From contig CALEBT010000006.1 in the NCBI GenBank assembly GCA_937942875.1, forward strand, positions 1 to 64,000: a DNA stretch of 64,000 bases, in the 5' to 3' direction. The stretch is from an uncultured Ignavibacterium sp. GTDB taxonomy: Bacteria; Bacteroidota; Ignavibacteria; Ignavibacteriales; Ignavibacteriaceae. Position numbers and translations under genes: made by a program. Below are positions 1 to 64,000 of this stretch, piece after piece (the stretch's first letter is position 1; every line of letters starts with the position of its first letter). The notes beneath the pieces are model-generated. The model saw only the letters and a program-made list of their open reading frames with translations. It was not told the origin of the DNA and made no database searches.

Positions 1-1
1 A

Positions 2-1240
2 GAACTTGGAAAAGAAAAAGGAATGATTGGCGAAATATTCTTCAAAGCTCAGAATAAAATTCAAGACCCGGCTAAACTTTATAAACTCATTCAACTTATT
101 GATGATGAAAACTGGGTAATACTCGGTGCTGATGTTAAAGGTGATATTTATGAAGGTTTACTTGAGAAGAATGCCGAAGATACAAAATCTGGTGCGGGAC
201 AGTATTTTACTCCACGTGCATTGATAAAAGCAATGGTAGAATGTATAAGACCGGAACCAAAGAAAACAATTGCAGATCCGGCTTGTGGTACAGGAGGATT
301 CTTCCTTTCAGCTTACGATTATATTTCATCTAATTACAAATTAGATAAAAGCGAAAAAGAATTTCTTAAATTCAACACTTTCAGAGGTTGGGAGATTGTT
401 CCGAACACTGCACGATTGTGTTTGATGAATTTATATCTGCACGGAATTGGAGACTTGAACAGTGAACCGCCAATTGAAAGAGCTGATAGTCTGCTTTCAG
501 CACCATCGGAAAAATTTGATTATGTTTTAACAAATCCGCCATTCGGAAAGAAGAGCAGTTTTACAATTACTAATGAAGATGGAACTCAAAGCAAAGAAGC
601 GCTTACCTATGAGAGACAGGATTTCTGGACTACGACATCAAACAAGCAATTGAATTTTGTTCAGCATGTCCGCTCAATGCTTAAAGCTGATGGAAAAGCT
701 GCAGTGGTTGTTCCGGATAATGTTTTATTTGAAGGCGGAGCAGGTGAAACAGTAAGAAAAAGATTATTGGAAACAACGGATCTTCATACAATACTTAGAC
801 TGCCTACAGGAATTTTTTATGCTCAAGGTGTAAAGGCAAATGTAATTTTCTTTGATAATAAGCCTGCTGCAAAAACTCCGTGGACAAAAGAAGTCTGGAT
901 TTACGATCTTCGTACTAATATGCATTATACACTCAAAACTCAGCAGATGAAGTTTGAGGATTTGAAAGACTTTGTTGAATGCTACAATCCTCAAAACAGA
1001 TTCAAAAGAAAAGAGTCCGCCTCGGGCGGAGAACGCTTTAAGAAATTTACTTATGATGAAATTATTTCAAGAGACAAAACCAATCTCGATATATTCTGGC
1101 TCAAAGATGAGGCACTTGGTGATTTGGACAACTTACCTGAGCCGGATGTTATCGCAAATGAAATTATTGAAAATATTGAAGCCGGGCTTGCAAGCTTTAA
1201 GGAAATAGTTGAAGGACTGAATAGGATTGGACAGGATTAA
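2..1240 (+). CDS. hsdM: Type I restriction-modification DNA methylase subunit (HsdM), 5'-truncated by window edge
   Basis: Adenine-N6 methyltransferase subunit of a type I restriction-modification system; it modifies DNA together with a specificity subunit HsdS. The reading frame is open from base 2, so the first internal ATG (base 23) is not the true start and the N-terminal helical domain lies upstream. Visible: GQYFTPR at the start of the catalytic domain, AdoMet motif I DPACGTGGF, and catalytic motif IV NPPFG. The C-terminal tail (KTNLDIFWL, then DVIANEIIENIE) is typical of HsdM. A five-residue SASGG insertion, encoded by a perfect palindrome at 1016-1030, sits before ERFKKFTYDE. No hsdS or hsdR follows downstream; they would have to lie upstream, so completeness of the system cannot be judged. 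Family assignment is firm. Confidence 0.93.
   Translation, partial: ELGKEKGMIGEIFFKAQNKIQDPAKLYKLIQLIDDENWVILGADVKGDIYEGLLEKNAEDTKSGAGQYFTPRALIKAMVECIRPEPKKTIADPACGTGGFFLSAYDYISSNYKLDKSEKEFLKFNTFRGWEIVPNTARLCLMNLYLHGIGDLNSEPPIERADSLLSAPSEKFDYVLTNPPFGKKSSFTITNEDGTQSKEALTYERQDFWTTTSNKQLNFVQHVRSMLKADGKAAVVVPDNVLFEGGAGETVRKRLLETTDLHTILRLPTGIFYAQGVKANVIFFDNKPAAKTPWTKEVWIYDLRTNMHYTLKTQQMKFEDLKDFVECYNPQNRFKRKESASGGERFKKFTYDEIISRDKTNLDIFWLKDEALGDLDNLPEPDVIANEIIENIEAGLASFKEIVEGLNRIGQD
1016..1030 (+). repeat. 15-nt palindromic mini-element inside hsdM
   Basis: TCCGCC-TCG-GGCGGA forms a perfect 6-bp stem with a 3-nt loop. It occupies exactly five codons (S-A-S-G-G) and is locally GC-rich in an AT-rich gene. 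It looks like a short hairpin inserted in frame between a GAG and a GAA codon. Confidence 0.6.
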
Positions 1241-1472
1241 ATTAGATGTATGATTTTTTATAGTAACCGAGATAATTTGGATTGCAGATTTGAACAGAGC
1301 GGGTTACAGTCTATCAATTCAATATATTGAACTACAATTGATTAATTTTTCTTAATATTCCAGTCATATCTTTAGTTGACTTAAAATGAAGAAATTCCCT
1401 TTGTTATCTGAGCTTTAGCCCAAATAAAACAAATCTGGTCTGCCAGATAAAGATAAACTAAAGGCGGTTTTA

Positions 1473-1499
1473 GTCATCCTTCGACGGGCTCAGGATGAC
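1473..1499. repeat. GTCATCCT hairpin repeat
   Basis: GTCATCCT (1473-1480) and AGGATGAC (1492-1499) form a perfect 8-bp stem around the 11-nt loop TCGACGGGCTC. It resembles the copies at 1809-1834 and 31624-31648, so at least three members of one repeat family occur in this window. Elsewhere, in-frame copies of this type of repeat read as LRQAQD-like peptides. Confidence 0.7.
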
Positions 1500-1648
1500 A
1501 TTATAACTCTGTTTCAATGAGTGGAATTGCCATCAAGGTGTGACTCTAAATATTTCACCACTTTCAGAAAATGAAAAATTACATCTGAACAGAAAAGTCC
1601 AAAAGAGACGAAATATCTTTAACAAGTGGAAACCGAACACATATCAAA

Positions 1649-1765
1649 GTCCCAGAGGGACAATTTATCATTTTGTAATGTCTGTTTGAAAATAATAATA
1701 TCATCCCTTCGGGATTTTATAGATTTGGCTAGTGATTGTTTTATAAAAATGTCATCCCTTTGGGA
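1649..1765. repeat. Three ministem repeats (5-bp stem, 3-nt loop)
   Basis: GTCCC-AGA-GGGAC (1649-1661), ATCCC-TTC-GGGAT (1702-1714) and ATCCC-TTT-GGGAT (1753-1765). The last two are preceded by TC or GTC, giving TCATCCC and GTCATCCC, so they look like related copies about 50 bp apart. Short hairpins of this kind are often dispersed in Bacteroidota genomes; that link is from memory. Confidence 0.55.
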
Positions 1766-1808
1766 TTCAGTCACTAATACAAAATGGTTTGCCAAAATAA
1801 AATAAAAG

Positions 1809-1834
1809 TCATCCTTCGATAAAATCAGGATGAC
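1809..1834. repeat. GTCATCCT hairpin repeat, second copy
   Basis: GTCATCCT (1809-1816) pairs with AGGATGAC (1827-1834) around a 10-nt loop. The stem is identical to that at 1473-1499, with a diverged AT-rich loop. Confidence 0.65.
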
Positions 1835-1899
1835 CTACTGTAATAAAAAAACCCGCAGTGGAAATTTTACAGGTTTTGAATTAGAGATAAAATATTTTC

Positions 1900-2019
1900 T
1901 TACTTAATGATTTTCTTTTCTCTTAAAATTGTTTCAACGGTGATTGAACCAATTTCCTGCAAATCATATTTAACACGGATGTGAGGTTTGTTAATCTTTA
2001 TATATCTGCTTAGGTCAAT
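1900..2019 (-). pseudogene. Possible C-terminal gene remnant
   Basis: On the minus strand an open frame ends with about 39 protein-like residues (IDLSRYIKINKPHIRVKYDL, then QEIGSITVETILREKKIIK). This tail resembles the extreme C-terminus of cyclic 2,3-diphosphoglycerate synthetase-like P-loop proteins (a basic RVRY-like segment followed by L-E-I/V-G and a T-containing helix), recalled from memory. The upstream part of the same frame is low-complexity and includes a repeat-like palindrome (GGCTTCAGCC, 2138-2147), so it does not look like coding sequence. It may be the stump of a deleted gene. A small real gene cannot be excluded. Confidence 0.3.
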
Positions 2020-2174
2020 TGTAGAAAAAATGAAACAAAAAAATTCAAAACCACAAAGTGATGAAATTATTGTAAAATGTGAAATTGGTGGCAGTGAATA
2101 TGTGATGTTAATGTGATTTTTTATTTCTATTGCAGATGGCTTCAGCCTGGCGATTGAATACTCATTCAACAAAA

Positions 2175-2468
2175 TCAAATGAATTTAAAGTAATAAGGCA
2201 GTTTAATTCTGTTTAAGGACTTCTCTTTCAGACTTTTAATTACATACCTGATTTCAAAAAATAAAACTGCAATAAAAAGAAAAACTCCAATCAGATACGG
2301 CAGTAATAATGCACTAAAAAATATTAAAAACAGAAAATTCAATTGAAAATTTATGACTATTCGGGATAAGGAAAGCAATTCCTGATTATTATTTTTTCCA
2401 AAAAGCCAAACGAAAACGGCTATTGTAGGAATTGGAATAAATGCAGAAATGAGAATTATCTTCTTCAT
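2175..2468 (-). CDS. Small DUF4870-like membrane protein
   Basis: A 97-residue protein with an N-terminal membrane segment (about residues 3-23) and a long hydrophobic stretch (about residues 45-75, probably one or two helices), ending in a basic tail. The segment VINFQLNFLFLIFF followed by a hydrophobic run and a terminal YYFKFI matches the general shape of DUF4870 proteins (NFQ near the first helix, a terminal Y-x-x-x-F-I). Function is unknown. The start overlaps the hemH stop by 4 nt (2465-2468), so it is probably translationally coupled to hemH and expressed with it. The family call is a resemblance by eye. Confidence 0.55.
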   Translation of the reverse strand: MKKIILISAFIPIPTIAVFVWLFGKNNNQELLSLSRIVINFQLNFLFLIFFSALLLPYLIGVFLFIAVLFFEIRYVIKSLKEKSLNRIKLPYYFKFI

Positions 2469-3484
2469 ATCGGAGGGTATTTTAATATAATTTCTTTCAA
2501 TGTCTCAATCCATAGAGGATGATCATTTAAGCTTTCAACTAAATCAAGAACTTCTCCTCCATTCTTAATAAATATTTTCTGATATTCGTGTCCAATTTCT
2601 ACGATAGTTTCAAGACAATCAGCAACGAAAGCCGGAGAAAATACTAAAACTTTTTTTGCACCGTTTTTAGCCAGATTTATCAGCATATCATCAGAAAAAG
2701 GCTCAAGCCAATCTTTATCCAAACGGGATTGAAAACTAACAGAGTATTTATTTTCAGGAATTCCGATTCTTTTTACAATTAACCTTGTGGTTTGATAACA
2801 ACTTGCTTTGTAGCATAATCTAAATTCATCTTTGAAAATCTTTTCACATTCACAGTTTATACAAGAGCGACCATCGGTATGTGATTTATCTACCTGTCTG
2901 TTTGGAAGTCCGTGATAACTGAATAAAATATGATCATAACTATTCAGATTATACTTTTTTGAAATTTCTGCAATTGTTTCAATATACTTTTCATTATCAA
3001 AGAATTCATTTATAAAAATTATTTCGGGAATTATCCACCAGGTTTTGATAATATTCATTATCTTTTGATAAACAGAGCCGCTTGTAGCTGATGCATATTG
3101 CGGGAACAAAGGAAGAATTAATAATCGTTTATAATTTTTTTTTCTGATTTCTTCTAATACATTATCAAGTGAAGGATTCTGATATCTCATAGCCAAATAA
3201 ACATCGAATTGATTTCCGAGTGAACTTTGTAATTTATTTTTTAATGACTCACTATGTATCATTATTTGAGAGCCGTTATCGGTCCATAGCATTTCATAAA
3301 GCATTGCTGACTTTGGAGCACGAAAAGGAACAATAATAAAATTCACAAGAAAAAATCTTAAAAGCCAAGGGATATCAATAACTCTGTTATCATTCAAAAA
3401 TTCAAAAAGATATTTTCTGACATCACTAACTTTCGGACTTTCTGGTGTTCCAAGATTTACTAAAAGCACTGCAGATTTATTCAT
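2465..3484 (-). CDS. hemH: Ferrochelatase
   Basis: Inserts Fe(II) into protoporphyrin IX, or into coproporphyrin in some lineages, in the last part of haem synthesis. The 339-residue length is normal. It starts with VLLVNLGTPESP, typical of HemH. The proposed metal-binding His is H191 (FSYHGLP) and the conserved Glu is E292 (ADCLETIVEIG). There is a cysteine group at C208, C211, C213, C224 and C229. Some bacterial ferrochelatases carry a [2Fe-2S] cluster bound by internal cysteines, so a cluster is possible but not shown. No other haem gene is nearby. It is divergent from the lipoprotein gene at 3545 and runs into the small membrane gene. Confidence 0.95.
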   Translation of the reverse strand: MNKSAVLLVNLGTPESPKVSDVRKYLFEFLNDNRVIDIPWLLRFFLVNFIIVPFRAPKSAMLYEMLWTDNGSQIMIHSESLKNKLQSSLGNQFDVYLAMRYQNPSLDNVLEEIRKKNYKRLLILPLFPQYASATSGSVYQKIMNIIKTWWIIPEIIFINEFFDNEKYIETIAEISKKYNLNSYDHILFSYHGLPNRQVDKSHTDGRSCINCECEKIFKDEFRLCYKASCYQTTRLIVKRIGIPENKYSVSFQSRLDKDWLEPFSDDMLINLAKNGAKKVLVFSPAFVADCLETIVEIGHEYQKIFIKNGGEVLDLVESLNDHPLWIETLKEIILKYPPI

Positions 3485-3544
3485 TGTTTTTATATTATTT
3501 TTACGTTAAAGATGGGCAAAAATAATCACTTTCAGGATTATCAA

Positions 3545-3940
3545 ATGAAATTATTTTCAGTTGTTTTTATTGCATTGCTTTTTTTAACTGGATGTAAAGA
3601 ACATTATGAGATAGACTGCCTTTGCACTCAGGAATTCAGAATGATTACTGTTGAAATAACAGATTCATTAAACAGACCTCTGACTGACCTTCAAACAAGA
3701 ACTATAGATATGTTTGGCAAGACCATTATCCCTTTGTCCAAAAAGTTAGATTATAAACCAAATCTTTATGTTATTGCTGATGATTCGAATTTGAATTCTC
3801 TGACAACCTTACCAACTACTTTTGTTTTTATTGTGACTGACTCGGTTAAATCCAATAGTTATACGTATGTATTAAATACTGATGATTGCAAATGTCATAT
3901 AAACCAAATTGATGGTCCGAATAAAATAATTTTTCAGTAA
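3545..3940 (+). CDS. Small lipoprotein of unknown function
   Basis: 131 residues from the ATG at 3545. The frame extends upstream to 3512, but starting at 3545 gives a clean lipoprotein signal: MKLFS, a hydrophobic core and the lipobox LTGC, with the lipidated Cys followed by KEHYEIDC. An AGGA lies upstream at a slightly long distance. The mature part contains further cysteines (C-x-C in EIDCLC and DDCKC near the C-terminus), which could form disulfides. I do not recognise the family. It is followed 14 bp later by the ROK kinase gene and is probably cotranscribed with it. Confidence 0.65.
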   Translation: MKLFSVVFIALLFLTGCKEHYEIDCLCTQEFRMITVEITDSLNRPLTDLQTRTIDMFGKTIIPLSKKLDYKPNLYVIADDSNLNSLTTLPTTFVFIVTDSVKSNSYTYVLNTDDCKCHINQIDGPNKIIFQ

Positions 3941-3954
3941 AAATCGGAGTGATT

Positions 3955-4932
3955 ATGCAGGAAAAATTTATAGTCAGTATTGATATGGGCGGCACAAAAA
4001 TTCTTGCTTCGGTTATTAATTCTACAAAGGGTATCATTTCAAGAGAAAAAATTTCTACAGAACTTGATAAATCACCAAATGATTATATAAAGGATATTGC
4101 ATTTGTTTCTGAGAAGGTTATTAAAAAAGCTGGATTGAAGAATAATCAGATAGCTTCAATTTGTCTTGGAATCCCTGGCTCAGTTAATCCTTACACGGGA
4201 GTAATAGGAATAGCTCCAAATCTTGGTATTAAAAATTTTAATATTAAAGTAAATCTTGAAAAGCTGATAAAGAATAAAATTTTAATCGAGAATGATGTAA
4301 ATCTTGCTGCTTTGGGAATAAAAGAATTTGGAGTTGGAAAGAATTCTAAAAATATGCTGGTTGTGGCAATTGGCACAGGAATCGGGGGAGGAATTATCAT
4401 TGATGGTAAAATTTATCGCGGTTCAAACTTCATTGCCGGCGAAATTGGTCATATGGTTATTGGTGAAAAAGGTCCTCTGTGTGGTTGTGGAAATAAAGGT
4501 TGTTTCGAAGCAATTGCAAGCAGAACAGCAATTGTACGAAATATAATTAACGATATAAAAAAACTTAAAAAGAAATCACTTCTTGAAAAACAAATTAAAG
4601 CAGGGGAAAGAATAAAAAGCAAACTTTTATTAAGTGCTTATGAAAATAATGATAAAGTAGTAGTAAAAAGAGTAAATGAGTCTGCTGATGTAGTTGGTAA
4701 AACGCTTGGGAGCATTAACAATCTTATGAATTTTGATATGATAGTTCTTGCCGGTGGTTTAATGGAAGCTGTTGGAAAATATTATCTTCCAATAGTAAAA
4801 TCGTCTTTCAAAAAAACATCATTGAATGAATCTGTTAAAAAAACAAAGATAGTTTTGTCAAAGTTAGCTGATGATGCTGCAATATATGGAGGGATCAGTT
4901 TAACAAGAGAGTTTCTGGGAATTTCGGTCTAA
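3955..4932 (+). CDS. ROK family sugar kinase, probably glucokinase
   Basis: ATP-dependent sugar kinase of the ROK family, most likely phosphorylating glucose or a related hexose in the cytoplasm. The phosphate-binding motif DMGGTKI is at the N-terminus. GTGIGGGI and the ROK signature follow, with the zinc-binding CGCGNKGC at about residue 180. The catalytic base fits the ENDVN segment (about residue 105). An in-frame GTG at 3949 also exists, but the ATG at 3955 has CGGAG just upstream and is preferred. The stop overlaps the end of the convergent ABC-F gene by 4 nt. The exact substrate cannot be read from sequence. Confidence 0.88.
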   Translation: MQEKFIVSIDMGGTKILASVINSTKGIISREKISTELDKSPNDYIKDIAFVSEKVIKKAGLKNNQIASICLGIPGSVNPYTGVIGIAPNLGIKNFNIKVNLEKLIKNKILIENDVNLAALGIKEFGVGKNSKNMLVVAIGTGIGGGIIIDGKIYRGSNFIAGEIGHMVIGEKGPLCGCGNKGCFEAIASRTAIVRNIINDIKKLKKKSLLEKQIKAGERIKSKLLLSAYENNDKVVVKRVNESADVVGKTLGSINNLMNFDMIVLAGGLMEAVGKYYLPIVKSSFKKTSLNESVKKTKIVLSKLADDAAIYGGISLTREFLGISV

Positions 4933-6878
4933 CTAAATTGCTGTAAAATTTCATTAACCTTTTGATTCTTCTCTTCCCATTTCTCAAAAAGAATCTGTAA
5001 TTCCTTCTCTAATTCTTTAAGCCGAACAGATATGTTTTTAATCTCAGTCCCGTTTGAATAAAGAGATTGGTCATTAAGTTTTTCTAACAAGGACTTTTGC
5101 TCCTCTTCCAAATCCGCAATCTTATTTTCTAATATCTCAATTTCTTTATTGAGCGACTTTGTTGCCTGATATTTTTTGTTTCTTAATTCAGCTTCAAATC
5201 TTTTTTGTTCTTTGCGGGAGACAGGAATTTCTGATTTTGCTGATTTGATGTTTGAAGTATCATCTTCAACAAATTCAGATGAATGCTTTTCAAGATAATA
5301 ATCAATATTCCCGTTATAAATTTTGATTGTTTTATTACGAACATCAACAATTTTATTAGCAACCGGTCTTAAAAAATCCACATCGTGCGACACAATAACT
5401 AAAGTTCCGGGAAAATCAATCAAAGCTTTCTGAAGAATAAGTTTGGAGTCAATATCGAGGTGGTTTGTTGGTTCATCAAGAACAATCAGATTTGCTTTGG
5501 TAAGGAGAATTTTACACAAAGCCACACGACTTTTTTCACCACCGGAAAGTACACCAACTTTTTTGAAAACATCATCGCCTGAGAATAAAAAAGAACCTAA
5601 AAGTGTTCTTAATTCACCAAGAGATTTTTCTTCGTTTATTCCGGATACTGAATCTATAATATCAAGTTCAGGATCGAGGCTGTCTGCAACGTCCTGTGCA
5701 TAATAAGAAATGAAAGTATTGTGTCCGATAATTCTTTCACCAGATTCGAAGTCAAGCACACCGGAAATTATTTTTGCCAGAGTTGTTTTACCTGCACCAT
5801 TTGGTCCGACAAATGCAATTTTATCTCCTCTTTCGATCAATAAATCAATTTTATCCAAAACAAGTTTATCGCCAAAACTTTTAGATATATTTTTTAATTC
5901 AATTGGAAATCTGCCGCTTTGAACAGGAGAGGGAAATTTGATAGAAATGTTATCTTTAGATTCAGGTATTTCAACCAATTCCATTTTCTCTAATTGTTTT
6001 ATTCTGCTTTGAACTTGTCTTGCTTTTGTCGCTTTGTATCTGAATCTTTCAATAAATCTTTGAGTTTCCTGAATCTTTTTTTGTTGAATTTCAAACTGAT
6101 GGAAAAGTTGAGCATCTCTTTCAGCTTTGTACTTCAGGTAAGCTTCATAATCTCCTTTGAATGAATAAACTTTTCCTAAGAATATCTCTAACGTTTTGTT
6201 GGTAACCTGATTAACAAAGTTTTTATCGTGAGATACTACTACAAGTGCTCCCTGATAAGCCTTTAAAAAGTTTATTAACCAGTTTAGCGAATCAAGATCG
6301 AGATGATTTGTTGGTTCGTCGAGTAACAAAATATCATTTTGAGCTATCAGTATTTTTGCCAGTTTAATTCTCATCTGCCATCCGCCCGAAAAAATATCGG
6401 TCGGCTTATCAAAATCCTCCTCTGAAAAACCTAATCCCAAAAGAATCTTTTCCACTTTTGATGAAGCACTGTAAGAGTCCATATCAAATAGTTTATGATG
6501 TATTTCGCCTAATTGATTAATCAAATCATTTCTTGTCTGTTCATCTAATCCTTTCTCTTCGAGTTTTTTATTTATTTCTTTTTCTTTATTCTGAAGTTCA
6601 ACAATATCAGTTAGAGCTGAGATAGCTTCTTCGAGAAGAGTTTTATTATAATGATAAATCAGTTCCTGCGGAAGATAACCAATAGAAATATTTTTTTGCT
6701 TTTGTACAATTCCTTCTTCAGGTAAAAGTTCGCCTAAGATGATTTTTAATAATGAGGATTTACCGGTTCCATTTGCACCGACTAATGAAATTCTGTCGCC
6801 TGAAGATATTTTATAACTAACTTCGTTAAAAAGGTACTTACCATTAAACTGCAGAGAGATATTAATCAGGTCAATCAT
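4929..6878 (-). CDS. ABC-F family ATP-binding protein
   Basis: Cytoplasmic protein with two ABC ATPase domains and no membrane part. Family members act on the ribosome (translation factors, ribosome protection). 649 residues. First Walker A GANGTGKSS (about residue 35), signature FSGGWQMR, Walker B ILLLDEPTNHLDLDS. Then a long charged linker, and a second Walker A GPNGAGKTT with LSGGEKSR and LDEPTNHLDIDS. The C-terminus is a coiled coil (NKEIEILENKIADLEEEQ), as in Uup/YheS-type members. Which ABC-F subgroup it is, or whether it confers drug resistance, cannot be said. Confidence 0.93.
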   Translation of the reverse strand: MIDLINISLQFNGKYLFNEVSYKISSGDRISLVGANGTGKSSLLKIILGELLPEEGIVQKQKNISIGYLPQELIYHYNKTLLEEAISALTDIVELQNKEKEINKKLEEKGLDEQTRNDLINQLGEIHHKLFDMDSYSASSKVEKILLGLGFSEEDFDKPTDIFSGGWQMRIKLAKILIAQNDILLLDEPTNHLDLDSLNWLINFLKAYQGALVVVSHDKNFVNQVTNKTLEIFLGKVYSFKGDYEAYLKYKAERDAQLFHQFEIQQKKIQETQRFIERFRYKATKARQVQSRIKQLEKMELVEIPESKDNISIKFPSPVQSGRFPIELKNISKSFGDKLVLDKIDLLIERGDKIAFVGPNGAGKTTLAKIISGVLDFESGERIIGHNTFISYYAQDVADSLDPELDIIDSVSGINEEKSLGELRTLLGSFLFSGDDVFKKVGVLSGGEKSRVALCKILLTKANLIVLDEPTNHLDIDSKLILQKALIDFPGTLVIVSHDVDFLRPVANKIVDVRNKTIKIYNGNIDYYLEKHSSEFVEDDTSNIKSAKSEIPVSRKEQKRFEAELRNKKYQATKSLNKEIEILENKIADLEEEQKSLLEKLNDQSLYSNGTEIKNISVRLKELEKELQILFEKWEEKNQKVNEILQQFS

Positions 6879-6883
6879 TTAAC

Positions 6884-9118
6884 TTATTTTCTGATTACTG
6901 CAACTTTTCCAATCTCAATATTATTTGCATCTTTATCTGAAGCAATGATGAGGTAAATTCCGCTGCTTACTAAGTTTTGGTCATCATCCTTACCATCCCA
7001 GTAAGCAACTCTTCCTCCAGGTGTTTCGAGTTTTCTTACAAGATTGCCAGAAGCCGAAAGAATCTTTATTTCACTGTCTCGAACAAGACCATCAATAGTT
7101 ATTAATTGTGCTCCGTCCTGAATAACAAAGGGATTGGGATAAATAAATAATCCATCAAATTTATCTTTTGGTTTGATTGCAGGTGTTTCAAAAACATTCA
7201 ATCCAAGGAAAGTTCCGACGTAAACTCTTCCTGTTTTTTCGTCAATTGTCAGACTTTCAATTCTATCATCAAGTAAAGGAGAATTTTTTGAATTTAATGT
7301 TGCAAGAACTCGCGAACCATCTGAGTTAACTAATAATAATCCCTCAGCAGTGGCAATCCATTTTTGATTTAAAGGATCGACTGCAATTGCCTTAACACTT
7401 TGCTGTCTCAAAGAAAAAACTGAGGTTATCCTGAGTTGTGGATTAGCTAAATTTACTATAGTTGATGTATTGGAAATAATGTTAACACCTCTGCTACTGC
7501 CAACCCAGATATCTCCTCGTTTATCAACTTTAATATCAGAAATATCAGTACTGTTTAATCCAGTACTTTCAGTGATTAAACCGCTTTTATCATCAGCCGT
7601 GTTGTTAAAAGTCTTATTTTCATTGAAGTAAAAAAGACCTTTCAGACTCTGAGCATCAAGTGAGACATACCACTTTGTATCATATTGATCAATAACAAGA
7701 TTTTGTAATTTGTTAATTATTCGCCCCTGACCAGCCGGAACTTTAAATAGATACCAACTGCTATCGGGCGTTAACAATGCGAGAGGATTTCCATCTCCTG
7801 CCCAGTGATTTAATATCCATAGATTATTTTTAGAATCATTCGCTAATCCCGTTATTACTAAAAAATTAGTATCAATCGGAATTCCTACCATAGGAGTATT
7901 AGCAACATCAAAACGTGTAATTACAGAGTTATTAATTCTTGCAAATCCGGAGCCCCAGCTGCCTGTATAAGTTCTTCCATCATTTCCTGAATAGACAGAA
8001 TAATAATCATCTGTAAGAAGAACTGGCGTGTTCAGTCGGTTGAAATTGTTCCAGATTTTACCATCGAATTTCATAATACCTTTCCCGGTTCCATCTTTTC
8101 CTGTCGCAACCCATAAATTCCCATTATTATCCACAGACATATTAGCAAATTGATTGGCGTTAGGTCCGTTTGGTAATAACAATGAGTTATCTTTTAGCAG
8201 TAATATACCTTTGTTACTTGAAGCAGCAACATCATAATTTGGACTAAAAGAAATTTTTTTTAATTCTATTTCTGATGAGTAAAGATTAGTTAAGTTGTTT
8301 TCGCTAAACTGATAAATTTTATTTGAAGATAGAATAAAAAGTTTATTCTGAACAACTTCAATATCATTGACAGAGATGTTTGTAAATTCATTCAGAAATC
8401 TTTCCCAGCTTTGCGTTGAAGGTAAATATCTGTATAAACCTCTGTTTGTTGCAATAATTATTTCATTATTAAAAAAAGCAAGATCAAATACTCTTGTTAC
8501 GCCTATAGCATTGTTTGTAAATACATCCCAGGATTCCGGAGCTGAAAGATTAGTTGCGTTTTGCTTTTGTATTGCTATGCCATCATCAGTTATTGCATAG
8601 ACTTTGCTGAAATAAAATACCTTATTAACTTTTTGATTAGATGGAAGTGTACCAAGTTTAAAGTAAGAATCATAAAAGAAAAAGTTGGTTGAATTTATTA
8701 AGGATATTCCATAATCAGTTGCGACAAAAATGGTATCACCTTTTACAAAAAAATAGTTTATACCTTTATTGGTTTTATCTGAATTGTAAATATCACTGAT
8801 ATAAGAAAATTTTTTCGTTGAGGGGTTTAAAACATCAATCGTACCCGATTTGCTGCCGAACCATATTTTACCGCCAAGATCAATTGTGACAGCATTTAAA
8901 TCAGTTCCTAATAAACCTTCAGCCTTTGCAAAAGTATTATAATTACTCTCTGAAAGATTATATTCAAAAGCACCACCACTTGAAGCAGACCAAATTCTAT
9001 TGTTGCCGAAAATAAAATCCCGAATATCTTTTAAGTCCGAATAATTTTGCCAATTTGATGCACTCTGAGCATTTACCATTAAAGTAAGTATAAGAAGAGA
9101 AAAGATTATTTTTTTCAT
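6884..9118 (-). CDS. porZ: PorZ-like beta-propeller protein with type IX secretion C-terminal domain
   Basis: 744-residue exported protein. The signal peptide (MKKIIFSLLILTLMVNAQS) is followed by two-component-regulator-type propeller repeats (IWSASSGGAFEYNL, KIWFGSKSGTIDVL, IFVATDYGISLI). The C-terminal domain carries LFIYPNPF and ends VSSGIYLIIASDKDANNIEI, a T9SS type A sorting or FlgD-like fold. This layout (WxxY start, two propellers, C-terminal domain) fits PorZ, a surface component that in Porphyromonas helps the sortase PorU attach anionic lipopolysaccharide to T9SS cargo. It lies 5 bp upstream of the ABC-F gene. The orthology is inferred from domain layout and local similarity only. 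Confidence 0.75.
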   Translation of the reverse strand: MKKIIFSLLILTLMVNAQSASNWQNYSDLKDIRDFIFGNNRIWSASSGGAFEYNLSESNYNTFAKAEGLLGTDLNAVTIDLGGKIWFGSKSGTIDVLNPSTKKFSYISDIYNSDKTNKGINYFFVKGDTIFVATDYGISLINSTNFFFYDSYFKLGTLPSNQKVNKVFYFSKVYAITDDGIAIQKQNATNLSAPESWDVFTNNAIGVTRVFDLAFFNNEIIIATNRGLYRYLPSTQSWERFLNEFTNISVNDIEVVQNKLFILSSNKIYQFSENNLTNLYSSEIELKKISFSPNYDVAASSNKGILLLKDNSLLLPNGPNANQFANMSVDNNGNLWVATGKDGTGKGIMKFDGKIWNNFNRLNTPVLLTDDYYSVYSGNDGRTYTGSWGSGFARINNSVITRFDVANTPMVGIPIDTNFLVITGLANDSKNNLWILNHWAGDGNPLALLTPDSSWYLFKVPAGQGRIINKLQNLVIDQYDTKWYVSLDAQSLKGLFYFNENKTFNNTADDKSGLITESTGLNSTDISDIKVDKRGDIWVGSSRGVNIISNTSTIVNLANPQLRITSVFSLRQQSVKAIAVDPLNQKWIATAEGLLLVNSDGSRVLATLNSKNSPLLDDRIESLTIDEKTGRVYVGTFLGLNVFETPAIKPKDKFDGLFIYPNPFVIQDGAQLITIDGLVRDSEIKILSASGNLVRKLETPGGRVAYWDGKDDDQNLVSSGIYLIIASDKDANNIEIGKVAVIRK

Positions 9119-9179
9119 ATATATACCTGAAAGCTTCTTTGAATTTTAAATTGTAAATGGTAAAAAAGAAGCGATAAGT

Positions 9180-9653
9180 TCATCCCTGAAGCTGGTTGAA
9201 AAGATTTGACATTTCGATAGCGGTTAGTGCAGCATCCCAGCCTTTATTACCAGCTTTTGACCCTGCTCTTTCTATTGCTTGTTCAATTGAATTGGTGGTT
9301 AAAATACCAAATGTTACCGGTATGCTGTGTTTAAGTGAAACCTGAAGAATTCCGTTACTTGCAGCAGAAGCAACATATTCAAAATGAGGAGTCGCGCCTC
9401 TTATAATAACTCCAATACAAATGATTGCAGAATATTTTTTTGAATCGGCAAGTCTATCTGCGGTTACAGGAATTTCAAAAGCACCGGGAACTTTTATAAT
9501 ATCAATATTCTCAGAAGTTACTCCGTGTTTTGAAAGACATTCAATTGCACCCTTTAGAAGATTTTCTCCTATTGATTCATTAAATCTGCTTAAAACAATA
9601 GCAAACTTTTGATCGTTTGTAAAATATTTCCCTTCGATTAGTTTCATTTTCAA
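9180..9653 (-). CDS. ribH: 6,7-dimethyl-8-ribityllumazine synthase
   Basis: Condenses 5-amino-6-ribitylamino-uracil with dihydroxybutanone phosphate in riboflavin synthesis; family members form large cage or pentamer assemblies. The 157-residue length is typical. Visible: FAIVLSRFNESI at the N-terminus, VPGAFEIPV, CIGVIIRGATPHFEYV with the catalytic His, and VTFGILTTNSIEQAIERAG. Its start overlaps the stop of the upstream PHP gene by 4 nt (9650-9653), indicating translational coupling. No other riboflavin gene and no FMN riboswitch is seen here. Confidence 0.96.
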   Translation of the reverse strand: MKMKLIEGKYFTNDQKFAIVLSRFNESIGENLLKGAIECLSKHGVTSENIDIIKVPGAFEIPVTADRLADSKKYSAIICIGVIIRGATPHFEYVASAASNGILQVSLKHSIPVTFGILTTNSIEQAIERAGSKAGNKGWDAALTAIEMSNLFNQLQG

Positions 9654-10477
9654 GCCCGGTTTCTCATTAAATAGTTTCTCATTACATCAACTTTAACACC
9701 CGAAATATAGTACTTTCCAAGATTAGAAACATCATTCCTGTCCCCACCGTGAAAATCTGAGCCACCGCTTTCAAGTAAAAAGTATTCGTTTGCGATTCCC
9801 CTGAAATAATCTGTTTTATGATTTATATGAGAAGGATGAACAACTTCAATTCCATCAATTCCAGATTCTATTAAAATTTTAATAATATCTTCGTGCATAT
9901 TATTTGGATGAGCAATAAAAGATAATCCACCCGCATCACTTATTATTTTGCAAGCACTTTGTGGAGAAAGATGAACTTTTCTTTCGTAAGCAATACAACC
10001 ATTACCGATATATTTATTGAATGCTTCATAAAAATTAGACACTATATTTTTATTTACCATAGCTTTAGCAATATGCGGCCTTCCAATACTTGAGTTCCCG
10101 GCAACTTCAAGTACATCATCAATTGTAATTGAATGTCCAATCGAATTTAATTTATTTATTATTCTGATAGCTCTTTTATAACGCTCTGCCCGAAAGAAAT
10201 TAAGATACTCTTCTAATTCTTTTGAATTTATATCAAAGAAATATGCAAGTATATGAATTTCATAATCTAAAAAATCAGAGCTGATTTCAAGTCCGGGAAT
10301 AACCTCGATGCCATAGAATTTTCCAATCTCAATTGCTTCTTCTATCGCTGAAATAGTATCGTGGTCAGTAATACTTATAATATCCAATTCCACAGACTTT
10401 GCTAGTTTAATAAGTTCCTCGACACTGTAATGGCCATCGGATCTGTTTGTATGCATATGCAGATCAGCTTTTCTCAT
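9650..10477 (-). CDS. PHP domain phosphoesterase
   Basis: 275-residue metal-dependent phosphoesterase of the PHP family. The metal ligands are visible as DLHMHTNRSDGHYS at the N-terminus, SITDHDTI, an Ile-Pro-Gly-Leu-Glu (IPGLEIS), IAHPNN and the C-terminal GGSDFHGGD. This set matches the YciV/RNase AM group, which degrades 3',5'-nucleoside bisphosphates and RNA 5' ends. That precise activity is an inference. It lies 3 bp downstream of the Crp/Fnr gene and overlaps ribH, so the three are probably one transcript. Confidence 0.88.
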   Translation of the reverse strand: MRKADLHMHTNRSDGHYSVEELIKLAKSVELDIISITDHDTISAIEEAIEIGKFYGIEVIPGLEISSDFLDYEIHILAYFFDINSKELEEYLNFFRAERYKRAIRIINKLNSIGHSITIDDVLEVAGNSSIGRPHIAKAMVNKNIVSNFYEAFNKYIGNGCIAYERKVHLSPQSACKIISDAGGLSFIAHPNNMHEDIIKILIESGIDGIEVVHPSHINHKTDYFRGIANEYFLLESGGSDFHGGDRNDVSNLGKYYISGVKVDVMRNYLMRNRA

Positions 10478-10480
10478 CTT

Positions 10481-11161
10481 CTATTTTCCATACAGATTTT
10501 GGAAATGCTCATAATTAAGAATTCTGATTTTTGATCCTTCCATTTCAATCATACCTTTTTTAGCAAAAGTGTGAAGAGTTCGTGAAATAGTTTCTCTTGA
10601 GGTGCCAGCCATATTTGCAAGTTCTTGCTGATAAGGAATATTATCTATTTCAACAACACCTTGTCTTATTTTACCTACATCATCGGCTATCTGAAGAAGT
10701 ACTGTTGCAACTTTACCTTCTGCATCTTTCAGTGAAAGAGCTTTGATTTTATTAGTTGCATTTCTCAATCTAACAGATAATTCCTTCAAAAGACTGATAG
10801 ACACTTCGGGATGAGAATTCAGTAAATCCAGGAATTCATTTCTTTGCAGAATAAATAGCTTTGAATCTTCCATAGCACTTACAGTAGCGGAGCGTCCCAT
10901 TCCATCTAATATTGCCATCTCACCAAAAAAATCTCCCGGTCCGAGTAATGAAATAATTATTTCTTTATCTTCATCACTTCTTAAAACCTTGACCTTTCCC
11001 TCAACTATAAAAAACATCGAGTTACCAGAATCTTCTTCTGATAAAATAATGTTGTTTTTGTTATATGATTTTATATATCCTGATTCGTAAATTTTTTCTA
11101 GGGTGCTGTCATTCAGCTCTGAGAATATTGGAATATTCCTTAAAAAATTTGTAGAGCTCAT
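10481..11161 (-). CDS. Crp/Fnr family transcription regulator
   Basis: 226 residues. An N-terminal cyclic-nucleotide-binding fold contains a Crp-like phosphate-binding cassette (FFGEMAILDGMGRSATV, about residues 85-105), followed by a dimerisation helix and a C-terminal winged helix (MAGTSRETISRTLHTFAKKG). The protein has no cysteine, so an Fnr-type iron-sulfur oxygen sensor is excluded. The cassette makes cyclic-nucleotide binding plausible. First gene of a probable PHP-ribH transcript, divergent from the polyprenyl synthase gene with 226 bp between them. Confidence 0.92.
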   Translation of the reverse strand: MSSTNFLRNIPIFSELNDSTLEKIYESGYIKSYNKNNIILSEEDSGNSMFFIVEGKVKVLRSDEDKEIIISLLGPGDFFGEMAILDGMGRSATVSAMEDSKLFILQRNEFLDLLNSHPEVSISLLKELSVRLRNATNKIKALSLKDAEGKVATVLLQIADDVGKIRQGVVEIDNIPYQQELANMAGTSRETISRTLHTFAKKGMIEMEGSKIRILNYEHFQNLYGK

Positions 11162-11251
11162 TTTATCCTCAATCGAATTATTTTGCCTTTAAAGTTAGTT
11201 TTTAGCAATTAGAAAATCAAATATGAATTTCATCTAAAATCAGATTTAATG

Positions 11252-11280
11252 GAATCCATTTGTTAATTAAAGCTGGATTC
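11252..11280. promoter_or_regulatory. Inverted repeat in Crp/Fnr-polyprenyl synthase intergenic region
   Basis: GAATCCA (11252-11258) and TGGATTC (11274-11280) are a perfect 7-bp inverted repeat with a 15-nt spacer, followed on the plus strand by a run of five T. It could be an operator half-site pair or a weak terminator/attenuator upstream of the gene at 11388. The sequence does not decide between these. Confidence 0.35.
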
Positions 11281-11387
11281 TTTTTGAAAAAAAACTGATT
11301 TTTATTAATGTTTTTGATATTTTGCAATAAAATTTTCTTCTTTTCAAGACAGAAGCTGTTTGATAACAATTTCAAATCAGGATTATC

Positions 11388-12380
11388 GTGGATAAAAAAA
11401 ATAACAATTTCGCTCAGTTATATCAGCGAGAAAGAAATAAGGTTAATAAAAAACTTGCCGAGGTTCTAAAAAACCGTAAACCGGAATCTTTGTATAAACC
11501 TTCCGATTATATCCTAAGTAACAGTGGTAAAAGATTACGACCAATACTTGTTCTTTTCTCTGCAAAAGCTGTTAATGGTAATATGAATTCTGTATTTAAT
11601 GCTGCTCTCGCTGTAGAGATGCTACATAATTTTACTCTGATTCACGATGATATAATGGATAACGCTGACCTTAGAAGGGGGAAGAAAACCTTACACAAAC
11701 TTTATGATTTAAACACTGCAATTCTTGCCGGAGATAGTTTACTATCAATTGCTTATGAATATTTACTCAAAGATTGTAGAGTTAACCCCAGAGAAGCAGT
11801 AGCAGCATTTACAGAAGGATTAATCGAAGTTTGTGAGGGACAAAGCCTTGATACTGAATTCGAAAAAAGAAAAGATGTTAGTCTCAACGAGTATCTTATT
11901 ATGATTGAGAAGAAAACTGCTGCATTAGCAAAAATGTGTTGTAAACTTGGAGCAATATTATCTGATGCAAAAAGTTCAGACATCAAAGCATTATCTGATT
12001 ATGGATTAAACCTCGGAATTGCTTTTCAAATTCAGGATGATTTGTTAGACATAATGGGAGAGGAAAAAGACTTCGGAAAGACAGTTGGTGGAGATTTGGT
12101 GGCTGGCAAAAAAACTTTCTTGTTTATTAAAGCTTTCGAAAAAGCAAAAGGAAAGCACAGAAATGAATTATTAAAAATGATAAAGAATAAAGGTATAAAT
12201 CCTGATAAAGTTGATTACTTCAAGCAAATGTTTATTGAACTGGGTGTGATTGAAGACGCCAGAAAAGAAATAAAAGGGTACACTGAAAAAGCATTAAAAT
12301 CAATTAATAGACTTTCTAACAAAAGAGAAATTACTTTTTTTCATTGGCTCGCAGATTCTCTTATTGAAAGAAATAAATGA
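11388..12380 (+). CDS. Trans-polyprenyl diphosphate synthase
   Basis: Chain-elongating prenyltransferase that condenses isopentenyl diphosphate units, for quinone side chains or other isoprenoids. 330 residues with a GTG start at 11388; an AGGA lies a few bases upstream. The two Asp-rich motifs are HDDIMDNADLRRG (first, DDxxD) and QDDLLDIMG (second). GGKRL-type substrate binding is seen as NSGKRLRP. Product chain length cannot be fixed from sequence; length and overall sequence fit the octa/hepta-prenyl group. Its stop overlaps the HPr start by 4 nt, tying it to the PTS genes. Confidence 0.93.
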   Translation: MDKKNNNFAQLYQRERNKVNKKLAEVLKNRKPESLYKPSDYILSNSGKRLRPILVLFSAKAVNGNMNSVFNAALAVEMLHNFTLIHDDIMDNADLRRGKKTLHKLYDLNTAILAGDSLLSIAYEYLLKDCRVNPREAVAAFTEGLIEVCEGQSLDTEFEKRKDVSLNEYLIMIEKKTAALAKMCCKLGAILSDAKSSDIKALSDYGLNLGIAFQIQDDLLDIMGEEKDFGKTVGGDLVAGKKTFLFIKAFEKAKGKHRNELLKMIKNKGINPDKVDYFKQMFIELGVIEDARKEIKGYTEKALKSINRLSNKREITFFHWLADSLIERNK

Positions 12381-12646
12381 TGATAGAAAAAAAAGTTAAA
12401 ATTGTAAACAAAGCCGGGCTTCACACCAGACCTGCTGCCAATATCGTTAAAATGGCTGCAAAATATAAATGTGATTTTTTTATCGATCGTGACGGAATGG
12501 AAATAAATGGGAAAAGTATTATTGGAGTGATGACACTTGCTGCTGAAATGGGCTCAGAACTGATTCTAAGGTTTGATGGTTCAGATGAAAATGCCGCTGC
12601 TGAAGAAATTGTATCATATTTTGAAAGGGGATTTGACGAACAATGA
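12377..12646 (+). CDS. ptsH: Phosphocarrier protein HPr
   Basis: Small phosphocarrier of the PEP-dependent phosphotransferase system, phosphorylated by enzyme I on the His of GLHTRPA (about residue 16). A regulatory serine is present in NGKSIIGVMTLAA (about residue 47), the site used by HPr kinase in organisms that have it. 89 residues, normal length. It overlaps its neighbours by 4 nt on both sides (12377-12380 and 12643-12646), a tightly coupled operon with the polyprenyl synthase and enzyme I. No sugar-specific EII gene is in the window. Confidence 0.95.
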   Translation: MMIEKKVKIVNKAGLHTRPAANIVKMAAKYKCDFFIDRDGMEINGKSIIGVMTLAAEMGSELILRFDGSDENAAAEEIVSYFERGFDEQ

Positions 12647-14409
12647 AATCTTTTAAGGAAATTATTTCTAAAGCTAACAATAAAATTGCGGGAATTGCCG
12701 CTGCTCCGGGAATTATAATCGGGAAATCTTATCTTTTCACAAAAGAGAAGATTGAAATCTCAAAAAGCCCTATAAATGATATTGATGAAGCTCTGAAAAA
12801 TTTTGAAGAAGCCCTTGCTCTTTCAAAAAAGGAATTAAATAAAATTTTCAATATCGCCAGAGAAAAAATGGATGAAATGAGAGCAGCAATTTTTGAAGCA
12901 CATTTAATGATTCTTGATGATGAAATTTTATTGAAGTCTATTCGAAAAAGAATTGCTGAGGAAAAAGTTCAACCTGAATATATTGTCGCAACAGAAATAT
13001 CAAAATATCAGCAAATAATGGTTCAGTCTTCAGAATATTATATGAAAGAACGAGCACAGGATATTGAAGATATTAAGAACAGGATTATTCGAAACCTTCA
13101 GAAAAAAAGATGGCAGTCCAAAATTGAAAAAGACGTTATCGTAATCAGTGAATCTTTAACTCCTGCTGATACATTACTTTTTACAAAAAGCGAAACTAAG
13201 GGTTTTGTAACTGATCACGGTGGATTAACTTCTCACGCAGCAATAATATCAAGATCTTTTAACATTCCTGCTGTTGTTGGGACACATAATGCTACTCAAA
13301 TTATCAAAGACGGAGAATTAGTAATTGTTGATGGCTTTCACGGATATGTTTTCTATAATCCAACTGAAGAACAAATAAAATTCTATTCTGAAAAACAAAA
13401 GAAACTATTAGAACTTCAGAAAGGATTGGAGGAATATAAAGATAAAGATGCGATTACTACCGATGGAAAGAAAATAAATGTTGAAGCAAATGTAGATGTA
13501 ACTGGTGAAATTGACTTGGTAATTTCAGCAGGAGCAAACGGAATTGGTCTTTATCGTTCAGAGCAATTATTGGATGAGATTGGAGGTTTTCCCAGCGAAG
13601 ACGAACAAACCATAATCTATTCAAAACTTGCTTCAAGAGTTTATCCTTTAATTTGCACAATAAGAGCTTTTGATGTTGGTGGGGATAAATTTAAGTTTCA
13701 GGATTACAAAGAGCCTAATCCATTCTTGGGTTTAAGAGGTATAAGATTTTTGCTCGATAATCAAAATCTTTTCAAACAACAGATCAGGGCGGTTTTAAGA
13801 GCAAGCGTTCATAAGAACATTAAATTTATGATTCCGATGGTTTCGACTTTGGATGAATTGTGGAAAACAAAAAAAATAATTGACGACTGCAAAAAAGATC
13901 TTAGAAAAGATAAGATTCATTTTGATTCAAAAATGAAAATAGGAATAATGGTTGAAGTTCCGTCAACTGCAGTAATGTCTAAAGATTTTGCAAGCGAAGT
14001 TGATTTTTTCAGCATTGGCACGAATGACTTGATTCAATACCTAATGGCTGTTGACAGAGGGAATGATTTAGTTGCAGATTTATATCAGGAGTTCAGCCCG
14101 GTTGTTTTAAGAACCATTCATCATATTGTGCAGGGAGCAAAAGAATTTGATACTCCTGTTAGTCTTTGCGGCGAAATGGCTGCCGATACTCTCGCAATTC
14201 CACTTCTTGTTGGATTGGGACTTGATTCCATAAGTATGTCTCCCGCAACAATACTTTATGCAAAAAGAATTATCAATTCATTCTCATACAAAAAAGCAAA
14301 AGCAATGGCAGAAGAGTGCCTACAAATGAAAACTGAAAAAGAAATTCAGCAAAGAATTCTGAAATTCTTTGAAGAAAATAATATTTCCAGAACAAGAAAC
14401 ATCATCTGA
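12643..14409 (+). CDS. ptsI: Phosphoenolpyruvate-protein phosphotransferase (PTS enzyme I)
   Basis: Autophosphorylates with PEP and passes the phosphate to HPr. 588 residues. The N-terminal HPr-binding domain is followed by the swivelling His domain, with the active histidine in GGLTSHAAIISR (about residue 200). The PEP-binding TIM barrel contains GANGIGLYRSE, IRAFDVGGDK, GLRGIRF, DFFSIGTNDLIQY and the catalytic Cys in VSLCGEMA. All key residues are present, so it should be active. It is coupled to ptsH. Without linked EII genes the role may be regulatory or serve a remote transporter. Confidence 0.96.
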   Translation: MKSFKEIISKANNKIAGIAAAPGIIIGKSYLFTKEKIEISKSPINDIDEALKNFEEALALSKKELNKIFNIAREKMDEMRAAIFEAHLMILDDEILLKSIRKRIAEEKVQPEYIVATEISKYQQIMVQSSEYYMKERAQDIEDIKNRIIRNLQKKRWQSKIEKDVIVISESLTPADTLLFTKSETKGFVTDHGGLTSHAAIISRSFNIPAVVGTHNATQIIKDGELVIVDGFHGYVFYNPTEEQIKFYSEKQKKLLELQKGLEEYKDKDAITTDGKKINVEANVDVTGEIDLVISAGANGIGLYRSEQLLDEIGGFPSEDEQTIIYSKLASRVYPLICTIRAFDVGGDKFKFQDYKEPNPFLGLRGIRFLLDNQNLFKQQIRAVLRASVHKNIKFMIPMVSTLDELWKTKKIIDDCKKDLRKDKIHFDSKMKIGIMVEVPSTAVMSKDFASEVDFFSIGTNDLIQYLMAVDRGNDLVADLYQEFSPVVLRTIHHIVQGAKEFDTPVSLCGEMAADTLAIPLLVGLGLDSISMSPATILYAKRIINSFSYKKAKAMAEECLQMKTEKEIQQRILKFFEENNISRTRNII

Positions 14410-14415
14410 TAAATT

Positions 14416-15459
14416 ATGTTGTCAATCAAAGATTTCGTGTCAAAATACGACCCTCAAAATCAATTTGAGGTACTAAAAAATTCTTACAAGCAAATTGAAT
14501 TTGCAATTTCTAATTCTTATCCAAAATTTGATTTTAACATTGATGAAATAAACTGCATAGTAATTAGTGGACTTGGTGGCTCTGCCATAGCCGGAGATTT
14601 AATCAAAAATTTTCTTAAAGATGAATTGAAAATTCCGGTTTTGGTTAATCGGAATTATAATCTCCCAAAATTTGCAGATGAGAAAACACTAATTATTTGC
14701 TCTTCTTATTCCGGAAATACTGAAGAGACTATATCTGTTTTTAATGAAGCACTTAAAAGAAATTGTAAAATAATTTGTATTTCTACAGGTGGTGAATTAG
14801 AAAAAATTACAGCTTTTAATAATATCCCAATCATAAGCCTGCAAAAAGGTTTTCAACCGAGATTTGCTTTAGGACTTAGCTTCACAACTTTACTGATTCT
14901 TTTTTCTAAATTAAACCTAATTCCAAATCAGGATGAAGTTATAGCTCAGATAATTTCTTTATGGAAAAAACGTGCATCAGAGTTTTCCTCTGAAGGAAGC
15001 TTTCCTTTAGAGATTGCTAAAAATCTCATCGGCTTTATTCCAATTATTTATTCAGTAAGTGATTTTAATAACTCTGTCGGAATGAGATTCAAAGCCCAGT
15101 TAAATGAGAACTCAAAACTTCACGCTTTTCATAATGAACTTCCAGAGATGAATCATAATGAAATAATTGGTTGGGAAAGTCACAAACAGAAAAATATTCA
15201 CGCAAAAGTAATATTTCTTTATGACGAAGAAATTCATCCACAGATCAAAAAACGCTTTGAAATCATAGCCCCGATGATCAAATCATCAGATGTCGAAATT
15301 ATTACACTGAAAAGTTCTGAGGAAAATTTTAAAATGAGAATAATGGATTTAATCTATTTGACAGATTGGGTAAGTTATTACCTTGCAGTTTTAAGACAAT
15401 TTGATCCAAGCGAAATAGATTTCATTCATATTCTCAAAAATAAATTATCAGAATCTTAG
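14416..15459 (+). CDS. Bifunctional phosphoglucose/phosphomannose isomerase
   Basis: Cytoplasmic SIS-domain isomerase interconverting glucose-6-P or mannose-6-P with fructose-6-P. 347 residues. The first SIS fold has GLGGSAIAGDLI and SYSGNTEETIS. The C-terminal half has NELPEMNHNEIIGW, the family motif with catalytic Glu and His. This matches the archaeal/Crenarchaeota-like PGI/PMI group also found in many bacteria. It starts 6 bp after ptsI and its stop shares one base with the GTG start of the next gene, so it bridges the PTS genes and the envelope trio. Confidence 0.92.
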   Translation: MLSIKDFVSKYDPQNQFEVLKNSYKQIEFAISNSYPKFDFNIDEINCIVISGLGGSAIAGDLIKNFLKDELKIPVLVNRNYNLPKFADEKTLIICSSYSGNTEETISVFNEALKRNCKIICISTGGELEKITAFNNIPIISLQKGFQPRFALGLSFTTLLILFSKLNLIPNQDEVIAQIISLWKKRASEFSSEGSFPLEIAKNLIGFIPIIYSVSDFNNSVGMRFKAQLNENSKLHAFHNELPEMNHNEIIGWESHKQKNIHAKVIFLYDEEIHPQIKKRFEIIAPMIKSSDVEIITLKSSEENFKMRIMDLIYLTDWVSYYLAVLRQFDPSEIDFIHILKNKLSES

Positions 15460-18287
15460 TGAATTATAAATTCAGCTTCATTAAATTTTATTTTGTATTT
15501 CTCTTTGTTTCATTTACCTCAGTAACCTATAGCCAATACTATTTCTTTGGAAGAAACAAAGTGCAGTATGAAAATTTCGATTGGAAAATTATTCGCACCA
15601 ATCACTTTAATATTTATTATTACGGAGACGTTGAAAAAATTGCAGAAATCGGTGCTGCTTATGCTGAAGATGCTTATGAAGAACTGAAGATAAGATTAAA
15701 TCACGTTGTCACAAGAAAAATTCCTTTGGTTTTCTATAATACTTCTCTTCATTTTCAACAAACGAATATAACTCCCGGACTAATACCTGAAGGTGTTGGC
15801 GGATTTTTTGAATTTTTAAAGGGCAGAGTTGTTCTTCCTTCAAATGGCTCTTTAAATGAATTCAAACACGTAATCAGACACGAACTTGTTCACGTATTTA
15901 TGACGAATAAAATTTACCGAGTTCTCAAAGACCATCGTCTTCCGACTGATGTTATGCCGCCTCTTTGGTTTGTTGAAGGATTAGCTGAGTATCTTTCAAC
16001 AGAAGTTGATGCCCAGGCTGAAATGGTTATGAGAGATGCTGTAATAAATAATTACTTTACCGGACTAAAGGATTTTCCAAAAATTTATGGCACTTACATA
16101 ATGTATAAAGCTGGTCAGAACTTTTTAGAGTTTCTCGATAAAAAATACGGTGCTGATAAAATTCCAATGTTACTTGAAAATTTCTGGATGTTCACAAAGT
16201 TTGATGATGTTTTAGAACATACTCTCGGACAATCAATCGATCAAATAGATATAGAATGGCAATATGAACTTAAAAAGAAATATTATCCGCTCCTTGCTGA
16301 TAAAAAGCCACAGGAAGTCGGCTCAAAAAAAATAACGAATTCTGGTTTTAACTTTTCACCGGTTCATTATCAGAAGGGAGATAGCAGTTTCATTTATTTT
16401 AATGGTAACAGAGATGGTTATTCATCAATATATAAATTGATACTTAATTCTGATAATGGAGAATATCCTAAAGTAAATTTGGTTATTAAAGGCGAACAAA
16501 CTGATCAGCTTGAGTCATTTCATTTATTCCAGTCTTCAATAGATATAAATAAAAATGGAATTCTTACATTTGTTACTAAGTCAGGTGCAACAGATGTAAT
16601 TCATTTTTTTGATATAAAAACAAATCAGATTAAAAAGACTTTTCAGCGAGATAATCTGATAGCAATAACTTCTCCCAAATTTTCTAAAGATGGAAATCGA
16701 ATTGTTTTTCAGGCAGTAGATAATAAAGGTTACAGTGATTTGTATTTATATTTTTTAGAAACTGATTCATTACTAAGACTTACAAATGATTATTACGATG
16801 ACCGGGATCCCTCCTTTGGTTTTTCTGATGAAGATTGTATAATATTTTCATCGGACAGAACTGCAGGAAAATACCAGGGCAAGTACAACCTGTTCATATT
16901 AGATATAATATCTCGTGAAATAAGATATGTCACTTATGCAAATGCAAATTTTTATAATCCAATTCTTTCTTCATCAGAGGAATTTTTAATCTTTACTTCG
17001 GATTTAGATACTGTTAGAAATATCTGGAAACAAAATATCACTAATAAAAAATTCAGTAAGACAATTCATCAGATATCAGATTTTTATACAAGCGCTTTCG
17101 ACCCAAGATTTATTGATGATTCAACTTTAACATTTACAGGTTTTCAGAATTTCTCCTTTCAGATTTATCAAAAGAAAATTCCACCTGATTCTGAATTAAA
17201 AAAATCACTTCAAATGGAAACATTTTTGGCAAAAGGAAGGTGGATACCTAATTTAATTTCTAAGCGTGGGGAATTCGAAAAATTAGAATACGAACGAGAA
17301 TATTCAGTAGATTATGCTCAAAGCGTAGTTGCAACAGATCCTGTCTATGGAACGCGTGGCGGAGGTATTTTAACTATAAGCGATTTGTTAGCAAATGACC
17401 AATATTATATTTTACTTTACAATACTGCAGAAGTTCAGAGTGATTTTCTCAAAAGTTTCAACCTATCTTTAACAAGAATCAATCTCGAAAAACGTGTAAA
17501 CTTTGGATATGGAATATTTCATTTCAATGGAAGAAGATATGATATAAGAGAATCAGATACTTACTTCTATGAAAAAAGTTATGGTGGTGTATTCTTATTA
17601 AGCTATCCTCTTTCAAAGTTTCATAGAATTGAAGCATCAACTTCAATTGCTGATACAGAAAGGGAAATAGTAGAAGGAATTTCAGAAAGAAAAGCTTTTA
17701 TTCTGAGTAATTCCATTTCACTCGTCCACGATAATTCGCTTTGGATTACTTCAGGTCCTGTTGATGGTACGCGTTGGTTGATGCTTATGGGATATACTAC
17801 TGATATTAAATACAGCAATGTAAATTATTACAGTTTGATAGTTGATTACCGGCAGTATATAAGATTAGATTTACGAACTGCTTTAGCATTCAGAGCTGCA
17901 ATTTTTTATAATGACGGGAAAGATGCCCGCAGATATTTTATGGGAGGAAGTTGGGATTTACGTGGCTGGAATCGTTGGTCAATTCGTGGTGAGAAAATGT
18001 GGCTTTCTTCTCTTGAACTGAGATTTCCACTTATTGATGAGCTTTATATAAAATTCCCGATTCTTAATTTGGGATTCAATGGAATTCGCGCTGCAACTTT
18101 TTTTGATGTCGGAAGTGCCTGGGATAAGGAATACAAAACAACTTATGGAAGTGTTGGTTTTGGTTTTAGATTTAATCTCTGGAATGTTCTTATACTTAGA
18201 TACGATATTGGGAAAAAGATCGAAAAACATTTTACAAAGCTTCAACCGGGTTTGTTTTATCAGTTTTTCTTTGGATGGGATTTTTGA
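15459..18287 (+). CDS. Exported metalloprotease / beta-propeller / Omp85-type barrel fusion
   Basis: 942 residues with a GTG start whose first base is the last base of the upstream stop; the signal peptide ends near residue 25 (VTYSQ). The N-terminal domain has a gluzincin metalloprotease signature: HELVH at 141-145 and a downstream acidic motif WFVEGLAEY (about 170-178), so both zinc-ligand motifs are intact. The middle (about 290-570) has TolB/WD40-like propeller repeats (SSDRTAGKYQGKYNLFILDI, PSFGFSDEDCIIF). The C-terminus (about 620-942) has a bacterial surface antigen/Omp85 barrel pattern (FMGGSWDLRGW and FDVGSAWD). I infer an outer-membrane protein with a periplasmic or surface protease. 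No frameshift is visible across the joins. The function is unknown. Confidence 0.8.
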   Translation: MNYKFSFIKFYFVFLFVSFTSVTYSQYYFFGRNKVQYENFDWKIIRTNHFNIYYYGDVEKIAEIGAAYAEDAYEELKIRLNHVVTRKIPLVFYNTSLHFQQTNITPGLIPEGVGGFFEFLKGRVVLPSNGSLNEFKHVIRHELVHVFMTNKIYRVLKDHRLPTDVMPPLWFVEGLAEYLSTEVDAQAEMVMRDAVINNYFTGLKDFPKIYGTYIMYKAGQNFLEFLDKKYGADKIPMLLENFWMFTKFDDVLEHTLGQSIDQIDIEWQYELKKKYYPLLADKKPQEVGSKKITNSGFNFSPVHYQKGDSSFIYFNGNRDGYSSIYKLILNSDNGEYPKVNLVIKGEQTDQLESFHLFQSSIDINKNGILTFVTKSGATDVIHFFDIKTNQIKKTFQRDNLIAITSPKFSKDGNRIVFQAVDNKGYSDLYLYFLETDSLLRLTNDYYDDRDPSFGFSDEDCIIFSSDRTAGKYQGKYNLFILDIISREIRYVTYANANFYNPILSSSEEFLIFTSDLDTVRNIWKQNITNKKFSKTIHQISDFYTSAFDPRFIDDSTLTFTGFQNFSFQIYQKKIPPDSELKKSLQMETFLAKGRWIPNLISKRGEFEKLEYEREYSVDYAQSVVATDPVYGTRGGGILTISDLLANDQYYILLYNTAEVQSDFLKSFNLSLTRINLEKRVNFGYGIFHFNGRRYDIRESDTYFYEKSYGGVFLLSYPLSKFHRIEASTSIADTEREIVEGISERKAFILSNSISLVHDNSLWITSGPVDGTRWLMLMGYTTDIKYSNVNYYSLIVDYRQYIRLDLRTALAFRAAIFYNDGKDARRYFMGGSWDLRGWNRWSIRGEKMWLSSLELRFPLIDELYIKFPILNLGFNGIRAATFFDVGSAWDKEYKTTYGSVGFGFRFNLWNVLILRYDIGKKIEKHFTKLQPGLFYQFFFGWDF

Positions 18288-19414
18288 AAAAGTTTTTTTA
18301 CATATTATCATTTTTTTTAATTTCAGCTTGCTCTGCTTCATTAATCAAGTTGAATGTTAAACCGCCTGAAACTCTTCATCCGGTTTTTGGAACAACAAGT
18401 CATAGAAGTTTTTATTATCCGGTTAATCTATCTGACAGTCTGAAATTTTTATGGCAGGCAAGCACTTACGGTGGATTTAATAATTCCTCTTTAGTAGTTT
18501 ATGACTCATTATTGTTCCTCGGTGAATTAGCCGGAAGAGTCTATTCCTTCGATATGAATACTGGTAAACAACTTGGAGTTATCAAAACAAAAGGAGCAAT
18601 TTTTTCTACACCTTTGCTAACTAATTTCAGGATTTATTATCCTTTAGTTAAAAAAGAGAAAAAACTTACAGAGATTATTGTTTATGATTTTTACTCAGGT
18701 AAGGAAGTTTATATAATTGAAGTTGAGGACCGAATTACAAACCAAATTATGTATGATAATGATGGAATTTATTTGACAGCGGAAGACGGAACGATTTATA
18801 AATACTCTTTGGAAATGAAACCTATTTGGAAAACAGAAACTAATCAAAATATTTACTGCGTACCAGCTTTATTTGAAGATTTTATTTTCATCGGAAATGA
18901 AATAGGTGAGATAATAAAATTAGATAAATTTTTCGGCAGAATAGTTAAAAGGGAAAAGATATCATCAGGTTTTATGTCTGGAATTACTGCGGAGAAAGAA
19001 GCAATTTTTATCGGAGATAATGATGGAAATTTGTTTTCAATCAATCCGGTAAACCTGAATATAAACTTTAATGTCAAAACAGGTTCAAAAATTTTGATGA
19101 ATCCGGCTTGTGATCTGAGGAATATTTTCGTCGGGAATCTGAAAGGTGATTTGTTAAGTATAAATAAAGTGGATGGAAAAATAAATTGGTCAAAAAATTA
19201 TAAGGGTTTATTTAATTCAACTCCGATAATTAGTTCGAATAAATTGATTGTCCCGGATTCTTTCAAAACTTATTGGATTTTGGATAAAAACGATGGAAGA
19301 GTGGTTAAAAAATTGGAATTAGAAGGGAGAGCAAAATTGTCTCCTGTTTTAATTGATAGAAAACTTTTTATTGGTTATGATGATGGAATTCTGGAGGCTT
19401 ATGAGTTTTATTAA
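18275..19414 (+). CDS. BamB-like PQQ-repeat propeller lipoprotein
   Basis: 379 residues. A lipoprotein signal (MGFLKKFFYILSFFLISAC) precedes a beta-propeller of PQQ/BamB-type blades, each with a short hydrophobic strand, D/N-G turn and W or Y (LFLGELAGRVYSFDMNTGK, GIYLTAEDGTIYKYSLE, IFIGDNDGNLFSINP). BamB itself is a lipoprotein that helps insert outer-membrane barrels. Here the neighbour is an Omp85-like fusion, so a role beside it is attractive but unproven. It overlaps that gene by 13 nt. Its end overlaps the PEGA gene by 14 nt. Confidence 0.8.
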   Translation: MGFLKKFFYILSFFLISACSASLIKLNVKPPETLHPVFGTTSHRSFYYPVNLSDSLKFLWQASTYGGFNNSSLVVYDSLLFLGELAGRVYSFDMNTGKQLGVIKTKGAIFSTPLLTNFRIYYPLVKKEKKLTEIIVYDFYSGKEVYIIEVEDRITNQIMYDNDGIYLTAEDGTIYKYSLEMKPIWKTETNQNIYCVPALFEDFIFIGNEIGEIIKLDKFFGRIVKREKISSGFMSGITAEKEAIFIGDNDGNLFSINPVNLNINFNVKTGSKILMNPACDLRNIFVGNLKGDLLSINKVDGKINWSKNYKGLFNSTPIISSNKLIVPDSFKTYWILDKNDGRVVKKLELEGRAKLSPVLIDRKLFIGYDDGILEAYEFY

Positions 19415-20039
19415 ATCATTCATTATGGCATTGGTTTTAATATCAATGATTTTTTCACAGGATTGTAAACCTGTTTTAATAATAAAAAGTGACTTTGAAC
19501 TGGTTAACATTTTTATTAACGATTCTCTTGTATCAAACAATGGTCAATTCACTGGTGAACTGACTAAAGGTACTTACATAATTATTGCTGACGAGGTTAG
19601 TGATCGCTGGAATTCAAAAACATTTGTGGATACTTTATTTATAAATGATTGTAATAATAGAGAACTTTTGTTTTTCTTCAGATCAGCAACATTTAATTCG
19701 GAATTTGACAGGAATAATGATGGATATCATTTTCAAAAGAAATATTATCTCTCCGATTCTGCCTATGAAGAATTGGATTTGAAAATCCCTAATCCTGTAA
19801 AAAAAGAAAAATTTGTTGATTCAAATCTTTTCAGAATATTAACAGGGACAGCAATAATTTTTGGTGGATTAACCGCTTACTACAAGATAAAGGCTGATAA
19901 ATTATTTGATGAATATTTATCTGTCAGAGATAAGGAAAAACTTGATCAAACCCGAAAATATGATTTAGTTAGTGGGATTACTCTTACTGCCTTTCAGATA
20001 AATTTTGGATATATATTATTGAGATTTTTGATGGAATGA
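19401..20039 (+). CDS. Exported PEGA-domain protein with C-terminal membrane segments
   Basis: 212 residues. I chose the ATG at 19401 because GGAGG lies at 19393-19397 and a signal peptide follows (MSFIKSFIMALVLISMIFSQ). Longer in-frame starts lie inside the upstream gene. Residues about 22-90 form a PEGA-like beta-sandwich (VNIFINDSLV, then QFTGELTKGTYIIIADE). Two hydrophobic segments near the C-terminus (TGTAIIFGGLTAYYKI and TLTAFQINFGYILLRF) suggest membrane insertion. Last gene of the envelope set; a stem-loop follows at 20041-20072. Confidence 0.7.
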   Translation: MSFIKSFIMALVLISMIFSQDCKPVLIIKSDFELVNIFINDSLVSNNGQFTGELTKGTYIIIADEVSDRWNSKTFVDTLFINDCNNRELLFFFRSATFNSEFDRNNDGYHFQKKYYLSDSAYEELDLKIPNPVKKEKFVDSNLFRILTGTAIIFGGLTAYYKIKADKLFDEYLSVRDKEKLDQTRKYDLVSGITLTAFQINFGYILLRFLME

Positions 20040-20040
20040 A

Positions 20041-20072
20041 AAACCTTCAGAAATTGAGACCTCTGAAGGTTT
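20041..20072. terminator. Stem-loop between convergent genes
   Basis: AAACCTTCAG (20041-20050) pairs with CTGAAGGTTT (20063-20072), a 10-bp stem with a 12-nt loop. It sits just after the PEGA gene stop and downstream of the convergent THX gene, so it may terminate both. Read on the minus strand it is followed by a short T run. Confidence 0.55.
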
Positions 20073-20095
20073 ATGTATAAAAAAATGAATGGTTA

Positions 20096-20224
20096 TTAAC
20101 TTTGAGTTTTTTCAGTTTGAGGTTTTACGGCTGCTTTATTTTTCTTTTTATTTTTTGGTCTTGAATTGCCAAATGAACCAGCAAAAATTTTCCCCTTTTT
20201 AGTTCTTTTATCACCTTTTCCCAT
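20096..20224 (-). CDS. 30S ribosomal protein THX family, small gene
   Basis: A 42-residue basic protein: it starts MGKGDKRTKKGKIFAGSFGN, then SRPKNKKKNKAAVKPQTEKT and QS. The MGKGDKxTxxGKIxxGSxGxxRP pattern is the signature of THX (Thx), a tiny 30S-bound protein known from Thermus and common in Bacteroidota. An AAGGA lies 5 bp before the ATG. It is downstream of the PorV-like gene on the same strand, 74 bp away. The Lys-rich, Gln/Thr tail is longer than the conserved core. Confidence 0.88.
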   Translation of the reverse strand: MGKGDKRTKKGKIFAGSFGNSRPKNKKKNKAAVKPQTEKTQS

Positions 20225-20298
20225 AATATCCTTAATTATTTAATTAAAAATTATGAGCAAAAATAAATCAAGACTATAGTTTAATCAAATAAATAATT

Positions 20299-21333
20299 TT
20301 ACAGTCCTTTTCTTAAAAATTTTGGCTCTTCAAGAGTGAGAATAATTGAGATTCTGTGTGAATCTGGTAATCTTTCAATTTCAGATTGGCTGAAACGAGC
20401 AAATGAATAATCTATGTTAAGTTTTGGAAGTTTTACTCCAGCACCAATTGTAAATTGATTAACATCATTGTAACCACCACGAACATAAATCAAATTTCTA
20501 AAAGAATATTCTAACCCGGCGTGCATATCAAAACTGACCGGACCGAGATTGAACTGTGAAGCAAATCTTCTATTTTCAAAACGAATATCAAAATCTAATG
20601 CCGGCATTACATAACCACCAAGAAATTCAGTAATAATGTAAGAACCACCAACCTTTAAAGTTGGAGAAACAAGTTCATTACGTCCAGTGCTCCAGGCAAT
20701 TAATGTTGTGGTAGCATCTTGCAGATTTGCTCCAAGATATAAATTTTCCATCGGTGAATAATAAGCTCCAATATCAAAGCCAATTCCTGTTGCTCCTTCT
20801 TCAGCAATACTTCTGCGGATAATTTTTGCATTAACGCCCCAGTAAAAATTTTCTGAATATCTTTTTGCAAAAGTCAGATAAAATGCCCAATCCTGATTTG
20901 AAAACTCTGTGATCTTTGAATAATCCAATCTATCATCTCTGATATCTATAATACCGTCACCGTTTGCATCGTATAAAGCTTTCCTTGTATCGTGAATTCC
21001 ATCAACACCTATTCTGAAAGCACTTATTCCAAAGCTCATATCTGTATCATAGGGAATTGCGACTGCACCATAATCGTAATTGACTAACGAGCCAAACTGT
21101 TCAGCGTGCATTAAAGCAACCTGAGGATAGTTAAGATTTGCTAAACCAGCTGGGTTATAGTATCCTGCAGTAACATCATTGGCAATTCCAGTAAACGCAC
21201 CTCCCATTCCAATTGCTCTTCCACCCACTCCCAATGCCATAAACTCACCTGCATATTTTGCAATTACAGTTTGTGCGTTAATATTTCCTGTTACTACTAA
21301 AAACAAAGCTGTAAAAAACGCTTTTTTTATCAT
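20299..21333 (-). CDS. PorV/PorQ-like outer-membrane barrel (UPF0164)
   Basis: 344 residues. The signal peptide (MIKKAFFTALFLVVTGNINAQ) leads into AKYAGEFMALGVGGRAIGMGGAFTG and GYYNPAGLANLNYPQV, the hallmark start of the PorV/FadL-like UPF0164 family. The rest has amphipathic beta strands and ends in a basic tail rather than an aromatic residue. PorV serves as an outer-membrane shuttle for T9SS cargo, and this window encodes T9SS cargo, but many paralogues exist and this one may be a generic member. The asp-rich loop DANGDGIIDIRDD is unusual for such a barrel and looks like a calcium-binding turn. Confidence 0.8.
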   Translation of the reverse strand: MIKKAFFTALFLVVTGNINAQTVIAKYAGEFMALGVGGRAIGMGGAFTGIANDVTAGYYNPAGLANLNYPQVALMHAEQFGSLVNYDYGAVAIPYDTDMSFGISAFRIGVDGIHDTRKALYDANGDGIIDIRDDRLDYSKITEFSNQDWAFYLTFAKRYSENFYWGVNAKIIRRSIAEEGATGIGFDIGAYYSPMENLYLGANLQDATTTLIAWSTGRNELVSPTLKVGGSYIITEFLGGYVMPALDFDIRFENRRFASQFNLGPVSFDMHAGLEYSFRNLIYVRGGYNDVNQFTIGAGVKLPKLNIDYSFARFSQSEIERLPDSHRISIILTLEEPKFLRKGL

Positions 21334-21451
21334 AGAATTTTCCTAATTGGTAAATTTAATTTAATGAAATCTTTAAAATGTATTTCTTAAAATCAAGGGT
21401 AAATTTATAGTGCTAATTCTAAATTATGAAATCACTTGAAATAAAATAAAA

Positions 21452-21477
21452 GGTTGCTTCGACTTCGCTCAGCAACC
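21452..21477. repeat. Hairpin with TTCGACTTCGCTC loop
   Basis: GGTTGCT (21452-21458) and AGCAACC (21471-21477) form a 7-bp stem around TCGACTTCGCTC. The loop is the reverse complement of GAGCGAAGTCGA in the downstream array, so the two elements are related. Confidence 0.6.
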
Positions 21478-21508
21478 AATTGGATTAGGAATTATTATAA
21501 ATTGATTT

Positions 21509-21598
21509 TCGAGCGAAGTCGAATCAGGACATCGAGCGAAGTCGGATCAGGACATCGAGCGAAGTCGGATCAGGTCATCGAGCGAAGTCGAGATGACA
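21509..21598. repeat. Tandem array of four 23-nt units
   Basis: Units begin TCGAGCGAAGTCGGATCAGG and repeat at 21509, 21532, 21555 and 21578. The first three are 23 nt long; the last is shorter and runs into GATGAC. The last copy can fold with the preceding GTCATC (21574-21579) into a 6-bp hairpin (GATGAC at 21592-21597). Units are nearly identical, which suggests recent duplication. The array lies between the PorV-like gene and the secreted Asp-box protein. Confidence 0.8.
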
Positions 21599-21667
21599 TT
21601 TCACTTTTGAATTTTCTAATAATTTAGTTAAGTATGATAAAGTAAAATCAATTAATTTGAGAGTATT

Positions 21668-23554
21668 ATGAAATACCTTTCTTTTTTCATTGCTATTTTT
21701 TTAACAACCGGTTTTGCTCAGTATCAAAATATCAGAGTTGATAGTCCAGGCAGTAATCAACCTGAAGAAGTATCAATTGCAATTAACCCTAAAAACCCCA
21801 ACTATCTTGCTGCCGGTGCAAACATAAATCATTTTTTCCGTTCAAGTAATGGAGGACAATCCTGGACTACATCTTATCTTACATCTTCATTTGGTGTTTG
21901 GGGCGATCCTTGTGTTGTTTATGATGAGCAGGGATATCTTTATTACGGACATTTATCAAATCCACCTTTCCCTGGATATTGGATAGACAGAATTGTAATT
22001 CAACGCTCGACAGATAATGGAGCAACTTGGAATGACGGAGCAGGGATTGGATTTTTATCACCCAAAAATCAGGATAAAGAATGGATTGCAGTTGATATGC
22101 ATAGCCCACAATTCAAAGGAAATATCTATGTAACATGGACAGAATTTGACAATTACGGAAGCAGTAATCCTAATGATTCCTCAAGAATAAAATTTTCCCG
22201 TTCAACTGATAAAGGTTTAACCTGGAGCAATGCAATTACTATCAGCGATAGGAGCGGCGATTGTATTGACAGTGATAACACTGTTGAAGGTGCAGTTCCT
22301 TGTGTCGGTCCCAATGGTGAAATTTATGTTAGTTGGGCTGGTCCTCTCGGACTTATGTTTGATAAATCTACAAACGGAGGATTAACCTGGGGAAATGATA
22401 AATTTGTTTCGAATATTCCGGGTGGATGGGATTTTAATGTTTCGGGAATTTATAGATGTAACGGACTTCCAATTACTGCCTGCGATACAAGTCAATCTCC
22501 CTTTAGAGGCAATATTTATATCAATTGGTCAGATCAAAGAAACGGCTCAACTAATACAGATGTATTTTTTGTTCGTTCAACTGATGGAGGTAATACGTGG
22601 AGCCAGCCTTTGAAAGTTAATGATGATAATTCCAATCGTCATCAGTTCTTTACTTGGATGACTATTGATCAAACAACTGGAGCAATTTATATTGTGTTTT
22701 ACGATAGAAGAAACACAACAGGAAATCTGACTGATGTTTATGTAGCCCGCTCTTTAGATGGCGGTCAATCTTTTTTGAATTTTAAGGTAAGTCAATCATC
22801 ATTTACTCCGTCATCTAACATTTTCTTTGGTGATTATACAAACATTGCTGCATTCAATAAAAAAGTTTATCCAATCTGGATGAGAATGGATGGAACAACT
22901 TTGACTGTTTGGACTGCAATCATAAATGATTCTCTCGCTTATATCCCTGTGGAATTTGCTTCGTTCAATTATTCAATTTCTGATAACTCAGTTTTATTAA
23001 ATTGGGTTACTTCATCAGAATTAAATAATTATGGATTTGAAGTTGAACGCTCATCTTTTGAGAATAATTTTCAACAAACTAAGTGGGAGAAAATTGGATT
23101 CATAAAGGGCAAAGGAACAACAAATGAAAAAAATTATTACTCATTTATTGATAAACCTAGTACTTCAGGAATGTATTATTATAGATTAAAACAATTGGAT
23201 TTAAATGGTGACTTTAAATATTCTGATATAGTTGAAGTTAATTATGGATTGATTAATTCATATAAACTTGAACAAAACTACCCGAACCCTTTTAACTCTA
23301 AAACAATCATTTCCTACAAATTGAAAGACAAAGGATATGTAAAGTTGATGGTATATGATATAAAAGGGGAGCGGATAGCAGTATTGGTAAATGAAGAAAA
23401 AGAAGCGGGATATTATGAAGTAGATTTCCCATCTGTAGAGATGGAGCACACCCCGCCTCTACCAAGCGGGATATACCTATATAGAATCGAAGTGTTAAGA
23501 GAAGGAAATATTCCTGTATATACAGAGATGAGGAAGATGGTTCTTGTTAAATGA
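21668..23554 (+). CDS. Secreted Asp-box propeller protein with T9SS type A sorting domain
   Basis: 628 residues with a signal peptide (MKYLSFFIAIFLTTGFAQ). A sialidase-like six-bladed propeller (about 20-430) carries repeated Asp-boxes: SSNGGQSW, STDNGATW, STDKGLTW, STNGGLTW, STDGGNTW. I do not see the full catalytic set of a sialidase, so a carbohydrate-binding or other exo-hydrolase role is equally possible. A linker beta-domain (SDNSVLLNWVTSSELNNYGF) precedes the C-terminal sorting signal NYPNPFNSKTIISYKL, ending SGIYLYRIEV and a basic tail. The protein should cross the outer membrane by T9SS and be attached to the surface or released. Confidence 0.85.
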   Translation: MKYLSFFIAIFLTTGFAQYQNIRVDSPGSNQPEEVSIAINPKNPNYLAAGANINHFFRSSNGGQSWTTSYLTSSFGVWGDPCVVYDEQGYLYYGHLSNPPFPGYWIDRIVIQRSTDNGATWNDGAGIGFLSPKNQDKEWIAVDMHSPQFKGNIYVTWTEFDNYGSSNPNDSSRIKFSRSTDKGLTWSNAITISDRSGDCIDSDNTVEGAVPCVGPNGEIYVSWAGPLGLMFDKSTNGGLTWGNDKFVSNIPGGWDFNVSGIYRCNGLPITACDTSQSPFRGNIYINWSDQRNGSTNTDVFFVRSTDGGNTWSQPLKVNDDNSNRHQFFTWMTIDQTTGAIYIVFYDRRNTTGNLTDVYVARSLDGGQSFLNFKVSQSSFTPSSNIFFGDYTNIAAFNKKVYPIWMRMDGTTLTVWTAIINDSLAYIPVEFASFNYSISDNSVLLNWVTSSELNNYGFEVERSSFENNFQQTKWEKIGFIKGKGTTNEKNYYSFIDKPSTSGMYYYRLKQLDLNGDFKYSDIVEVNYGLINSYKLEQNYPNPFNSKTIISYKLKDKGYVKLMVYDIKGERIAVLVNEEKEAGYYEVDFPSVEMEHTPPLPSGIYLYRIEVLREGNIPVYTEMRKMVLVK

Positions 23555-23587
23555 ACAATGAACGATTAAGAATTAACAATGAATAAT

Positions 23588-23624
23588 TTATAATGTATAA
23601 TGTATAATTTATAATGTATAATTA
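23588..23624. repeat. AT-rich imperfect tandem repeat
   Basis: After the gene's stop, copies of TATAATGTATAATTTATAAT-type sequence alternate for about 40 bp, next to ATGAACAATGAA-like motifs. Purely A/T with occasional G. No gene or regulatory site is evident; it may reflect slippage. Confidence 0.5.
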
Positions 23625-23702
23625 AGGATGAATAATGCGAATGTATTTCTGTGGTATTGAGTGTTAATAATAAAAAATGAAAGTTTTTTTGGTTATATAA
23701 AC

Positions 23703-25379
23703 TCAGGAAACTTTAATAACCATTATAGTCAGATCATCGGATTGTGGCGCTCCGAGAGTGAATGACTCAACTTCTTTTTTAATGAATTCAAGTGCAGATT
23801 GAGAGGAGAGAGTTGAAATCTTTTTGCATAAATCTTCTAATCTATCTTCTCCAAATTCCTCAGAATTTGTATTCATTGCTTCTGAAACTCCATCAGTAAA
23901 AAGTACTAACATATCACCTGACTGAAGATAAATTTTTTTCTTATTGTAAGGGATAATTGTTTTCATTACTCCCAGAATTATTCCACCTTCAGATAGTCTG
24001 ACTATTTCTCCATTTCTTAATAGAATTGGTGGATTGTGTCCGGCATTTACGTAATTATAACTTTTTTCTTTCTCATCAAGTATTCCCCAAAAAAAAGTAA
24101 TAAATCGTCCGTCACCTGTATTTTGAGTTAATAGATCGTTTATTATTTCCGTAGCTTTATCTAATTCAAATTCCTGTTGAATTATAAGTTTGATAAATGC
24201 CTGAAGATTTGCCATAAGTAAAGAAGCAGGAATACCTTTCCCTGATACATCAGCAATTGAGGTGATTAACTTATTTTTTTCTGTTCTGATTACGTCGAAA
24301 TAATCTCCTCCAACCTGTTTTGAAGGAAGGTTTATTGCTGCAATCTCAAAAACCTCAGATTTCGGAATTTCTGATGGTAAAAGATTCTGTTGAATTTGTT
24401 TGGCCAATTCAATTTCTTCTTCAAGTTTTTGCTTTTCAATTTCTTCCAGCAATAATCTACGGTTCTCAAGTGAAATAATTGCCAGACTGCCAACTGAATA
24501 GATAAATTCTATATCGGAATCAGAAAAATCTGTGTTGTTTATTCTCTTGCCGAGAAGAATTAGTCCTTTGAGTTTATTTTGAATTTTCATTGGAACGATT
24601 ATGCTAATTCCCAGCTCATCAAGTTCAGGATATTTTTGTTGGATAGTCTCCGGCTTTAATGTCGAATCAATCTTCAAATAATCAATTGACCTAATTTTTT
24701 TAAGTAATTCTTCAGGATTATACTTGGTATCAAGAATCTGAATGTCAGATTCATTTAAACTTAGAATTGCATATTTTGAAACCAGAAATTGACCCATTAA
24801 TGATAAAATTAACAAACGCTGAATTCTTTTTGTGTCAGAGAAAAGAGCGAATTCTTTGCTCAGCTCAAAAAGGGAATTCAACCGCTGAATTTTAGAATCA
24901 AGCACACGATTTAATTCTTTAAGCTCTTTAACAATTATTGAATTTTGTATTGCAGTTGCGGCAATATTAAGTATAGTTTTCAAAAAGTCTCTGTCATCTT
25001 CGGTATATTCACTTCCGTTTAATTTATCACCCATACACAGAATTCCAAGTGTGTCGGATGAAGAAGTTATTCTTTCACAAACTTTTATTTTTGCTAACGA
25101 ATAAAAATCAGCTAGTTTTTCATCAAAAAAGTTTTCATTGATTTTATCTTTAGGAAATTCTGAAATTATATTTTGTGGAATTCCCTTTGAAAGTTTTACA
25201 ATTAATCTTTCTTCCTCTTTTAATGCAATTATTCCTCTCGTGGCTAAAAATTTTCCCAGACAGGTTAATAAAATATTATTTAATATGAAATCTAAATCGA
25301 GACTTGAGTTAATTATTTTGGAGAATTCAACTAAAGCTGTAAGGTCTCGTTTTATTTTTAATGAATCCAGTTCTGACAT
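23703..25379 (-). CDS. SpoIIE-family PP2C phosphatase with GAF domains
   Basis: 558 residues, cytoplasmic. Two GAF-like sensor regions (about 10-150 and 170-305) are followed by a coiled linker (EIEKQKLEEEIELAKQIQQN) and a PP2C phosphatase domain. The metal-binding aspartates appear in SIADVSGKGIPASLLMA, LFTDGVSEAMN and SDDLTIMV. Such enzymes dephosphorylate STAS-domain antagonists in partner switching. It is the last gene of a three-gene set behind the RsbW-like kinase (10 bp gap) and STAS protein. The signal sensed by the GAF domains is unknown. Confidence 0.9.
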   Translation of the reverse strand: MSELDSLKIKRDLTALVEFSKIINSSLDLDFILNNILLTCLGKFLATRGIIALKEEERLIVKLSKGIPQNIISEFPKDKINENFFDEKLADFYSLAKIKVCERITSSSDTLGILCMGDKLNGSEYTEDDRDFLKTILNIAATAIQNSIIVKELKELNRVLDSKIQRLNSLFELSKEFALFSDTKRIQRLLILSLMGQFLVSKYAILSLNESDIQILDTKYNPEELLKKIRSIDYLKIDSTLKPETIQQKYPELDELGISIIVPMKIQNKLKGLILLGKRINNTDFSDSDIEFIYSVGSLAIISLENRRLLLEEIEKQKLEEEIELAKQIQQNLLPSEIPKSEVFEIAAINLPSKQVGGDYFDVIRTEKNKLITSIADVSGKGIPASLLMANLQAFIKLIIQQEFELDKATEIINDLLTQNTGDGRFITFFWGILDEKEKSYNYVNAGHNPPILLRNGEIVRLSEGGIILGVMKTIIPYNKKKIYLQSGDMLVLFTDGVSEAMNTNSEEFGEDRLEDLCKKISTLSSQSALEFIKKEVESFTLGAPQSDDLTIMVIKVS

Positions 25380-25388
25380 TGAAGCACT

Positions 25389-25805
25389 TTAATGGATTTT
25401 TTTCTTAAGAGTTACTTTATTGTAATTATCAGGAATAGAAGTGTAGCTTACATCGTCCATAAATTTTTTCATCAAATACAAACCAAAACCGCCTACTCTA
25501 TGCTCCTTTTGATATTTTCTAATGTCAGGTTCAGGAACAGAAGCAGGATTAAAAGACTTTCCTTTATCGGTAATAGTTATGATGAATTCATCATCTTTTA
25601 TCTCGATTTCTATCCTTATTTCACCTTCAGGATCGAATGAATATGAATGTTTAATTATGTTAGTAACAGCTTCATCAACAGCAAGAATAATATCCTGAAC
25701 ATCTCCGGAATTGAATCCGGCATTCAGCGCCTGATAGTTAATAAAATCTCTTACTTTGGAGAGATTTTCTGTTCTGCTGATGATTATTAAAGTATTATCA
25801 TTCAC
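25389..25805 (-). CDS. Anti-sigma factor kinase, RsbW-like HATPase
   Basis: About 138 residues from a GTG at 25805. A TTG at 25817 is in frame, but the GTG gives a short overlap with the STAS gene and is preferred, though without a strong ribosome site. GHKL ATPase fold: N box AVDEAVTNIIKHSY, G1-like DKGKSFNP and GGFGLYLMKKFMD. In Bacillus RsbW such proteins bind the sigma factor or phosphorylate the STAS antagonist. Partners are encoded on both sides (STAS upstream, phosphatase downstream). Confidence 0.9.
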   Translation of the reverse strand: MNDNTLIIISRTENLSKVRDFINYQALNAGFNSGDVQDIILAVDEAVTNIIKHSYSFDPEGEIRIEIEIKDDEFIITITDKGKSFNPASVPEPDIRKYQKEHRVGGFGLYLMKKFMDDVSYTSIPDNYNKVTLKKKIH

Positions 25806-26157
25806 TTTTGTTACCAAGAAATTTGCTTATTGCTTGCTCATCTTTATCAAAAATTTCATATAATAAAGGAAATCCTAATAAATCAAAAATGTTGTAAACT
25901 TTCTCATTCATTTCGGTCAGTTTTATATCTCCTTTATTTTCTCTTATCTTTTCAATGTAAGCCATAAAAACTCCGAGACCAGCAGAGCTTATATAATTCA
26001 GGTCTTTAAAGTTCACCACTATATTAAATTTATTTTTAGAAATCAGCTCTGTGAAATTTTCTTCCAACATTGGAGCAGTATGTGCATCCAGATAACCTTT
26101 TAATTTAATTATCTGAATTTTATTATGTTCAACTATGCTACAATTGAAATCACTCAT
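25798..26157 (-). CDS. STAS domain anti-sigma factor antagonist
   Basis: 119 residues. STAS fold with the phosphorylatable serine in LNYISSAGLGVFM. In partner switching the unphosphorylated form captures the HATPase kinase, freeing its target. It overlaps the kinase gene by 8 nt with the preferred kinase start and precedes it in the operon, so the STAS-kinase-phosphatase set is complete here. The target sigma factor is not identified; the neighbouring ECF factor is not a normal RsbW target. Confidence 0.9.
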   Translation of the reverse strand: MSDFNCSIVEHNKIQIIKLKGYLDAHTAPMLEENFTELISKNKFNIVVNFKDLNYISSAGLGVFMAYIEKIRENKGDIKLTEMNEKVYNIFDLLGFPLLYEIFDKDEQAISKFLGNKSE

Positions 26158-26308
26158 TTTTATCCCTTTTGATTTATCTGCACTAAAATAATAACAAAGT
26201 ATAGATGTTTTAACTGAAATATATGAATTGATTTTTTCTTGGAAATGTTATTTTGATAAAGCTGCCAATTGGATGATTAGCGGCTAAATCTTTTTATATA
26301 AAGTTATC

Positions 26309-27805
26309 TTAAATTTCGATATGGTCAATTAAATTGATTTGTTCAGACCTTGATTTTGTTGAATCCTCTTTTAGGTAATTATTGAACTGTTTTCTGAATT
26401 TTTCAATTTCTTCACGGAGTTTTTCCAATTCAATTCTTATGTCTTCATTAACGTCACTATTCTGAACTTGGTTTTCAGGCGTAATTTGAGAATTATTTAA
26501 ATCGCTTTTTTGACGATCTGCATTTCTTTTCAGACTATTTTCAAATCTCCTGTTTTGTCCTTCCATAATAGAGTCAAGATTAATATCATTTGGAGGTAAA
26601 AATAAAGTTCTTTTTTGTTGATTTTCTTTTACTCTGTTAAGATTTTCTTCGTTAACAAGATTGAGGTTAGATTGATTTTTTAATGATTTTTCTATCATTT
26701 CAACTAAAGAATTAAATTCTGGAATTTGAATCTCCGGTATTTCAATTTCCTCAACCTGAACCTGAACAAAGCCAGGACTCCTGAAAATTTTTACTCTTCC
26801 ACCCTGATTGCTGAAAACGCTATCAAAATCAATTCTGTGGAATCTTCTTTCTGAATTTCCTCTTGCAGTATTATCATTGTTTAATTCGGCTAAATCTTTC
26901 ATTTTAAGAGAAAGTTCGCTTGTGAAGACAGAATCAGGAGTAAAAACTATGTATTTATTTGTTTGAATAGAATCTAACTTTTTATTCCATACGACATAGT
27001 TTTTAGGAATCGGGATATTATGAGAATGAGCTAATCTGTCGAAATTTCTTGTATCTAATTGTCTCGTCAGTGAAACGAAATCTGCTACCATTGCTTTTCT
27101 TAAATTCCATACAACGGGATTAATTGCAATAGCATTATCGTTCCCTACTAAAATATTTCGTGAAAGTTGGCTTGCATAATCTTTAAATAATGAATCTAAT
27201 TTTGTTTTTTTATTATCAGATAAATTAAGTTTTGATAAAAAATTGTTCAGATTGTTTTTGTTAATTTCATTATCTGATTTTTTTACTTCAAAGTATTCTT
27301 TGCCTGATTCATCTAATCCGATTTTTAAGACCTGATTATCACTATTGTTCAATGGAATTTCTTCGTAAAGTGCGAAATTGAATAGATCTTCATTGCTTAT
27401 TTCTGAAGGAAAGAACAAAGGCTTCAAACTTCCTGTGTAGTCTGAAATAGCATTTTTCTGTGTATCAATTAAATTCCTGAAAAATTCAGGATTGATATTT
27501 ATTGAAAGAAAAATTATCATTGAAACAGCAACGAAACCAACTGCGGGAATCCATTTTTTACTAAAAAAAGATTTTGGATTGTTTTCCAATAAAGCAGACA
27601 TTACTCTCTGCTCAAAATAATGGTTCTCAGGAAGTTCTTTTTTAGAATTTGCAGTAATTTCTTTAATTCGTTTTAATTCTTCAAGTTTATTTCGTAATTC
27701 AACAGAATTTTTGAGTTGCTTTTCAATGTATTGTTTTTCTTTATCGGAAAGCTCATCATCCAGATAAGCTGAAAGTAAAATAAAATCATCGTATTTATGT
27801 TTCAT
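26309..27805 (-). CDS. ECF anti-sigma-like membrane protein, zinc ligands missing
   Basis: 498 residues. The N-terminal about 60 residues have the anti-sigma fold shape (LLSAYLDDELSDKEKQYIEK), but the usual His-x3-Cys-x2-Cys is replaced by Q-L-K-N-S-V-E-L, so zinc binding is lost. A single membrane segment (WIPAVGFVAVSMIIFLSI, about 87-105) is followed by a long charged extracytoplasmic region of about 390 residues ending in a coiled coil with ELEKLREEIEKFRKQFNNYL. It starts within the last bases of the ECF sigma gene (4-nt overlap), the usual sigma/anti-sigma order. Regulated proteolysis of the extracytoplasmic part is a family-level guess. Confidence 0.75.
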   Translation of the reverse strand: MKHKYDDFILLSAYLDDELSDKEKQYIEKQLKNSVELRNKLEELKRIKEITANSKKELPENHYFEQRVMSALLENNPKSFFSKKWIPAVGFVAVSMIIFLSININPEFFRNLIDTQKNAISDYTGSLKPLFFPSEISNEDLFNFALYEEIPLNNSDNQVLKIGLDESGKEYFEVKKSDNEINKNNLNNFLSKLNLSDNKKTKLDSLFKDYASQLSRNILVGNDNAIAINPVVWNLRKAMVADFVSLTRQLDTRNFDRLAHSHNIPIPKNYVVWNKKLDSIQTNKYIVFTPDSVFTSELSLKMKDLAELNNDNTARGNSERRFHRIDFDSVFSNQGGRVKIFRSPGFVQVQVEEIEIPEIQIPEFNSLVEMIEKSLKNQSNLNLVNEENLNRVKENQQKRTLFLPPNDINLDSIMEGQNRRFENSLKRNADRQKSDLNNSQITPENQVQNSDVNEDIRIELEKLREEIEKFRKQFNNYLKEDSTKSRSEQINLIDHIEI

Positions 27806-28401
27806 GCTAATAATTCCTTTTTCATTGGTTCAAGGTTTTTTCTTAATGATTCTCTGGCTCTGAAAATTCGAGACTTTACCGTGCCTAAATCCAATTCTAG
27901 ACTTTCTGAAATTTCCTGATAAGATAAACCTTCAATATCTCTTAAAATCATTGGTATTCTTAATTTATCTGGTAATTTATCAATCGCATTTCTAACAATC
28001 ATTCTTACATCATTATTTTCATCAATTTCAGTTGAGCGATAATCATAGTCTTCATCAACGGAAGAGAAAATTCTTCTTACTTTTTTCTTCCTTAAATAAT
28101 CTTTACACTTGTTAATAGTAATTCTATACAACCAGGTGGTGAATTGAGATTCATATCTGAAATTTTTAAGATTTTTAAAGACAGTTATGAACACCTCTTG
28201 GGAAATATCGTCAATTGCATCAATCTCAGACAAAGTAATAAATACAATATTTCGCACTTTTTCTTTGTGCCGATTTATCAAAATCCGGAAAACTTCTTTT
28301 TCACCTTCGTTAAATCTTTTTATAAGTGAAAAATCGTCATCTAAAGTCAGGATTTTGGGTTGTTCCATTTCACCTTCTGGTTGTTTTTCCTCTGAATTCA
28401 T
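27802..28401 (-). CDS. ECF-type RNA polymerase sigma factor (SigE-like)
   Basis: 199 residues. Region 2 includes DISQEVFITVFKNLKNF and the -10 helix FTTWLYRITINKCKDYLRKK. Region 4 is LPDKLRIPMILRDIEGLSYQ followed by EISESLELDLGTVKSRIFRARESLRK. An acidic N-terminal extension of about 25 residues precedes region 2. It overlaps the downstream anti-sigma gene by 4 nt. A perfect inverted repeat lies at 28430-28448, 29 bp upstream of the start. The gene is divergent from a STAS gene at 28541. Confidence 0.95.
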   Translation of the reverse strand: MNSEEKQPEGEMEQPKILTLDDDFSLIKRFNEGEKEVFRILINRHKEKVRNIVFITLSEIDAIDDISQEVFITVFKNLKNFRYESQFTTWLYRITINKCKDYLRKKKVRRIFSSVDEDYDYRSTEIDENNDVRMIVRNAIDKLPDKLRIPMILRDIEGLSYQEISESLELDLGTVKSRIFRARESLRKNLEPMKKELLA

Positions 28402-28429
28402 TTTTTTGACGTTAAATAATGTTTAAATG

Positions 28430-28448
28430 TTCCTTAAAATTTAAGGAA
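28430..28448. promoter_or_regulatory. Perfect 9-bp inverted repeat upstream of ECF sigma gene
   Basis: TTCCTTAAA-A-TTTAAGGAA: nine bases each side with one central base. It is 29 bp upstream of the sigma gene start and about 93 bp upstream of the divergent STAS gene. Its size suits a dimeric repressor or activator, but no cognate protein is identified. Confidence 0.55.
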
Positions 28449-28483
28449 AAATTACTTTAATTTAGGATAAATAATACAGATAT

Positions 28484-28514
28484 TTGCAATACACTAAAGC
28501 GTTATTTAATTTCA
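28484..28514 (+). promoter_or_regulatory. Weak Bacteroidota-type promoter candidate before STAS gene
   Basis: TTG at 28484-28486, a 20-nt spacer, then TAATTTCA at 28507-28514. This is four of six against TAnnTTTG and would start transcription before the gene at 28541. A weak match, given as a lead only. Confidence 0.25.
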
Positions 28515-28540
28515 CGAAAACATTTTAGGAGATTTATTTT

Positions 28541-28879
28541 ATGAAATCAAAGGTTGTTGAAAAGTATAATGCTGTTATAATTGAGCTTAAAGGCGATGTA
28601 ATGGGCGGCGATGATACAAAAGAATTTAATGAATTATTGCATAAACTTATTGATGAAGGTAAAAAGAATATAATTGTTGATTTGGGTGAAGTTAAATTTA
28701 TGAACAGCTCAGGATTAGGAATGTTGATTTCCGGATTAACAACTACCAAAAAAGCTGAAGGAAGTCTGAAGCTTGCTCGTGTAGGTGAGAAAATTCAGAG
28801 TTTACTGATAATTACCAAACTGATTCAGATTTTTGAAACTTATGAATCAGTTGAAGATGCCGTTAAAACTTTTAATTAG
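28541..28879 (+). CDS. STAS domain anti-sigma factor antagonist
   Basis: 112 residues. STAS fold with the conserved phosphoserine site in VKFMNSSGLGMLI, and a C-terminal helix (LIQIFETYESVEDAVK). An AGGAG precedes the start at the normal distance. It is separate from the 25798-26157 STAS gene and has no adjacent kinase; it could compete for the same HATPase or report to a remote one. It precedes purA on the same strand by 51 bp and may be cotranscribed with it. Confidence 0.9.
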   Translation: MKSKVVEKYNAVIIELKGDVMGGDDTKEFNELLHKLIDEGKKNIIVDLGEVKFMNSSGLGMLISGLTTTKKAEGSLKLARVGEKIQSLLIITKLIQIFETYESVEDAVKTFN

Positions 28880-28891
28880 TCTTAACAATAA

Positions 28892-30205
<1,314 letters not shown>

Positions 30206-30342
30206 TCTAATCCTTTAAAAATTATTTGTAAGATCTGAACGAGAGTCATATCTGATTTTCAATTAAGTCAAATTTTTCATTATATCTTCTTTACTTAACC
30301 TTATTTAATTTCCAAATAGAAACTTTAAAAATTAGGTTTTTT

Positions 30343-31551
30343 ATGAAATTATCTGGCGGACCTGCCTCAGTAAACTTCAAATTTTTACTTTTACTGATGG
30401 CACTAATAATTGCATTTGGTACACTGTATTATACTGATCAGCTTGTAAAAAAACTTCAGAAGAAAGAGAAAGAAATTGTTGAGCTATATGCTAAGGGAAT
30501 TGAATATGTAGCTAATAGTAATAATCCCGAAGCAGATATAACTTTTCTTTTTGAGAATATAATTCGGCCTATTGATTTTCCAATGATTCTAACAGATAGT
30601 GAAGACAACCCAAATCTTGCTGATAAAAGTTCTATTCGCAACATAGAAATTGATTCAACTTATACACAGGGACAAATTGAGAAAATCTTAAGAAAACTTA
30701 TTAGAGAATTTGATAAAGTACATCCGCCGATAAATATTGTTTATCAAGATACAATGATTTTAACAAGAATACATTATGGTGACTCTCAATTAATCAATCA
30801 ATTGAAGTATTATCCCTATTTCCAAATTGGTGTTGCAGCAATGTTCATTCTGTTAGCCTACTTTGGATTCAGCTATGTAAAAAAATCAGAGCAAAAAAAT
30901 ATTTGGGTTGGAATGGCAAAAGAAACTGCTCATCAATTTGGCACTCCGATTTCAAGTCTGATGGGCTGGCTTGAAATGTTGAAAATCAACTACAACGATC
31001 CCAATAAAGTTTTAGATATTTCTGAGGAGATAGAGAATGATGTTGAAAAACTTAATAAAATTACAAATCGTTTTTCTAAGATTGGTTCCAAACCGGAGCT
31101 TAAAGAAGTAAATCTTTATCAGGAAGTAACTAAAGTAATTGATTATTTTAACAGGCGATTACCTCAGACTGGCAAAACAGTTAATCTTTCAATTGAAGGT
31201 GAAAAAGAACTGAAAGCCAAAATTAATTCTGAATTATTTGACTGGGTAATTGAGAACCTGATAAAAAACTCTCTGGATGCAATTGAAACAAAAAATGGAA
31301 TGATAAATATTAAACTTTCGCAATCCCGTAAGTTTGCCGAAATTGAGGTAACTGATAACGGAAAGGGAATTGACCTAAAGAACAGAAAAGAAGTCTTCAG
31401 ACCTGGTTACAGTACAAAAAAACGAGGCTGGGGACTTGGATTGAGTTTATCAAAAAGAATTATTGAAGGATATCATAACGGAAAAATATTTGTAAAGTCC
31501 TCTGCTCCAGGGCAGGGAACTACATTTAAAATTTTGTTGAGGAAAATCTAA
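30343..31551 (+). CDS. Orphan sensor histidine kinase
   Basis: 402 residues. Two membrane segments (about 14-31 and 162-182) bracket a sensor region of about 130 residues with no family I recognise. The cytoplasmic kinase has an H box with the phosphorylated His (AKETAHQFGTPISSLMGW), a coiled dimerisation segment and an ATPase domain (N box IENLIKNSLDAIE, DNGKGID, GWGLGLSLSKRIIE). No response regulator is adjacent on either side, so the partner is elsewhere. An SD-like site is not obvious. Confidence 0.9.
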   Translation: MKLSGGPASVNFKFLLLLMALIIAFGTLYYTDQLVKKLQKKEKEIVELYAKGIEYVANSNNPEADITFLFENIIRPIDFPMILTDSEDNPNLADKSSIRNIEIDSTYTQGQIEKILRKLIREFDKVHPPINIVYQDTMILTRIHYGDSQLINQLKYYPYFQIGVAAMFILLAYFGFSYVKKSEQKNIWVGMAKETAHQFGTPISSLMGWLEMLKINYNDPNKVLDISEEIENDVEKLNKITNRFSKIGSKPELKEVNLYQEVTKVIDYFNRRLPQTGKTVNLSIEGEKELKAKINSELFDWVIENLIKNSLDAIETKNGMINIKLSQSRKFAEIEVTDNGKGIDLKNRKEVFRPGYSTKKRGWGLGLSLSKRIIEGYHNGKIFVKSSAPGQGTTFKILLRKI

Positions 31552-31623
31552 TCAGGCTAGAATTATTAAAGATAAATAGTGTCAACCTGAATTTGTTTCA
31601 GGTTCTTTATAAAAAATTTTTTT

Positions 31624-31648
31624 TCATCCTGAGCCTGTCGAAGGATGA
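31624..31648. repeat. TCATCCT hairpin repeat, third copy
   Basis: TCATCCT (31624-31630) and AGGATGA (31642-31648) form a 7-bp stem around the 11-nt loop GAGCCTGTCGA. Stem and loop are close to the 1473-1499 copy. It lies between the kinase and nadA genes, which converge, and could act as a terminator. The minus strand read through it gives an LRQAQDEKK peptide, an artefact of the repeat. Confidence 0.7.
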
Positions 31649-31690
31649 CATTGCTTCGATGCAAATACTTAATCAGAATCAAAAGAAGGT

Positions 31691-32638
31691 TTAACTCATC
31701 TCTAACATTTTCTCGATTGGCTTTAATGCTTTTAATCGAAGTTCTTGGCCAATTATTATTTCCGGGAATCGGTTTTTCATACAAAGATAAAGCTTCTCCA
31801 TAGTGTTTAATTTCATATATGGACATTCATTGCAAGAACAAGTTTCATCATTAACTGGAGCAGGTATGAAAGTCTTTTCGGGAACTGCTTTTTTCATTTG
31901 ATGAAGAATTCCAGTCTCTGTTAAAACTATGTAGGTATCATTACTATCTTCTTTAACAAATTGAAGCAGTTTACTTGTTGAACCAATAAAATCGGCGAGA
32001 AATAATATTCGTTCCTCACATTCGGGATGAGCAATTACTTTTGCTTTAGGATTTCGAACTTTCAAATCAATTATCTTTCTTTCACTGAAAGTTTCGTGAA
32101 CAATACAACTGCCTTCCCATAAAAGCATTTCTCTGCCAGTTTTCTTTATTAGATATTTACCAAGATTTTTATCAGGAGCAAAAATTATTTTTTGGTTTTC
32201 AGGAATCTGTCTGATGATTTTTTCAGCATTACTTGATGTACAAATTATATCACTAAGGGCTTTCACTTCAGCAGTAGAATTAATGTAAGTTATTACAATA
32301 TGATCAGGATGACTTTTTACAAAAGGCTCAAAGTCTTCTTTCTTGCAACCTTCTGCTAATGAGCAACCAGCCTCCAAATCGGGCAGTAGAACGGTTTTTT
32401 CCGGATTTAGTATCTTGGCTGTCTCAGCCATAAAATGAACACCAGCAAAAACAATTACTTCAGCATTAGTTGATTTTGCTTTGCGGGATAATTCGAGACT
32501 ATCGCCAACGAAATCAGCTATATCCTGAATCTCAGGTTGCTGATAATAATGCGCAAGGATAACTGCATTAAGATCTTCTTTTAGTTTGATAATTTCTGCT
32601 TGATAGTCAATTGCCAGTTCTGTTTTGTTAAAAATCAT
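31691..32638 (-). CDS. nadA: Quinolinate synthase A
   Basis: [4Fe-4S] enzyme that makes quinolinate from iminoaspartate and dihydroxyacetone phosphate in de novo NAD synthesis. 315 residues. Visible: [21 protein letters not shown], the cysteine in [23 protein letters not shown], the conserved HPEC, and the C-terminal CSCNECPYM. The gene ends the murB-aroK-aroB-nadA operon, 2 bp after aroB. nadB and nadC are not in the window. Confidence 0.96.
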
Positions 32639-32640
32639 AA

Positions 32641-33717
32641 TTAACCAAACATTTTTTTAAATTTTTCTATTGTCGTAAATACAGCTTTCTCTTTGATCGG
32701 AATATCTGTTAAAATTCCACTTTTTGATACTAAAACCAAATTAATGGTTCCGTTAAAGTTTTTCTTATCACTTTTCATAAAATTAATTATTTTCTGAGTA
32801 TCAAGTTGATTTACAAATTTTTCTCTGTTAATAAATCCAAAATCATTCAGAAATTGAGTTATTATTTTGTTATCAATTAAACCTAATCTTTCCGAAATTA
32901 ATAAGGCACAAATAATTCCATAAAAAACAGCTTTCCCGTGTGTTAATTTATAATCAGAAGCTGATTCAAAACCGTGTGCAAATGTATGACCTAAATTCAA
33001 AATCTTTCTTAAACCTGTTTCTTCTTTTTCATCTTTATTAACAATTTCGGATTTAATTTTTAGAGAAGTTATAATTACTTCAATTGAAACTTCTCTATTG
33101 AGATAAATTTTTTTTATTTCTTCAAGGAAAAAATTGTAAAGCTTTGGAATAATTAAAGCATACTTTACCAATTCACCAATGCCCGATATGACTTCTCTTC
33201 TTGGCAAAGTTTTAAAGAACTCAGTTTCGACAAAAACTCCATCTGGCTGATAAAAAGTTCCTATTAAATTCTTTATCCCATTAAAATTAATTCCAGTTTT
33301 TCCACCAACAGAACCATCGACTGCTGAAAGAATTGTTGTCGGAATCTGATAGCATTTTATTCCTCTCATATAGATTGAAGCACAGAATCCTGTAACATCT
33401 CCCAGAACTCCGCCACCAATTGAAACTAAAACGCTTTTTCTATCGAATTTATTATTAGAAAGATATTTGCAAACTTTCTCAACAGTTTTTATTGATTTAT
33501 TCTTTTCTGAACATTCAATAATTATATGATGATAATCTTTAGATGCAGGTAATATTTTATTTATAATCTTTAAACATTTTTTGAACACATTCTTATCAAT
33601 TAAGAATAAAACTTTACTATGGTTTGCTGATAAATTCTTCCTGAATTCCTCTAAAGAATTATCACCGACATAAACATTATAATTTTTCAATGTTGTTTTT
33701 ACTAAAAGCTTATGCAA
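32641..33717 (-). CDS. aroB: 3-dehydroquinate synthase
   Basis: Second step of the shikimate pathway, using NAD and a divalent metal. About 358 residues. An ATG at 33768 opens the frame, but its first 17 residues are only aroK read in another frame. A TTG at 33717, preceded by AAAGGG at about 8 nt, restores the usual AroB start (NYNVYVG) and leaves an 8-nt overlap with aroK. Visible: [36 protein letters not shown] and the metal-binding [12 protein letters not shown]. The start call is inferred. Confidence 0.9.
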
Positions 33718-34258
33718 TTCCGTAATCCCTTTGCAATATTTTAACGAGATTGTCAACAGTGATTCCAACTTTCATTTTATCAGTGCTAAGTTTTATATGG
33801 GCTTTATTATAGATGTGAACTCTTCTTTCAAAAATTTTTTTAATTCTTTGCATAAGTTCTTCATCTGAGACCTCTTCATTGGAATCATTGTAAAGCACCG
33901 GACGATTTCTTTTAAACTTTAATCTTCTGAATGCTTCCTGCTGAGAGATTTCGAGATAAATGATAATACCCTTTGAAATTATATGTTGAAAATTATCGGG
34001 ATTCTCAACAGTTCCTCCTCCAAGTGATATTACCAAATTTCTTTCTTCGGTTAAACTCTTTAAAGTGTTGCTCTCTATAGTTCTGAAATAATTTTCTCCA
34101 TTTTCCTTAAAAATTTTTATAACAGATTTATTCTCCATTCTTTCTATTTCCTGATCAAGGTCAATAAAATTCCATCCGATTGTATTGGCAAGAATTTTTC
34201 CAATAGTACTTTTCCCTGCAGTCATAAAGCCGATAAGAAAGATTAAATCCTTCTTCAT
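33710..34258 (-). CDS. aroK: Shikimate kinase
   Basis: Phosphorylates shikimate at the 3-hydroxyl. 182 residues. Walker A GFMTAGKSTIGK, then DLDQEIERMENKSV with shikimate-binding Asp, RTIES, SLGGGTVE and an RNRPVLY lid arginine segment. It overlaps murB by 4 nt upstream and aroB by about 8 nt downstream, consistent with translational coupling. Confidence 0.94.
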   Translation of the reverse strand: MKKDLIFLIGFMTAGKSTIGKILANTIGWNFIDLDQEIERMENKSVIKIFKENGENYFRTIESNTLKSLTEERNLVISLGGGTVENPDNFQHIISKGIIIYLEISQQEAFRRLKFKRNRPVLYNDSNEEVSDEELMQRIKKIFERRVHIYNKAHIKLSTDKMKVGITVDNLVKILQRDYGIA

Positions 34259-35271
34259 AAAATATTTACTTCTGATTCTAATTCAATTCCAAATTCAACG
34301 AAGATTTTTGTTTTGATTTCATTTGCAAAATCTAAGATTTCATTACCTGAAGCATTTCCAAAATTTACAATTACTAATGGTTGTTTATGATATGTCCCAA
34401 CATTGCCTTTAACTTTTCCTTTAAAGCCGCTTTTCTCAATCAACCACGCTGCAGGAATTTTTATCTGATTTTCTCCTACTTCAAAGAATGGAATGTCGGG
34501 ATAAGACTTTTTTAATTCTTCAAATTTTGAATTACTAACTATTGGGTTCTTAAAGAAACTTCCTGCATTTCCTATCTCCTTAGGTGAAGGTAATTTATTT
34601 TCTCTGATATTAGCAATGATATTACAAACATCATTAACAGAAGGATTTTTAATTCCCGATTTAAACAATTCATCTTTAACATTTCCATAGTCAATGACAG
34701 GTGTAGGATTTTTTTTAAGCTTTATTTCGATTGAAGTGATAAAAATCTTGTTTTTTAATTCTTGTTTGAAAATTGAATTCCGATAATCAAATCGGCACTG
34801 ACGGTTATGAAATACTTTGAAAATATTATCGTTAAAATCAAAGAAATGAACAAATTCAATTACATCTTTTATCTCCTGGCCATAGGCTCCAATGTTTTGA
34901 ATAGGTGCAGCTCCGGCTAAGCCCGGAATTGAAACAAGATTTTCTATCCCACCGAGATTTTTGCCAACGCTGTATCTTACTAACTCATCCCAATTTTTAC
35001 CTGCTTCGACTTCAAGGTAAAGAAAATTGTTATCTTGACTCTTCATCGAAAAGTTATTAAAGGTTGGATGAATTACTATCCCATCAAAATCTTTTGTGAA
35101 TAAAATATTGCTTCCTTGACCTATGATTAGATGTTCTGTTTCACTCAGCTCAAACATTTTATTTATTGAATAAATTTCCTCAGCAAATTCCACTTCAATA
35201 AAAGCAGCACAATTATAGTTTAATCCAAAAGTGTTGTAATGTTTTAAGGAAAAATCATTAAAAATTTTCAT
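34255..35271 (-). CDS. murB: UDP-N-acetylenolpyruvoylglucosamine reductase
   Basis: FAD-dependent reduction producing UDP-N-acetylmuramate for peptidoglycan. 338 residues, type I (E. coli-like) length. FAD-binding residues lie in LIIGQGSNILF and ENLVSIPGLAGAAPIQNIGA. The catalytic serine is in the conserved GNAGSFFKNP, and the late Glu fits the C-terminal tail LESEVNIL. First gene of the murB-aroK-aroB-nadA operon, divergent from the Nudix gene with 67 bp between. Confidence 0.95.
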   Translation of the reverse strand: MKIFNDFSLKHYNTFGLNYNCAAFIEVEFAEEIYSINKMFELSETEHLIIGQGSNILFTKDFDGIVIHPTFNNFSMKSQDNNFLYLEVEAGKNWDELVRYSVGKNLGGIENLVSIPGLAGAAPIQNIGAYGQEIKDVIEFVHFFDFNDNIFKVFHNRQCRFDYRNSIFKQELKNKIFITSIEIKLKKNPTPVIDYGNVKDELFKSGIKNPSVNDVCNIIANIRENKLPSPKEIGNAGSFFKNPIVSNSKFEELKKSYPDIPFFEVGENQIKIPAAWLIEKSGFKGKVKGNVGTYHKQPLVIVNFGNASGNEILDFANEIKTKIFVEFGIELESEVNIL

Positions 35272-35338
35272 CTTTTAGTATCAATCAAATATTTTTGTCG
35301 GCATTGTTTTTTTAAGACATTTAAAGTTAATCAAAATT

Positions 35339-35746
35339 ATGATAACAGAATCTATTCAATCTGCGGTTGTCCCATATAGAATTAGTGGAAGCGAACTAGA
35401 AATTCTTCTAATAACCTCAATAAAGAAAAAAAAGTGGATTATTCCAAAAGGTTATGTTGAATATAGTCTTACTCCGTTTGAATCTGCGAAGAAAGAAGCT
35501 TTTGAAGAAGCCGGAATAACAGGCTCTAACGAAACAGAAGAAATAGGAGAATATTTAGCCGGTAAAAACGAAAATAAAAAATTAGTAAAAGTTTTTTTGA
35601 TGAAAGTACTTGGACAAATTGATGATTATCCTGAGAGAAATCTTAGGAAAAGAAAATGGTTCAGTATTAATGAAGCCATTCAAATCGTTGAGAATGAGTC
35701 AATCAAAAACATTTTAATGAATTTGAAAATCCGTTTTAATCCGTAG
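35339..35746 (+). CDS. Nudix hydrolase, diphosphoinositol-polyphosphatase-like
   Basis: 135 residues. The Nudix box reads GYVEYSLTPFESAKKEAFEE followed by AGI. Compared with the consensus G-x5-E-x7-R-E-U-x-E-E-x-G-U, the first Glu is Leu and the Arg is Lys, while the catalytic EAFEE is intact. The N-terminal VPYRISGSELEILLI and KKWIIPKGY resemble the DIPP/Ap-n-A hydrolase branch, whose members share this first-Glu change. The substrate is unknown. The end runs into direct repeats of AATCCGT. Confidence 0.87.
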   Translation: MITESIQSAVVPYRISGSELEILLITSIKKKKWIIPKGYVEYSLTPFESAKKEAFEEAGITGSNETEEIGEYLAGKNENKKLVKVFLMKVLGQIDDYPERNLRKRKWFSINEAIQIVENESIKNILMNLKIRFNP

Positions 35747-35784
35747 AATCCGTGTTCTATTTGGGATTTGACTCCTCGCGAGGA
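35726..35784. repeat. AATCCGT triplicate and 12-nt palindrome
   Basis: AATCCGT recurs at 35726, 35736 and 35745, about one helical turn apart, spanning the stop of the Nudix gene; then TCCTCGCGAGGA (35773-35784) is a perfect 12-nt palindrome. The region lies between convergent Nudix and recX genes. It could be a termination or repeat zone. Confidence 0.45.
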
Positions 35785-35813
35785 TGCAGATAATCAATCA
35801 ACCAATTACTAAA

Positions 35814-36443
35814 TCAATCAATCTTTAATATCTCATTTATAACTTCAGAAATTAGTTCATAATCATATCCTTTAGACTGTAAAAACATAAACAATCTCTG
35901 ATAAATCACTTTTTTATCGTTCGTTCTTATTTTAATCTGATTGAGTTTCTTTTCAGCCAACTCAAATGCTTTTTCTTTCTCTGAACCGGAATCAAAAAAT
36001 TTATTCAAACATTCTTCGATAATATCTTTAGAAATTCCGCGTAAGAAAAGCTCGGATTTTAGTTTTGATCTGCTCCATTTTTTCAAACGGATTTTTTCCT
36101 GAACAAAAAGTTCGGCGAAGTGATAATCATTCAGAAGCTTTCTCTCTTCCAAATCGGAAAGGCATTCTTCAATAAGTCTTGCTTCTGAAAAATGCCTTTT
36201 CAATTTTGTAAATAACTCTTTGCGGGAATGAATTCTTCTTTTCAGAAGGGATAGAGATTTTAATTTAATATTATATTTCTTTTCCTCTTCAAGCAGTTGT
36301 GCAATTTTATTATCAGAAAGTTCATCAAGCTTTCTTAATCCGTTTTGGTAAACAATATCTTTGCTTAAAACTAATTTCTGATCATTATCAAGAATAACAA
36401 AAACTTTCGAATCATCTTTCTTAACAATCTGAGTTATTTTCAT
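35814..36443 (-). CDS. recX: Regulatory protein RecX
   Basis: Modulates RecA filaments. 209 residues of RecX three-helix repeats: LKSLSLLKRRIHSRKELFTK, LIEECLSDLEERKLLNDYHF, then VQEKIRLKKWSRSKLKSELF with GISKDIIEECLNKF. It starts 5 bp after recA ends, the usual recA-recX order. An N-terminal beta-rich extension of about 50 residues (VFVILDNDQKLVLSKDIV) is common in this branch. Confidence 0.93.
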   Translation of the reverse strand: MKITQIVKKDDSKVFVILDNDQKLVLSKDIVYQNGLRKLDELSDNKIAQLLEEEKKYNIKLKSLSLLKRRIHSRKELFTKLKRHFSEARLIEECLSDLEERKLLNDYHFAELFVQEKIRLKKWSRSKLKSELFLRGISKDIIEECLNKFFDSGSEKEKAFELAEKKLNQIKIRTNDKKVIYQRLFMFLQSKGYDYELISEVINEILKID

Positions 36444-36448
36444 TAACG

Positions 36449-37507
36449 CTATTTAGAACTTTTCTTTGACTTTGTCTTTTCCTCCTGAACTTCTTCCTGC
36501 ATAGGTTTATTCTTAAGCATTCCGAGTTTAATCTTTATATCCTCTTCTAATCTTTTATAAAGTTCTGGAATTTCAATTAGTTTTTGTCTGAACTGTTCTC
36601 TGCCCTGAATTCTATCTTCTCCATAAGTAAACCACGCTCCACCTTTTTTAATAACTCCTATTTCAGTTCCGAGATCAATTAAATCACCTGTTCTTGAAAT
36701 TCCCTCATTATAAAGAATATCAAATTCTACTTGCTTGAAAGGAGGAGCGACTTTGCTTTTAACAATTTTTACTTTGGTTCTGTTACCAATTACATCTTCA
36801 CCTTCTTTAATTGCAGCAATTTTGCGGATGTCAATTCTTACAGATGCATAGAACTTTAAAGCATTACCACCCGTAGTTGTTTCTGGATTACCAAACATTA
36901 CTCCGATTTTGCTTCTCAACTGGTTTATAAAAATAACAGCAGTTTTGGATTTTGAAATTGCTGCAGTTAATTTTCTTAAAGCCTGAGACATCAATCTTGC
37001 CTGCACAGCCATTGTAGCATCACCCATTTCACCTTCAATTTCTGATCGTGGTACTAAAGCTGCAACTGAATCAATTACTATTACATCAAGTGCATTGCTT
37101 CTTACGAGTGTATCAGTAATCTCCAAAGCCTGTTCACCAAAGTCAGGTTGCGATATTAAAAGATTTGAAGTATCAACACCGAGCATTTTTGCGTAGTTTA
37201 CATCTAATGCGTGCTCAGCATCAATGAATGCAGCGAGCCCGCCCATCTTTTGTGCTTCTGCGATTATGTGGAGACAAAGAGTTGTCTTACCACTTGATTC
37301 AGGTCCGAAAATTTCAGTAATTCGTCCGCGTGGAATTCCTCCAATTCCCAAAGCAATGTCTAAAGAAAGCGCACCTGTCGGAATGGCTTCGATATCGTTA
37401 ATTATTCCATCTCCAAGTTTCATAATAGTTCCTTTTCCGTAGGTCTTTTCAATACTGGAGATAGCATCTTCGATTATTTTTAATTTTTGTTCTCTATCAG
37501 TTGTCAT
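36449..37507 (-). CDS. recA: Recombinase RecA
   Basis: ATP-dependent strand-exchange protein and SOS co-protease. 352 residues. Visible: Walker [11 protein letters not shown], the [10 protein letters not shown] segment, [20 protein letters not shown], the loop-2 region [15 protein letters not shown] and the basic Lys-rich tail. It is embedded in a housekeeping run (thpR upstream, recX downstream). No LexA box is visible because the gene is internal to the operon. Confidence 0.98.
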
Positions 37508-37508
37508 T

Positions 37509-38066
37509 TTAACTCCGTTTTTTCAATTGAAAATTATATAAAGATTTGTAAACAGAACCAGTTGGAAGTAATTCACTTTTATAAAAAACTATTGTATCTG
37601 ATTCAAAAACTATCGGCTCAAAATTAAAGTCTTTTAGTTTTGATAAAAAATCAGTTTTAGCACTATTTTTAACTCTCAATAAGGTTAAATGTGGTTTGAA
37701 ATTTCTTTTTTCTTTTTCTATTCCAAATTTATAAAGACAGTCTTCTAAAAGATCAACAGCGTTGATCAGTTCATCAGAAACGTTTAACCCAGCCCAGAAA
37801 ATTTTTGGTTCTTTTTTGTGATAAAACAATCCAAAGTTTGTTAATTCTAAAGTCTGAGTAGAAAGATTATTCAGAAAGTTAAGTTTCGCTATTATCTCAG
37901 GAATTAAATTTTTTTCAATGTCTCCCAAAAACTTTAATGTCAGATGAATTTTATTTTTCTGTTCCCACTTGAAAAATTTAGCTTCGTCAAAATCATTAAT
38001 CAGATTAAAAATCTTTTCTTTAACATTATCAGGAATTTCAAGTGCCAAAAATGTTCTAATCTTCAT
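37509..38066 (-). CDS. thpR: RNA 2',3'-cyclic phosphodiesterase (2H phosphoesterase)
   Basis: Hydrolyses 2',3'-cyclic phosphate ends of RNA. 185 residues. The two H-x-T motifs are IHLTLKFLG and PHLTLLRVK. The rest fits the ThpR/LigT family ([10 protein letters not shown] at the N-terminus). It overlaps cinA by 11 nt and lies 1 bp from recA. Confidence 0.92.
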
Positions 38067-39309
38067 CAGGAATTCGTAATAGATTTCTTCTGAGCATTTC
38101 CAAAGCAGCTTGTGAAGCCCTTTGTTTATTTATTAACCGGTCATTCCCAAAAAGAAATTTTTTTGCATAGCAGACTTTTTCATCACACAGACCAATATAT
38201 ACTAAACCTACTGGTTTATTGAAAGTAGCACCAGTTGGTCCGAGAATACCTGTAGTTGAAAGCCCGATATCAGCTCCGCTTATAGCACGAATTCCCTCTG
38301 CCATTTGCATGGCAATTTCAGGGGAAACTGCACCAAATTTTTGTAAAGTGTCCTCATCAACTTTCAATATTTCTACTTTCGAAGCATTGCTGTAGGAGAC
38401 AACACCTCTTTCGAAATATTTGCTGCTTCCTGAAATGTCGGTTAATCGGCTTGAGAGAAAACCACCTGTGCAAGATTCAGCGACGGCTAATCTTAAATTT
38501 CTCTCTGTCAGTATTTTTCCAACGGTTTCTTCTAATAATTCCTCACCTCGAGCATAGATAAATCTTCCGACTTTCGATCTGATTTTTTGTTCTATTTCCA
38601 TCAATTTGTTTGAACAATCGCTTTCACTTTCTGCCATAACGGAAATTCTTAATTTAACTCCATATTGATTTGGCAAAAAAGCAAGCTTCGCTCCGTTGGT
38701 AAGTTCTTCAATACTGCCGAGCCTCTCAAACAGAATTGATTCTGGAATACCTGTGGTTTGAAGAATTAATCTTTGTTGTATTAGGGATGATTTGTTTTTC
38801 TTTATTAGTTCCGGGATAACGAACGAATTGATCATCTCTTTCATTTCAATTGGTACACCGGGAAGCACAATAAAGATTTTATTCTTTTCTTCTATCCAGA
38901 ATCCGGGCGAAGTCCCTTTTGAATTTCTGATCGGAATTGAATTTTTTGGAATCAAAGCTTGCTGCTTATTTAACTCTGTTAATTCTCTTCCCCGCATTAT
39001 AAAAAACTGCTGAACGTCTTCAAGAATTTTTTCATCGAGGACTAATTCAGTGTTGAAAAATTTTGTAATAGAACTTCTGGTAATATCGTCGTGAGTTGGA
39101 CCAAGTCCGCCGGTGGTAATAACTAAATCAGCTTTTTGAAAAGCTTCCTGAAATTCAGATAAAATTGTCTCAAGATCATCTCCAACAACAGATGATTTAA
39201 TTACTTCAATATTAATTTCAGACAGAGCTGCACCAATAAAAGCAGCATTTGTATTTATTGTCTGACCAATAAGGAGTTCATCTCCAATAGAAATTAAATA
39301 TGCTTTCAT
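38056..39309 (-). CDS. cinA: CinA-like protein / nicotinamide-nucleotide amidohydrolase
   Basis: 417 residues with two domains. The N-terminal MoCF-like domain has SIGDELLIGQTINTNAAFIG and TTGGLGPTHDD. The C-terminal PncC amidohydrolase domain has AESCTGGFLSSRLTDISGSS and STTGILGPTGAT. Family members deamidate NMN, and some are linked to competence. It lies 8 bp after pgpA and overlaps thpR. Confidence 0.95.
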   Translation of the reverse strand: MKAYLISIGDELLIGQTINTNAAFIGAALSEINIEVIKSSVVGDDLETILSEFQEAFQKADLVITTGGLGPTHDDITRSSITKFFNTELVLDEKILEDVQQFFIMRGRELTELNKQQALIPKNSIPIRNSKGTSPGFWIEEKNKIFIVLPGVPIEMKEMINSFVIPELIKKNKSSLIQQRLILQTTGIPESILFERLGSIEELTNGAKLAFLPNQYGVKLRISVMAESESDCSNKLMEIEQKIRSKVGRFIYARGEELLEETVGKILTERNLRLAVAESCTGGFLSSRLTDISGSSKYFERGVVSYSNASKVEILKVDEDTLQKFGAVSPEIAMQMAEGIRAISGADIGLSTTGILGPTGATFNKPVGLVYIGLCDEKVCYAKKFLFGNDRLINKQRASQAALEMLRRNLLRIPDED

Positions 39310-39317
39310 AATATTTT

Positions 39318-39776
39318 CTAATTAAATAAATAAAGAATTATTTGCATTATTAAAAAAGTGTAAAACCCGGAAATAAAATCATCTGCCATAATTCCAAATC
39401 CACCTTCCAGTTTTTCAGATTGTCTGGCTGGAAATGGTTTGATAATATCTAAAAGTCGCCAGATCAAAAAAGCTACTGAAATCCATAAAATTTCTTTTGG
39501 AACATTGATTAAAGATATCCAAGTTCCAACCCATTCATCAATAGTACATTCTGCAGGGTCTTTTCCATATCTTTTCTCAAATTTGCCTGATACTATTGTT
39601 CCTGTAATAGAAAAAAGAATTATTAGAAAAAGTAGCGCACGATAATCTTCTGTTCTGGGAATAATTATATAGATTAAAAGTGCAACTAAACTTCCAAAAG
39701 TACCTGAGGCAAAAGGAATATAGCCAGTATATAAACCCGAACCAACTATTTTTTCAAACCAGTTTATCTGTTTCAT
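39318..39776 (-). CDS. pgpA: Phosphatidylglycerophosphatase A
   Basis: Dephosphorylates phosphatidylglycerol phosphate in the inner membrane. 152 residues with several membrane segments. The conserved motifs are GSGLYTGYIPFASGTFGSL, DPAECTIDEWVGTWIS and the terminal GGFGIMADDFISGFY. It overlaps the upstream pgsA by 23 nt, pairing the two successive steps of phosphatidylglycerol synthesis. Confidence 0.93.
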   Translation of the reverse strand: MKQINWFEKIVGSGLYTGYIPFASGTFGSLVALLIYIIIPRTEDYRALLFLIILFSITGTIVSGKFEKRYGKDPAECTIDEWVGTWISLINVPKEILWISVAFLIWRLLDIIKPFPARQSEKLEGGFGIMADDFISGFYTFLIMQIILYLFN

Positions 39777-40359
39777 TAAAAATCTTTTTTAATAATTCTG
39801 AGTTCACTTTTAAGTATGAAATACCTGAATGAACAGTAATCAAGGTTATTATTAACATTACGCTGAAGATTAGTTTTTCATTCATCATTATTAGAATGTA
39901 TTCATTATAGTTACTCACAAAATAAGGTGTATTTTGCAAAACATATCCAACAAGTAAATAATATACAAATACCATCTGAAGTAAAGTCTTCCATTTTGCA
40001 TAATAAGTTGTCTTAAAAGAAATTCCTTTGTTATCGGATAAAATTCTCAATAATGTAACTATTAAATCTCGTAAAATTACCAATAGTACCATCCATAGCG
40101 GAAGGATTCCTACGATTACAAAACCAATAAAGCAAGCAGAGGTTAAGATTTTATCTGCCAGTGGGTCCCAAAATTTTCCCCAATCAGTTATATAATTAAA
40201 CTTTCTTGCAAGCCATCCATCATACCAATCAGTTATTGCAGCGATTAAATATACTATGAAAGAGATTTGAATAAGAGTTGAATCTTTTGATAAAAACAGC
40301 ACAAGAAAAACAGGAGTTAAAATTATTCTGAAAATCGTTAACTGATTGGGTAATATCAT
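39754..40359 (-). CDS. pgsA: CDP-diacylglycerol-glycerol-3-phosphate phosphatidyltransferase
   Basis: Makes phosphatidylglycerol phosphate. 201 residues, multi-pass membrane protein. The CDP-alcohol phosphatidyltransferase motif is complete: DGWLARKFNYITDWGKFWDP then LAD (D-G-x2-A-R-x8-G-x3-D-x3-D). It starts LPNQLTIFRIILTPVF, typical of PgsA. It lies 2 bp after the DUF971 gene. Confidence 0.94.
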   Translation of the reverse strand: MILPNQLTIFRIILTPVFLVLFLSKDSTLIQISFIVYLIAAITDWYDGWLARKFNYITDWGKFWDPLADKILTSACFIGFVIVGILPLWMVLLVILRDLIVTLLRILSDNKGISFKTTYYAKWKTLLQMVFVYYLLVGYVLQNTPYFVSNYNEYILIMMNEKLIFSVMLIITLITVHSGISYLKVNSELLKKIFNETDKLV

Positions 40360-40361
40360 AT

Positions 40362-40670
40362 TTAACCTGCTTTTTCAGCAATAATCTTTAAATACGGGAA
40401 TTCATAAATTCCAGTGTTATGTCCATCCTGCCATACTATTGAAATTGCATAGCTGCCAACTTGATTGATAGATTTGATTTTTATCTGATTCTCTGCAAAC
40501 AGCGGAATATAAGACGGACTTTGTTTTTCTTTTTCGGTCAGGCAGGTTGCACAAGGACAAAGCTTTCTTAGTTTTAAGAGCGAAATCGAATTAGTTGAAT
40601 TATCACTCCAGTAAATCAGAAGTGAATCCTTATCTTCTGATAATTTTATTTGCTTAGGAAATAAATTCAT
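40362..40670 (-). CDS. DUF971 domain protein
   Basis: 102 residues. The DUF971 signature is visible as [20 protein letters not shown] followed by CATC, the CPC-x2-C cysteines likely binding a metal or cluster. The domain also forms the N-terminal part of gamma-butyrobetaine hydroxylase-like proteins and occurs near Fe-S or metal genes in other genomes. The function is not established. It overlaps purC by 17 nt. Confidence 0.9.
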
Positions 40671-41562
40671 AAATAGATTTTCCCGTTAGAATTTCCAAAG
40701 CTTCCTGATATTTTTTACTCGTATTTTTTATTATCTCTTCCGGCAGAACCGGAGCAGGCGGTTTTTTATTAAAATTAATTGATATTAAATAATCTCTTAA
40801 AAATTGTTTATCAAAACTTTCCTGAGATTTACCAGCCTGATATTTCTTTGCATCCCAGAAACGGCTCGAGTCAGGAGTAAGTAATTCATCTATTAAAATT
40901 ACTTTATCATTTATAATTCCAAATTCCATTTTGGTATCCGCAATAATAATCCCTTTTTTCAATGCATATTCATAAGCTCGTTTATAAATAGTTAAAGATA
41001 TTTCTTTGATTTGCTTAACAATGTCTTCCCCTGCAATTTCTGCAGCTTTATCTTCTGAAATATTTTCGTCGTGGTTACCCAATTCTTCTTTAGTTGCAGG
41101 TGTAAAAATTGGATTCTCAAGTTTTTGAGATTCTTTCATTCCTGTTGGTAATTTAATTCCACAAACTTCTCCTGTTTTTAAGTAATCACTCCAACCTGAG
41201 CCGGATAAAAATCCTCTGACTACACATTCAATGGGTATGACTTCCGTTTTTTTAACAATCATACTTCTATGCCTGAGAATGTCTGTATATTCCTGACAAG
41301 GAATTGGGAAATTATTGACATCTGTTGAAATCAGATGGTTCTCAACCACATCGCTTAAAAGGTTAAACCAAAACTCAGAAATTTTTGTGAGTATAAAACC
41401 TTTTAATGGAATCCCTTGATCCATAATAACATCATAAGCTGAGATTCTATCAGTTGAAACGATTAAAAGATTTTCTCCAAGATCATAAATATCTCTGACT
41501 TTTCCACGTTTTAATAATCTAAGATTTGGGAAATTGGTCTTTGTTACAGGTACAGTTTTCAT
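40654..41562 (-). CDS. purC: SAICAR synthase
   Basis: Phosphoribosylaminoimidazole-succinocarboxamide synthase in purine synthesis. 302 residues from the ATG at 41562; an in-frame TTG at 41586 is less likely. Visible: [42 protein letters not shown], and the late [13 protein letters not shown]. The length matches the long (eukaryote-like) form. First gene of the eight-gene minus-strand run to recX, divergent from the GlmU-like gene. Confidence 0.95.
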
Positions 41563-41662
41563 AATTGTTGATTTGTTTATTGGCAAATATAACTTAGAAT
41601 TTTTATAAGAAAGAGTTTTGTCTTCTTTTTCAGGGATTCTTTTTTCAGTTACTTTTGAAAGC

Positions 41663-41708
41663 TTATTTTTTCAATGCAAAATTTGGATTAAATGTTTATT
41701 TTTTCAAT
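41663..41708. promoter_or_regulatory. Direct repeat in purC-GlmU-like divergent region
   Basis: TTATTTTTTCAAT occurs at 41663-41675 and 41696-41708, 33 bp apart (about three helical turns). It is an AT-rich sequence, so chance is a serious alternative. Possible regulator half sites. Confidence 0.25.
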
Positions 41709-41727
41709 AACAAATTGAGAGTTTCAA

Positions 41728-42984
41728 ATGCAGCTTTGCATATTTGAGGATAAAGAGTACTTTAAATTTGAGCCATTAGTTTTTAGCAGACCGGTTTTTG
41801 ATCTAAAGGTCGGAGCTTCCACTATCAGAGAAAAAATTGCTGATTCATTGAATTTTGATTCATATACTTTGCTTTGTCGGGATTATTTGAAGGAAACATT
41901 AAATAATCAAAATCCGGCTATATTAGTTAATGAATTTCTGGAAGATGATTACTTATTTGTAAATGGAAGAATTTTCCCAAATTCTGAACTCAAAAGTTTT
42001 TTACCTGATTCGTTTCAGGGAAATTTATTGTTAAAAAATGCGGATGTGATATTAGCTGCTTATGTATCAAAGGATTTGATTAAAAAATATTTCAGAGTAG
42101 AAAATCCTGAGTTTACAGATGAACTTTTTCTTAATCTCCCCTCACAGAAAACAGAACTCGACTATTTTACTTATTGCTGGGATTTAATCAATCAGAATGA
42201 AAATTTTATAAATCGGGATTTTGACTTATATAAAAGCAATTATTCAAATAAAAAATCAGAGAAGAAAGAAGGTAACTTTCATCTCATTAACGAGGGAAAA
42301 ATTTTTATCTCTGATTCATCTGAAATCGGATATGGAGTTGTTTTAGATGCATCATCAGGTCCGATAATAATTGATGAAAACGCTGCAATTATGCACAACA
42401 CTGTTATTTATGGCCCTTGTTATATTGGAAAAAATGCTTTTGTCAAAAGCAACACGACTATTTATGGAGGAACTTCTATTGGCAATTACTGCAAAGTAGC
42501 TGGTGAAGTTTCAAATTCTATTTTAATGGATTTTTCAAATAAACAACACGACGGATTTTTGGGTAATTCTTATCTCGGAAGTTGGGTAAATTTAGGTGCA
42601 GGAACTGTAACAAGTAACCTGAAGAATAATTATTCAAAAATTCGGGCAGAGCTTTCTTTCGGATCCATAAAAACTGATTTACAATTTTTAGGGTTATTGG
42701 CAGGTGATCATTCTAAATCAGCTATTGGTACAAGATTCAATACTGCTACAATTGTTGGTTTTAGCAGTAACATTTTTGGCTCAGGCTTTACCGATAAATT
42801 TATTCCATCTTTTGCCTGGGGCTCTATTAACTCAAAAGATGTTTATAAAGTTGATAAAGCAGTAGAAGTAGCCAAAATTGTTCTTTCACGAAGAAATAAA
42901 GAGTTTACTCAAAAAGATTATAACTTGTTTTTAACTATTTTTAATCATACAGTTTCAATTAGAGAGAAATATGGATATAAATGA
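41728..42984 (+). CDS. GlmU-like nucleotidyltransferase/left-handed beta-helix protein
   Basis: 418 residues. An N-terminal nucleotidyltransferase-like region starts QLCIFEDKEYFKFEPLVFSR. The C-terminal half is a left-handed beta-helix of hexapeptide repeats (GPIIIDENAAIMHNTVIYGP then CYIGKNAFVKSNTTIYGG) ending in SNILMDFSNKQHDGFLG-type loops. It resembles the uncharacterised GlmU-family sugar nucleotidyltransferases common in Bacteroidota. The usual GlmU G-x-G-T-R loop is not seen, so true GlmU activity is doubtful. It overlaps rsmB by 14 nt. Confidence 0.8.
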   Translation: MQLCIFEDKEYFKFEPLVFSRPVFDLKVGASTIREKIADSLNFDSYTLLCRDYLKETLNNQNPAILVNEFLEDDYLFVNGRIFPNSELKSFLPDSFQGNLLLKNADVILAAYVSKDLIKKYFRVENPEFTDELFLNLPSQKTELDYFTYCWDLINQNENFINRDFDLYKSNYSNKKSEKKEGNFHLINEGKIFISDSSEIGYGVVLDASSGPIIIDENAAIMHNTVIYGPCYIGKNAFVKSNTTIYGGTSIGNYCKVAGEVSNSILMDFSNKQHDGFLGNSYLGSWVNLGAGTVTSNLKNNYSKIRAELSFGSIKTDLQFLGLLAGDHSKSAIGTRFNTATIVGFSSNIFGSGFTDKFIPSFAWGSINSKDVYKVDKAVEVAKIVLSRRNKEFTQKDYNLFLTIFNHTVSIREKYGYK

Positions 42985-44416
42985 AGATAATAATTTAATA
43001 GATAAACCTGTTTTTGATGAAGAAATAATTCCTGCTGAAATAACTGATGGAATTACTATTCCTTTTGAAGAGCATAAAGTTGTAGATCTTTATTCTGGTG
43101 TTAGAGGAATTGCAGTAAAAATTCTTAACCGTATAGAGAAAACTGATGCTTACCTCGAAAAGCTTTTAGACTTTGAAATGAAAAACTCCGATTTATCAGG
43201 TCCAGATAAAGCTTTGCTTTTCGAAATAGTGCACGGAGTTGTAAGATGGATGGGAAGATTAGATTGGATATTAAACGGGTTTTATAAAGGTCAGTTCGCA
43301 AAAGCTATTCCTGATATGAAGAATGGCCTGAGAGTAGCTTTGTATCAGATTTTTTTCCTGGATAAGATTCCGGATTATGCTGCAGTCAATGAAGCTGTTG
43401 AATTTATTAAAAAACTTCAGGGGCAAAGGGTTGCGAATATCAGTAATGCAATTTTGAGGAATATTCTTAAATCGAAGGATGGAATAAGATATCCTGATCC
43501 GCAGGAGGATTTGATTGGTTATCTTGCAACTTACTATTCACATCCGAATTGGTTGGTAAAACGTTATATAGAAAGGTTTGGCAAAGAAGAAACTGAAAAA
43601 CTTCTCAATGCAAATAATGAAAAACCATTTCTTACTTTAAGAGTTAATTCAATTAAAACAACTCACGAAGAATTCCAAAAACTGTTAGACTCTGTAAATC
43701 TAAAGTACAGAGTAGGAAAGTATAACTCAGATTTTATTCAATTACAAAATCTTACTAACATTACTGCCTGGGAGTATTTTGGAAAAGGATATTTTAACAT
43801 TCAGGATGAAAGCACAGGGTTAGCTTGTAAGTTACTTGATGTAATTCCAGGAATGAGAATTCTTGACTTATGTGCTGCTCCTGGCGGCAAAACTGCTTAC
43901 ATAGCAGCCCTGATTAAAGATAAAGGGGAAATAATAGCTCTCGATAAATTTGACGCAAGATTAAAATTATTACAAAAAAATTGTGACAGATTAGGAATTA
44001 AATCTGTTAAATCAGTTGTTGCTGATGCGTTGGAATTTAAAGATGCTCCTTTTGATAGAATTTTGGTAGATGTCCCTTGTACAGGAACAGGAACGCTATC
44101 CAAGAAACCTGACATAAAATGGAAAAAAGATATGTTTGATATAAAGAAAATAGCTGAACATCAACTGAAACTTTTGCAAAAAGCTGCAACTCTTGTTAAG
44201 CCAGGTGGAATAATTGTTTACAGCACTTGTTCTATTGAAGAAGAAGAGAATTTTCAAGTTGTCCAAAAATTTCTCGAAAGTAATAAGGATTTCCAACTTA
44301 AGTCAGCAAAAGGAATTCTCCCTGATGATGTTATTGATCAGAACGGTTGTGTTCAGACGTTTCCGCATAAACATCAGATGGATGGTGTATTTGCTGCTAA
44401 ATTATTAAAAACATAG
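42971..44416 (+). CDS. rsmB: 16S rRNA cytosine-5 methyltransferase RsmB-like
   Basis: 481 residues. The NusB-like N-terminal domain (VRGIAVKILNRIEKTDAYLE, from about residue 39) is followed by a SAM-dependent methyltransferase: motif I LDLCAAPGGKT, DVPCTGTGTLSKKP with the Cys of motif IV, and the catalytic Cys in YSTCSIEEEEN. An acidic extension of about 38 residues precedes the NusB-like domain; an internal start is possible but has no good ribosome site. It overlaps the GlmU-like gene by 14 nt. Confidence 0.9.
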   Translation: MDINEDNNLIDKPVFDEEIIPAEITDGITIPFEEHKVVDLYSGVRGIAVKILNRIEKTDAYLEKLLDFEMKNSDLSGPDKALLFEIVHGVVRWMGRLDWILNGFYKGQFAKAIPDMKNGLRVALYQIFFLDKIPDYAAVNEAVEFIKKLQGQRVANISNAILRNILKSKDGIRYPDPQEDLIGYLATYYSHPNWLVKRYIERFGKEETEKLLNANNEKPFLTLRVNSIKTTHEEFQKLLDSVNLKYRVGKYNSDFIQLQNLTNITAWEYFGKGYFNIQDESTGLACKLLDVIPGMRILDLCAAPGGKTAYIAALIKDKGEIIALDKFDARLKLLQKNCDRLGIKSVKSVVADALEFKDAPFDRILVDVPCTGTGTLSKKPDIKWKKDMFDIKKIAEHQLKLLQKAATLVKPGGIIVYSTCSIEEEENFQVVQKFLESNKDFQLKSAKGILPDDVIDQNGCVQTFPHKHQMDGVFAAKLLKT

Positions 44417-44424
44417 TATTTATT

Positions 44425-45288
44425 ATGCTTAATTTTTTTTCTGAAGAACTTAAAAACAGAAGAGAAGAAATCGGATTAACAGTCCAACAAATTGCGTCAA
44501 AAACAAGGATAGATAAAAAGTATATCGAGTTTATTGAGCAGGGGAATTTTTCATTTCTTCCCGAGCTTTACGTAAAATCTTTTATACGTGAGTATGCTTC
44601 AATTGTTGATTTAGACCCCGATGAAACGATTAAAAAATATCAGCTTGCTAAAGAAGGTAAACTGATATCTGAAGCTGAGAAAAAAGATTTTTCTGAAATC
44701 ACTGAAGAAAAAAAGCATATTCCGGAACATCCAAAAACCGAAGCCAAATCTTTTATTGATGAGAATTGTGCAAATCAACCTCAGAACCAATCAAATAATA
44801 AAAACGGAAATCTGATTATTATTTCTTCTGCAATTATAGGGATGCTTATAATTATCATTGCTCTTTTTTTTATGACTTCTAAAAATGACATAGTTATCGA
44901 AGAAACTCCTTTTAAAGAAATTGTAAATCAGGACGAAGAAAGATTTGAAGAATCAACCGATGGTTCAGAAAATTTTTCTTCGATTTCAACGGATAGCTTG
45001 AGTTTGGAAATTTCTACCAAAGACACAACCTGGGTTTACTTAATACTTGATAATTCAACTGTCAATGAATTTATTTTGTATCCTAATAACAAAACAGTAG
45101 TAAAAGCTAAATCAACATTTGAAGGCACGATAGGGAATTCCGGCTCAACTTCTTTAAAGTTAAATGATAGAAATCTGGATTTTCTGGGAAAGAATAATCT
45201 ACCTCGTCATTTCAGATTAAATAAATCTATCGGATTGGAATATCTTAATAATCGTCCAATATTGAATAGCCAAGATGTCAGCAGATAA
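44425..45288 (+). CDS. RodZ-like HTH membrane protein
   Basis: 287 residues. An N-terminal HTH of the Xre type (EEIGLTVQQIASKTRIDKKY, then IEFIEQGNFSFLPELYVKSF) is typical of RodZ/HTH_25. A single membrane segment (LIIISSAIIGMLIIIIALFF, about 130-150) and a C-terminal beta-domain like DUF4115 follow. RodZ links the MreB cytoskeleton to cell shape. mreB is not nearby, so this may be RodZ or a paralogue. It overlaps ligA by 14 nt. Confidence 0.75.
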   Translation: MLNFFSEELKNRREEIGLTVQQIASKTRIDKKYIEFIEQGNFSFLPELYVKSFIREYASIVDLDPDETIKKYQLAKEGKLISEAEKKDFSEITEEKKHIPEHPKTEAKSFIDENCANQPQNQSNNKNGNLIIISSAIIGMLIIIIALFFMTSKNDIVIEETPFKEIVNQDEERFEESTDGSENFSSISTDSLSLEISTKDTTWVYLILDNSTVNEFILYPNNKTVVKAKSTFEGTIGNSGSTSLKLNDRNLDFLGKNNLPRHFRLNKSIGLEYLNNRPILNSQDVSR

Positions 45289-47311
45289 AATAAAAGAAAG
45301 AATTGAGTTTTTAAGAAATGAGATAAATAAACACGATTATCATTATTATGTCTTATCCCAACCGCTGATAAGCGACTTTGATTACGATCAGTTATATAAA
45401 GAATTAGAAAACTTAGAATCAGAATATCCACAATTTATCACATCAGATTCTCCAACTCAAAGAGTTGGAAAAGATTTAACGAAAGACTTTAAACCTGTTA
45501 ATCATTCTTTCCCAATGTTAAGTCTTGCTAATACTTATACTGAAGGTGATTTGATTGATTTTGATAAAAGAATTAAAAAAGAAATTAATTCTGATGATAT
45601 AGATTATGTGGTTGAATATAAAATTGATGGAGCCTCTGTCAGTTTAAGATATGTTGAAGGTAAATTAGTAACTGCGGCAACTCGTGGCGATGGTACTGTT
45701 GGAGAAGATATTACAAATAATGCAAAAACAATAAAATCAATTCCTCTGAATATTTCATATGATGTTGTTAAAAAATATAATCTGAATGACTTTGAAGTTC
45801 GTGGTGAGATTTATATGAATATCTCCGACTTTAATAAATTAAACAATGAAAGGATGGAAAAAGGAGAGAAACTTTTTGCAAATCCAAGAAATTTTGCTGC
45901 AGGAAGTCTAAAATTACAGGACCCGAAAATTGTTGCTTCTCGCAAATTGAATGTTTTTATATATTCATTATTGAGTGAAAATCTTGTATCAGAATCTCAT
46001 TGGGATAACTTAATGATTTTGAAAGAATGTGGCTTTAGAATAAATCCTTTCTCAAAGGTTTGTAAAAATCTTACGGAGGTGAATGATTATTGCAGAGAAT
46101 TAGAGTCAAAAAGATATAAACTGGATTATGAGGTTGATGGTGCAGTTATCAAAGTAAACTCAATTCAGTATCAAAAGATTCTTGGAAATATCGCTAAATC
46201 ACCAAGATGGGCAGTTGCATTTAAATTCAAAGCTAAACAAGAAAAAACCAAAGTTAAAAATATTGTATGGCAAGTTGGAAGAACGGGAGCAATTACACCT
46301 GTTGCAGAATTAGAACCCGTTTTACTCTCTGGTTCAACTATTAGCAGAGCAACTCTTCATAATTTTGATGAAATAAAAAGAAAAGATATCAGAGTAGGGG
46401 ATTCAGTTTTAATTGAAAAAGGTGGTGATGTTATTCCGAAAGTTGTGTCTGTATTATTTGAAGAAAGAGACCCGAATATTCCTGAAACATCTCCTCCTGA
46501 ATATTGTCCCGAATGTAATTCAAAAATCTTTTTCCCCGAGAGTGAAGCGGCAGCATATTGCGAAAATTCTGAATGCCCTGCCCAGATTAAAGCAAGACTT
46601 GTTCATTTTGCTTCGCGAGGAGCTATGGATATAGAAGGTTTAGGTGAAGCACTGATTGAGTTATTCGTTGACAAAGGATTTCTGAAAACATTTTCAGATA
46701 TATACAAATTAAAAAATCACAGAAATGATTTGATTGAAATTGAAAGATTAGGACAAAAAAGCGTTGATAAATTATTGGATAACATTGAAAAAAGTAAAAG
46801 TCAGCCCTTTCACAAGGTTTTATTCGCATTAGGAATCAGATATGTTGGTTCAGGCGTATCTCAAAAATTAGTTGACCATTTTCAGAATATTGATGCTATT
46901 ATTAACGCCGATGAAGAGAAATTAAGTTCAGTTTATGAAATCGGACCTAATATCAGCAAAAGTGTAAAAAGATTTTTTTCAGAAGAATCAAATATTAAAC
47001 TGATAGAAGAATTAAAATCTCTTGGTCTGAAATTTTATTCTGAAAAAAAGAATGATGTACAATCGAATTTTTTCAAAAATAAATCTTTTGTTCTTACAGG
47101 TACTCTGAATTCATTTTCCAGAGAATCAGCATCACGGAAAATTATAGAATTGGGAGGAAAAGTATCTTCTTCTGTTTCGAAGAATACAAACTATGTAATT
47201 GCAGGTGAAAACGCAGGCTCAAAATTAGATAAAGCCAAGTCACTTGGTATAAATATATTGTCAGAAGATGATTTTATTAGATTATTAAAAGAAGTTGAAT
47301 CCGGCAGTTGA
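45275..47311 (+). CDS. ligA: NAD-dependent DNA ligase
   Basis: 678 residues, full length. The adenylation lysine is K116 in EYKIDG. Then an OB fold, a Cys4 zinc finger (CPECNSKIFF, CENSECPAQI), helix-hairpin-helix repeats and a C-terminal BRCT domain (NKSFVLTGTLNSFSRESAS). All are intact. It runs into the unknown gene at 47314 with little or no spacing, so the two are probably cotranscribed. Confidence 0.98.
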   Translation: MSADKIKERIEFLRNEINKHDYHYYVLSQPLISDFDYDQLYKELENLESEYPQFITSDSPTQRVGKDLTKDFKPVNHSFPMLSLANTYTEGDLIDFDKRIKKEINSDDIDYVVEYKIDGASVSLRYVEGKLVTAATRGDGTVGEDITNNAKTIKSIPLNISYDVVKKYNLNDFEVRGEIYMNISDFNKLNNERMEKGEKLFANPRNFAAGSLKLQDPKIVASRKLNVFIYSLLSENLVSESHWDNLMILKECGFRINPFSKVCKNLTEVNDYCRELESKRYKLDYEVDGAVIKVNSIQYQKILGNIAKSPRWAVAFKFKAKQEKTKVKNIVWQVGRTGAITPVAELEPVLLSGSTISRATLHNFDEIKRKDIRVGDSVLIEKGGDVIPKVVSVLFEERDPNIPETSPPEYCPECNSKIFFPESEAAAYCENSECPAQIKARLVHFASRGAMDIEGLGEALIELFVDKGFLKTFSDIYKLKNHRNDLIEIERLGQKSVDKLLDNIEKSKSQPFHKVLFALGIRYVGSGVSQKLVDHFQNIDAIINADEEKLSSVYEIGPNISKSVKRFFSEESNIKLIEELKSLGLKFYSEKKNDVQSNFFKNKSFVLTGTLNSFSRESASRKIIELGGKVSSSVSKNTNYVIAGENAGSKLDKAKSLGINILSEDDFIRLLKEVESGS

Positions 47312-47313
47312 TA

Positions 47314-47844
47314 ATGATAGATTATATTAAAGAAAAACTTGCAACATATATTGTAAAGAAGAATCTGAAAGAAAATCTCCCATTACAACAATCATTTTCG
47401 CAATCGTTTAAAAATTCTTTCAACTTTTTTGTTATAATGCCTGCAAATGAGTCAGACTTTAGAAATTCTTTCACTGTTCTTGATTTTCTTGATAGTCAAA
47501 ACAAAACTTTAACAATTTTTACAAATGACTTCAGAGTTGCTTTGCTGCCGGTTAAGTTTAGAAATAAATCATTAAGTTTCAGTATAATTGAAATGAACAA
47601 ACTCAAACTGCCTACTAATGATTTAATAGCTAAACTTAAGAAGTTACACTTCGATGCTGTCCTTGATCTGAACAGAGAGGAAAACCTTTTTTCCAGTTTC
47701 GTGTCTAATTTAGTTAACTCTAAAATCAGAATAGGAATAGAGAAAAAAAAATCCGTTAATTACTATAATCTGATTTTTTCAGACAATAATTTTGAGAGTA
47801 ATATTTTCTACTCAAATTTATTAAATTGCTTAAAAATGTTTTAG
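47314..47844 (+). CDS. Unknown protein between ligA and STAS gene
   Basis: 176 residues from the ATG at 47314; a TTG at 47308 is in frame and overlaps the ligA stop. No signal peptide or membrane segment. The middle (DAVLDLNREENLFSSFVSNL, then VNSKIRIGIEK) faintly recalls glycosyltransferase family 9 or DUF6913-like proteins of Bacteroidota. That is too weak to assign. It is probably in the ligA operon, followed 8 bp later by a STAS gene. Confidence 0.6.
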   Translation: MIDYIKEKLATYIVKKNLKENLPLQQSFSQSFKNSFNFFVIMPANESDFRNSFTVLDFLDSQNKTLTIFTNDFRVALLPVKFRNKSLSFSIIEMNKLKLPTNDLIAKLKKLHFDAVLDLNREENLFSSFVSNLVNSKIRIGIEKKKSVNYYNLIFSDNNFESNIFYSNLLNCLKMF

Positions 47845-47852
47845 GAGTAAAG

Positions 47853-48194
47853 ATGAATTATCAGACTAATAAAGTTGGTAATATCTTAATTTTCAAGTTG
47901 AATGAAAAAAAATTGGACACAACTATTTCAGGACTATTAAAAGGGGAGTTTACTCTGGCATTTAAGGAAGGAAATTTTATTAATTTAATTATTGATTTAA
48001 GTGAAGTAGAAAGTTGCGACAGCTCAGGATTAAGTGCAATACTTGTAGCTAACAGACTAGTATCATCAAGCAATGGACAAATTAGAATTGCCTCACCAAA
48101 AGAAAAAGTAATGAATTTAATAAAAGTTACTCAACTTGATCGGGTTTTATCTGTAAGTGACTCTGTTGAGGAAGCTATTTCTGAAATGGTTTGA
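47853..48194 (+). CDS. STAS domain anti-sigma factor antagonist
   Basis: 113 residues from the ATG at 47853, preceded by AGGAG; an earlier in-frame start at 47826 lies inside the upstream gene. STAS fold with the serine site in VESCDSSGLSAILVANRL. Third STAS protein of the window, again without a local kinase. Its 3' end overlaps the convergent TPR gene by 64 bp. Confidence 0.88.
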   Translation: MNYQTNKVGNILIFKLNEKKLDTTISGLLKGEFTLAFKEGNFINLIIDLSEVESCDSSGLSAILVANRLVSSSNGQIRIASPKEKVMNLIKVTQLDRVLSVSDSVEEAISEMV

Positions 48195-48997
48195 TTTTTC
48201 TGCTCTTTACAAAACTGCTTTATATAATGATAAGCTAATAAATAACCCTTCTTCAAAGCTAAGTCGAGATCCTTACAACAACCTTCAATATCGTTAAATT
48301 CTTTTTTGCACATTCCTCTGTAAAAGTATGCAGTTTCGTGATTTGGATTCAGAACAATGCATTTATCAAATTTTTTTATGCTTTCCTGATAATTTCCAAG
48401 ATTATATTCACAAAAACCAAGATAGTAATTTGCCTCAGAGCTATCAGGCTTGTGATTTAAATAGTTTTGAAAATCTTTTTTAGCTTCAGCATATAAGTTT
48501 ATCTCAACATATGATCTGGCTCTGTGATAAAATGCAAGAACTTCTTTCAATCCTCTCTCAAGAGCTTTTGTATAATCTGAAATAGCTTCTTCATAAAGTT
48601 TAAGATGACTGTAGCACAAACCCCGCGCATAATAAGCTGATGCCTCATTCATATTGAGATTAATTGCTGATGTAAAATCCAGTATTGCACCTTTGAAATC
48701 ATTAAGTTTGGTCTTCGCAATTCCTCTACGGAAAAATATTTCATAATCGGGAGAAGATATTTTTAATGCATTATCATAATCTTCCAAAGCCCCTTTATAA
48801 TCTTTAAGTTTTTCTCTTTCTTTGGCTCTGGAGGTGAAATCTTCTTCACTTCCTTTTTCTAATTCTATATTAAGACTCTGTTCCAGAATTTTGCGGGTTC
48901 GGTAGGGAAGTTTTTTTCTTTTTGACTTAATAATTTTGAAAGCAAAGAATGCAAATATTATTAAAGCTGAAATTATGTATAAAATATCACTATTCAT
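48131..48997 (-). CDS. TPR-repeat membrane-anchored protein
   Basis: 288 residues. An N-terminal membrane anchor (DILYIISALIIFAFFAFKII) is followed by a basic patch and about six tetratricopeptide repeats (for example DYKGALEDYDNALKISSPDY, DFKGAILDFTSAINLNMNEA, YQESIKKFDKCIVLNPNHET), ending in a Ser/Thr-rich tail. TPRs act as protein scaffolds; the partner is not identified. It converges on and overlaps the STAS gene by 64 bp. Confidence 0.88.
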   Translation of the reverse strand: MNSDILYIISALIIFAFFAFKIIKSKRKKLPYRTRKILEQSLNIELEKGSEEDFTSRAKEREKLKDYKGALEDYDNALKISSPDYEIFFRRGIAKTKLNDFKGAILDFTSAINLNMNEASAYYARGLCYSHLKLYEEAISDYTKALERGLKEVLAFYHRARSYVEINLYAEAKKDFQNYLNHKPDSSEANYYLGFCEYNLGNYQESIKKFDKCIVLNPNHETAYFYRGMCKKEFNDIEGCCKDLDLALKKGYLLAYHYIKQFCKEQKNQTISEIASSTESLTDKTRSS

Positions 48998-49079
48998 TAA
49001 ATTGCTTTCATTGATTAGATAAAATATTTAATCTGATTATAATTTAATAAAAATTTTCAGAAATAGTCAAATACAATAA

Positions 49080-49937
49080 ATGAAGAAAAATCGAGTTTTA
49101 GATAACGACCTGAAAAATTTAAGACTTATAATTCTGGATATGGATGGGACTTTGCTCAATAAGAAAGGTCTTGTTTCGGATAATATTATTTCACTTATTC
49201 ATACTTTAAAGAAAATTGGCGTTTTAATTACTCTTGCTTCAGCAAGAGTTCATTCTTCTATGGTAAAATTTGCGGAATTATTAGATATTGATATTCCGTT
49301 AATTTCATTAGATGGTGCACTTATCAAAAACAGAAAAGGTGATGTGGTAATTCATCAGGCAATTATTAAACCATCTGTTGTTCGTAAAGCTATCAAACTC
49401 GCTGAGCAATATCTCGTTCAGATAGGTTTGTGCCATCAGGATGAGATATTCTATAATGAAGATAGCTCCTCTTTACCTATGATTCTGGAAAAAGCGGGAG
49501 CTAAATACACAGAAGTTAAATCATTTGATAATCAGATAAAAAATACATTGGAAATTGTTTGTATTGGTGACAATAAAAAAAGTCTTGAACTGATCTCGAG
49601 AAAATTGAAGTTCCCATTTTCTTTCGGAAATTCTGTAAATATTTACAGGTCAAGATTATATCCGGATATCCATTATCTGGAATGCAAAAAATCCGGGTCT
49701 TCGAAAGCTAATGCATTGTATAAACTAATACGTTATCTTAAAATTAAAGAAAAAAATACTCTCGTTGCCGGTGATTGGCATAATGATATACCAATGTTTA
49801 AAACGAAAGCTATAAAAGTTGCACTGAAAAATTCAATCCCAGGATTAAAAAAGAATGCAGATATAATTCTGAAAAGAACAAATGATGAAGATGGATTACA
49901 GGAAATTTTTGAAAAAATTATTTTCTTGAAAAGCTGA
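49080..49937 (+). CDS. HAD family phosphatase, Cof type
   Basis: 285 residues. HAD motif I is ILDMDGTLLNKKG (nucleophile and acid Asp); motif II is ITLASAR. The C-terminal motif IV is VAGDWHNDIPMF, then KVALKNSIPGLKKNADIIL. Cof-type cap. Likely a sugar-phosphate or nucleotide phosphatase; the substrate is not readable. It lies 1 bp before the 7TM-HD gene. Confidence 0.9.
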   Translation: MKKNRVLDNDLKNLRLIILDMDGTLLNKKGLVSDNIISLIHTLKKIGVLITLASARVHSSMVKFAELLDIDIPLISLDGALIKNRKGDVVIHQAIIKPSVVRKAIKLAEQYLVQIGLCHQDEIFYNEDSSSLPMILEKAGAKYTEVKSFDNQIKNTLEIVCIGDNKKSLELISRKLKFPFSFGNSVNIYRSRLYPDIHYLECKKSGSSKANALYKLIRYLKIKEKNTLVAGDWHNDIPMFKTKAIKVALKNSIPGLKKNADIILKRTNDEDGLQEIFEKIIFLKS

Positions 49938-49938
49938 T

Positions 49939-52128
49939 ATGAAAACAGACCCAACTAAAAAAGGAATTAAAAGGAAGATTCTAATATTTACGATAACTAC
50001 ATTATTTATCGTATTTATGTTTCCTAAAGGTGAATCTCTTGATTTTCAGGTTTCGGAAGGTACAATCTGGACTCAGGAAGATCTTATCGCTCCATTTAGT
50101 TTTCCTGTTCTTAAAGATGCAGCGATTTATGAAAGAGAAATTAGAGAGGCAGAAGAATCAGTTTTTCCTGTCTATGTCAGAAAAAATTTTTCTATAACGG
50201 ATTCCCTGAACAGCTTTAATAAAAAACTTGTCGAAATATTAGATGAAAATCTTAAAAGGGAATTAAATGATTTTGTAAATCCTACCTTTTTTTCATCGCA
50301 ATCTTTCTCTGCATTGCTCTATATTCATCGTGAAAAAAGAAATTACTCAAGAGATAAAACATCAATTGAAAATTTACTGGAAAATGCAAACCCTGTAATT
50401 TTTCAGTTACATAAAAAGGGAATACTGGATTCAAATCTTAAAGATAAAATCAGGGATACAATTGCTGTTCGGGTTGGGAATATAGATATAATCAACTCTG
50501 TTAAAGAATTTCTTTTTTATGATGAGGCTAAAAATGTTGCTTCGCTGATTATTAACCAATTAAACCTGAAAGAAGATTATAAAAAAATTCTCGAAGAGTA
50601 CACTCACCGATTCATAATTCCAAATATTATATTTGATGAAAACGCAACTTTATTAGAAATCGAACAAGCAAAAAATAGCGTTCCAAGGTATTCAGGAATA
50701 GTTAATGAAAATGAAAGAATAGTCGCTAAACACGACCGTATTACAAAACAGGTAAAACTTAAAATTGAATCTTACAAAGAAGCTAAAAGTGAGGATATAA
50801 CTTTTCTGGAAAGCATTTTACAAATTATTGGTAAATTTTTACACATTGGAGCGTTCCTGATAATATTGGGCATATATCTTTACTTGTTCAGAAAAAAGAT
50901 ATTTTTCGATACAAGTAAGCTAATGCTCATAGCTTTGCTTTATATGTTTGTAGCGTTTATCACTTTTTTAATAAACTCTGCACCTATAAAAGCACCTATT
51001 CAGTACCTGATTTTTATTCCTGTTGTATCTATGATTCTCACCATTACTTTTGATTCAAGGGTTGGATTTTATTCAACTGTGATACTCACATTGATTGTAG
51101 GTGCACTTAGAGGAAATGATTATACTTTTATGGCAACTAACTTTGTAGCTGGTGCATTGTCTGTTTATACAGTTAGAGATATTAAGAACAGAACTCAGAT
51201 TTTCAGATCATTCATTTTTATTTTCATTGGATATTTTACTACTGTTGTAGCTTTTGGTCTGGAGAGATTTGCTTCTGTACAATCAATTTTATTAGAATTA
51301 GCTTTTGCTTCCTCCAACGCACTCATTAGCCCGGCACTTACTTATGGTTTACTAATATTTATTGAAAGAATATTCAAAATTACAACTGAACTTACTTTGC
51401 TTGAATTATCTAATTATGAACGACCATTATTAAGAGAACTTGCAACTAAATCACCAGGTACTTTTAGTCATACATTGACAGTAAGTCTTATTTCTGAATC
51501 TGCTGCTGAAAAAATTGAAGGTAATTCTCTATTAGCAAGGGTCGGTGCACTTTATCACGACGTTGGAAAAACAATCTATCCGAATGCTTTTATTGAAAAT
51601 CAGATTAAAGGTGAGAATGTTCACGATTCACTTAAACCCGAAGAAAGTGTTAAAATGATTTTGAGACATATAGATGAAGGTATTGAATTAGCTAAAATTA
51701 ACAAACTTCCTCAGGAGATAATAGATTTTATTCCTATGCATCACGGAACTTCTGTAATTTCTTATTTCTATGACAAAGCTAAAAAAATGTACGGTGAAGA
51801 AAACTTAAACATTGAAGAATTCAGATATAAAGGTCCAAAGCCAAATTCAAAAGAAACTGCTATTGTAATGCTGGCTGATAGTTGTGAATCGGCAGTTCGC
51901 TCAATAATAGAACCTAATGAAGAAAAAATAAAAAATGTCGTAACTAATATAATTAACTCTAAATTAGAAGATCATCAACTTGACGAAGCTCCAATTACTC
52001 TATCAGATGTTTATAAAATTAAGGAAACTTTTCTGAATATTCTTATTACTCAGAATTATAAAAGAATTAAATATCCGAAACAAGATGAAATAGAAAAAGG
52101 ACTTAATCCAACTTCCGAAAACCAATGA
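49939..52128 (+). CDS. 7TM-HD phosphodiesterase (PgpH-like, c-di-AMP-type)
   Basis: 729 residues. An N-terminal membrane anchor (about 12-30), a large 7TM-7TMR extracellular region, about seven membrane segments (about 295-490) and a C-terminal HD domain with the metal-binding GALYHDVGKTIYP and IPMHHGTSVISYFY. Listeria PgpH, of the same layout, degrades cyclic-di-AMP. The substrate here is inferred. It overlaps xerD by 4 nt. Confidence 0.9.
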   Translation: MKTDPTKKGIKRKILIFTITTLFIVFMFPKGESLDFQVSEGTIWTQEDLIAPFSFPVLKDAAIYEREIREAEESVFPVYVRKNFSITDSLNSFNKKLVEILDENLKRELNDFVNPTFFSSQSFSALLYIHREKRNYSRDKTSIENLLENANPVIFQLHKKGILDSNLKDKIRDTIAVRVGNIDIINSVKEFLFYDEAKNVASLIINQLNLKEDYKKILEEYTHRFIIPNIIFDENATLLEIEQAKNSVPRYSGIVNENERIVAKHDRITKQVKLKIESYKEAKSEDITFLESILQIIGKFLHIGAFLIILGIYLYLFRKKIFFDTSKLMLIALLYMFVAFITFLINSAPIKAPIQYLIFIPVVSMILTITFDSRVGFYSTVILTLIVGALRGNDYTFMATNFVAGALSVYTVRDIKNRTQIFRSFIFIFIGYFTTVVAFGLERFASVQSILLELAFASSNALISPALTYGLLIFIERIFKITTELTLLELSNYERPLLRELATKSPGTFSHTLTVSLISESAAEKIEGNSLLARVGALYHDVGKTIYPNAFIENQIKGENVHDSLKPEESVKMILRHIDEGIELAKINKLPQEIIDFIPMHHGTSVISYFYDKAKKMYGEENLNIEEFRYKGPKPNSKETAIVMLADSCESAVRSIIEPNEEKIKNVVTNIINSKLEDHQLDEAPITLSDVYKIKETFLNILITQNYKRIKYPKQDEIEKGLNPTSENQ

Positions 52129-53015
52129 ACCCATTTCTTAAAGAGTATCTTGCTCTACTAAAAGTTGAAAAGAACCTTACAAAAAATACTATCTCTTCAT
52201 ACAGGAATGATTTAGAAACATTTCTAAACTACATTGAAGATATTGGTCTGAGAGATTTATCCGAAATTAACTCAGACCATATTAGTTCGTTCTTTAAACT
52301 TTTAAAAAATCTTGGTTTGAATGAAAGATCGAGTGCAAGATATTTCTCCTCAATCAGAGGTTTCTTTAAATATCTGATTAAGAATGAATACGTTGAATCA
52401 AGCCCTATCGAAAAAATGAAAGCTCCTAAGATTTCCAGAAAACTGCCCTCGGTTCTTTCTATTGATGAAATTAATTTGATATTAAACTCTCCTTCCACTG
52501 AAGATAAGTATGGAATTAGAGATAAAGCTATTCTGGAAGTTTTTTATGCTTGTGGACTAAGAGTCTCTGAGTTGATAAATCTGAAAATCGTTGATTTGTT
52601 TCTGAAAGAGAACCTTATTAAAGTTTTTGGAAAAGGCAGAAAGGAAAGACTGATTCCGATTGGCTCAACTGCAATTGCTTGTATTGAAAATTATCTTACT
52701 CAAAGCCGACCATTCCTTAAGAAAAATCTGCAAAGTGAAAACTATCTTTTCCTCAGTAATCGCGGGAAAAAATTTTCAAGAATGGGAGTGTGGAAAATAG
52801 TTAAGCGATATGTGGAGCAAACTAATATTAAAAAAGAAATTCATCCTCATACATTCCGGCATTCTTTTGCAACTCATCTAATTGAAGGTGGCGCTGATCT
52901 CCGATCAGTTCAGGAAATGCTTGGTCATTCTGATATTTCAACCACACAGATTTATACTCATATCGATCGTGATTATATCAAGAAAGTTCATAAAATGTAT
53001 CATCCGCGTGGATAA
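52125..53015 (+). CDS. xerD: Tyrosine recombinase XerD
   Basis: 296 residues. SAM-like N-terminal domain (LALLKVEKNLTKNTISSYRN). Catalytic residues: R in ACGLRVSELINL, H and R in HTFRHSFATHLIEGG, H in LGHSDISTT and Y in TQIYTHIDR. Full-length, chromosomal-type gene with no attachment repeat or mobile cargo nearby, so a role in chromosome dimer resolution is more likely than an integrase. Confidence 0.92.
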   Translation: MNPFLKEYLALLKVEKNLTKNTISSYRNDLETFLNYIEDIGLRDLSEINSDHISSFFKLLKNLGLNERSSARYFSSIRGFFKYLIKNEYVESSPIEKMKAPKISRKLPSVLSIDEINLILNSPSTEDKYGIRDKAILEVFYACGLRVSELINLKIVDLFLKENLIKVFGKGRKERLIPIGSTAIACIENYLTQSRPFLKKNLQSENYLFLSNRGKKFSRMGVWKIVKRYVEQTNIKKEIHPHTFRHSFATHLIEGGADLRSVQEMLGHSDISTTQIYTHIDRDYIKKVHKMYHPRG

Positions 53016-53026
53016 AAAACAATTAT

Positions 53027-54004
53027 ATGAAAATATTTCTGAAATACATTTTAATAAGTTTTTTCTTTTCGTTTGCTTATTGTGATAAACAAAATGAGGA
53101 AGATTCTTCATTAAAAGAAAATTATTATTCGAAAATTCAGAATTTCAAAGGTTTCTATTTCATTTCGGAGAATCAAGGACGTTTTGATTTAATGTATTAT
53201 GATTTCTTGGAAGATTCTGTTTTGAAAATTTTTTCAGACAATTCCCGGAAAGTAATAGAAGTTGAACATAACTTTTATAGTTTTACAACTTTTTTTGTAA
53301 CGGTGAACAGATTAAATAAAAAAACTGCAATACCAGAGTACGAAGGAATTAAATTATACCGTTACGACCCTGATCATAAAAAAATTGATTTATTAAATAG
53401 ATTTTCTCCTTCTATTCAAATTTATTCATTTTGGATCGATATCAATAGATATAAGGTTATTCGGATTTATTTTGATGAAATTGTTGCTTCTTATGTAAAT
53501 AAACATACTCTTATTTACAACCCTTTTGGAAAACTTCTGTCCGAAGAAAATGAAGTATTTGATCTGGTAAAAAGTGGTTATCCGGTTAAAGAAACCATAC
53601 CCTTGAAACCTCTTTCATTAGATAAAAATCATCTGATAAAATTTGATGCAGATTCAGTTTTTATTATTAACAAAGAATTGAATAGGTCAAAAAAACTATT
53701 AGTAAATAAAAAAATTCTTGATTTAATTTGGACTGATAATGAAAAACATTTGATAGTTTTTTATGAGAATCCGGAAAATAAACTAAGAAATATTTTACTA
53801 TTTGATTTGATAAATAATAAAATTGTTAGGACTTTTGATGAAAAAGGAATTAAAAATTTTCTATCAATAGGGAATTATCTGATTTTCGACTACCGGGAAA
53901 ATAATTCTCAGACAATAGAGGTTTTTAATATTGAAAGACTTCTTAGTGTTAGGAAAATTTCGTTTGGCAAGAATAGTTATTTAAAGAATGTAACTTTACA
54001 TTGA
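53027..54004 (+). CDS. Putative lipoprotein of unknown function
   Basis: 325 residues. The signal (MKIFLKYILISFFFSFAYC) has a Cys at the cleavage point followed by DKQNEE, consistent with a lipoprotein although the residue two before Cys is Ala and the lipobox is weak. The body is rich in D/N/K and beta-strand-like segments with a propeller-like rhythm (VFIINKELNRSKKLLVNKKI). No family recognised. It lies 11 bp after xerD and 9 bp before the ABC exporter. Confidence 0.6.
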   Translation: MKIFLKYILISFFFSFAYCDKQNEEDSSLKENYYSKIQNFKGFYFISENQGRFDLMYYDFLEDSVLKIFSDNSRKVIEVEHNFYSFTTFFVTVNRLNKKTAIPEYEGIKLYRYDPDHKKIDLLNRFSPSIQIYSFWIDINRYKVIRIYFDEIVASYVNKHTLIYNPFGKLLSEENEVFDLVKSGYPVKETIPLKPLSLDKNHLIKFDADSVFIINKELNRSKKLLVNKKILDLIWTDNEKHLIVFYENPENKLRNILLFDLINNKIVRTFDEKGIKNFLSIGNYLIFDYRENNSQTIEVFNIERLLSVRKISFGKNSYLKNVTLH

Positions 54005-54013
54005 GAAATTAAA

Positions 54014-55891
54014 TTGAATACATATATTAGAATAATTACTTATACAAAACCATACTGGAAGCAAATCTTTCTGACATTTATTTTTTCAATTTTTTATGCA
54101 GTTTTAAATGGAGCTTCGGTTTATCTGACAATTCCACTTCTTGATACTCTTTTTCAGGAATCTTCGAATCAGGTTGTTGTTCAGCAGGAAAGTATTCAAA
54201 AAACGAGTTCAGTTCTGCCTGACTGGGTTGAAAATACTAAAAAGAATATAAGCGAATCATTTAATAGTTATATTCTGCAAGGTGAGAAGTCGGATGTGCT
54301 TTTAAGAATATGCATAATCATCGTAATAGCATTCTTCCTTAAAAATGTTTTTGGATATTTGCAGGGTAATTTTATGACTTATGTTGAGTATGCTGCAATG
54401 AAGGATTTGAGAGATCAGGCATATATACATCTGCAAAAATTACCAATGAGTTATTTCAAAAAAGAAAGAGTTGGAAATCTGATTTCAAGATTTACCAATG
54501 ATGTAGTAATAGTTCAGGCAAGTATTTCAGCAACATTTTCCAATCTGATTAAAGAGCCATTGACAATTCTTGTATTTCTGTTTATAGCAATAAGTATAAG
54601 CTGGAAGTTAACCCTCTTTGCATTTTTAATCCTGCCTTTTTCAATGGTTATAATTGCCTGGATTGGTTTTAAATTAAGAAAGCAAACAGCAAAACTTCAA
54701 TCTAAGTTTGCTGATATAACCAGTGTGCTTCAGGAGACTATTTCAGGAATTAAGATTGTAAAAGCTTTTGGAATGGAGGATTATGAGAACAGAAAATTTA
54801 TGAATGAAACCCGTTCATTCTTTAAATTAGTTTTACGTATTGCACTTGTTCGAAATGCTTCATCACCCTTAACGGAATTTTTAAGCGTTGTCGTAGGTGC
54901 GTTTATTATTTATTATGGAGGATTGCAAGTAATTGGCGATCATTCTTTGTCCGCCAGTCAATTTCTTGGATTTTTGTTTGCGATTTTCCAACTTATGCCG
55001 CCGATAAAAGAACTCAGTAGCGTAAATAACAGAATACAGGAAGCAAGTGCGGCTGCTGAAAGAATTTTTGAAATACTTGATACCCAACCTTCAATAAAAG
55101 ATTCTGACAATGCAAAAGACTTGACTGCCTTTAATGATTCTTTAGAGTTTAGGAACGTATCATTTAAGTATGATGATTCTGAAGATTGGGTTTTGAAGAA
55201 TATTTCATTCAAAGCTGCTAAGGGAGAAATTATTGCTTTTGTCGGACCAAGCGGAGGAGGAAAATCTACTCTTGTTGATTTGATCCCAAGATTTTATGAC
55301 CCTAATTCAGGAAACATTTTGATTGATGGGACTGATATTAGAAACTTCTCACTCAAATCTTTAAGAGCGAAAATGGGAATTGTTACTCAGGAAACTTTTC
55401 TGTTTAATACTACAATTTGGGAAAATATTGCTTATGGAATTTCAGATTGTCCCAAAGAAAAAATAATTGAAGCTGCGAAAACTGCTAATGCTCATAATTT
55501 TATTATTGAGCTGCCACAGGGATATGACACGATAATAGGAGAACGAGGTGTAAAATTATCTGGTGGGCAGAGGCAAAGAATTACAATAGCAAGAGCTTTA
55601 CTTAAAAATCCTGAAATTATGATTTTCGATGAAGCGACTTCCGCTCTTGATAATGAATCAGAAATACTTGTACAGGAAGCAATTGAAAGATTGATGAAAA
55701 ACCGTACTACCTTTGTGATAGCTCATAGACTTAGCACAATCAGAAATGCATCAAAGATATTAGTCATTGACAGGGGAGAAATAGTTCAATATGGTAATCA
55801 CGAAGAACTTATTCTTCAGGAAGGAAAACTTTACAAGAAACTTTATGAAATGCAATTTCGTGATACAACGGAATTTATAAATGGCAAATAG
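54014..55891 (+). CDS. ABC exporter, MsbA-like
   Basis: 625 residues starting with TTG at 54014. Six membrane segments in the N-terminal half, then the ATPase domain: Walker A GPSGGGKSTLVDL, Q loop VTQETFLFNTT, signature KLSGGQRQR, Walker B IMIFDEATSALD, and switch His in IAHRLSTI. MsbA-type half transporters flip lipid A or lipid-linked glycans. Its 3' end overlaps the O-antigen ligase-like gene by 11 nt, which supports a lipopolysaccharide role. Confidence 0.9.
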   Translation: MNTYIRIITYTKPYWKQIFLTFIFSIFYAVLNGASVYLTIPLLDTLFQESSNQVVVQQESIQKTSSVLPDWVENTKKNISESFNSYILQGEKSDVLLRICIIIVIAFFLKNVFGYLQGNFMTYVEYAAMKDLRDQAYIHLQKLPMSYFKKERVGNLISRFTNDVVIVQASISATFSNLIKEPLTILVFLFIAISISWKLTLFAFLILPFSMVIIAWIGFKLRKQTAKLQSKFADITSVLQETISGIKIVKAFGMEDYENRKFMNETRSFFKLVLRIALVRNASSPLTEFLSVVVGAFIIYYGGLQVIGDHSLSASQFLGFLFAIFQLMPPIKELSSVNNRIQEASAAAERIFEILDTQPSIKDSDNAKDLTAFNDSLEFRNVSFKYDDSEDWVLKNISFKAAKGEIIAFVGPSGGGKSTLVDLIPRFYDPNSGNILIDGTDIRNFSLKSLRAKMGIVTQETFLFNTTIWENIAYGISDCPKEKIIEAAKTANAHNFIIELPQGYDTIIGERGVKLSGGQRQRITIARALLKNPEIMIFDEATSALDNESEILVQEAIERLMKNRTTFVIAHRLSTIRNASKILVIDRGEIVQYGNHEELILQEGKLYKKLYEMQFRDTTEFINGK

Positions 55892-57038
55892 CAGATTTGA
55901 CAAGAAAGTATTATTAGCAATACTTTCGCTTTTTGCGGTTAGCTTTCTTTTGTCCTTAGCATTAATGCAATTAGTAGCAGGGCTTATTTTCTGTATGTGG
56001 TTATTTGAAAATAATGAAGAAAAAAGAAAAGCCAGTGGATTAATTCTTTATGCTATTTTTATCTTTGGTTTAGTTAGATTGATTTCGGTCTTTCTTTCTG
56101 ATTTCCCTTCATTAAGTTATGAGGTCTTTTATAAAGAAGCTATTTTTTATACAACTGCAGTATCATTGAGTTTTTATTATAAATCATTAGATAAAGACGA
56201 GATTATTAAACTTCTCCACTTTTTTGTCTTCGGAGCAGTATTTGTTTCTTTGATAGGTATTTATCGTTTCTATTCTGGTGACGTTGACAGAGCACAAAGT
56301 TTTTCAGGAAGTTATACTGCTTATTCTTCTTATTTAATGGTTGTTTTTAGTTTTTCTTTGTTTTTCTATAAAGATTATTCAAAAAAGTCTAATCAGATTA
56401 TCTGGGCTATCGTGTACGTAACATTATTATTGGGGATTTTCACATCATTGGGTAGAGCCAATCTTTTTATTGCAATACTGATTTTTCTGATATCAATAAT
56501 TCTTAAACAAATAAAACCTTTACAACTAGTAGTATTATTATTGTTTATTGTCGGGATTTTTGCTCTTAATTATTTTTTCCCTTCAGAGAGAATTGAACAA
56601 AGAGCAACTAATATTACCCAACTTTCAGACAGAGATATTATTTGGGAAGGGGCAATCAAAATTATCTCAGAAAGACCAATAATTGGCTATGGACCTCGAA
56701 CCTTTTCAGAAGTTTTTCCGCTTAAAGAAAAATTTCAGGATAAAGGAATAGGGGGTTGGCATAATGATTTTTTGCAAATTTACTTTGAAAGTGGAATAAT
56801 TGGACTAATATCGTTTCTGATTCTGATTTTTGTGATAATAAAAGAATTATTTAAACAGATAAAAAACAAAAATCTTTCAAACGAATTCAGAAGTATTTCA
56901 ACTTCAATTCTTTTTGTTTTAATTAGCTTACTATTAAGTGCTTTCTTTTCTGGATTTATTACCTCTGTCTATATTTCCGTTGTTTTCGTCTTTCTAATTA
57001 TGCTTGTTGATAGAATTAATCTCGATATTGCTAATTAA
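55881..57038 (+). CDS. O-antigen ligase/polymerase family membrane protein (Wzy_C)
   Basis: 385 residues, about ten to eleven membrane segments. The conserved Wzy_C signature is WHNDFLQIYFESGIIGLISF (about 290-310), plus GYGPRTFSEVFP. Family members join O-antigen to lipid A or polymerise it. It overlaps the exporter gene and ends with a short overlap with the convergent barrel gene (57031-57038). Confidence 0.85.
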   Translation: MANSRFDKKVLLAILSLFAVSFLLSLALMQLVAGLIFCMWLFENNEEKRKASGLILYAIFIFGLVRLISVFLSDFPSLSYEVFYKEAIFYTTAVSLSFYYKSLDKDEIIKLLHFFVFGAVFVSLIGIYRFYSGDVDRAQSFSGSYTAYSSYLMVVFSFSLFFYKDYSKKSNQIIWAIVYVTLLLGIFTSLGRANLFIAILIFLISIILKQIKPLQLVVLLLFIVGIFALNYFFPSERIEQRATNITQLSDRDIIWEGAIKIISERPIIGYGPRTFSEVFPLKEKFQDKGIGGWHNDFLQIYFESGIIGLISFLILIFVIIKELFKQIKNKNLSNEFRSISTSILFVLISLLLSAFFSGFITSVYISVVFVFLIMLVDRINLDIAN

Positions 57039-57498
57039 GGAAAAACCTGACACCGATCCCGCCGTCTATTGAAAATTTTGTTGCCGGAATTAAATCCATT
57101 ACAGGAGCTATTTCAACAAAAACGTCTATACTTGTTCCTCTTGGCATCCATAAACCTCCCAGAACGCCGCGAGCACCTAATCTGGAATTATTATCATCTT
57201 GAAATTTCAGTCTTATACCCGGTCCGTAATAAATCGATATTCTTTCCGGAGAATTTATTCCGTCGTTAATATGAAATAAAAAATCTCCGTGTAAATGCAA
57301 ACGACTGTTCTTTTCAAAGGAATATCCTAGTCCAAAATCAAAGGCATTTATTCCTGAAGTCCAATATTTGCCACTAATGCCGGTAGGAGAGCCTAAAATA
57401 ATCCCAATTCCAAAGTTTTTATTCTGTGCTTGAACATTATTTAGTGAAAACATCAGACAAATGAAAGTTATCATTAAAAATTTTTTTGGAATTTCCAT
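57031..57498 (-). CDS. Small outer-membrane beta-barrel-like protein
   Basis: 155 residues from the ATG at 57498; an AAGGAG precedes it, whereas the upstream in-frame start adds a non-signal tail. Signal peptide MEIPKKFLMITFICLMFSLN. The mature part has short amphipathic strands (GIGIILGSPTGISGKYW, LHLHGDFLFHIND, GVRFFLN) and ends in Phe-Leu-Asn, consistent with a small barrel. The function is unknown. Convergent with the O-antigen gene. Confidence 0.7.
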   Translation of the reverse strand: MEIPKKFLMITFICLMFSLNNVQAQNKNFGIGIILGSPTGISGKYWTSGINAFDFGLGYSFEKNSRLHLHGDFLFHINDGINSPERISIYYGPGIRLKFQDDNNSRLGARGVLGGLWMPRGTSIDVFVEIAPVMDLIPATKFSIDGGIGVRFFLN

Positions 57499-57580
57499 AA
57501 AATCTCCTTTTTTATTTGAAATATATCCTGTTTTTGTCAATAATCAGTTGATATTCATCTGACCTAACAATTTAAAAACA

Positions 57581-57611
57581 TTGCTTTTTAGTAGCTTCTA
57601 ATCTATTTTTA
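57581..57611 (+). promoter_or_regulatory. Bacteroidota-type promoter candidate before PpiD-like gene
   Basis: TTG (57581-57583), a 20-nt spacer, then TATTTTTA (57604-57611), seven of eight against TAnnTTTG. The start codon lies 47 bp downstream. A 7-bp stem (AACTTAA/TTAAGTT, 57614-57630) and a GGAGA site follow. Confidence 0.4.
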
Positions 57612-57657
57612 CCAACTTAAAAATTAAGTTTAAAAATTTTTCGGAGAGAATATAACT

Positions 57658-59745
57658 ATGCCAATGATGGCCAAAATGAGAAGTCTTGCTCCGGCATTTA
57701 TCATCACAGTTGGAGCACTGTTTGTTTTATTTATGGTAATTTCTGATTCTAATGTGTTGGAAGCAATTGGCGGTCCTGTAAAATATGTAGGAAAAGTAAA
57801 TGGAAAAGAAATCACTTATCAGGATTTTCAATCGGCATTTGACAGACAAGTTGAAAACTTTAAGCAACAAAATGGTCAAGACCCCAATGAAGACCAATTA
57901 GAGCAGATCAGAGAACAGGTTTGGGAATCTCTTGTAAATCAGGCTTTAATTGATCAACTAATTGAAAAATATAATCTATCTGTTACTGATCAGGAAGTTA
58001 AAGATGTTATTCTCGGTGAAAACCCGCCCGATTTTCTGAAACAGAATTTTATTGACTCGTTGGGTAATTTCAATCGCCAACTTTATGAACAGGCATTATT
58101 TGACCCTCAGAATAAACAAGCATTGATTCAGGCTGAAGAGTTTGTGAGACAATCTAGATTAACACAAAAACTTCAGAGTGTTTTACTGGCTTCTATAATT
58201 GTTGGAGAAGATGAGGTCCGAAGGAGATTTATAGACCAGTTTACTAATATTGAAGCTGATTATATCCTGTTTGATGTTAATTCCATTCCTGATAATGAAA
58301 TTAAAATTACAGATGAAGACCTAAAAAGTTATTATGAAAAGAACTTAAATCTTTACAAACAATTACCTCAGAGAAAACTTAAATTTGTTTTATTCCCAAA
58401 CGTTGCTTCTCAAGACGACACCTTGTTAGTTATTAAAAATCTCGAAAATATTCTAAAAAAAGCTAAAGAAGATACCTCTGACTTCAAAGGACTGGTAGAA
58501 ATCTATTCAGAATTGCCTTATTCAAGAGATACTCTCACAATTCAGTATTTTAATTCTGAGGCTTTATCCCTAATTAAAAATGCTAAACCCGGAGATTTAA
58601 TAGGTCCGGTTGGAACTCCTCAAGGTTACACAATATATAAATATTTTGGAACCGTTCAGAGCGACCAACAATTCGTAAGAGCATCACACATACTTATCAA
58701 TCAGTTTGGCTCTGATGAAAAAAATCTTGAAGAAGCAAATAAAATTTATGAGAGATTAGTCAAAGGTGAAAGTTTTGAAAAATTAGCAGAACAATATTCC
58801 GCTGATCCCGGCAGCGCAAAAAATGGCGGAGATTTGAATTACTTCTCTAAGGGAATGATGGTAAAAGAGTTTGAGGACGCATCTTTCAATGGTAAGTTAA
58901 ACGAAGTTCAAAAGCCTGTTAAATCTACTTTTGGCTATCATATAATTAAAGTTACAGATAAAACTAACAGTAAATTTGTTGTTGAAAGAATTGTTAATCA
59001 GGTTAAACAATCTGCTACCACAAGAGATCGAATTTTTAATGCAGCCAATGATTTTTCATTCCTTGCACAAAAAAACGGATTTGAACAGGAGGCTCAACTG
59101 ATGAATTATGAAATTAAAGAAACTCCTCTATTCTCAGAACAATCAGTTTCAGTTCCTGCAATTGGGCCAAATAAAAGGTTAGTCACTTATTCTTTTGAAA
59201 ATAGTGTTGGAACTATCAGCAGTCCCTTTAAAGTTCCGATGGGTTATGTTGTTGTAAAAATTGCTGAAGCAACTAAAGAGCGATTCACACCATTTGAAGA
59301 AGTAAAAGAAGCTATGCGTCCTGCTGTTATTAGAGAAAAGAAATTTGAAAAACTTGAAAAATCAGCAAAAGAAGTATTTCAAAAATTGAATGGTAATCTT
59401 AATAATATCAGTTCAATCAGACCTGATTTGCAAGTGATGAATACTGGTCCTTTTACACCTAATGGCAATATTCCTAACTTAGGAAGAGACTATTTATTCA
59501 TAAATAAAGCATTGGAAGCAGAAATTGGAAAGATTCAACAGCCATTTAAAGGTATGCGTGGTTGGTACATTATGAGTGTTAAATCAAGAACACCTTTTGA
59601 TAAAGATAATTATGAAGCACAAGCTTCTGTATTAAAGAACCAAATATTAAATGAGAAAAAAGGAAGATTCTTTACTGAACTTTTAACTAAAATTAAAGAT
59701 GATGCTGATATAGTAGATAACCGTCATTTGTTTTTCGGTTGGTAA
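57658..59745 (+). CDS. PpiD/SurA-like periplasmic peptidyl-prolyl isomerase
   Basis: 695 residues. An N-terminal membrane anchor (APAFIITVGALFVLFMVI) is followed by a SurA-N-like chaperone region, a parvulin domain (RASHILINQFGSDEKNLEEA, then YSADPGSAKNGGDLNYFSKG with FGYHIIKV) and further parvulin-like modules to the C-terminus (AIGPNKRLVTYSFENSVG). It helps proteins fold in the periplasm. It immediately precedes a barrel gene and secDF, an export-themed run. Confidence 0.88.
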   Translation: MPMMAKMRSLAPAFIITVGALFVLFMVISDSNVLEAIGGPVKYVGKVNGKEITYQDFQSAFDRQVENFKQQNGQDPNEDQLEQIREQVWESLVNQALIDQLIEKYNLSVTDQEVKDVILGENPPDFLKQNFIDSLGNFNRQLYEQALFDPQNKQALIQAEEFVRQSRLTQKLQSVLLASIIVGEDEVRRRFIDQFTNIEADYILFDVNSIPDNEIKITDEDLKSYYEKNLNLYKQLPQRKLKFVLFPNVASQDDTLLVIKNLENILKKAKEDTSDFKGLVEIYSELPYSRDTLTIQYFNSEALSLIKNAKPGDLIGPVGTPQGYTIYKYFGTVQSDQQFVRASHILINQFGSDEKNLEEANKIYERLVKGESFEKLAEQYSADPGSAKNGGDLNYFSKGMMVKEFEDASFNGKLNEVQKPVKSTFGYHIIKVTDKTNSKFVVERIVNQVKQSATTRDRIFNAANDFSFLAQKNGFEQEAQLMNYEIKETPLFSEQSVSVPAIGPNKRLVTYSFENSVGTISSPFKVPMGYVVVKIAEATKERFTPFEEVKEAMRPAVIREKKFEKLEKSAKEVFQKLNGNLNNISSIRPDLQVMNTGPFTPNGNIPNLGRDYLFINKALEAEIGKIQQPFKGMRGWYIMSVKSRTPFDKDNYEAQASVLKNQILNEKKGRFFTELLTKIKDDADIVDNRHLFFGW

Positions 59746-59768
59746 TAAATGCTTTTCGTGGTTTTGAT

Positions 59769-60491
59769 ATGTCGAAGCTGAATTATACACTTTCTTTGAT
59801 AATATTACTCTTTTATGGAAATTCCCTCGCCCAATCTAAAGGTGAAGGTTTTAGCTTAAATATTGGTTTGGGATTAATTTCATCTTCAAAGATTTTTCCT
59901 AATCCAAATTCATCTGACCTAATTGAAAGAAACAAGTCTTTTGAAATTACAAATATTTTATCTCCTGCTTTAGAGTTAAAATATAATTTTAATGAAGAAG
60001 TATCAATCGGTTTATCTTCTGAATATGCATCAAAGATGAAAAAGGGCAACTTTGTTTCTGCATTATCAGGAAGTCAACTGGTTGAACTTGAATCGGAGGA
60101 TGGTTTTATCTTCATCCCAATTGAATTATCAGTTTATCAAACACTACCTTTTTCAACCGAAAACTTTAAATTCAACATTGGTGGTGGGCTGGGTTATTAT
60201 ATAGCAAAATTGAAAAGAAACTTTGGAGATACAAAAATTTCTACTGTTGAATCTTCACCTGTTTTTGGAATTCAGGTTTCTGCCTCAGTGGAATATAAAA
60301 TTTTAGAATATTTAGGATTATACTTACAAACAAAATATCGTGCTCCGGAAATAAAAGTTTCAAGCCGATATGATAAGAATACAGTTGAATATAAAGGAAA
60401 AACAATAACTATTCTTCAGGACACTTTTGATTCAAAAATAAGTGTCAATGGAGTTGTTTTAATGATAGGCTTAACTTACAATTTTAATTGA
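59769..60491 (+). CDS. Outer-membrane beta-barrel protein
   Basis: 240 residues from the ATG at 59769; a TTG at 59739 is in frame but overlaps the upstream stop and adds a poor signal. Signal MSKLNYTLSLIILLFYGNSL then AQS. The mature part alternates strands (FSLNIGLGLISSSKIF, SIGLSSEYASKM, FNIGGGLGYYIAKL, VNGVVLMIGLTYNFN) and ends Asn-Phe-Asn. I see an eight-strand-like barrel with no known family. Confidence 0.72.
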   Translation: MSKLNYTLSLIILLFYGNSLAQSKGEGFSLNIGLGLISSSKIFPNPNSSDLIERNKSFEITNILSPALELKYNFNEEVSIGLSSEYASKMKKGNFVSALSGSQLVELESEDGFIFIPIELSVYQTLPFSTENFKFNIGGGLGYYIAKLKRNFGDTKISTVESSPVFGIQVSASVEYKILEYLGLYLQTKYRAPEIKVSSRYDKNTVEYKGKTITILQDTFDSKISVNGVVLMIGLTYNFN

Positions 60492-60518
60492 CTTTGGCTC
60501 AGTTATAAATTAAGTTTG
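60488..60518 (+). promoter_or_regulatory. Strong Bacteroidota-type promoter candidate before secD
   Basis: TTG (60488-60490), a 20-nt spacer and TAAGTTTG (60511-60518), a perfect match to the TTG-N20-TAnnTTTG pattern known from Bacteroides and Flavobacterium. secD starts 46 bp later. Confidence 0.5.
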
Positions 60519-60564
60519 TTGCCTGATTATTTAATTTCGTAAACAGTAACAATTCACAGGAAAT

Positions 60565-62499
60565 ATGAAAGAATATAGATTTCGTTTGATCATCATTATC
60601 GCTGCAGTAGCTATGAGCATTTATTTGCTCTATCCTACTTATGTGGATTATCAAAACAATAAAAAAATTGAATCTGTTCTTCAATCTAAAAGAGAAGAAT
60701 TCAAACAATCAAAATTGTCTAAATCTGAAATTGAAGAACTTTTAGTTATTATTGAGGATAGCTTGAAGCAAGCTGATCCGTCGATTATTGAAAACAGGCT
60801 GAAAAGATTAAAATTAGGTTTAGACCTCCAAGGTGGAATGCGGGTAGTTCTTGAGGTTAATACTGCAAAATTATTAGAGAAACTTGCTAACAATCCTGAT
60901 AAAGTATTTAATACTGTTCTCGAAGAGTCTTTCAGAGAATCTGAATCTACAGATGAATCGATTGTGGATGTATTAGCCAGAAAACTTCAGGAAAGGGGAA
61001 TCAGACTCAGCAGATACTTCGGAAATATCAGACAAGAAGATTCAGAAATTATTTCGAAACTGAAAAACGATGCTGACGATGCTGTTTCTCGTGCAATTGA
61101 AATCATAAGAAATCGTGTCGATCAATACGGAGTGTCAGAGCCATCTATTCAGAGACAAGGTGCCCGAAGAGTGATTGTTGAATTACCAGGTGTTGCCAAA
61201 GAGGAAGAAGCTAAGCAACTATTACAAGGAACAGCTTTACTGGAATTTCGTTTAGTTAAAGAACCTGAATTTACTTATCAAATAATGGATCGAATTGATA
61301 AGAAATTAGCCGCAGTCTTATCCGGCAATGATTCTCTTCTTGCTAATCTGAATACTGAAAATCCAGATACAGCTAAAACTAAAGATAATTCAGCAGACTC
61401 TGATACAACTAATAAACAATTAACAGAAGAAGAATTTCGCAAACAACATCCTTTCTTTACTGCGGCTTTGTTGGATCCACAAGGTCGCTCAGCAGATGCT
61501 TTTGTAAGAGAGGATGACAGAAATAAAATTATTAGATGGTTATCTTTACCGGAAATTCAAAAAGAAATTCCTGATAATGTTGAATTCGTGTTTTCTGCTA
61601 AATCATTTACTACTACTGAAGATGGTAAAAAAGTTTATATGATGTATCTTGTTAACAAACAACCTGAATTAACAGGTGGAGTAATTACAGATGCAGTTGC
61701 TACTTTAGACCCCAACACATCTTCACCTATAGTAAATATGGAAATGAATTCAGAAGGTGCTGTTGAATGGGCCAGAATAACCGGAGCCAATATAAATAAA
61801 CGAATCGCCATAATCTTGGATGGAAAAGTATTTTCTGCTCCCGTAGTAAGAAATAAAATAACTGGTGGAAGATCTCAAATTGAAGGAATGGAAAATCTTG
61901 ATGAAGCTAAACTTTTAGAAATTGTTCTTAAAGCTGGTGCTCTTCCAGCCCCTGTTGACATTATTGAAGAGAGAATTGTCGGACCATCATTAGGCCAAGA
62001 TTCTGTTTCAAGTGGTTTAAATTCTGCTTTATTAGGTTATCTTGCAGTTGCTTTATTTATGATATTCTATTATAGAAAGTCGGGTACCATAGCCTCCTTA
62101 GTATTAGTTATTACTATACTGTTTGTTCTTGGTGTGCTTGCTGGTTTCAAAGCAACTTTAACTCTTCCAGGTATAGCTGGCATAGTTTTGACCATCGGTA
62201 TGGCAGTGGATGCTAATGTGCTAATTTTTGAAAGAATGAGAGAAGAGATAGCTACAGGAAAAACAATGAAAGCTTCGGTTGAAAGCGGATTTAATAAGGC
62301 TATGTCTGCAATCATAGACTCCAACATCACTACTTTTTTCACTGGTATAATTTTATATCAATTTGGAACCGGACCGGTTCAGGGCTTTGCTTTGACTCTA
62401 ATGATAGGTATTGCATCAACTTTATTTAGCGCACTTGTAATATCAAGATTAATTTTTGATTATTTAGCATCCAAAGGTGCAAAAATTTCAATCGGGTAG
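60565..62499 (+). CDS. secD: Protein translocase subunit SecD
   Basis: Uses the proton gradient to help Sec-exported proteins leave the translocon. 644 residues. An N-terminal membrane helix (RLIIIIAAVAMSIYLL) is followed by a periplasmic P1 region with the D1 motif LKLGLDLQGGMRVVLEV, a charged linker and inserted segment (about 255-300), and six C-terminal membrane segments with GMAVDANVLIFERMREE. secF follows separately 38 bp later. Confidence 0.96.
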   Translation: MKEYRFRLIIIIAAVAMSIYLLYPTYVDYQNNKKIESVLQSKREEFKQSKLSKSEIEELLVIIEDSLKQADPSIIENRLKRLKLGLDLQGGMRVVLEVNTAKLLEKLANNPDKVFNTVLEESFRESESTDESIVDVLARKLQERGIRLSRYFGNIRQEDSEIISKLKNDADDAVSRAIEIIRNRVDQYGVSEPSIQRQGARRVIVELPGVAKEEEAKQLLQGTALLEFRLVKEPEFTYQIMDRIDKKLAAVLSGNDSLLANLNTENPDTAKTKDNSADSDTTNKQLTEEEFRKQHPFFTAALLDPQGRSADAFVREDDRNKIIRWLSLPEIQKEIPDNVEFVFSAKSFTTTEDGKKVYMMYLVNKQPELTGGVITDAVATLDPNTSSPIVNMEMNSEGAVEWARITGANINKRIAIILDGKVFSAPVVRNKITGGRSQIEGMENLDEAKLLEIVLKAGALPAPVDIIEERIVGPSLGQDSVSSGLNSALLGYLAVALFMIFYYRKSGTIASLVLVITILFVLGVLAGFKATLTLPGIAGIVLTIGMAVDANVLIFERMREEIATGKTMKASVESGFNKAMSAIIDSNITTFFTGIILYQFGTGPVQGFALTLMIGIASTLFSALVISRLIFDYLASKGAKISIG

Positions 62500-62537
62500 T
62501 TTTTATAGAATATAATTTTATAGGAGTTTAACAATTA

Positions 62538-63677
62538 ATGAGAATCTTTAGTAATCTGAATGTTAATTGGATGGGAAAGAGGAAAACCTTCTATATCATT
62601 TCCCTTGCAATTTTTATACTAGGTATGCTTAGTGTTATTTTTAGAGGATTAGTATTTGGTATTGATTTCAAAGGTGGTAGTGAAATAGTCCTTCAATTTG
62701 AAAAACCTGTTGAAATAGGTGCAATTAGAAACTACTTAGCAAATGTTGAATTAGGAGCTGTTGAAGTTAGGACTTTTGGTGGTGAAACAGGAGTACTTGT
62801 AAGAACTGAACTTCAGGAAATTCCTAAAACTGTTTATCCAAAAGTGGTTGAAAGAATCAAAGAAAATATTTTATCAATTATTCCAGGTCTGGAGTTTCAG
62901 ATTATAGATTCAACTATTAACTCTGTTACTTTCAATTTCCCTTCTTCAGATACAACAAATATTTTAATTAACGAACTTTTTGCCCGAGGTTTTCAAACAG
63001 GCAGAGTATCTGCAGAATTAGACAACACTCAAATGCTTGTACGAGTTGGTATTGCTGATTGGATTAAAGAAGTTTTAAGGGAAAAAATTCTAAATAACAC
63101 TTTTGAAGTATTAAAAGAAGACAGAGTCGGTCCAAAAATTGGAGATGAATTAAAAAGAGATGCTATTGTTGCAGTTCTTCTTTCATTAGTTGTTATTCTT
63201 ATCTACCTTGGTTTTAGATTTAAATTTGTCTTTGCTTCAGGTGCAGTTGTCGCATTATTTCACGATGTTTTGATAACAGTCGGTTTATATTCTATCCTGT
63301 ATGGTGTAATCCCTGGGCTTAATCTTGAAATTGATTTGCCTGTTGTAGCAGCTTTTCTGACTCTTGTCGGTTATTCAATTAACGATACTGTTATTGTATT
63401 CGATAGAATAAGAGAAAATATGAAAATTCACAAAACTATGGATTTGGAAATACTAATAAACAAAAGTATAAATCAGACAATGAGCAGAACGGTGATTACT
63501 GGTTTTACAACGCTTCTGGTCGTAATTGTTCTTCTTTTCTTGGGTGGAGATGTTCTTCGTGCTTTCTCTTTTACATTGTTTTTTGGAATTATAGTTGGAA
63601 CATATTCATCCATTTTCGTTGCTTCTGCCCTTGTTTTAGATTATTCATTTAAGTCGAAGAAGAAAATACAATTCTAA
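62538..63677 (+). CDS. secF: Protein translocase subunit SecF
   Basis: Partner of SecD. 379 residues. An N-terminal helix is followed by GIDFKGGSEIVLQF (D1-like), a periplasmic loop longer than in E. coli (about 50-190) and GYSINDTVIVFDRIRENM in the membrane part. AGGAG at 62522-62526 lies rather far from the ATG. A strong terminator follows at 63716-63750. Confidence 0.96.
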   Translation: MRIFSNLNVNWMGKRKTFYIISLAIFILGMLSVIFRGLVFGIDFKGGSEIVLQFEKPVEIGAIRNYLANVELGAVEVRTFGGETGVLVRTELQEIPKTVYPKVVERIKENILSIIPGLEFQIIDSTINSVTFNFPSSDTTNILINELFARGFQTGRVSAELDNTQMLVRVGIADWIKEVLREKILNNTFEVLKEDRVGPKIGDELKRDAIVAVLLSLVVILIYLGFRFKFVFASGAVVALFHDVLITVGLYSILYGVIPGLNLEIDLPVVAAFLTLVGYSINDTVIVFDRIRENMKIHKTMDLEILINKSINQTMSRTVITGFTTLLVVIVLLFLGGDVLRAFSFTLFFGIIVGTYSSIFVASALVLDYSFKSKKKIQF

Positions 63678-63715
63678 AAACTTATTTTGACTACTCTCTA
63701 AAAAAAGTCTTTCTG

Positions 63716-63750
63716 AACCTGTTCCGGATTATCGGGAACAGGTTTTTTTT
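63716..63750 (+). terminator. Rho-independent terminator after secF
   Basis: AACCTGTTCC (63716-63725) pairs with GGAACAGGTT (63735-63744), a 10-bp stem with a short loop, followed by a run of T. Located 38 bp after the secF stop. Confidence 0.9.
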
Positions 63751-64000
63751 GTTTAAGATTTAATGGAATTAAATTGATTCAAAAATTCAAACTATCTTTA
63801 TGACTTAATTGAAAACTAACCTATTCTACCAGATTTTTATAGAAATCGCTAAAATTAACTTTGAGACATTTTTATTACATAATAATTTTCATTTAGAATA
63901 CTGATTCCAATTTCTCAAAAAGAAACATTTGTTTTCAACTTGCTTAAAAAATCTAATTTTATTTTTTCGAAATCAATTTTTTTTAGTTATGTTTCCTCTG
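63751..64000. other. Downstream tail without recognised gene
   Basis: About 250 bp of AT-rich sequence after the secF terminator. No open frame or RNA gene is evident on either strand. It may be the promoter region of a gene beyond the window. Confidence 0.4.

Follow-up and report, generated by a model that had tools for sequence, protein, structure and literature searches.

Omp85 proteins are known both as insertases and as translocators, and the N-terminal domains of their barrels, as in BamA and TamA, face the periplasm. In the WD40-Omp85 subfamily a TolB-like propeller stands before the Omp85 barrel, an arrangement that has been likened to a BamA-BamB fusion (Heinz & Lithgow 2014, PMC4104836), while the 'Metallo' class has been set apart as a separate class carrying PF00149 (PMC4104836). 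PlpD is a patatin-Omp85 protein whose passenger was once thought to be secreted and was later shown to remain periplasmic (PMC11116518). BepA, a periplasmic zinc metallopeptidase, steers LptD at the BAM complex either to maturation or to degradation (PMC8423444). The published BAM complex of F. johnsoniae contains no subunit resembling the protein described below (PMC12611786).

Results

Domains and overall structure of PPO

The stretch of DNA analysed here (the window) is 64,000 nucleotides long and belongs to an assembly that is 71% complete. One of its genes had been read in an initial annotation as encoding a single 942-residue chain of three domains, and this was borne out by Pfam, NCBIfam, AlphaFold2 and fold matches to TolB and BamA. 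In its product, an outer-membrane protein, a zinc protease that seems intact is combined with a propeller like TolB and a barrel of the BamA type (metallopeptidase-propeller-Omp85 barrel protein, PPO; Table 1). The start of the gene and the stop of the preceding isomerase gene have one base in common, and Q26 of the protein is invariant across the aligned family members.

Structure prediction, which had been proposed as a check on the domains, gave a good model of the whole protein (mean pLDDT 82.3, with 77 relatives in the alignment). In this model, a signal helix at the N-terminus is followed by the peptidase domain (residues 40-280), which is mainly helical, then by a propeller (290-580) and a barrel of 16 strands (619-941). 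When PPO was compared with its two nearest relatives, dN/dS was about 0.05-0.06 for the whole protein, about 0.04 for the peptidase domain, 0.07-0.12 for the propeller and 0.02-0.04 for the barrel, all values being approximate with synonymous sites close to saturation. A chance assembly or an annotation artefact is ruled out by this low dN/dS together with about 80 full-length relatives.

Table 1. Features of the PPO locus, with positions in the window
Feature	Position	Residues	Strand	Remarks
Polyprenyl synthetase	11388-12380		+	Conserved upstream gene
PtsI	12643-14409		+	Conserved upstream gene
Phosphoglucose/phosphomannose isomerase	14416-15459		+	Conserved upstream gene
PPO gene	15459..18287		+	GTG start, 942 aa
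Signal peptide, without lipobox	15459..15536	1-26	+	Hydrophobic N-terminus, modelled helix 2-18; putative cleavage site
Gluzincin-type peptidase domain	15576..16298	~40-280	+	Peptidase_MA_2; pLDDT 86.5 when folded alone
HELVH zinc motif	15879..15893	141-145	+	H141, E142, H145 in 78/78 relatives
WFVEGLAEY, presumed third zinc ligand E173	15966..15992	170-178	+	E173, G174 in 78/78 relatives
TolB-like beta-propeller	16326..17198	~290-580	+	NCBIfam, PDB sequence search, fold match
16-strand Omp85/BamA-type barrel	17304..18284	~616-942	+	PF01103, model, fold match; C-terminal QFFFGWDF
Omp85 L6 motif GGSWDLRGW	17943..17969	829-837	+	Between strands 11 and 12 of the model
BamB-like PQQ-propeller protein	18275..19414		+	Predicted lipoprotein (LISAC, Cys19); adjoins PPO in 76/80 loci
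Secreted protein of no known family	19353..20039		+	Third in the conserved unit; probable true start near 19401

The peptidase domain and its zinc site

Pfam Peptidase_MA_2 matches residues 89-271 with 31.3 bits in the full-length protein, slightly below the cut-off of 32.4, and with 34.9 bits, above this cut-off, when the peptidase domain is scanned by itself. The same family was matched by all 80 aligned members, and weak matches to M9, M61 and BSP were seen in many. The sequence profile of the domain matched solved structures weakly, a bacterial collagenase scoring best (E 0.15). PPO carries the gluzincin signature, an HExxH motif with a downstream glutamate in a WxxEGxAE segment. The claim that this site is intact held throughout: the five residues listed for the two zinc motifs in Table 1 are invariant in the aligned relatives, which share 46-86% identity, and the zinc ligand positions are also intact in 8 further proteins of the window's clade that were taken from genome-search loci. 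Because the zinc ligands are retained in every one of the 78 aligned relatives, proteolysis looks functional in this clade.

The propeller and the barrel

The middle of PPO was identified as TolB by NCBIfam (residues 369-537, E 1.8e-17, under the equivalog cut-off) and by a PDB sequence search, with a weak Pfam match to PD40. Against the PDB, the modelled propeller matched TolB with a Z-score of about 26 (2.3 Å over 242 residues). For the barrel, Pfam Omp85 (PF01103) covers residues 664-924 with an E-value of 2.3e-12, above the cut-off, and the modelled fold matched BamA of D. radiodurans (Z 24.8, 3.7 Å over 307 residues) and TamA (Z 23.1). The LRGW-like motif noted initially proved to be the L6 motif of Omp85 proteins, with LRGW at residues 834-837 and with G829, G830, W832, D833 and R835 invariant in the family. 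Both features by which the Omp85 superfamily is recognised, a BamA-type 16-strand barrel and an L6 (V/L)RG(F/Y/W) motif, are present in PPO. An hhalign comparison of the family profile with the single BamA sequence from the same genome was weak (prob. 1.2), yet it paired RGW with RGY; the kinship of the barrel to BamA was decided by fold comparison and not by hhalign.

The chain ends in GWDF in 77 of the 78 relatives, the final residue being aromatic. That this ending is kept merely through the overlap with the start of the next gene is ruled out, as GWDF persists where the overlap is absent. A search for POTRA domains in PPO gave no Pfam match and no POTRA-like elements in the AlphaFold2 model, and the roughly 35 residues that link the propeller to the barrel are too few to hold one.

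Gene neighbourhood

The order polyprenyl synthetase, PtsI, phosphoglucose/phosphomannose isomerase, PPO, BamB-like protein and third gene is kept across 80 PPO loci, mostly from Ignavibacteria. Among these loci, the BamB-like gene was found in 76, PtsI in 67, the isomerase in 61 and the synthetase in 55; contig ends explain many of the missing cases. The BamB-like gene also lies directly 3' of PPO in all 7 loci from other families. Its ATG falls within the final codons of PPO, and the resulting 13-bp overlap, present in the window and in most loci, suggests that the two genes are translationally coupled. A strict lipobox occurs in the BamB-like protein of 45 of 74 loci, with a near match in many others. 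No BamB-like gene was found within the short flanks of the b, d or zinc-dead members described below.

Just downstream of the PPO unit, the window also encodes a PorV2-like type IX secretion protein (20299-21333, minus strand), near which lies the gene for a BNR-repeat protein that carries a T9SS sorting tail (21668-23554, plus strand). PorV2 is not conserved next to PPO in the relatives.

Distribution and paralogues

The PPO family is old and widespread in Bacteroidota and is not an isolated fusion. A homologue scan returned 118 relatives, the best 80 of which are nearly all full length and 46-86% identical. A survey across the phylum, also proposed at the outset, covered 395 genomes (Bacteroidota in the GTDB sense) and found full-length proteins of the window's type (a) in about 90 of them. 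The same scan revealed a second, larger set matching mainly in the peptidase domain and the propeller. These proteins, paralogue b, are full length as well (1040-1200 aa), and the hhalign alignment of a with b spans 883 columns and takes in most of the barrel (E 3e-139). At E <= 1e-20, the b profile matched in 193 of 296 genomes and in 121 of 139 genera, a count that takes in related branches too; a few large families are without a match. A third active branch, d (VLGHELVHSFQY), is found in some families, and in the tree a, d and active b each form one side of a branch.

Paralogue b adjoins RNase R in 23 of the 33 loci that reach far enough. Its placement in a TAM operon was considered and dropped: the upstream neighbour is RNase R, and in a genome from the same genus the large AsmA/TamB-looking ORF that precedes RNase R and b (L115, 56-3811) has no Pfam match.

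Contig 30 of the window's own genome encodes a third protein built on the PPO plan (L137, 982-4098); it is distant and has HEFTH, a propeller and a C-terminus that looks barrel-like but shows no clear RG motif. In one assembly a gene of the window's type is split into three open pieces (L071, ~6000-8813), representing either a broken copy or assembly errors. Plasmid searches for relatives gave matches from Salinibacter and Acaryochloris only; on the Salinibacter ruber plasmid pSR116, a peptidase-propeller protein of about 633 aa without a barrel is annotated as 'basic secretory protein-like' (L211, 4917-6818).

Branches that have lost the zinc site

Eighteen proteins, belonging to families f17, f25, f34, f37, f38 and f45, no longer have the HExxH motif, and most of them lack the third glutamate as well. 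A nineteenth relative of this set (L206, f36) has a sequence that is cut off before the zinc site. The full set comprises L145-L149, L182, L185-L188, L196, L198-L200 and L202-L206, and the counts of active and zinc-dead proteins refer to selected loci rather than to a full census. As 16 of the 18 fall into one supported clade while the two from f17 stand apart, the zinc site would have been lost at least once and perhaps twice. An RG(F/Y/H) motif is present in the L6 region of the barrel in all 19, as found by a motif search in the C-terminal part and not column by column. Judged by their sequences, these relatives are predicted pseudoprotease outer-membrane proteins, in which the architecture appears to have survived without catalysis and the barrel, with its L6 motif, to have outlasted the protease. 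Since the zinc site was lost while the barrel motif stayed, proteolysis would not be the core function everywhere in the family.

Discussion

We tentatively favour the reading, to which we give a little less than an even chance, that PPO is an outer-membrane-anchored, periplasm-facing zinc protease that works with the BamB-like lipoprotein on envelope proteins. Seated in the outer membrane, the Omp85-type barrel would keep both the N-terminal peptidase domain and the propeller in the periplasm, and the propeller would presumably bind clients or partners. A likely partner is the BamB-like lipoprotein encoded next to PPO, which is probably located at the inner face of this membrane. Cleavage by the peptidase would take place close to the membrane, as cleavage by BepA does at the BAM complex of E. 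coli, and the target may be a particular envelope protein or one that has misfolded. In proposing a topology, a partnership, an activity and a substrate, this reading builds on the anatomy of PPO, the constraint on its zinc site and the gene pair. PPO probably works on the periplasmic side because this is the known topology of Omp85 barrels and the placement found for PlpD. The window's genome encodes M48 proteases, so PPO is not the sole candidate for an envelope-protease task, and a role for it as a replacement of missing M48 proteases is ruled out.

PPO might instead be primarily an assembly factor, its barrel inserting or folding outer-membrane clients, its propeller and the BamB-like lipoprotein serving for docking, and its protease being an accessory that removes failed clients. 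The L6 motif in a 16-strand BamA-type barrel, the TolB-like propeller and the neighbouring BamB-like gene all fit such a role, but PPO lacks a POTRA between propeller and barrel, and to our knowledge all Omp85 proteins with demonstrated insertase function have POTRAs. In addition, the genome also encodes BamA itself and a second Omp85 protein resembling BamA, and PlpD exemplifies an Omp85 barrel that can function with no insertase activity known for it (PMC11116518). We regard this role as possible though rather doubtful, and it keeps that much weight because of the zinc-dead branch, whose 19 members retain an L6-type RG motif, HExxH being gone. A further reading is a single-chain triage machine, in which the Omp85 barrel would still bind or insert clients, the propeller would act as its own receptor and the on-board zinc protease would destroy the failures. 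The occurrence of an active paralogue across much of Bacteroidota, and of related branches that have the barrel but lost the protease, forms the context for this idea, which we think unlikely.

The initial annotation had suggested a self-processing assembly or a protease-secretion device, in which the barrel would export its own N-terminal protease or the protease would cut the linker to release itself. Some Omp85/TpsB proteins do translocate proteins (PMC4104836), and an intact protease is present on the same chain. However, the N-termini of Omp85 barrels are periplasmic, as was shown for PlpD, the closest analogue that has been studied, when the analogous claim was overturned (PMC11116518), and this makes export or self-release less likely. 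The aromatic C-terminus and an L6 motif placed as in the periplasm-facing BamA and TamA also speak against the suggestion. Furthermore, export would require the barrel to let through a folded peptidase and propeller of some 550 residues, the linker (residues 581-610) is poorly conserved in the family alignment, and a non-systematic look at the alignment revealed no conserved release site. The suggestion was thus not supported, and we consider it improbable. Least probable by far is that the domain is an inactive protease remnant with a structural role only, an outcome that the annotation had also foreseen. It would apply to other branches of the family, two of which contain the 18 checked proteins without HExxH, but not to the window's clade, which has all four ligand positions in 78 of 78 relatives and 8 more.

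If PPO is the periplasm-facing protease that we favour, it would point to a quality-control or processing step for outer-membrane proteins in Bacteroidota beyond the published BAM complexes, with the BamB-like lipoprotein as a concrete candidate partner. A phylum-wide barrel-protease family that occurs naturally in active and zinc-dead versions should allow its essential part to be tested.

Comparison with known systems

The open-licence PMC literature yielded no description of proteins that combine a gluzincin, a propeller and an Omp85 barrel, nor of their paralogues across the phylum, the BamB-like partner gene or the zinc-dead branch. BamM of the F. johnsoniae BAM complex, described as 'metal ion-containing', is ruled out as a relative of PPO, being a calcium lipoprotein of the PPI fold (PMC12611786). 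Canonical Omp85 proteins of the BamA/TamA type have at least one POTRA before the barrel, and PPO has none. The 'Metallo' subfamily resembles PPO in placing a metal-dependent enzyme domain before an Omp85 barrel; it has, however, PF00149, a calcineurin-type metallophosphatase family, instead of a gluzincin, and a propeller is not mentioned for it. PlpD likewise combines an N-terminal enzyme domain with an Omp85 barrel and is anchored in the outer membrane with its enzyme in the periplasm, but its enzyme is a lipase-like patatin domain, and it has a POTRA, forms homodimers and lacks a propeller. BepA, as a periplasmic HExxH zinc peptidase that acts on an outer-membrane protein, has the role proposed here for PPO, although it is a separate M48 protein working on a BamA-containing complex, without a barrel of its own. 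PPO shares a BamA-type barrel with BamA/BamB and with the Bacteroidota BAM complex (BamADGH; PMC12611786), and a gene for a BamB-like propeller lipoprotein adjoins it; unlike them, it has no POTRA and carries the peptidase and the TolB-like propeller fused to the barrel. The nearest published kind is WD40-Omp85, which, like PPO, has a TolB-like propeller directly before the Omp85 barrel and no POTRA; that subfamily was described without a metallopeptidase domain, in a paper that nowhere uses the word peptidase (PMC4104836), and it is as a three-part protein that we found PPO to be undescribed.
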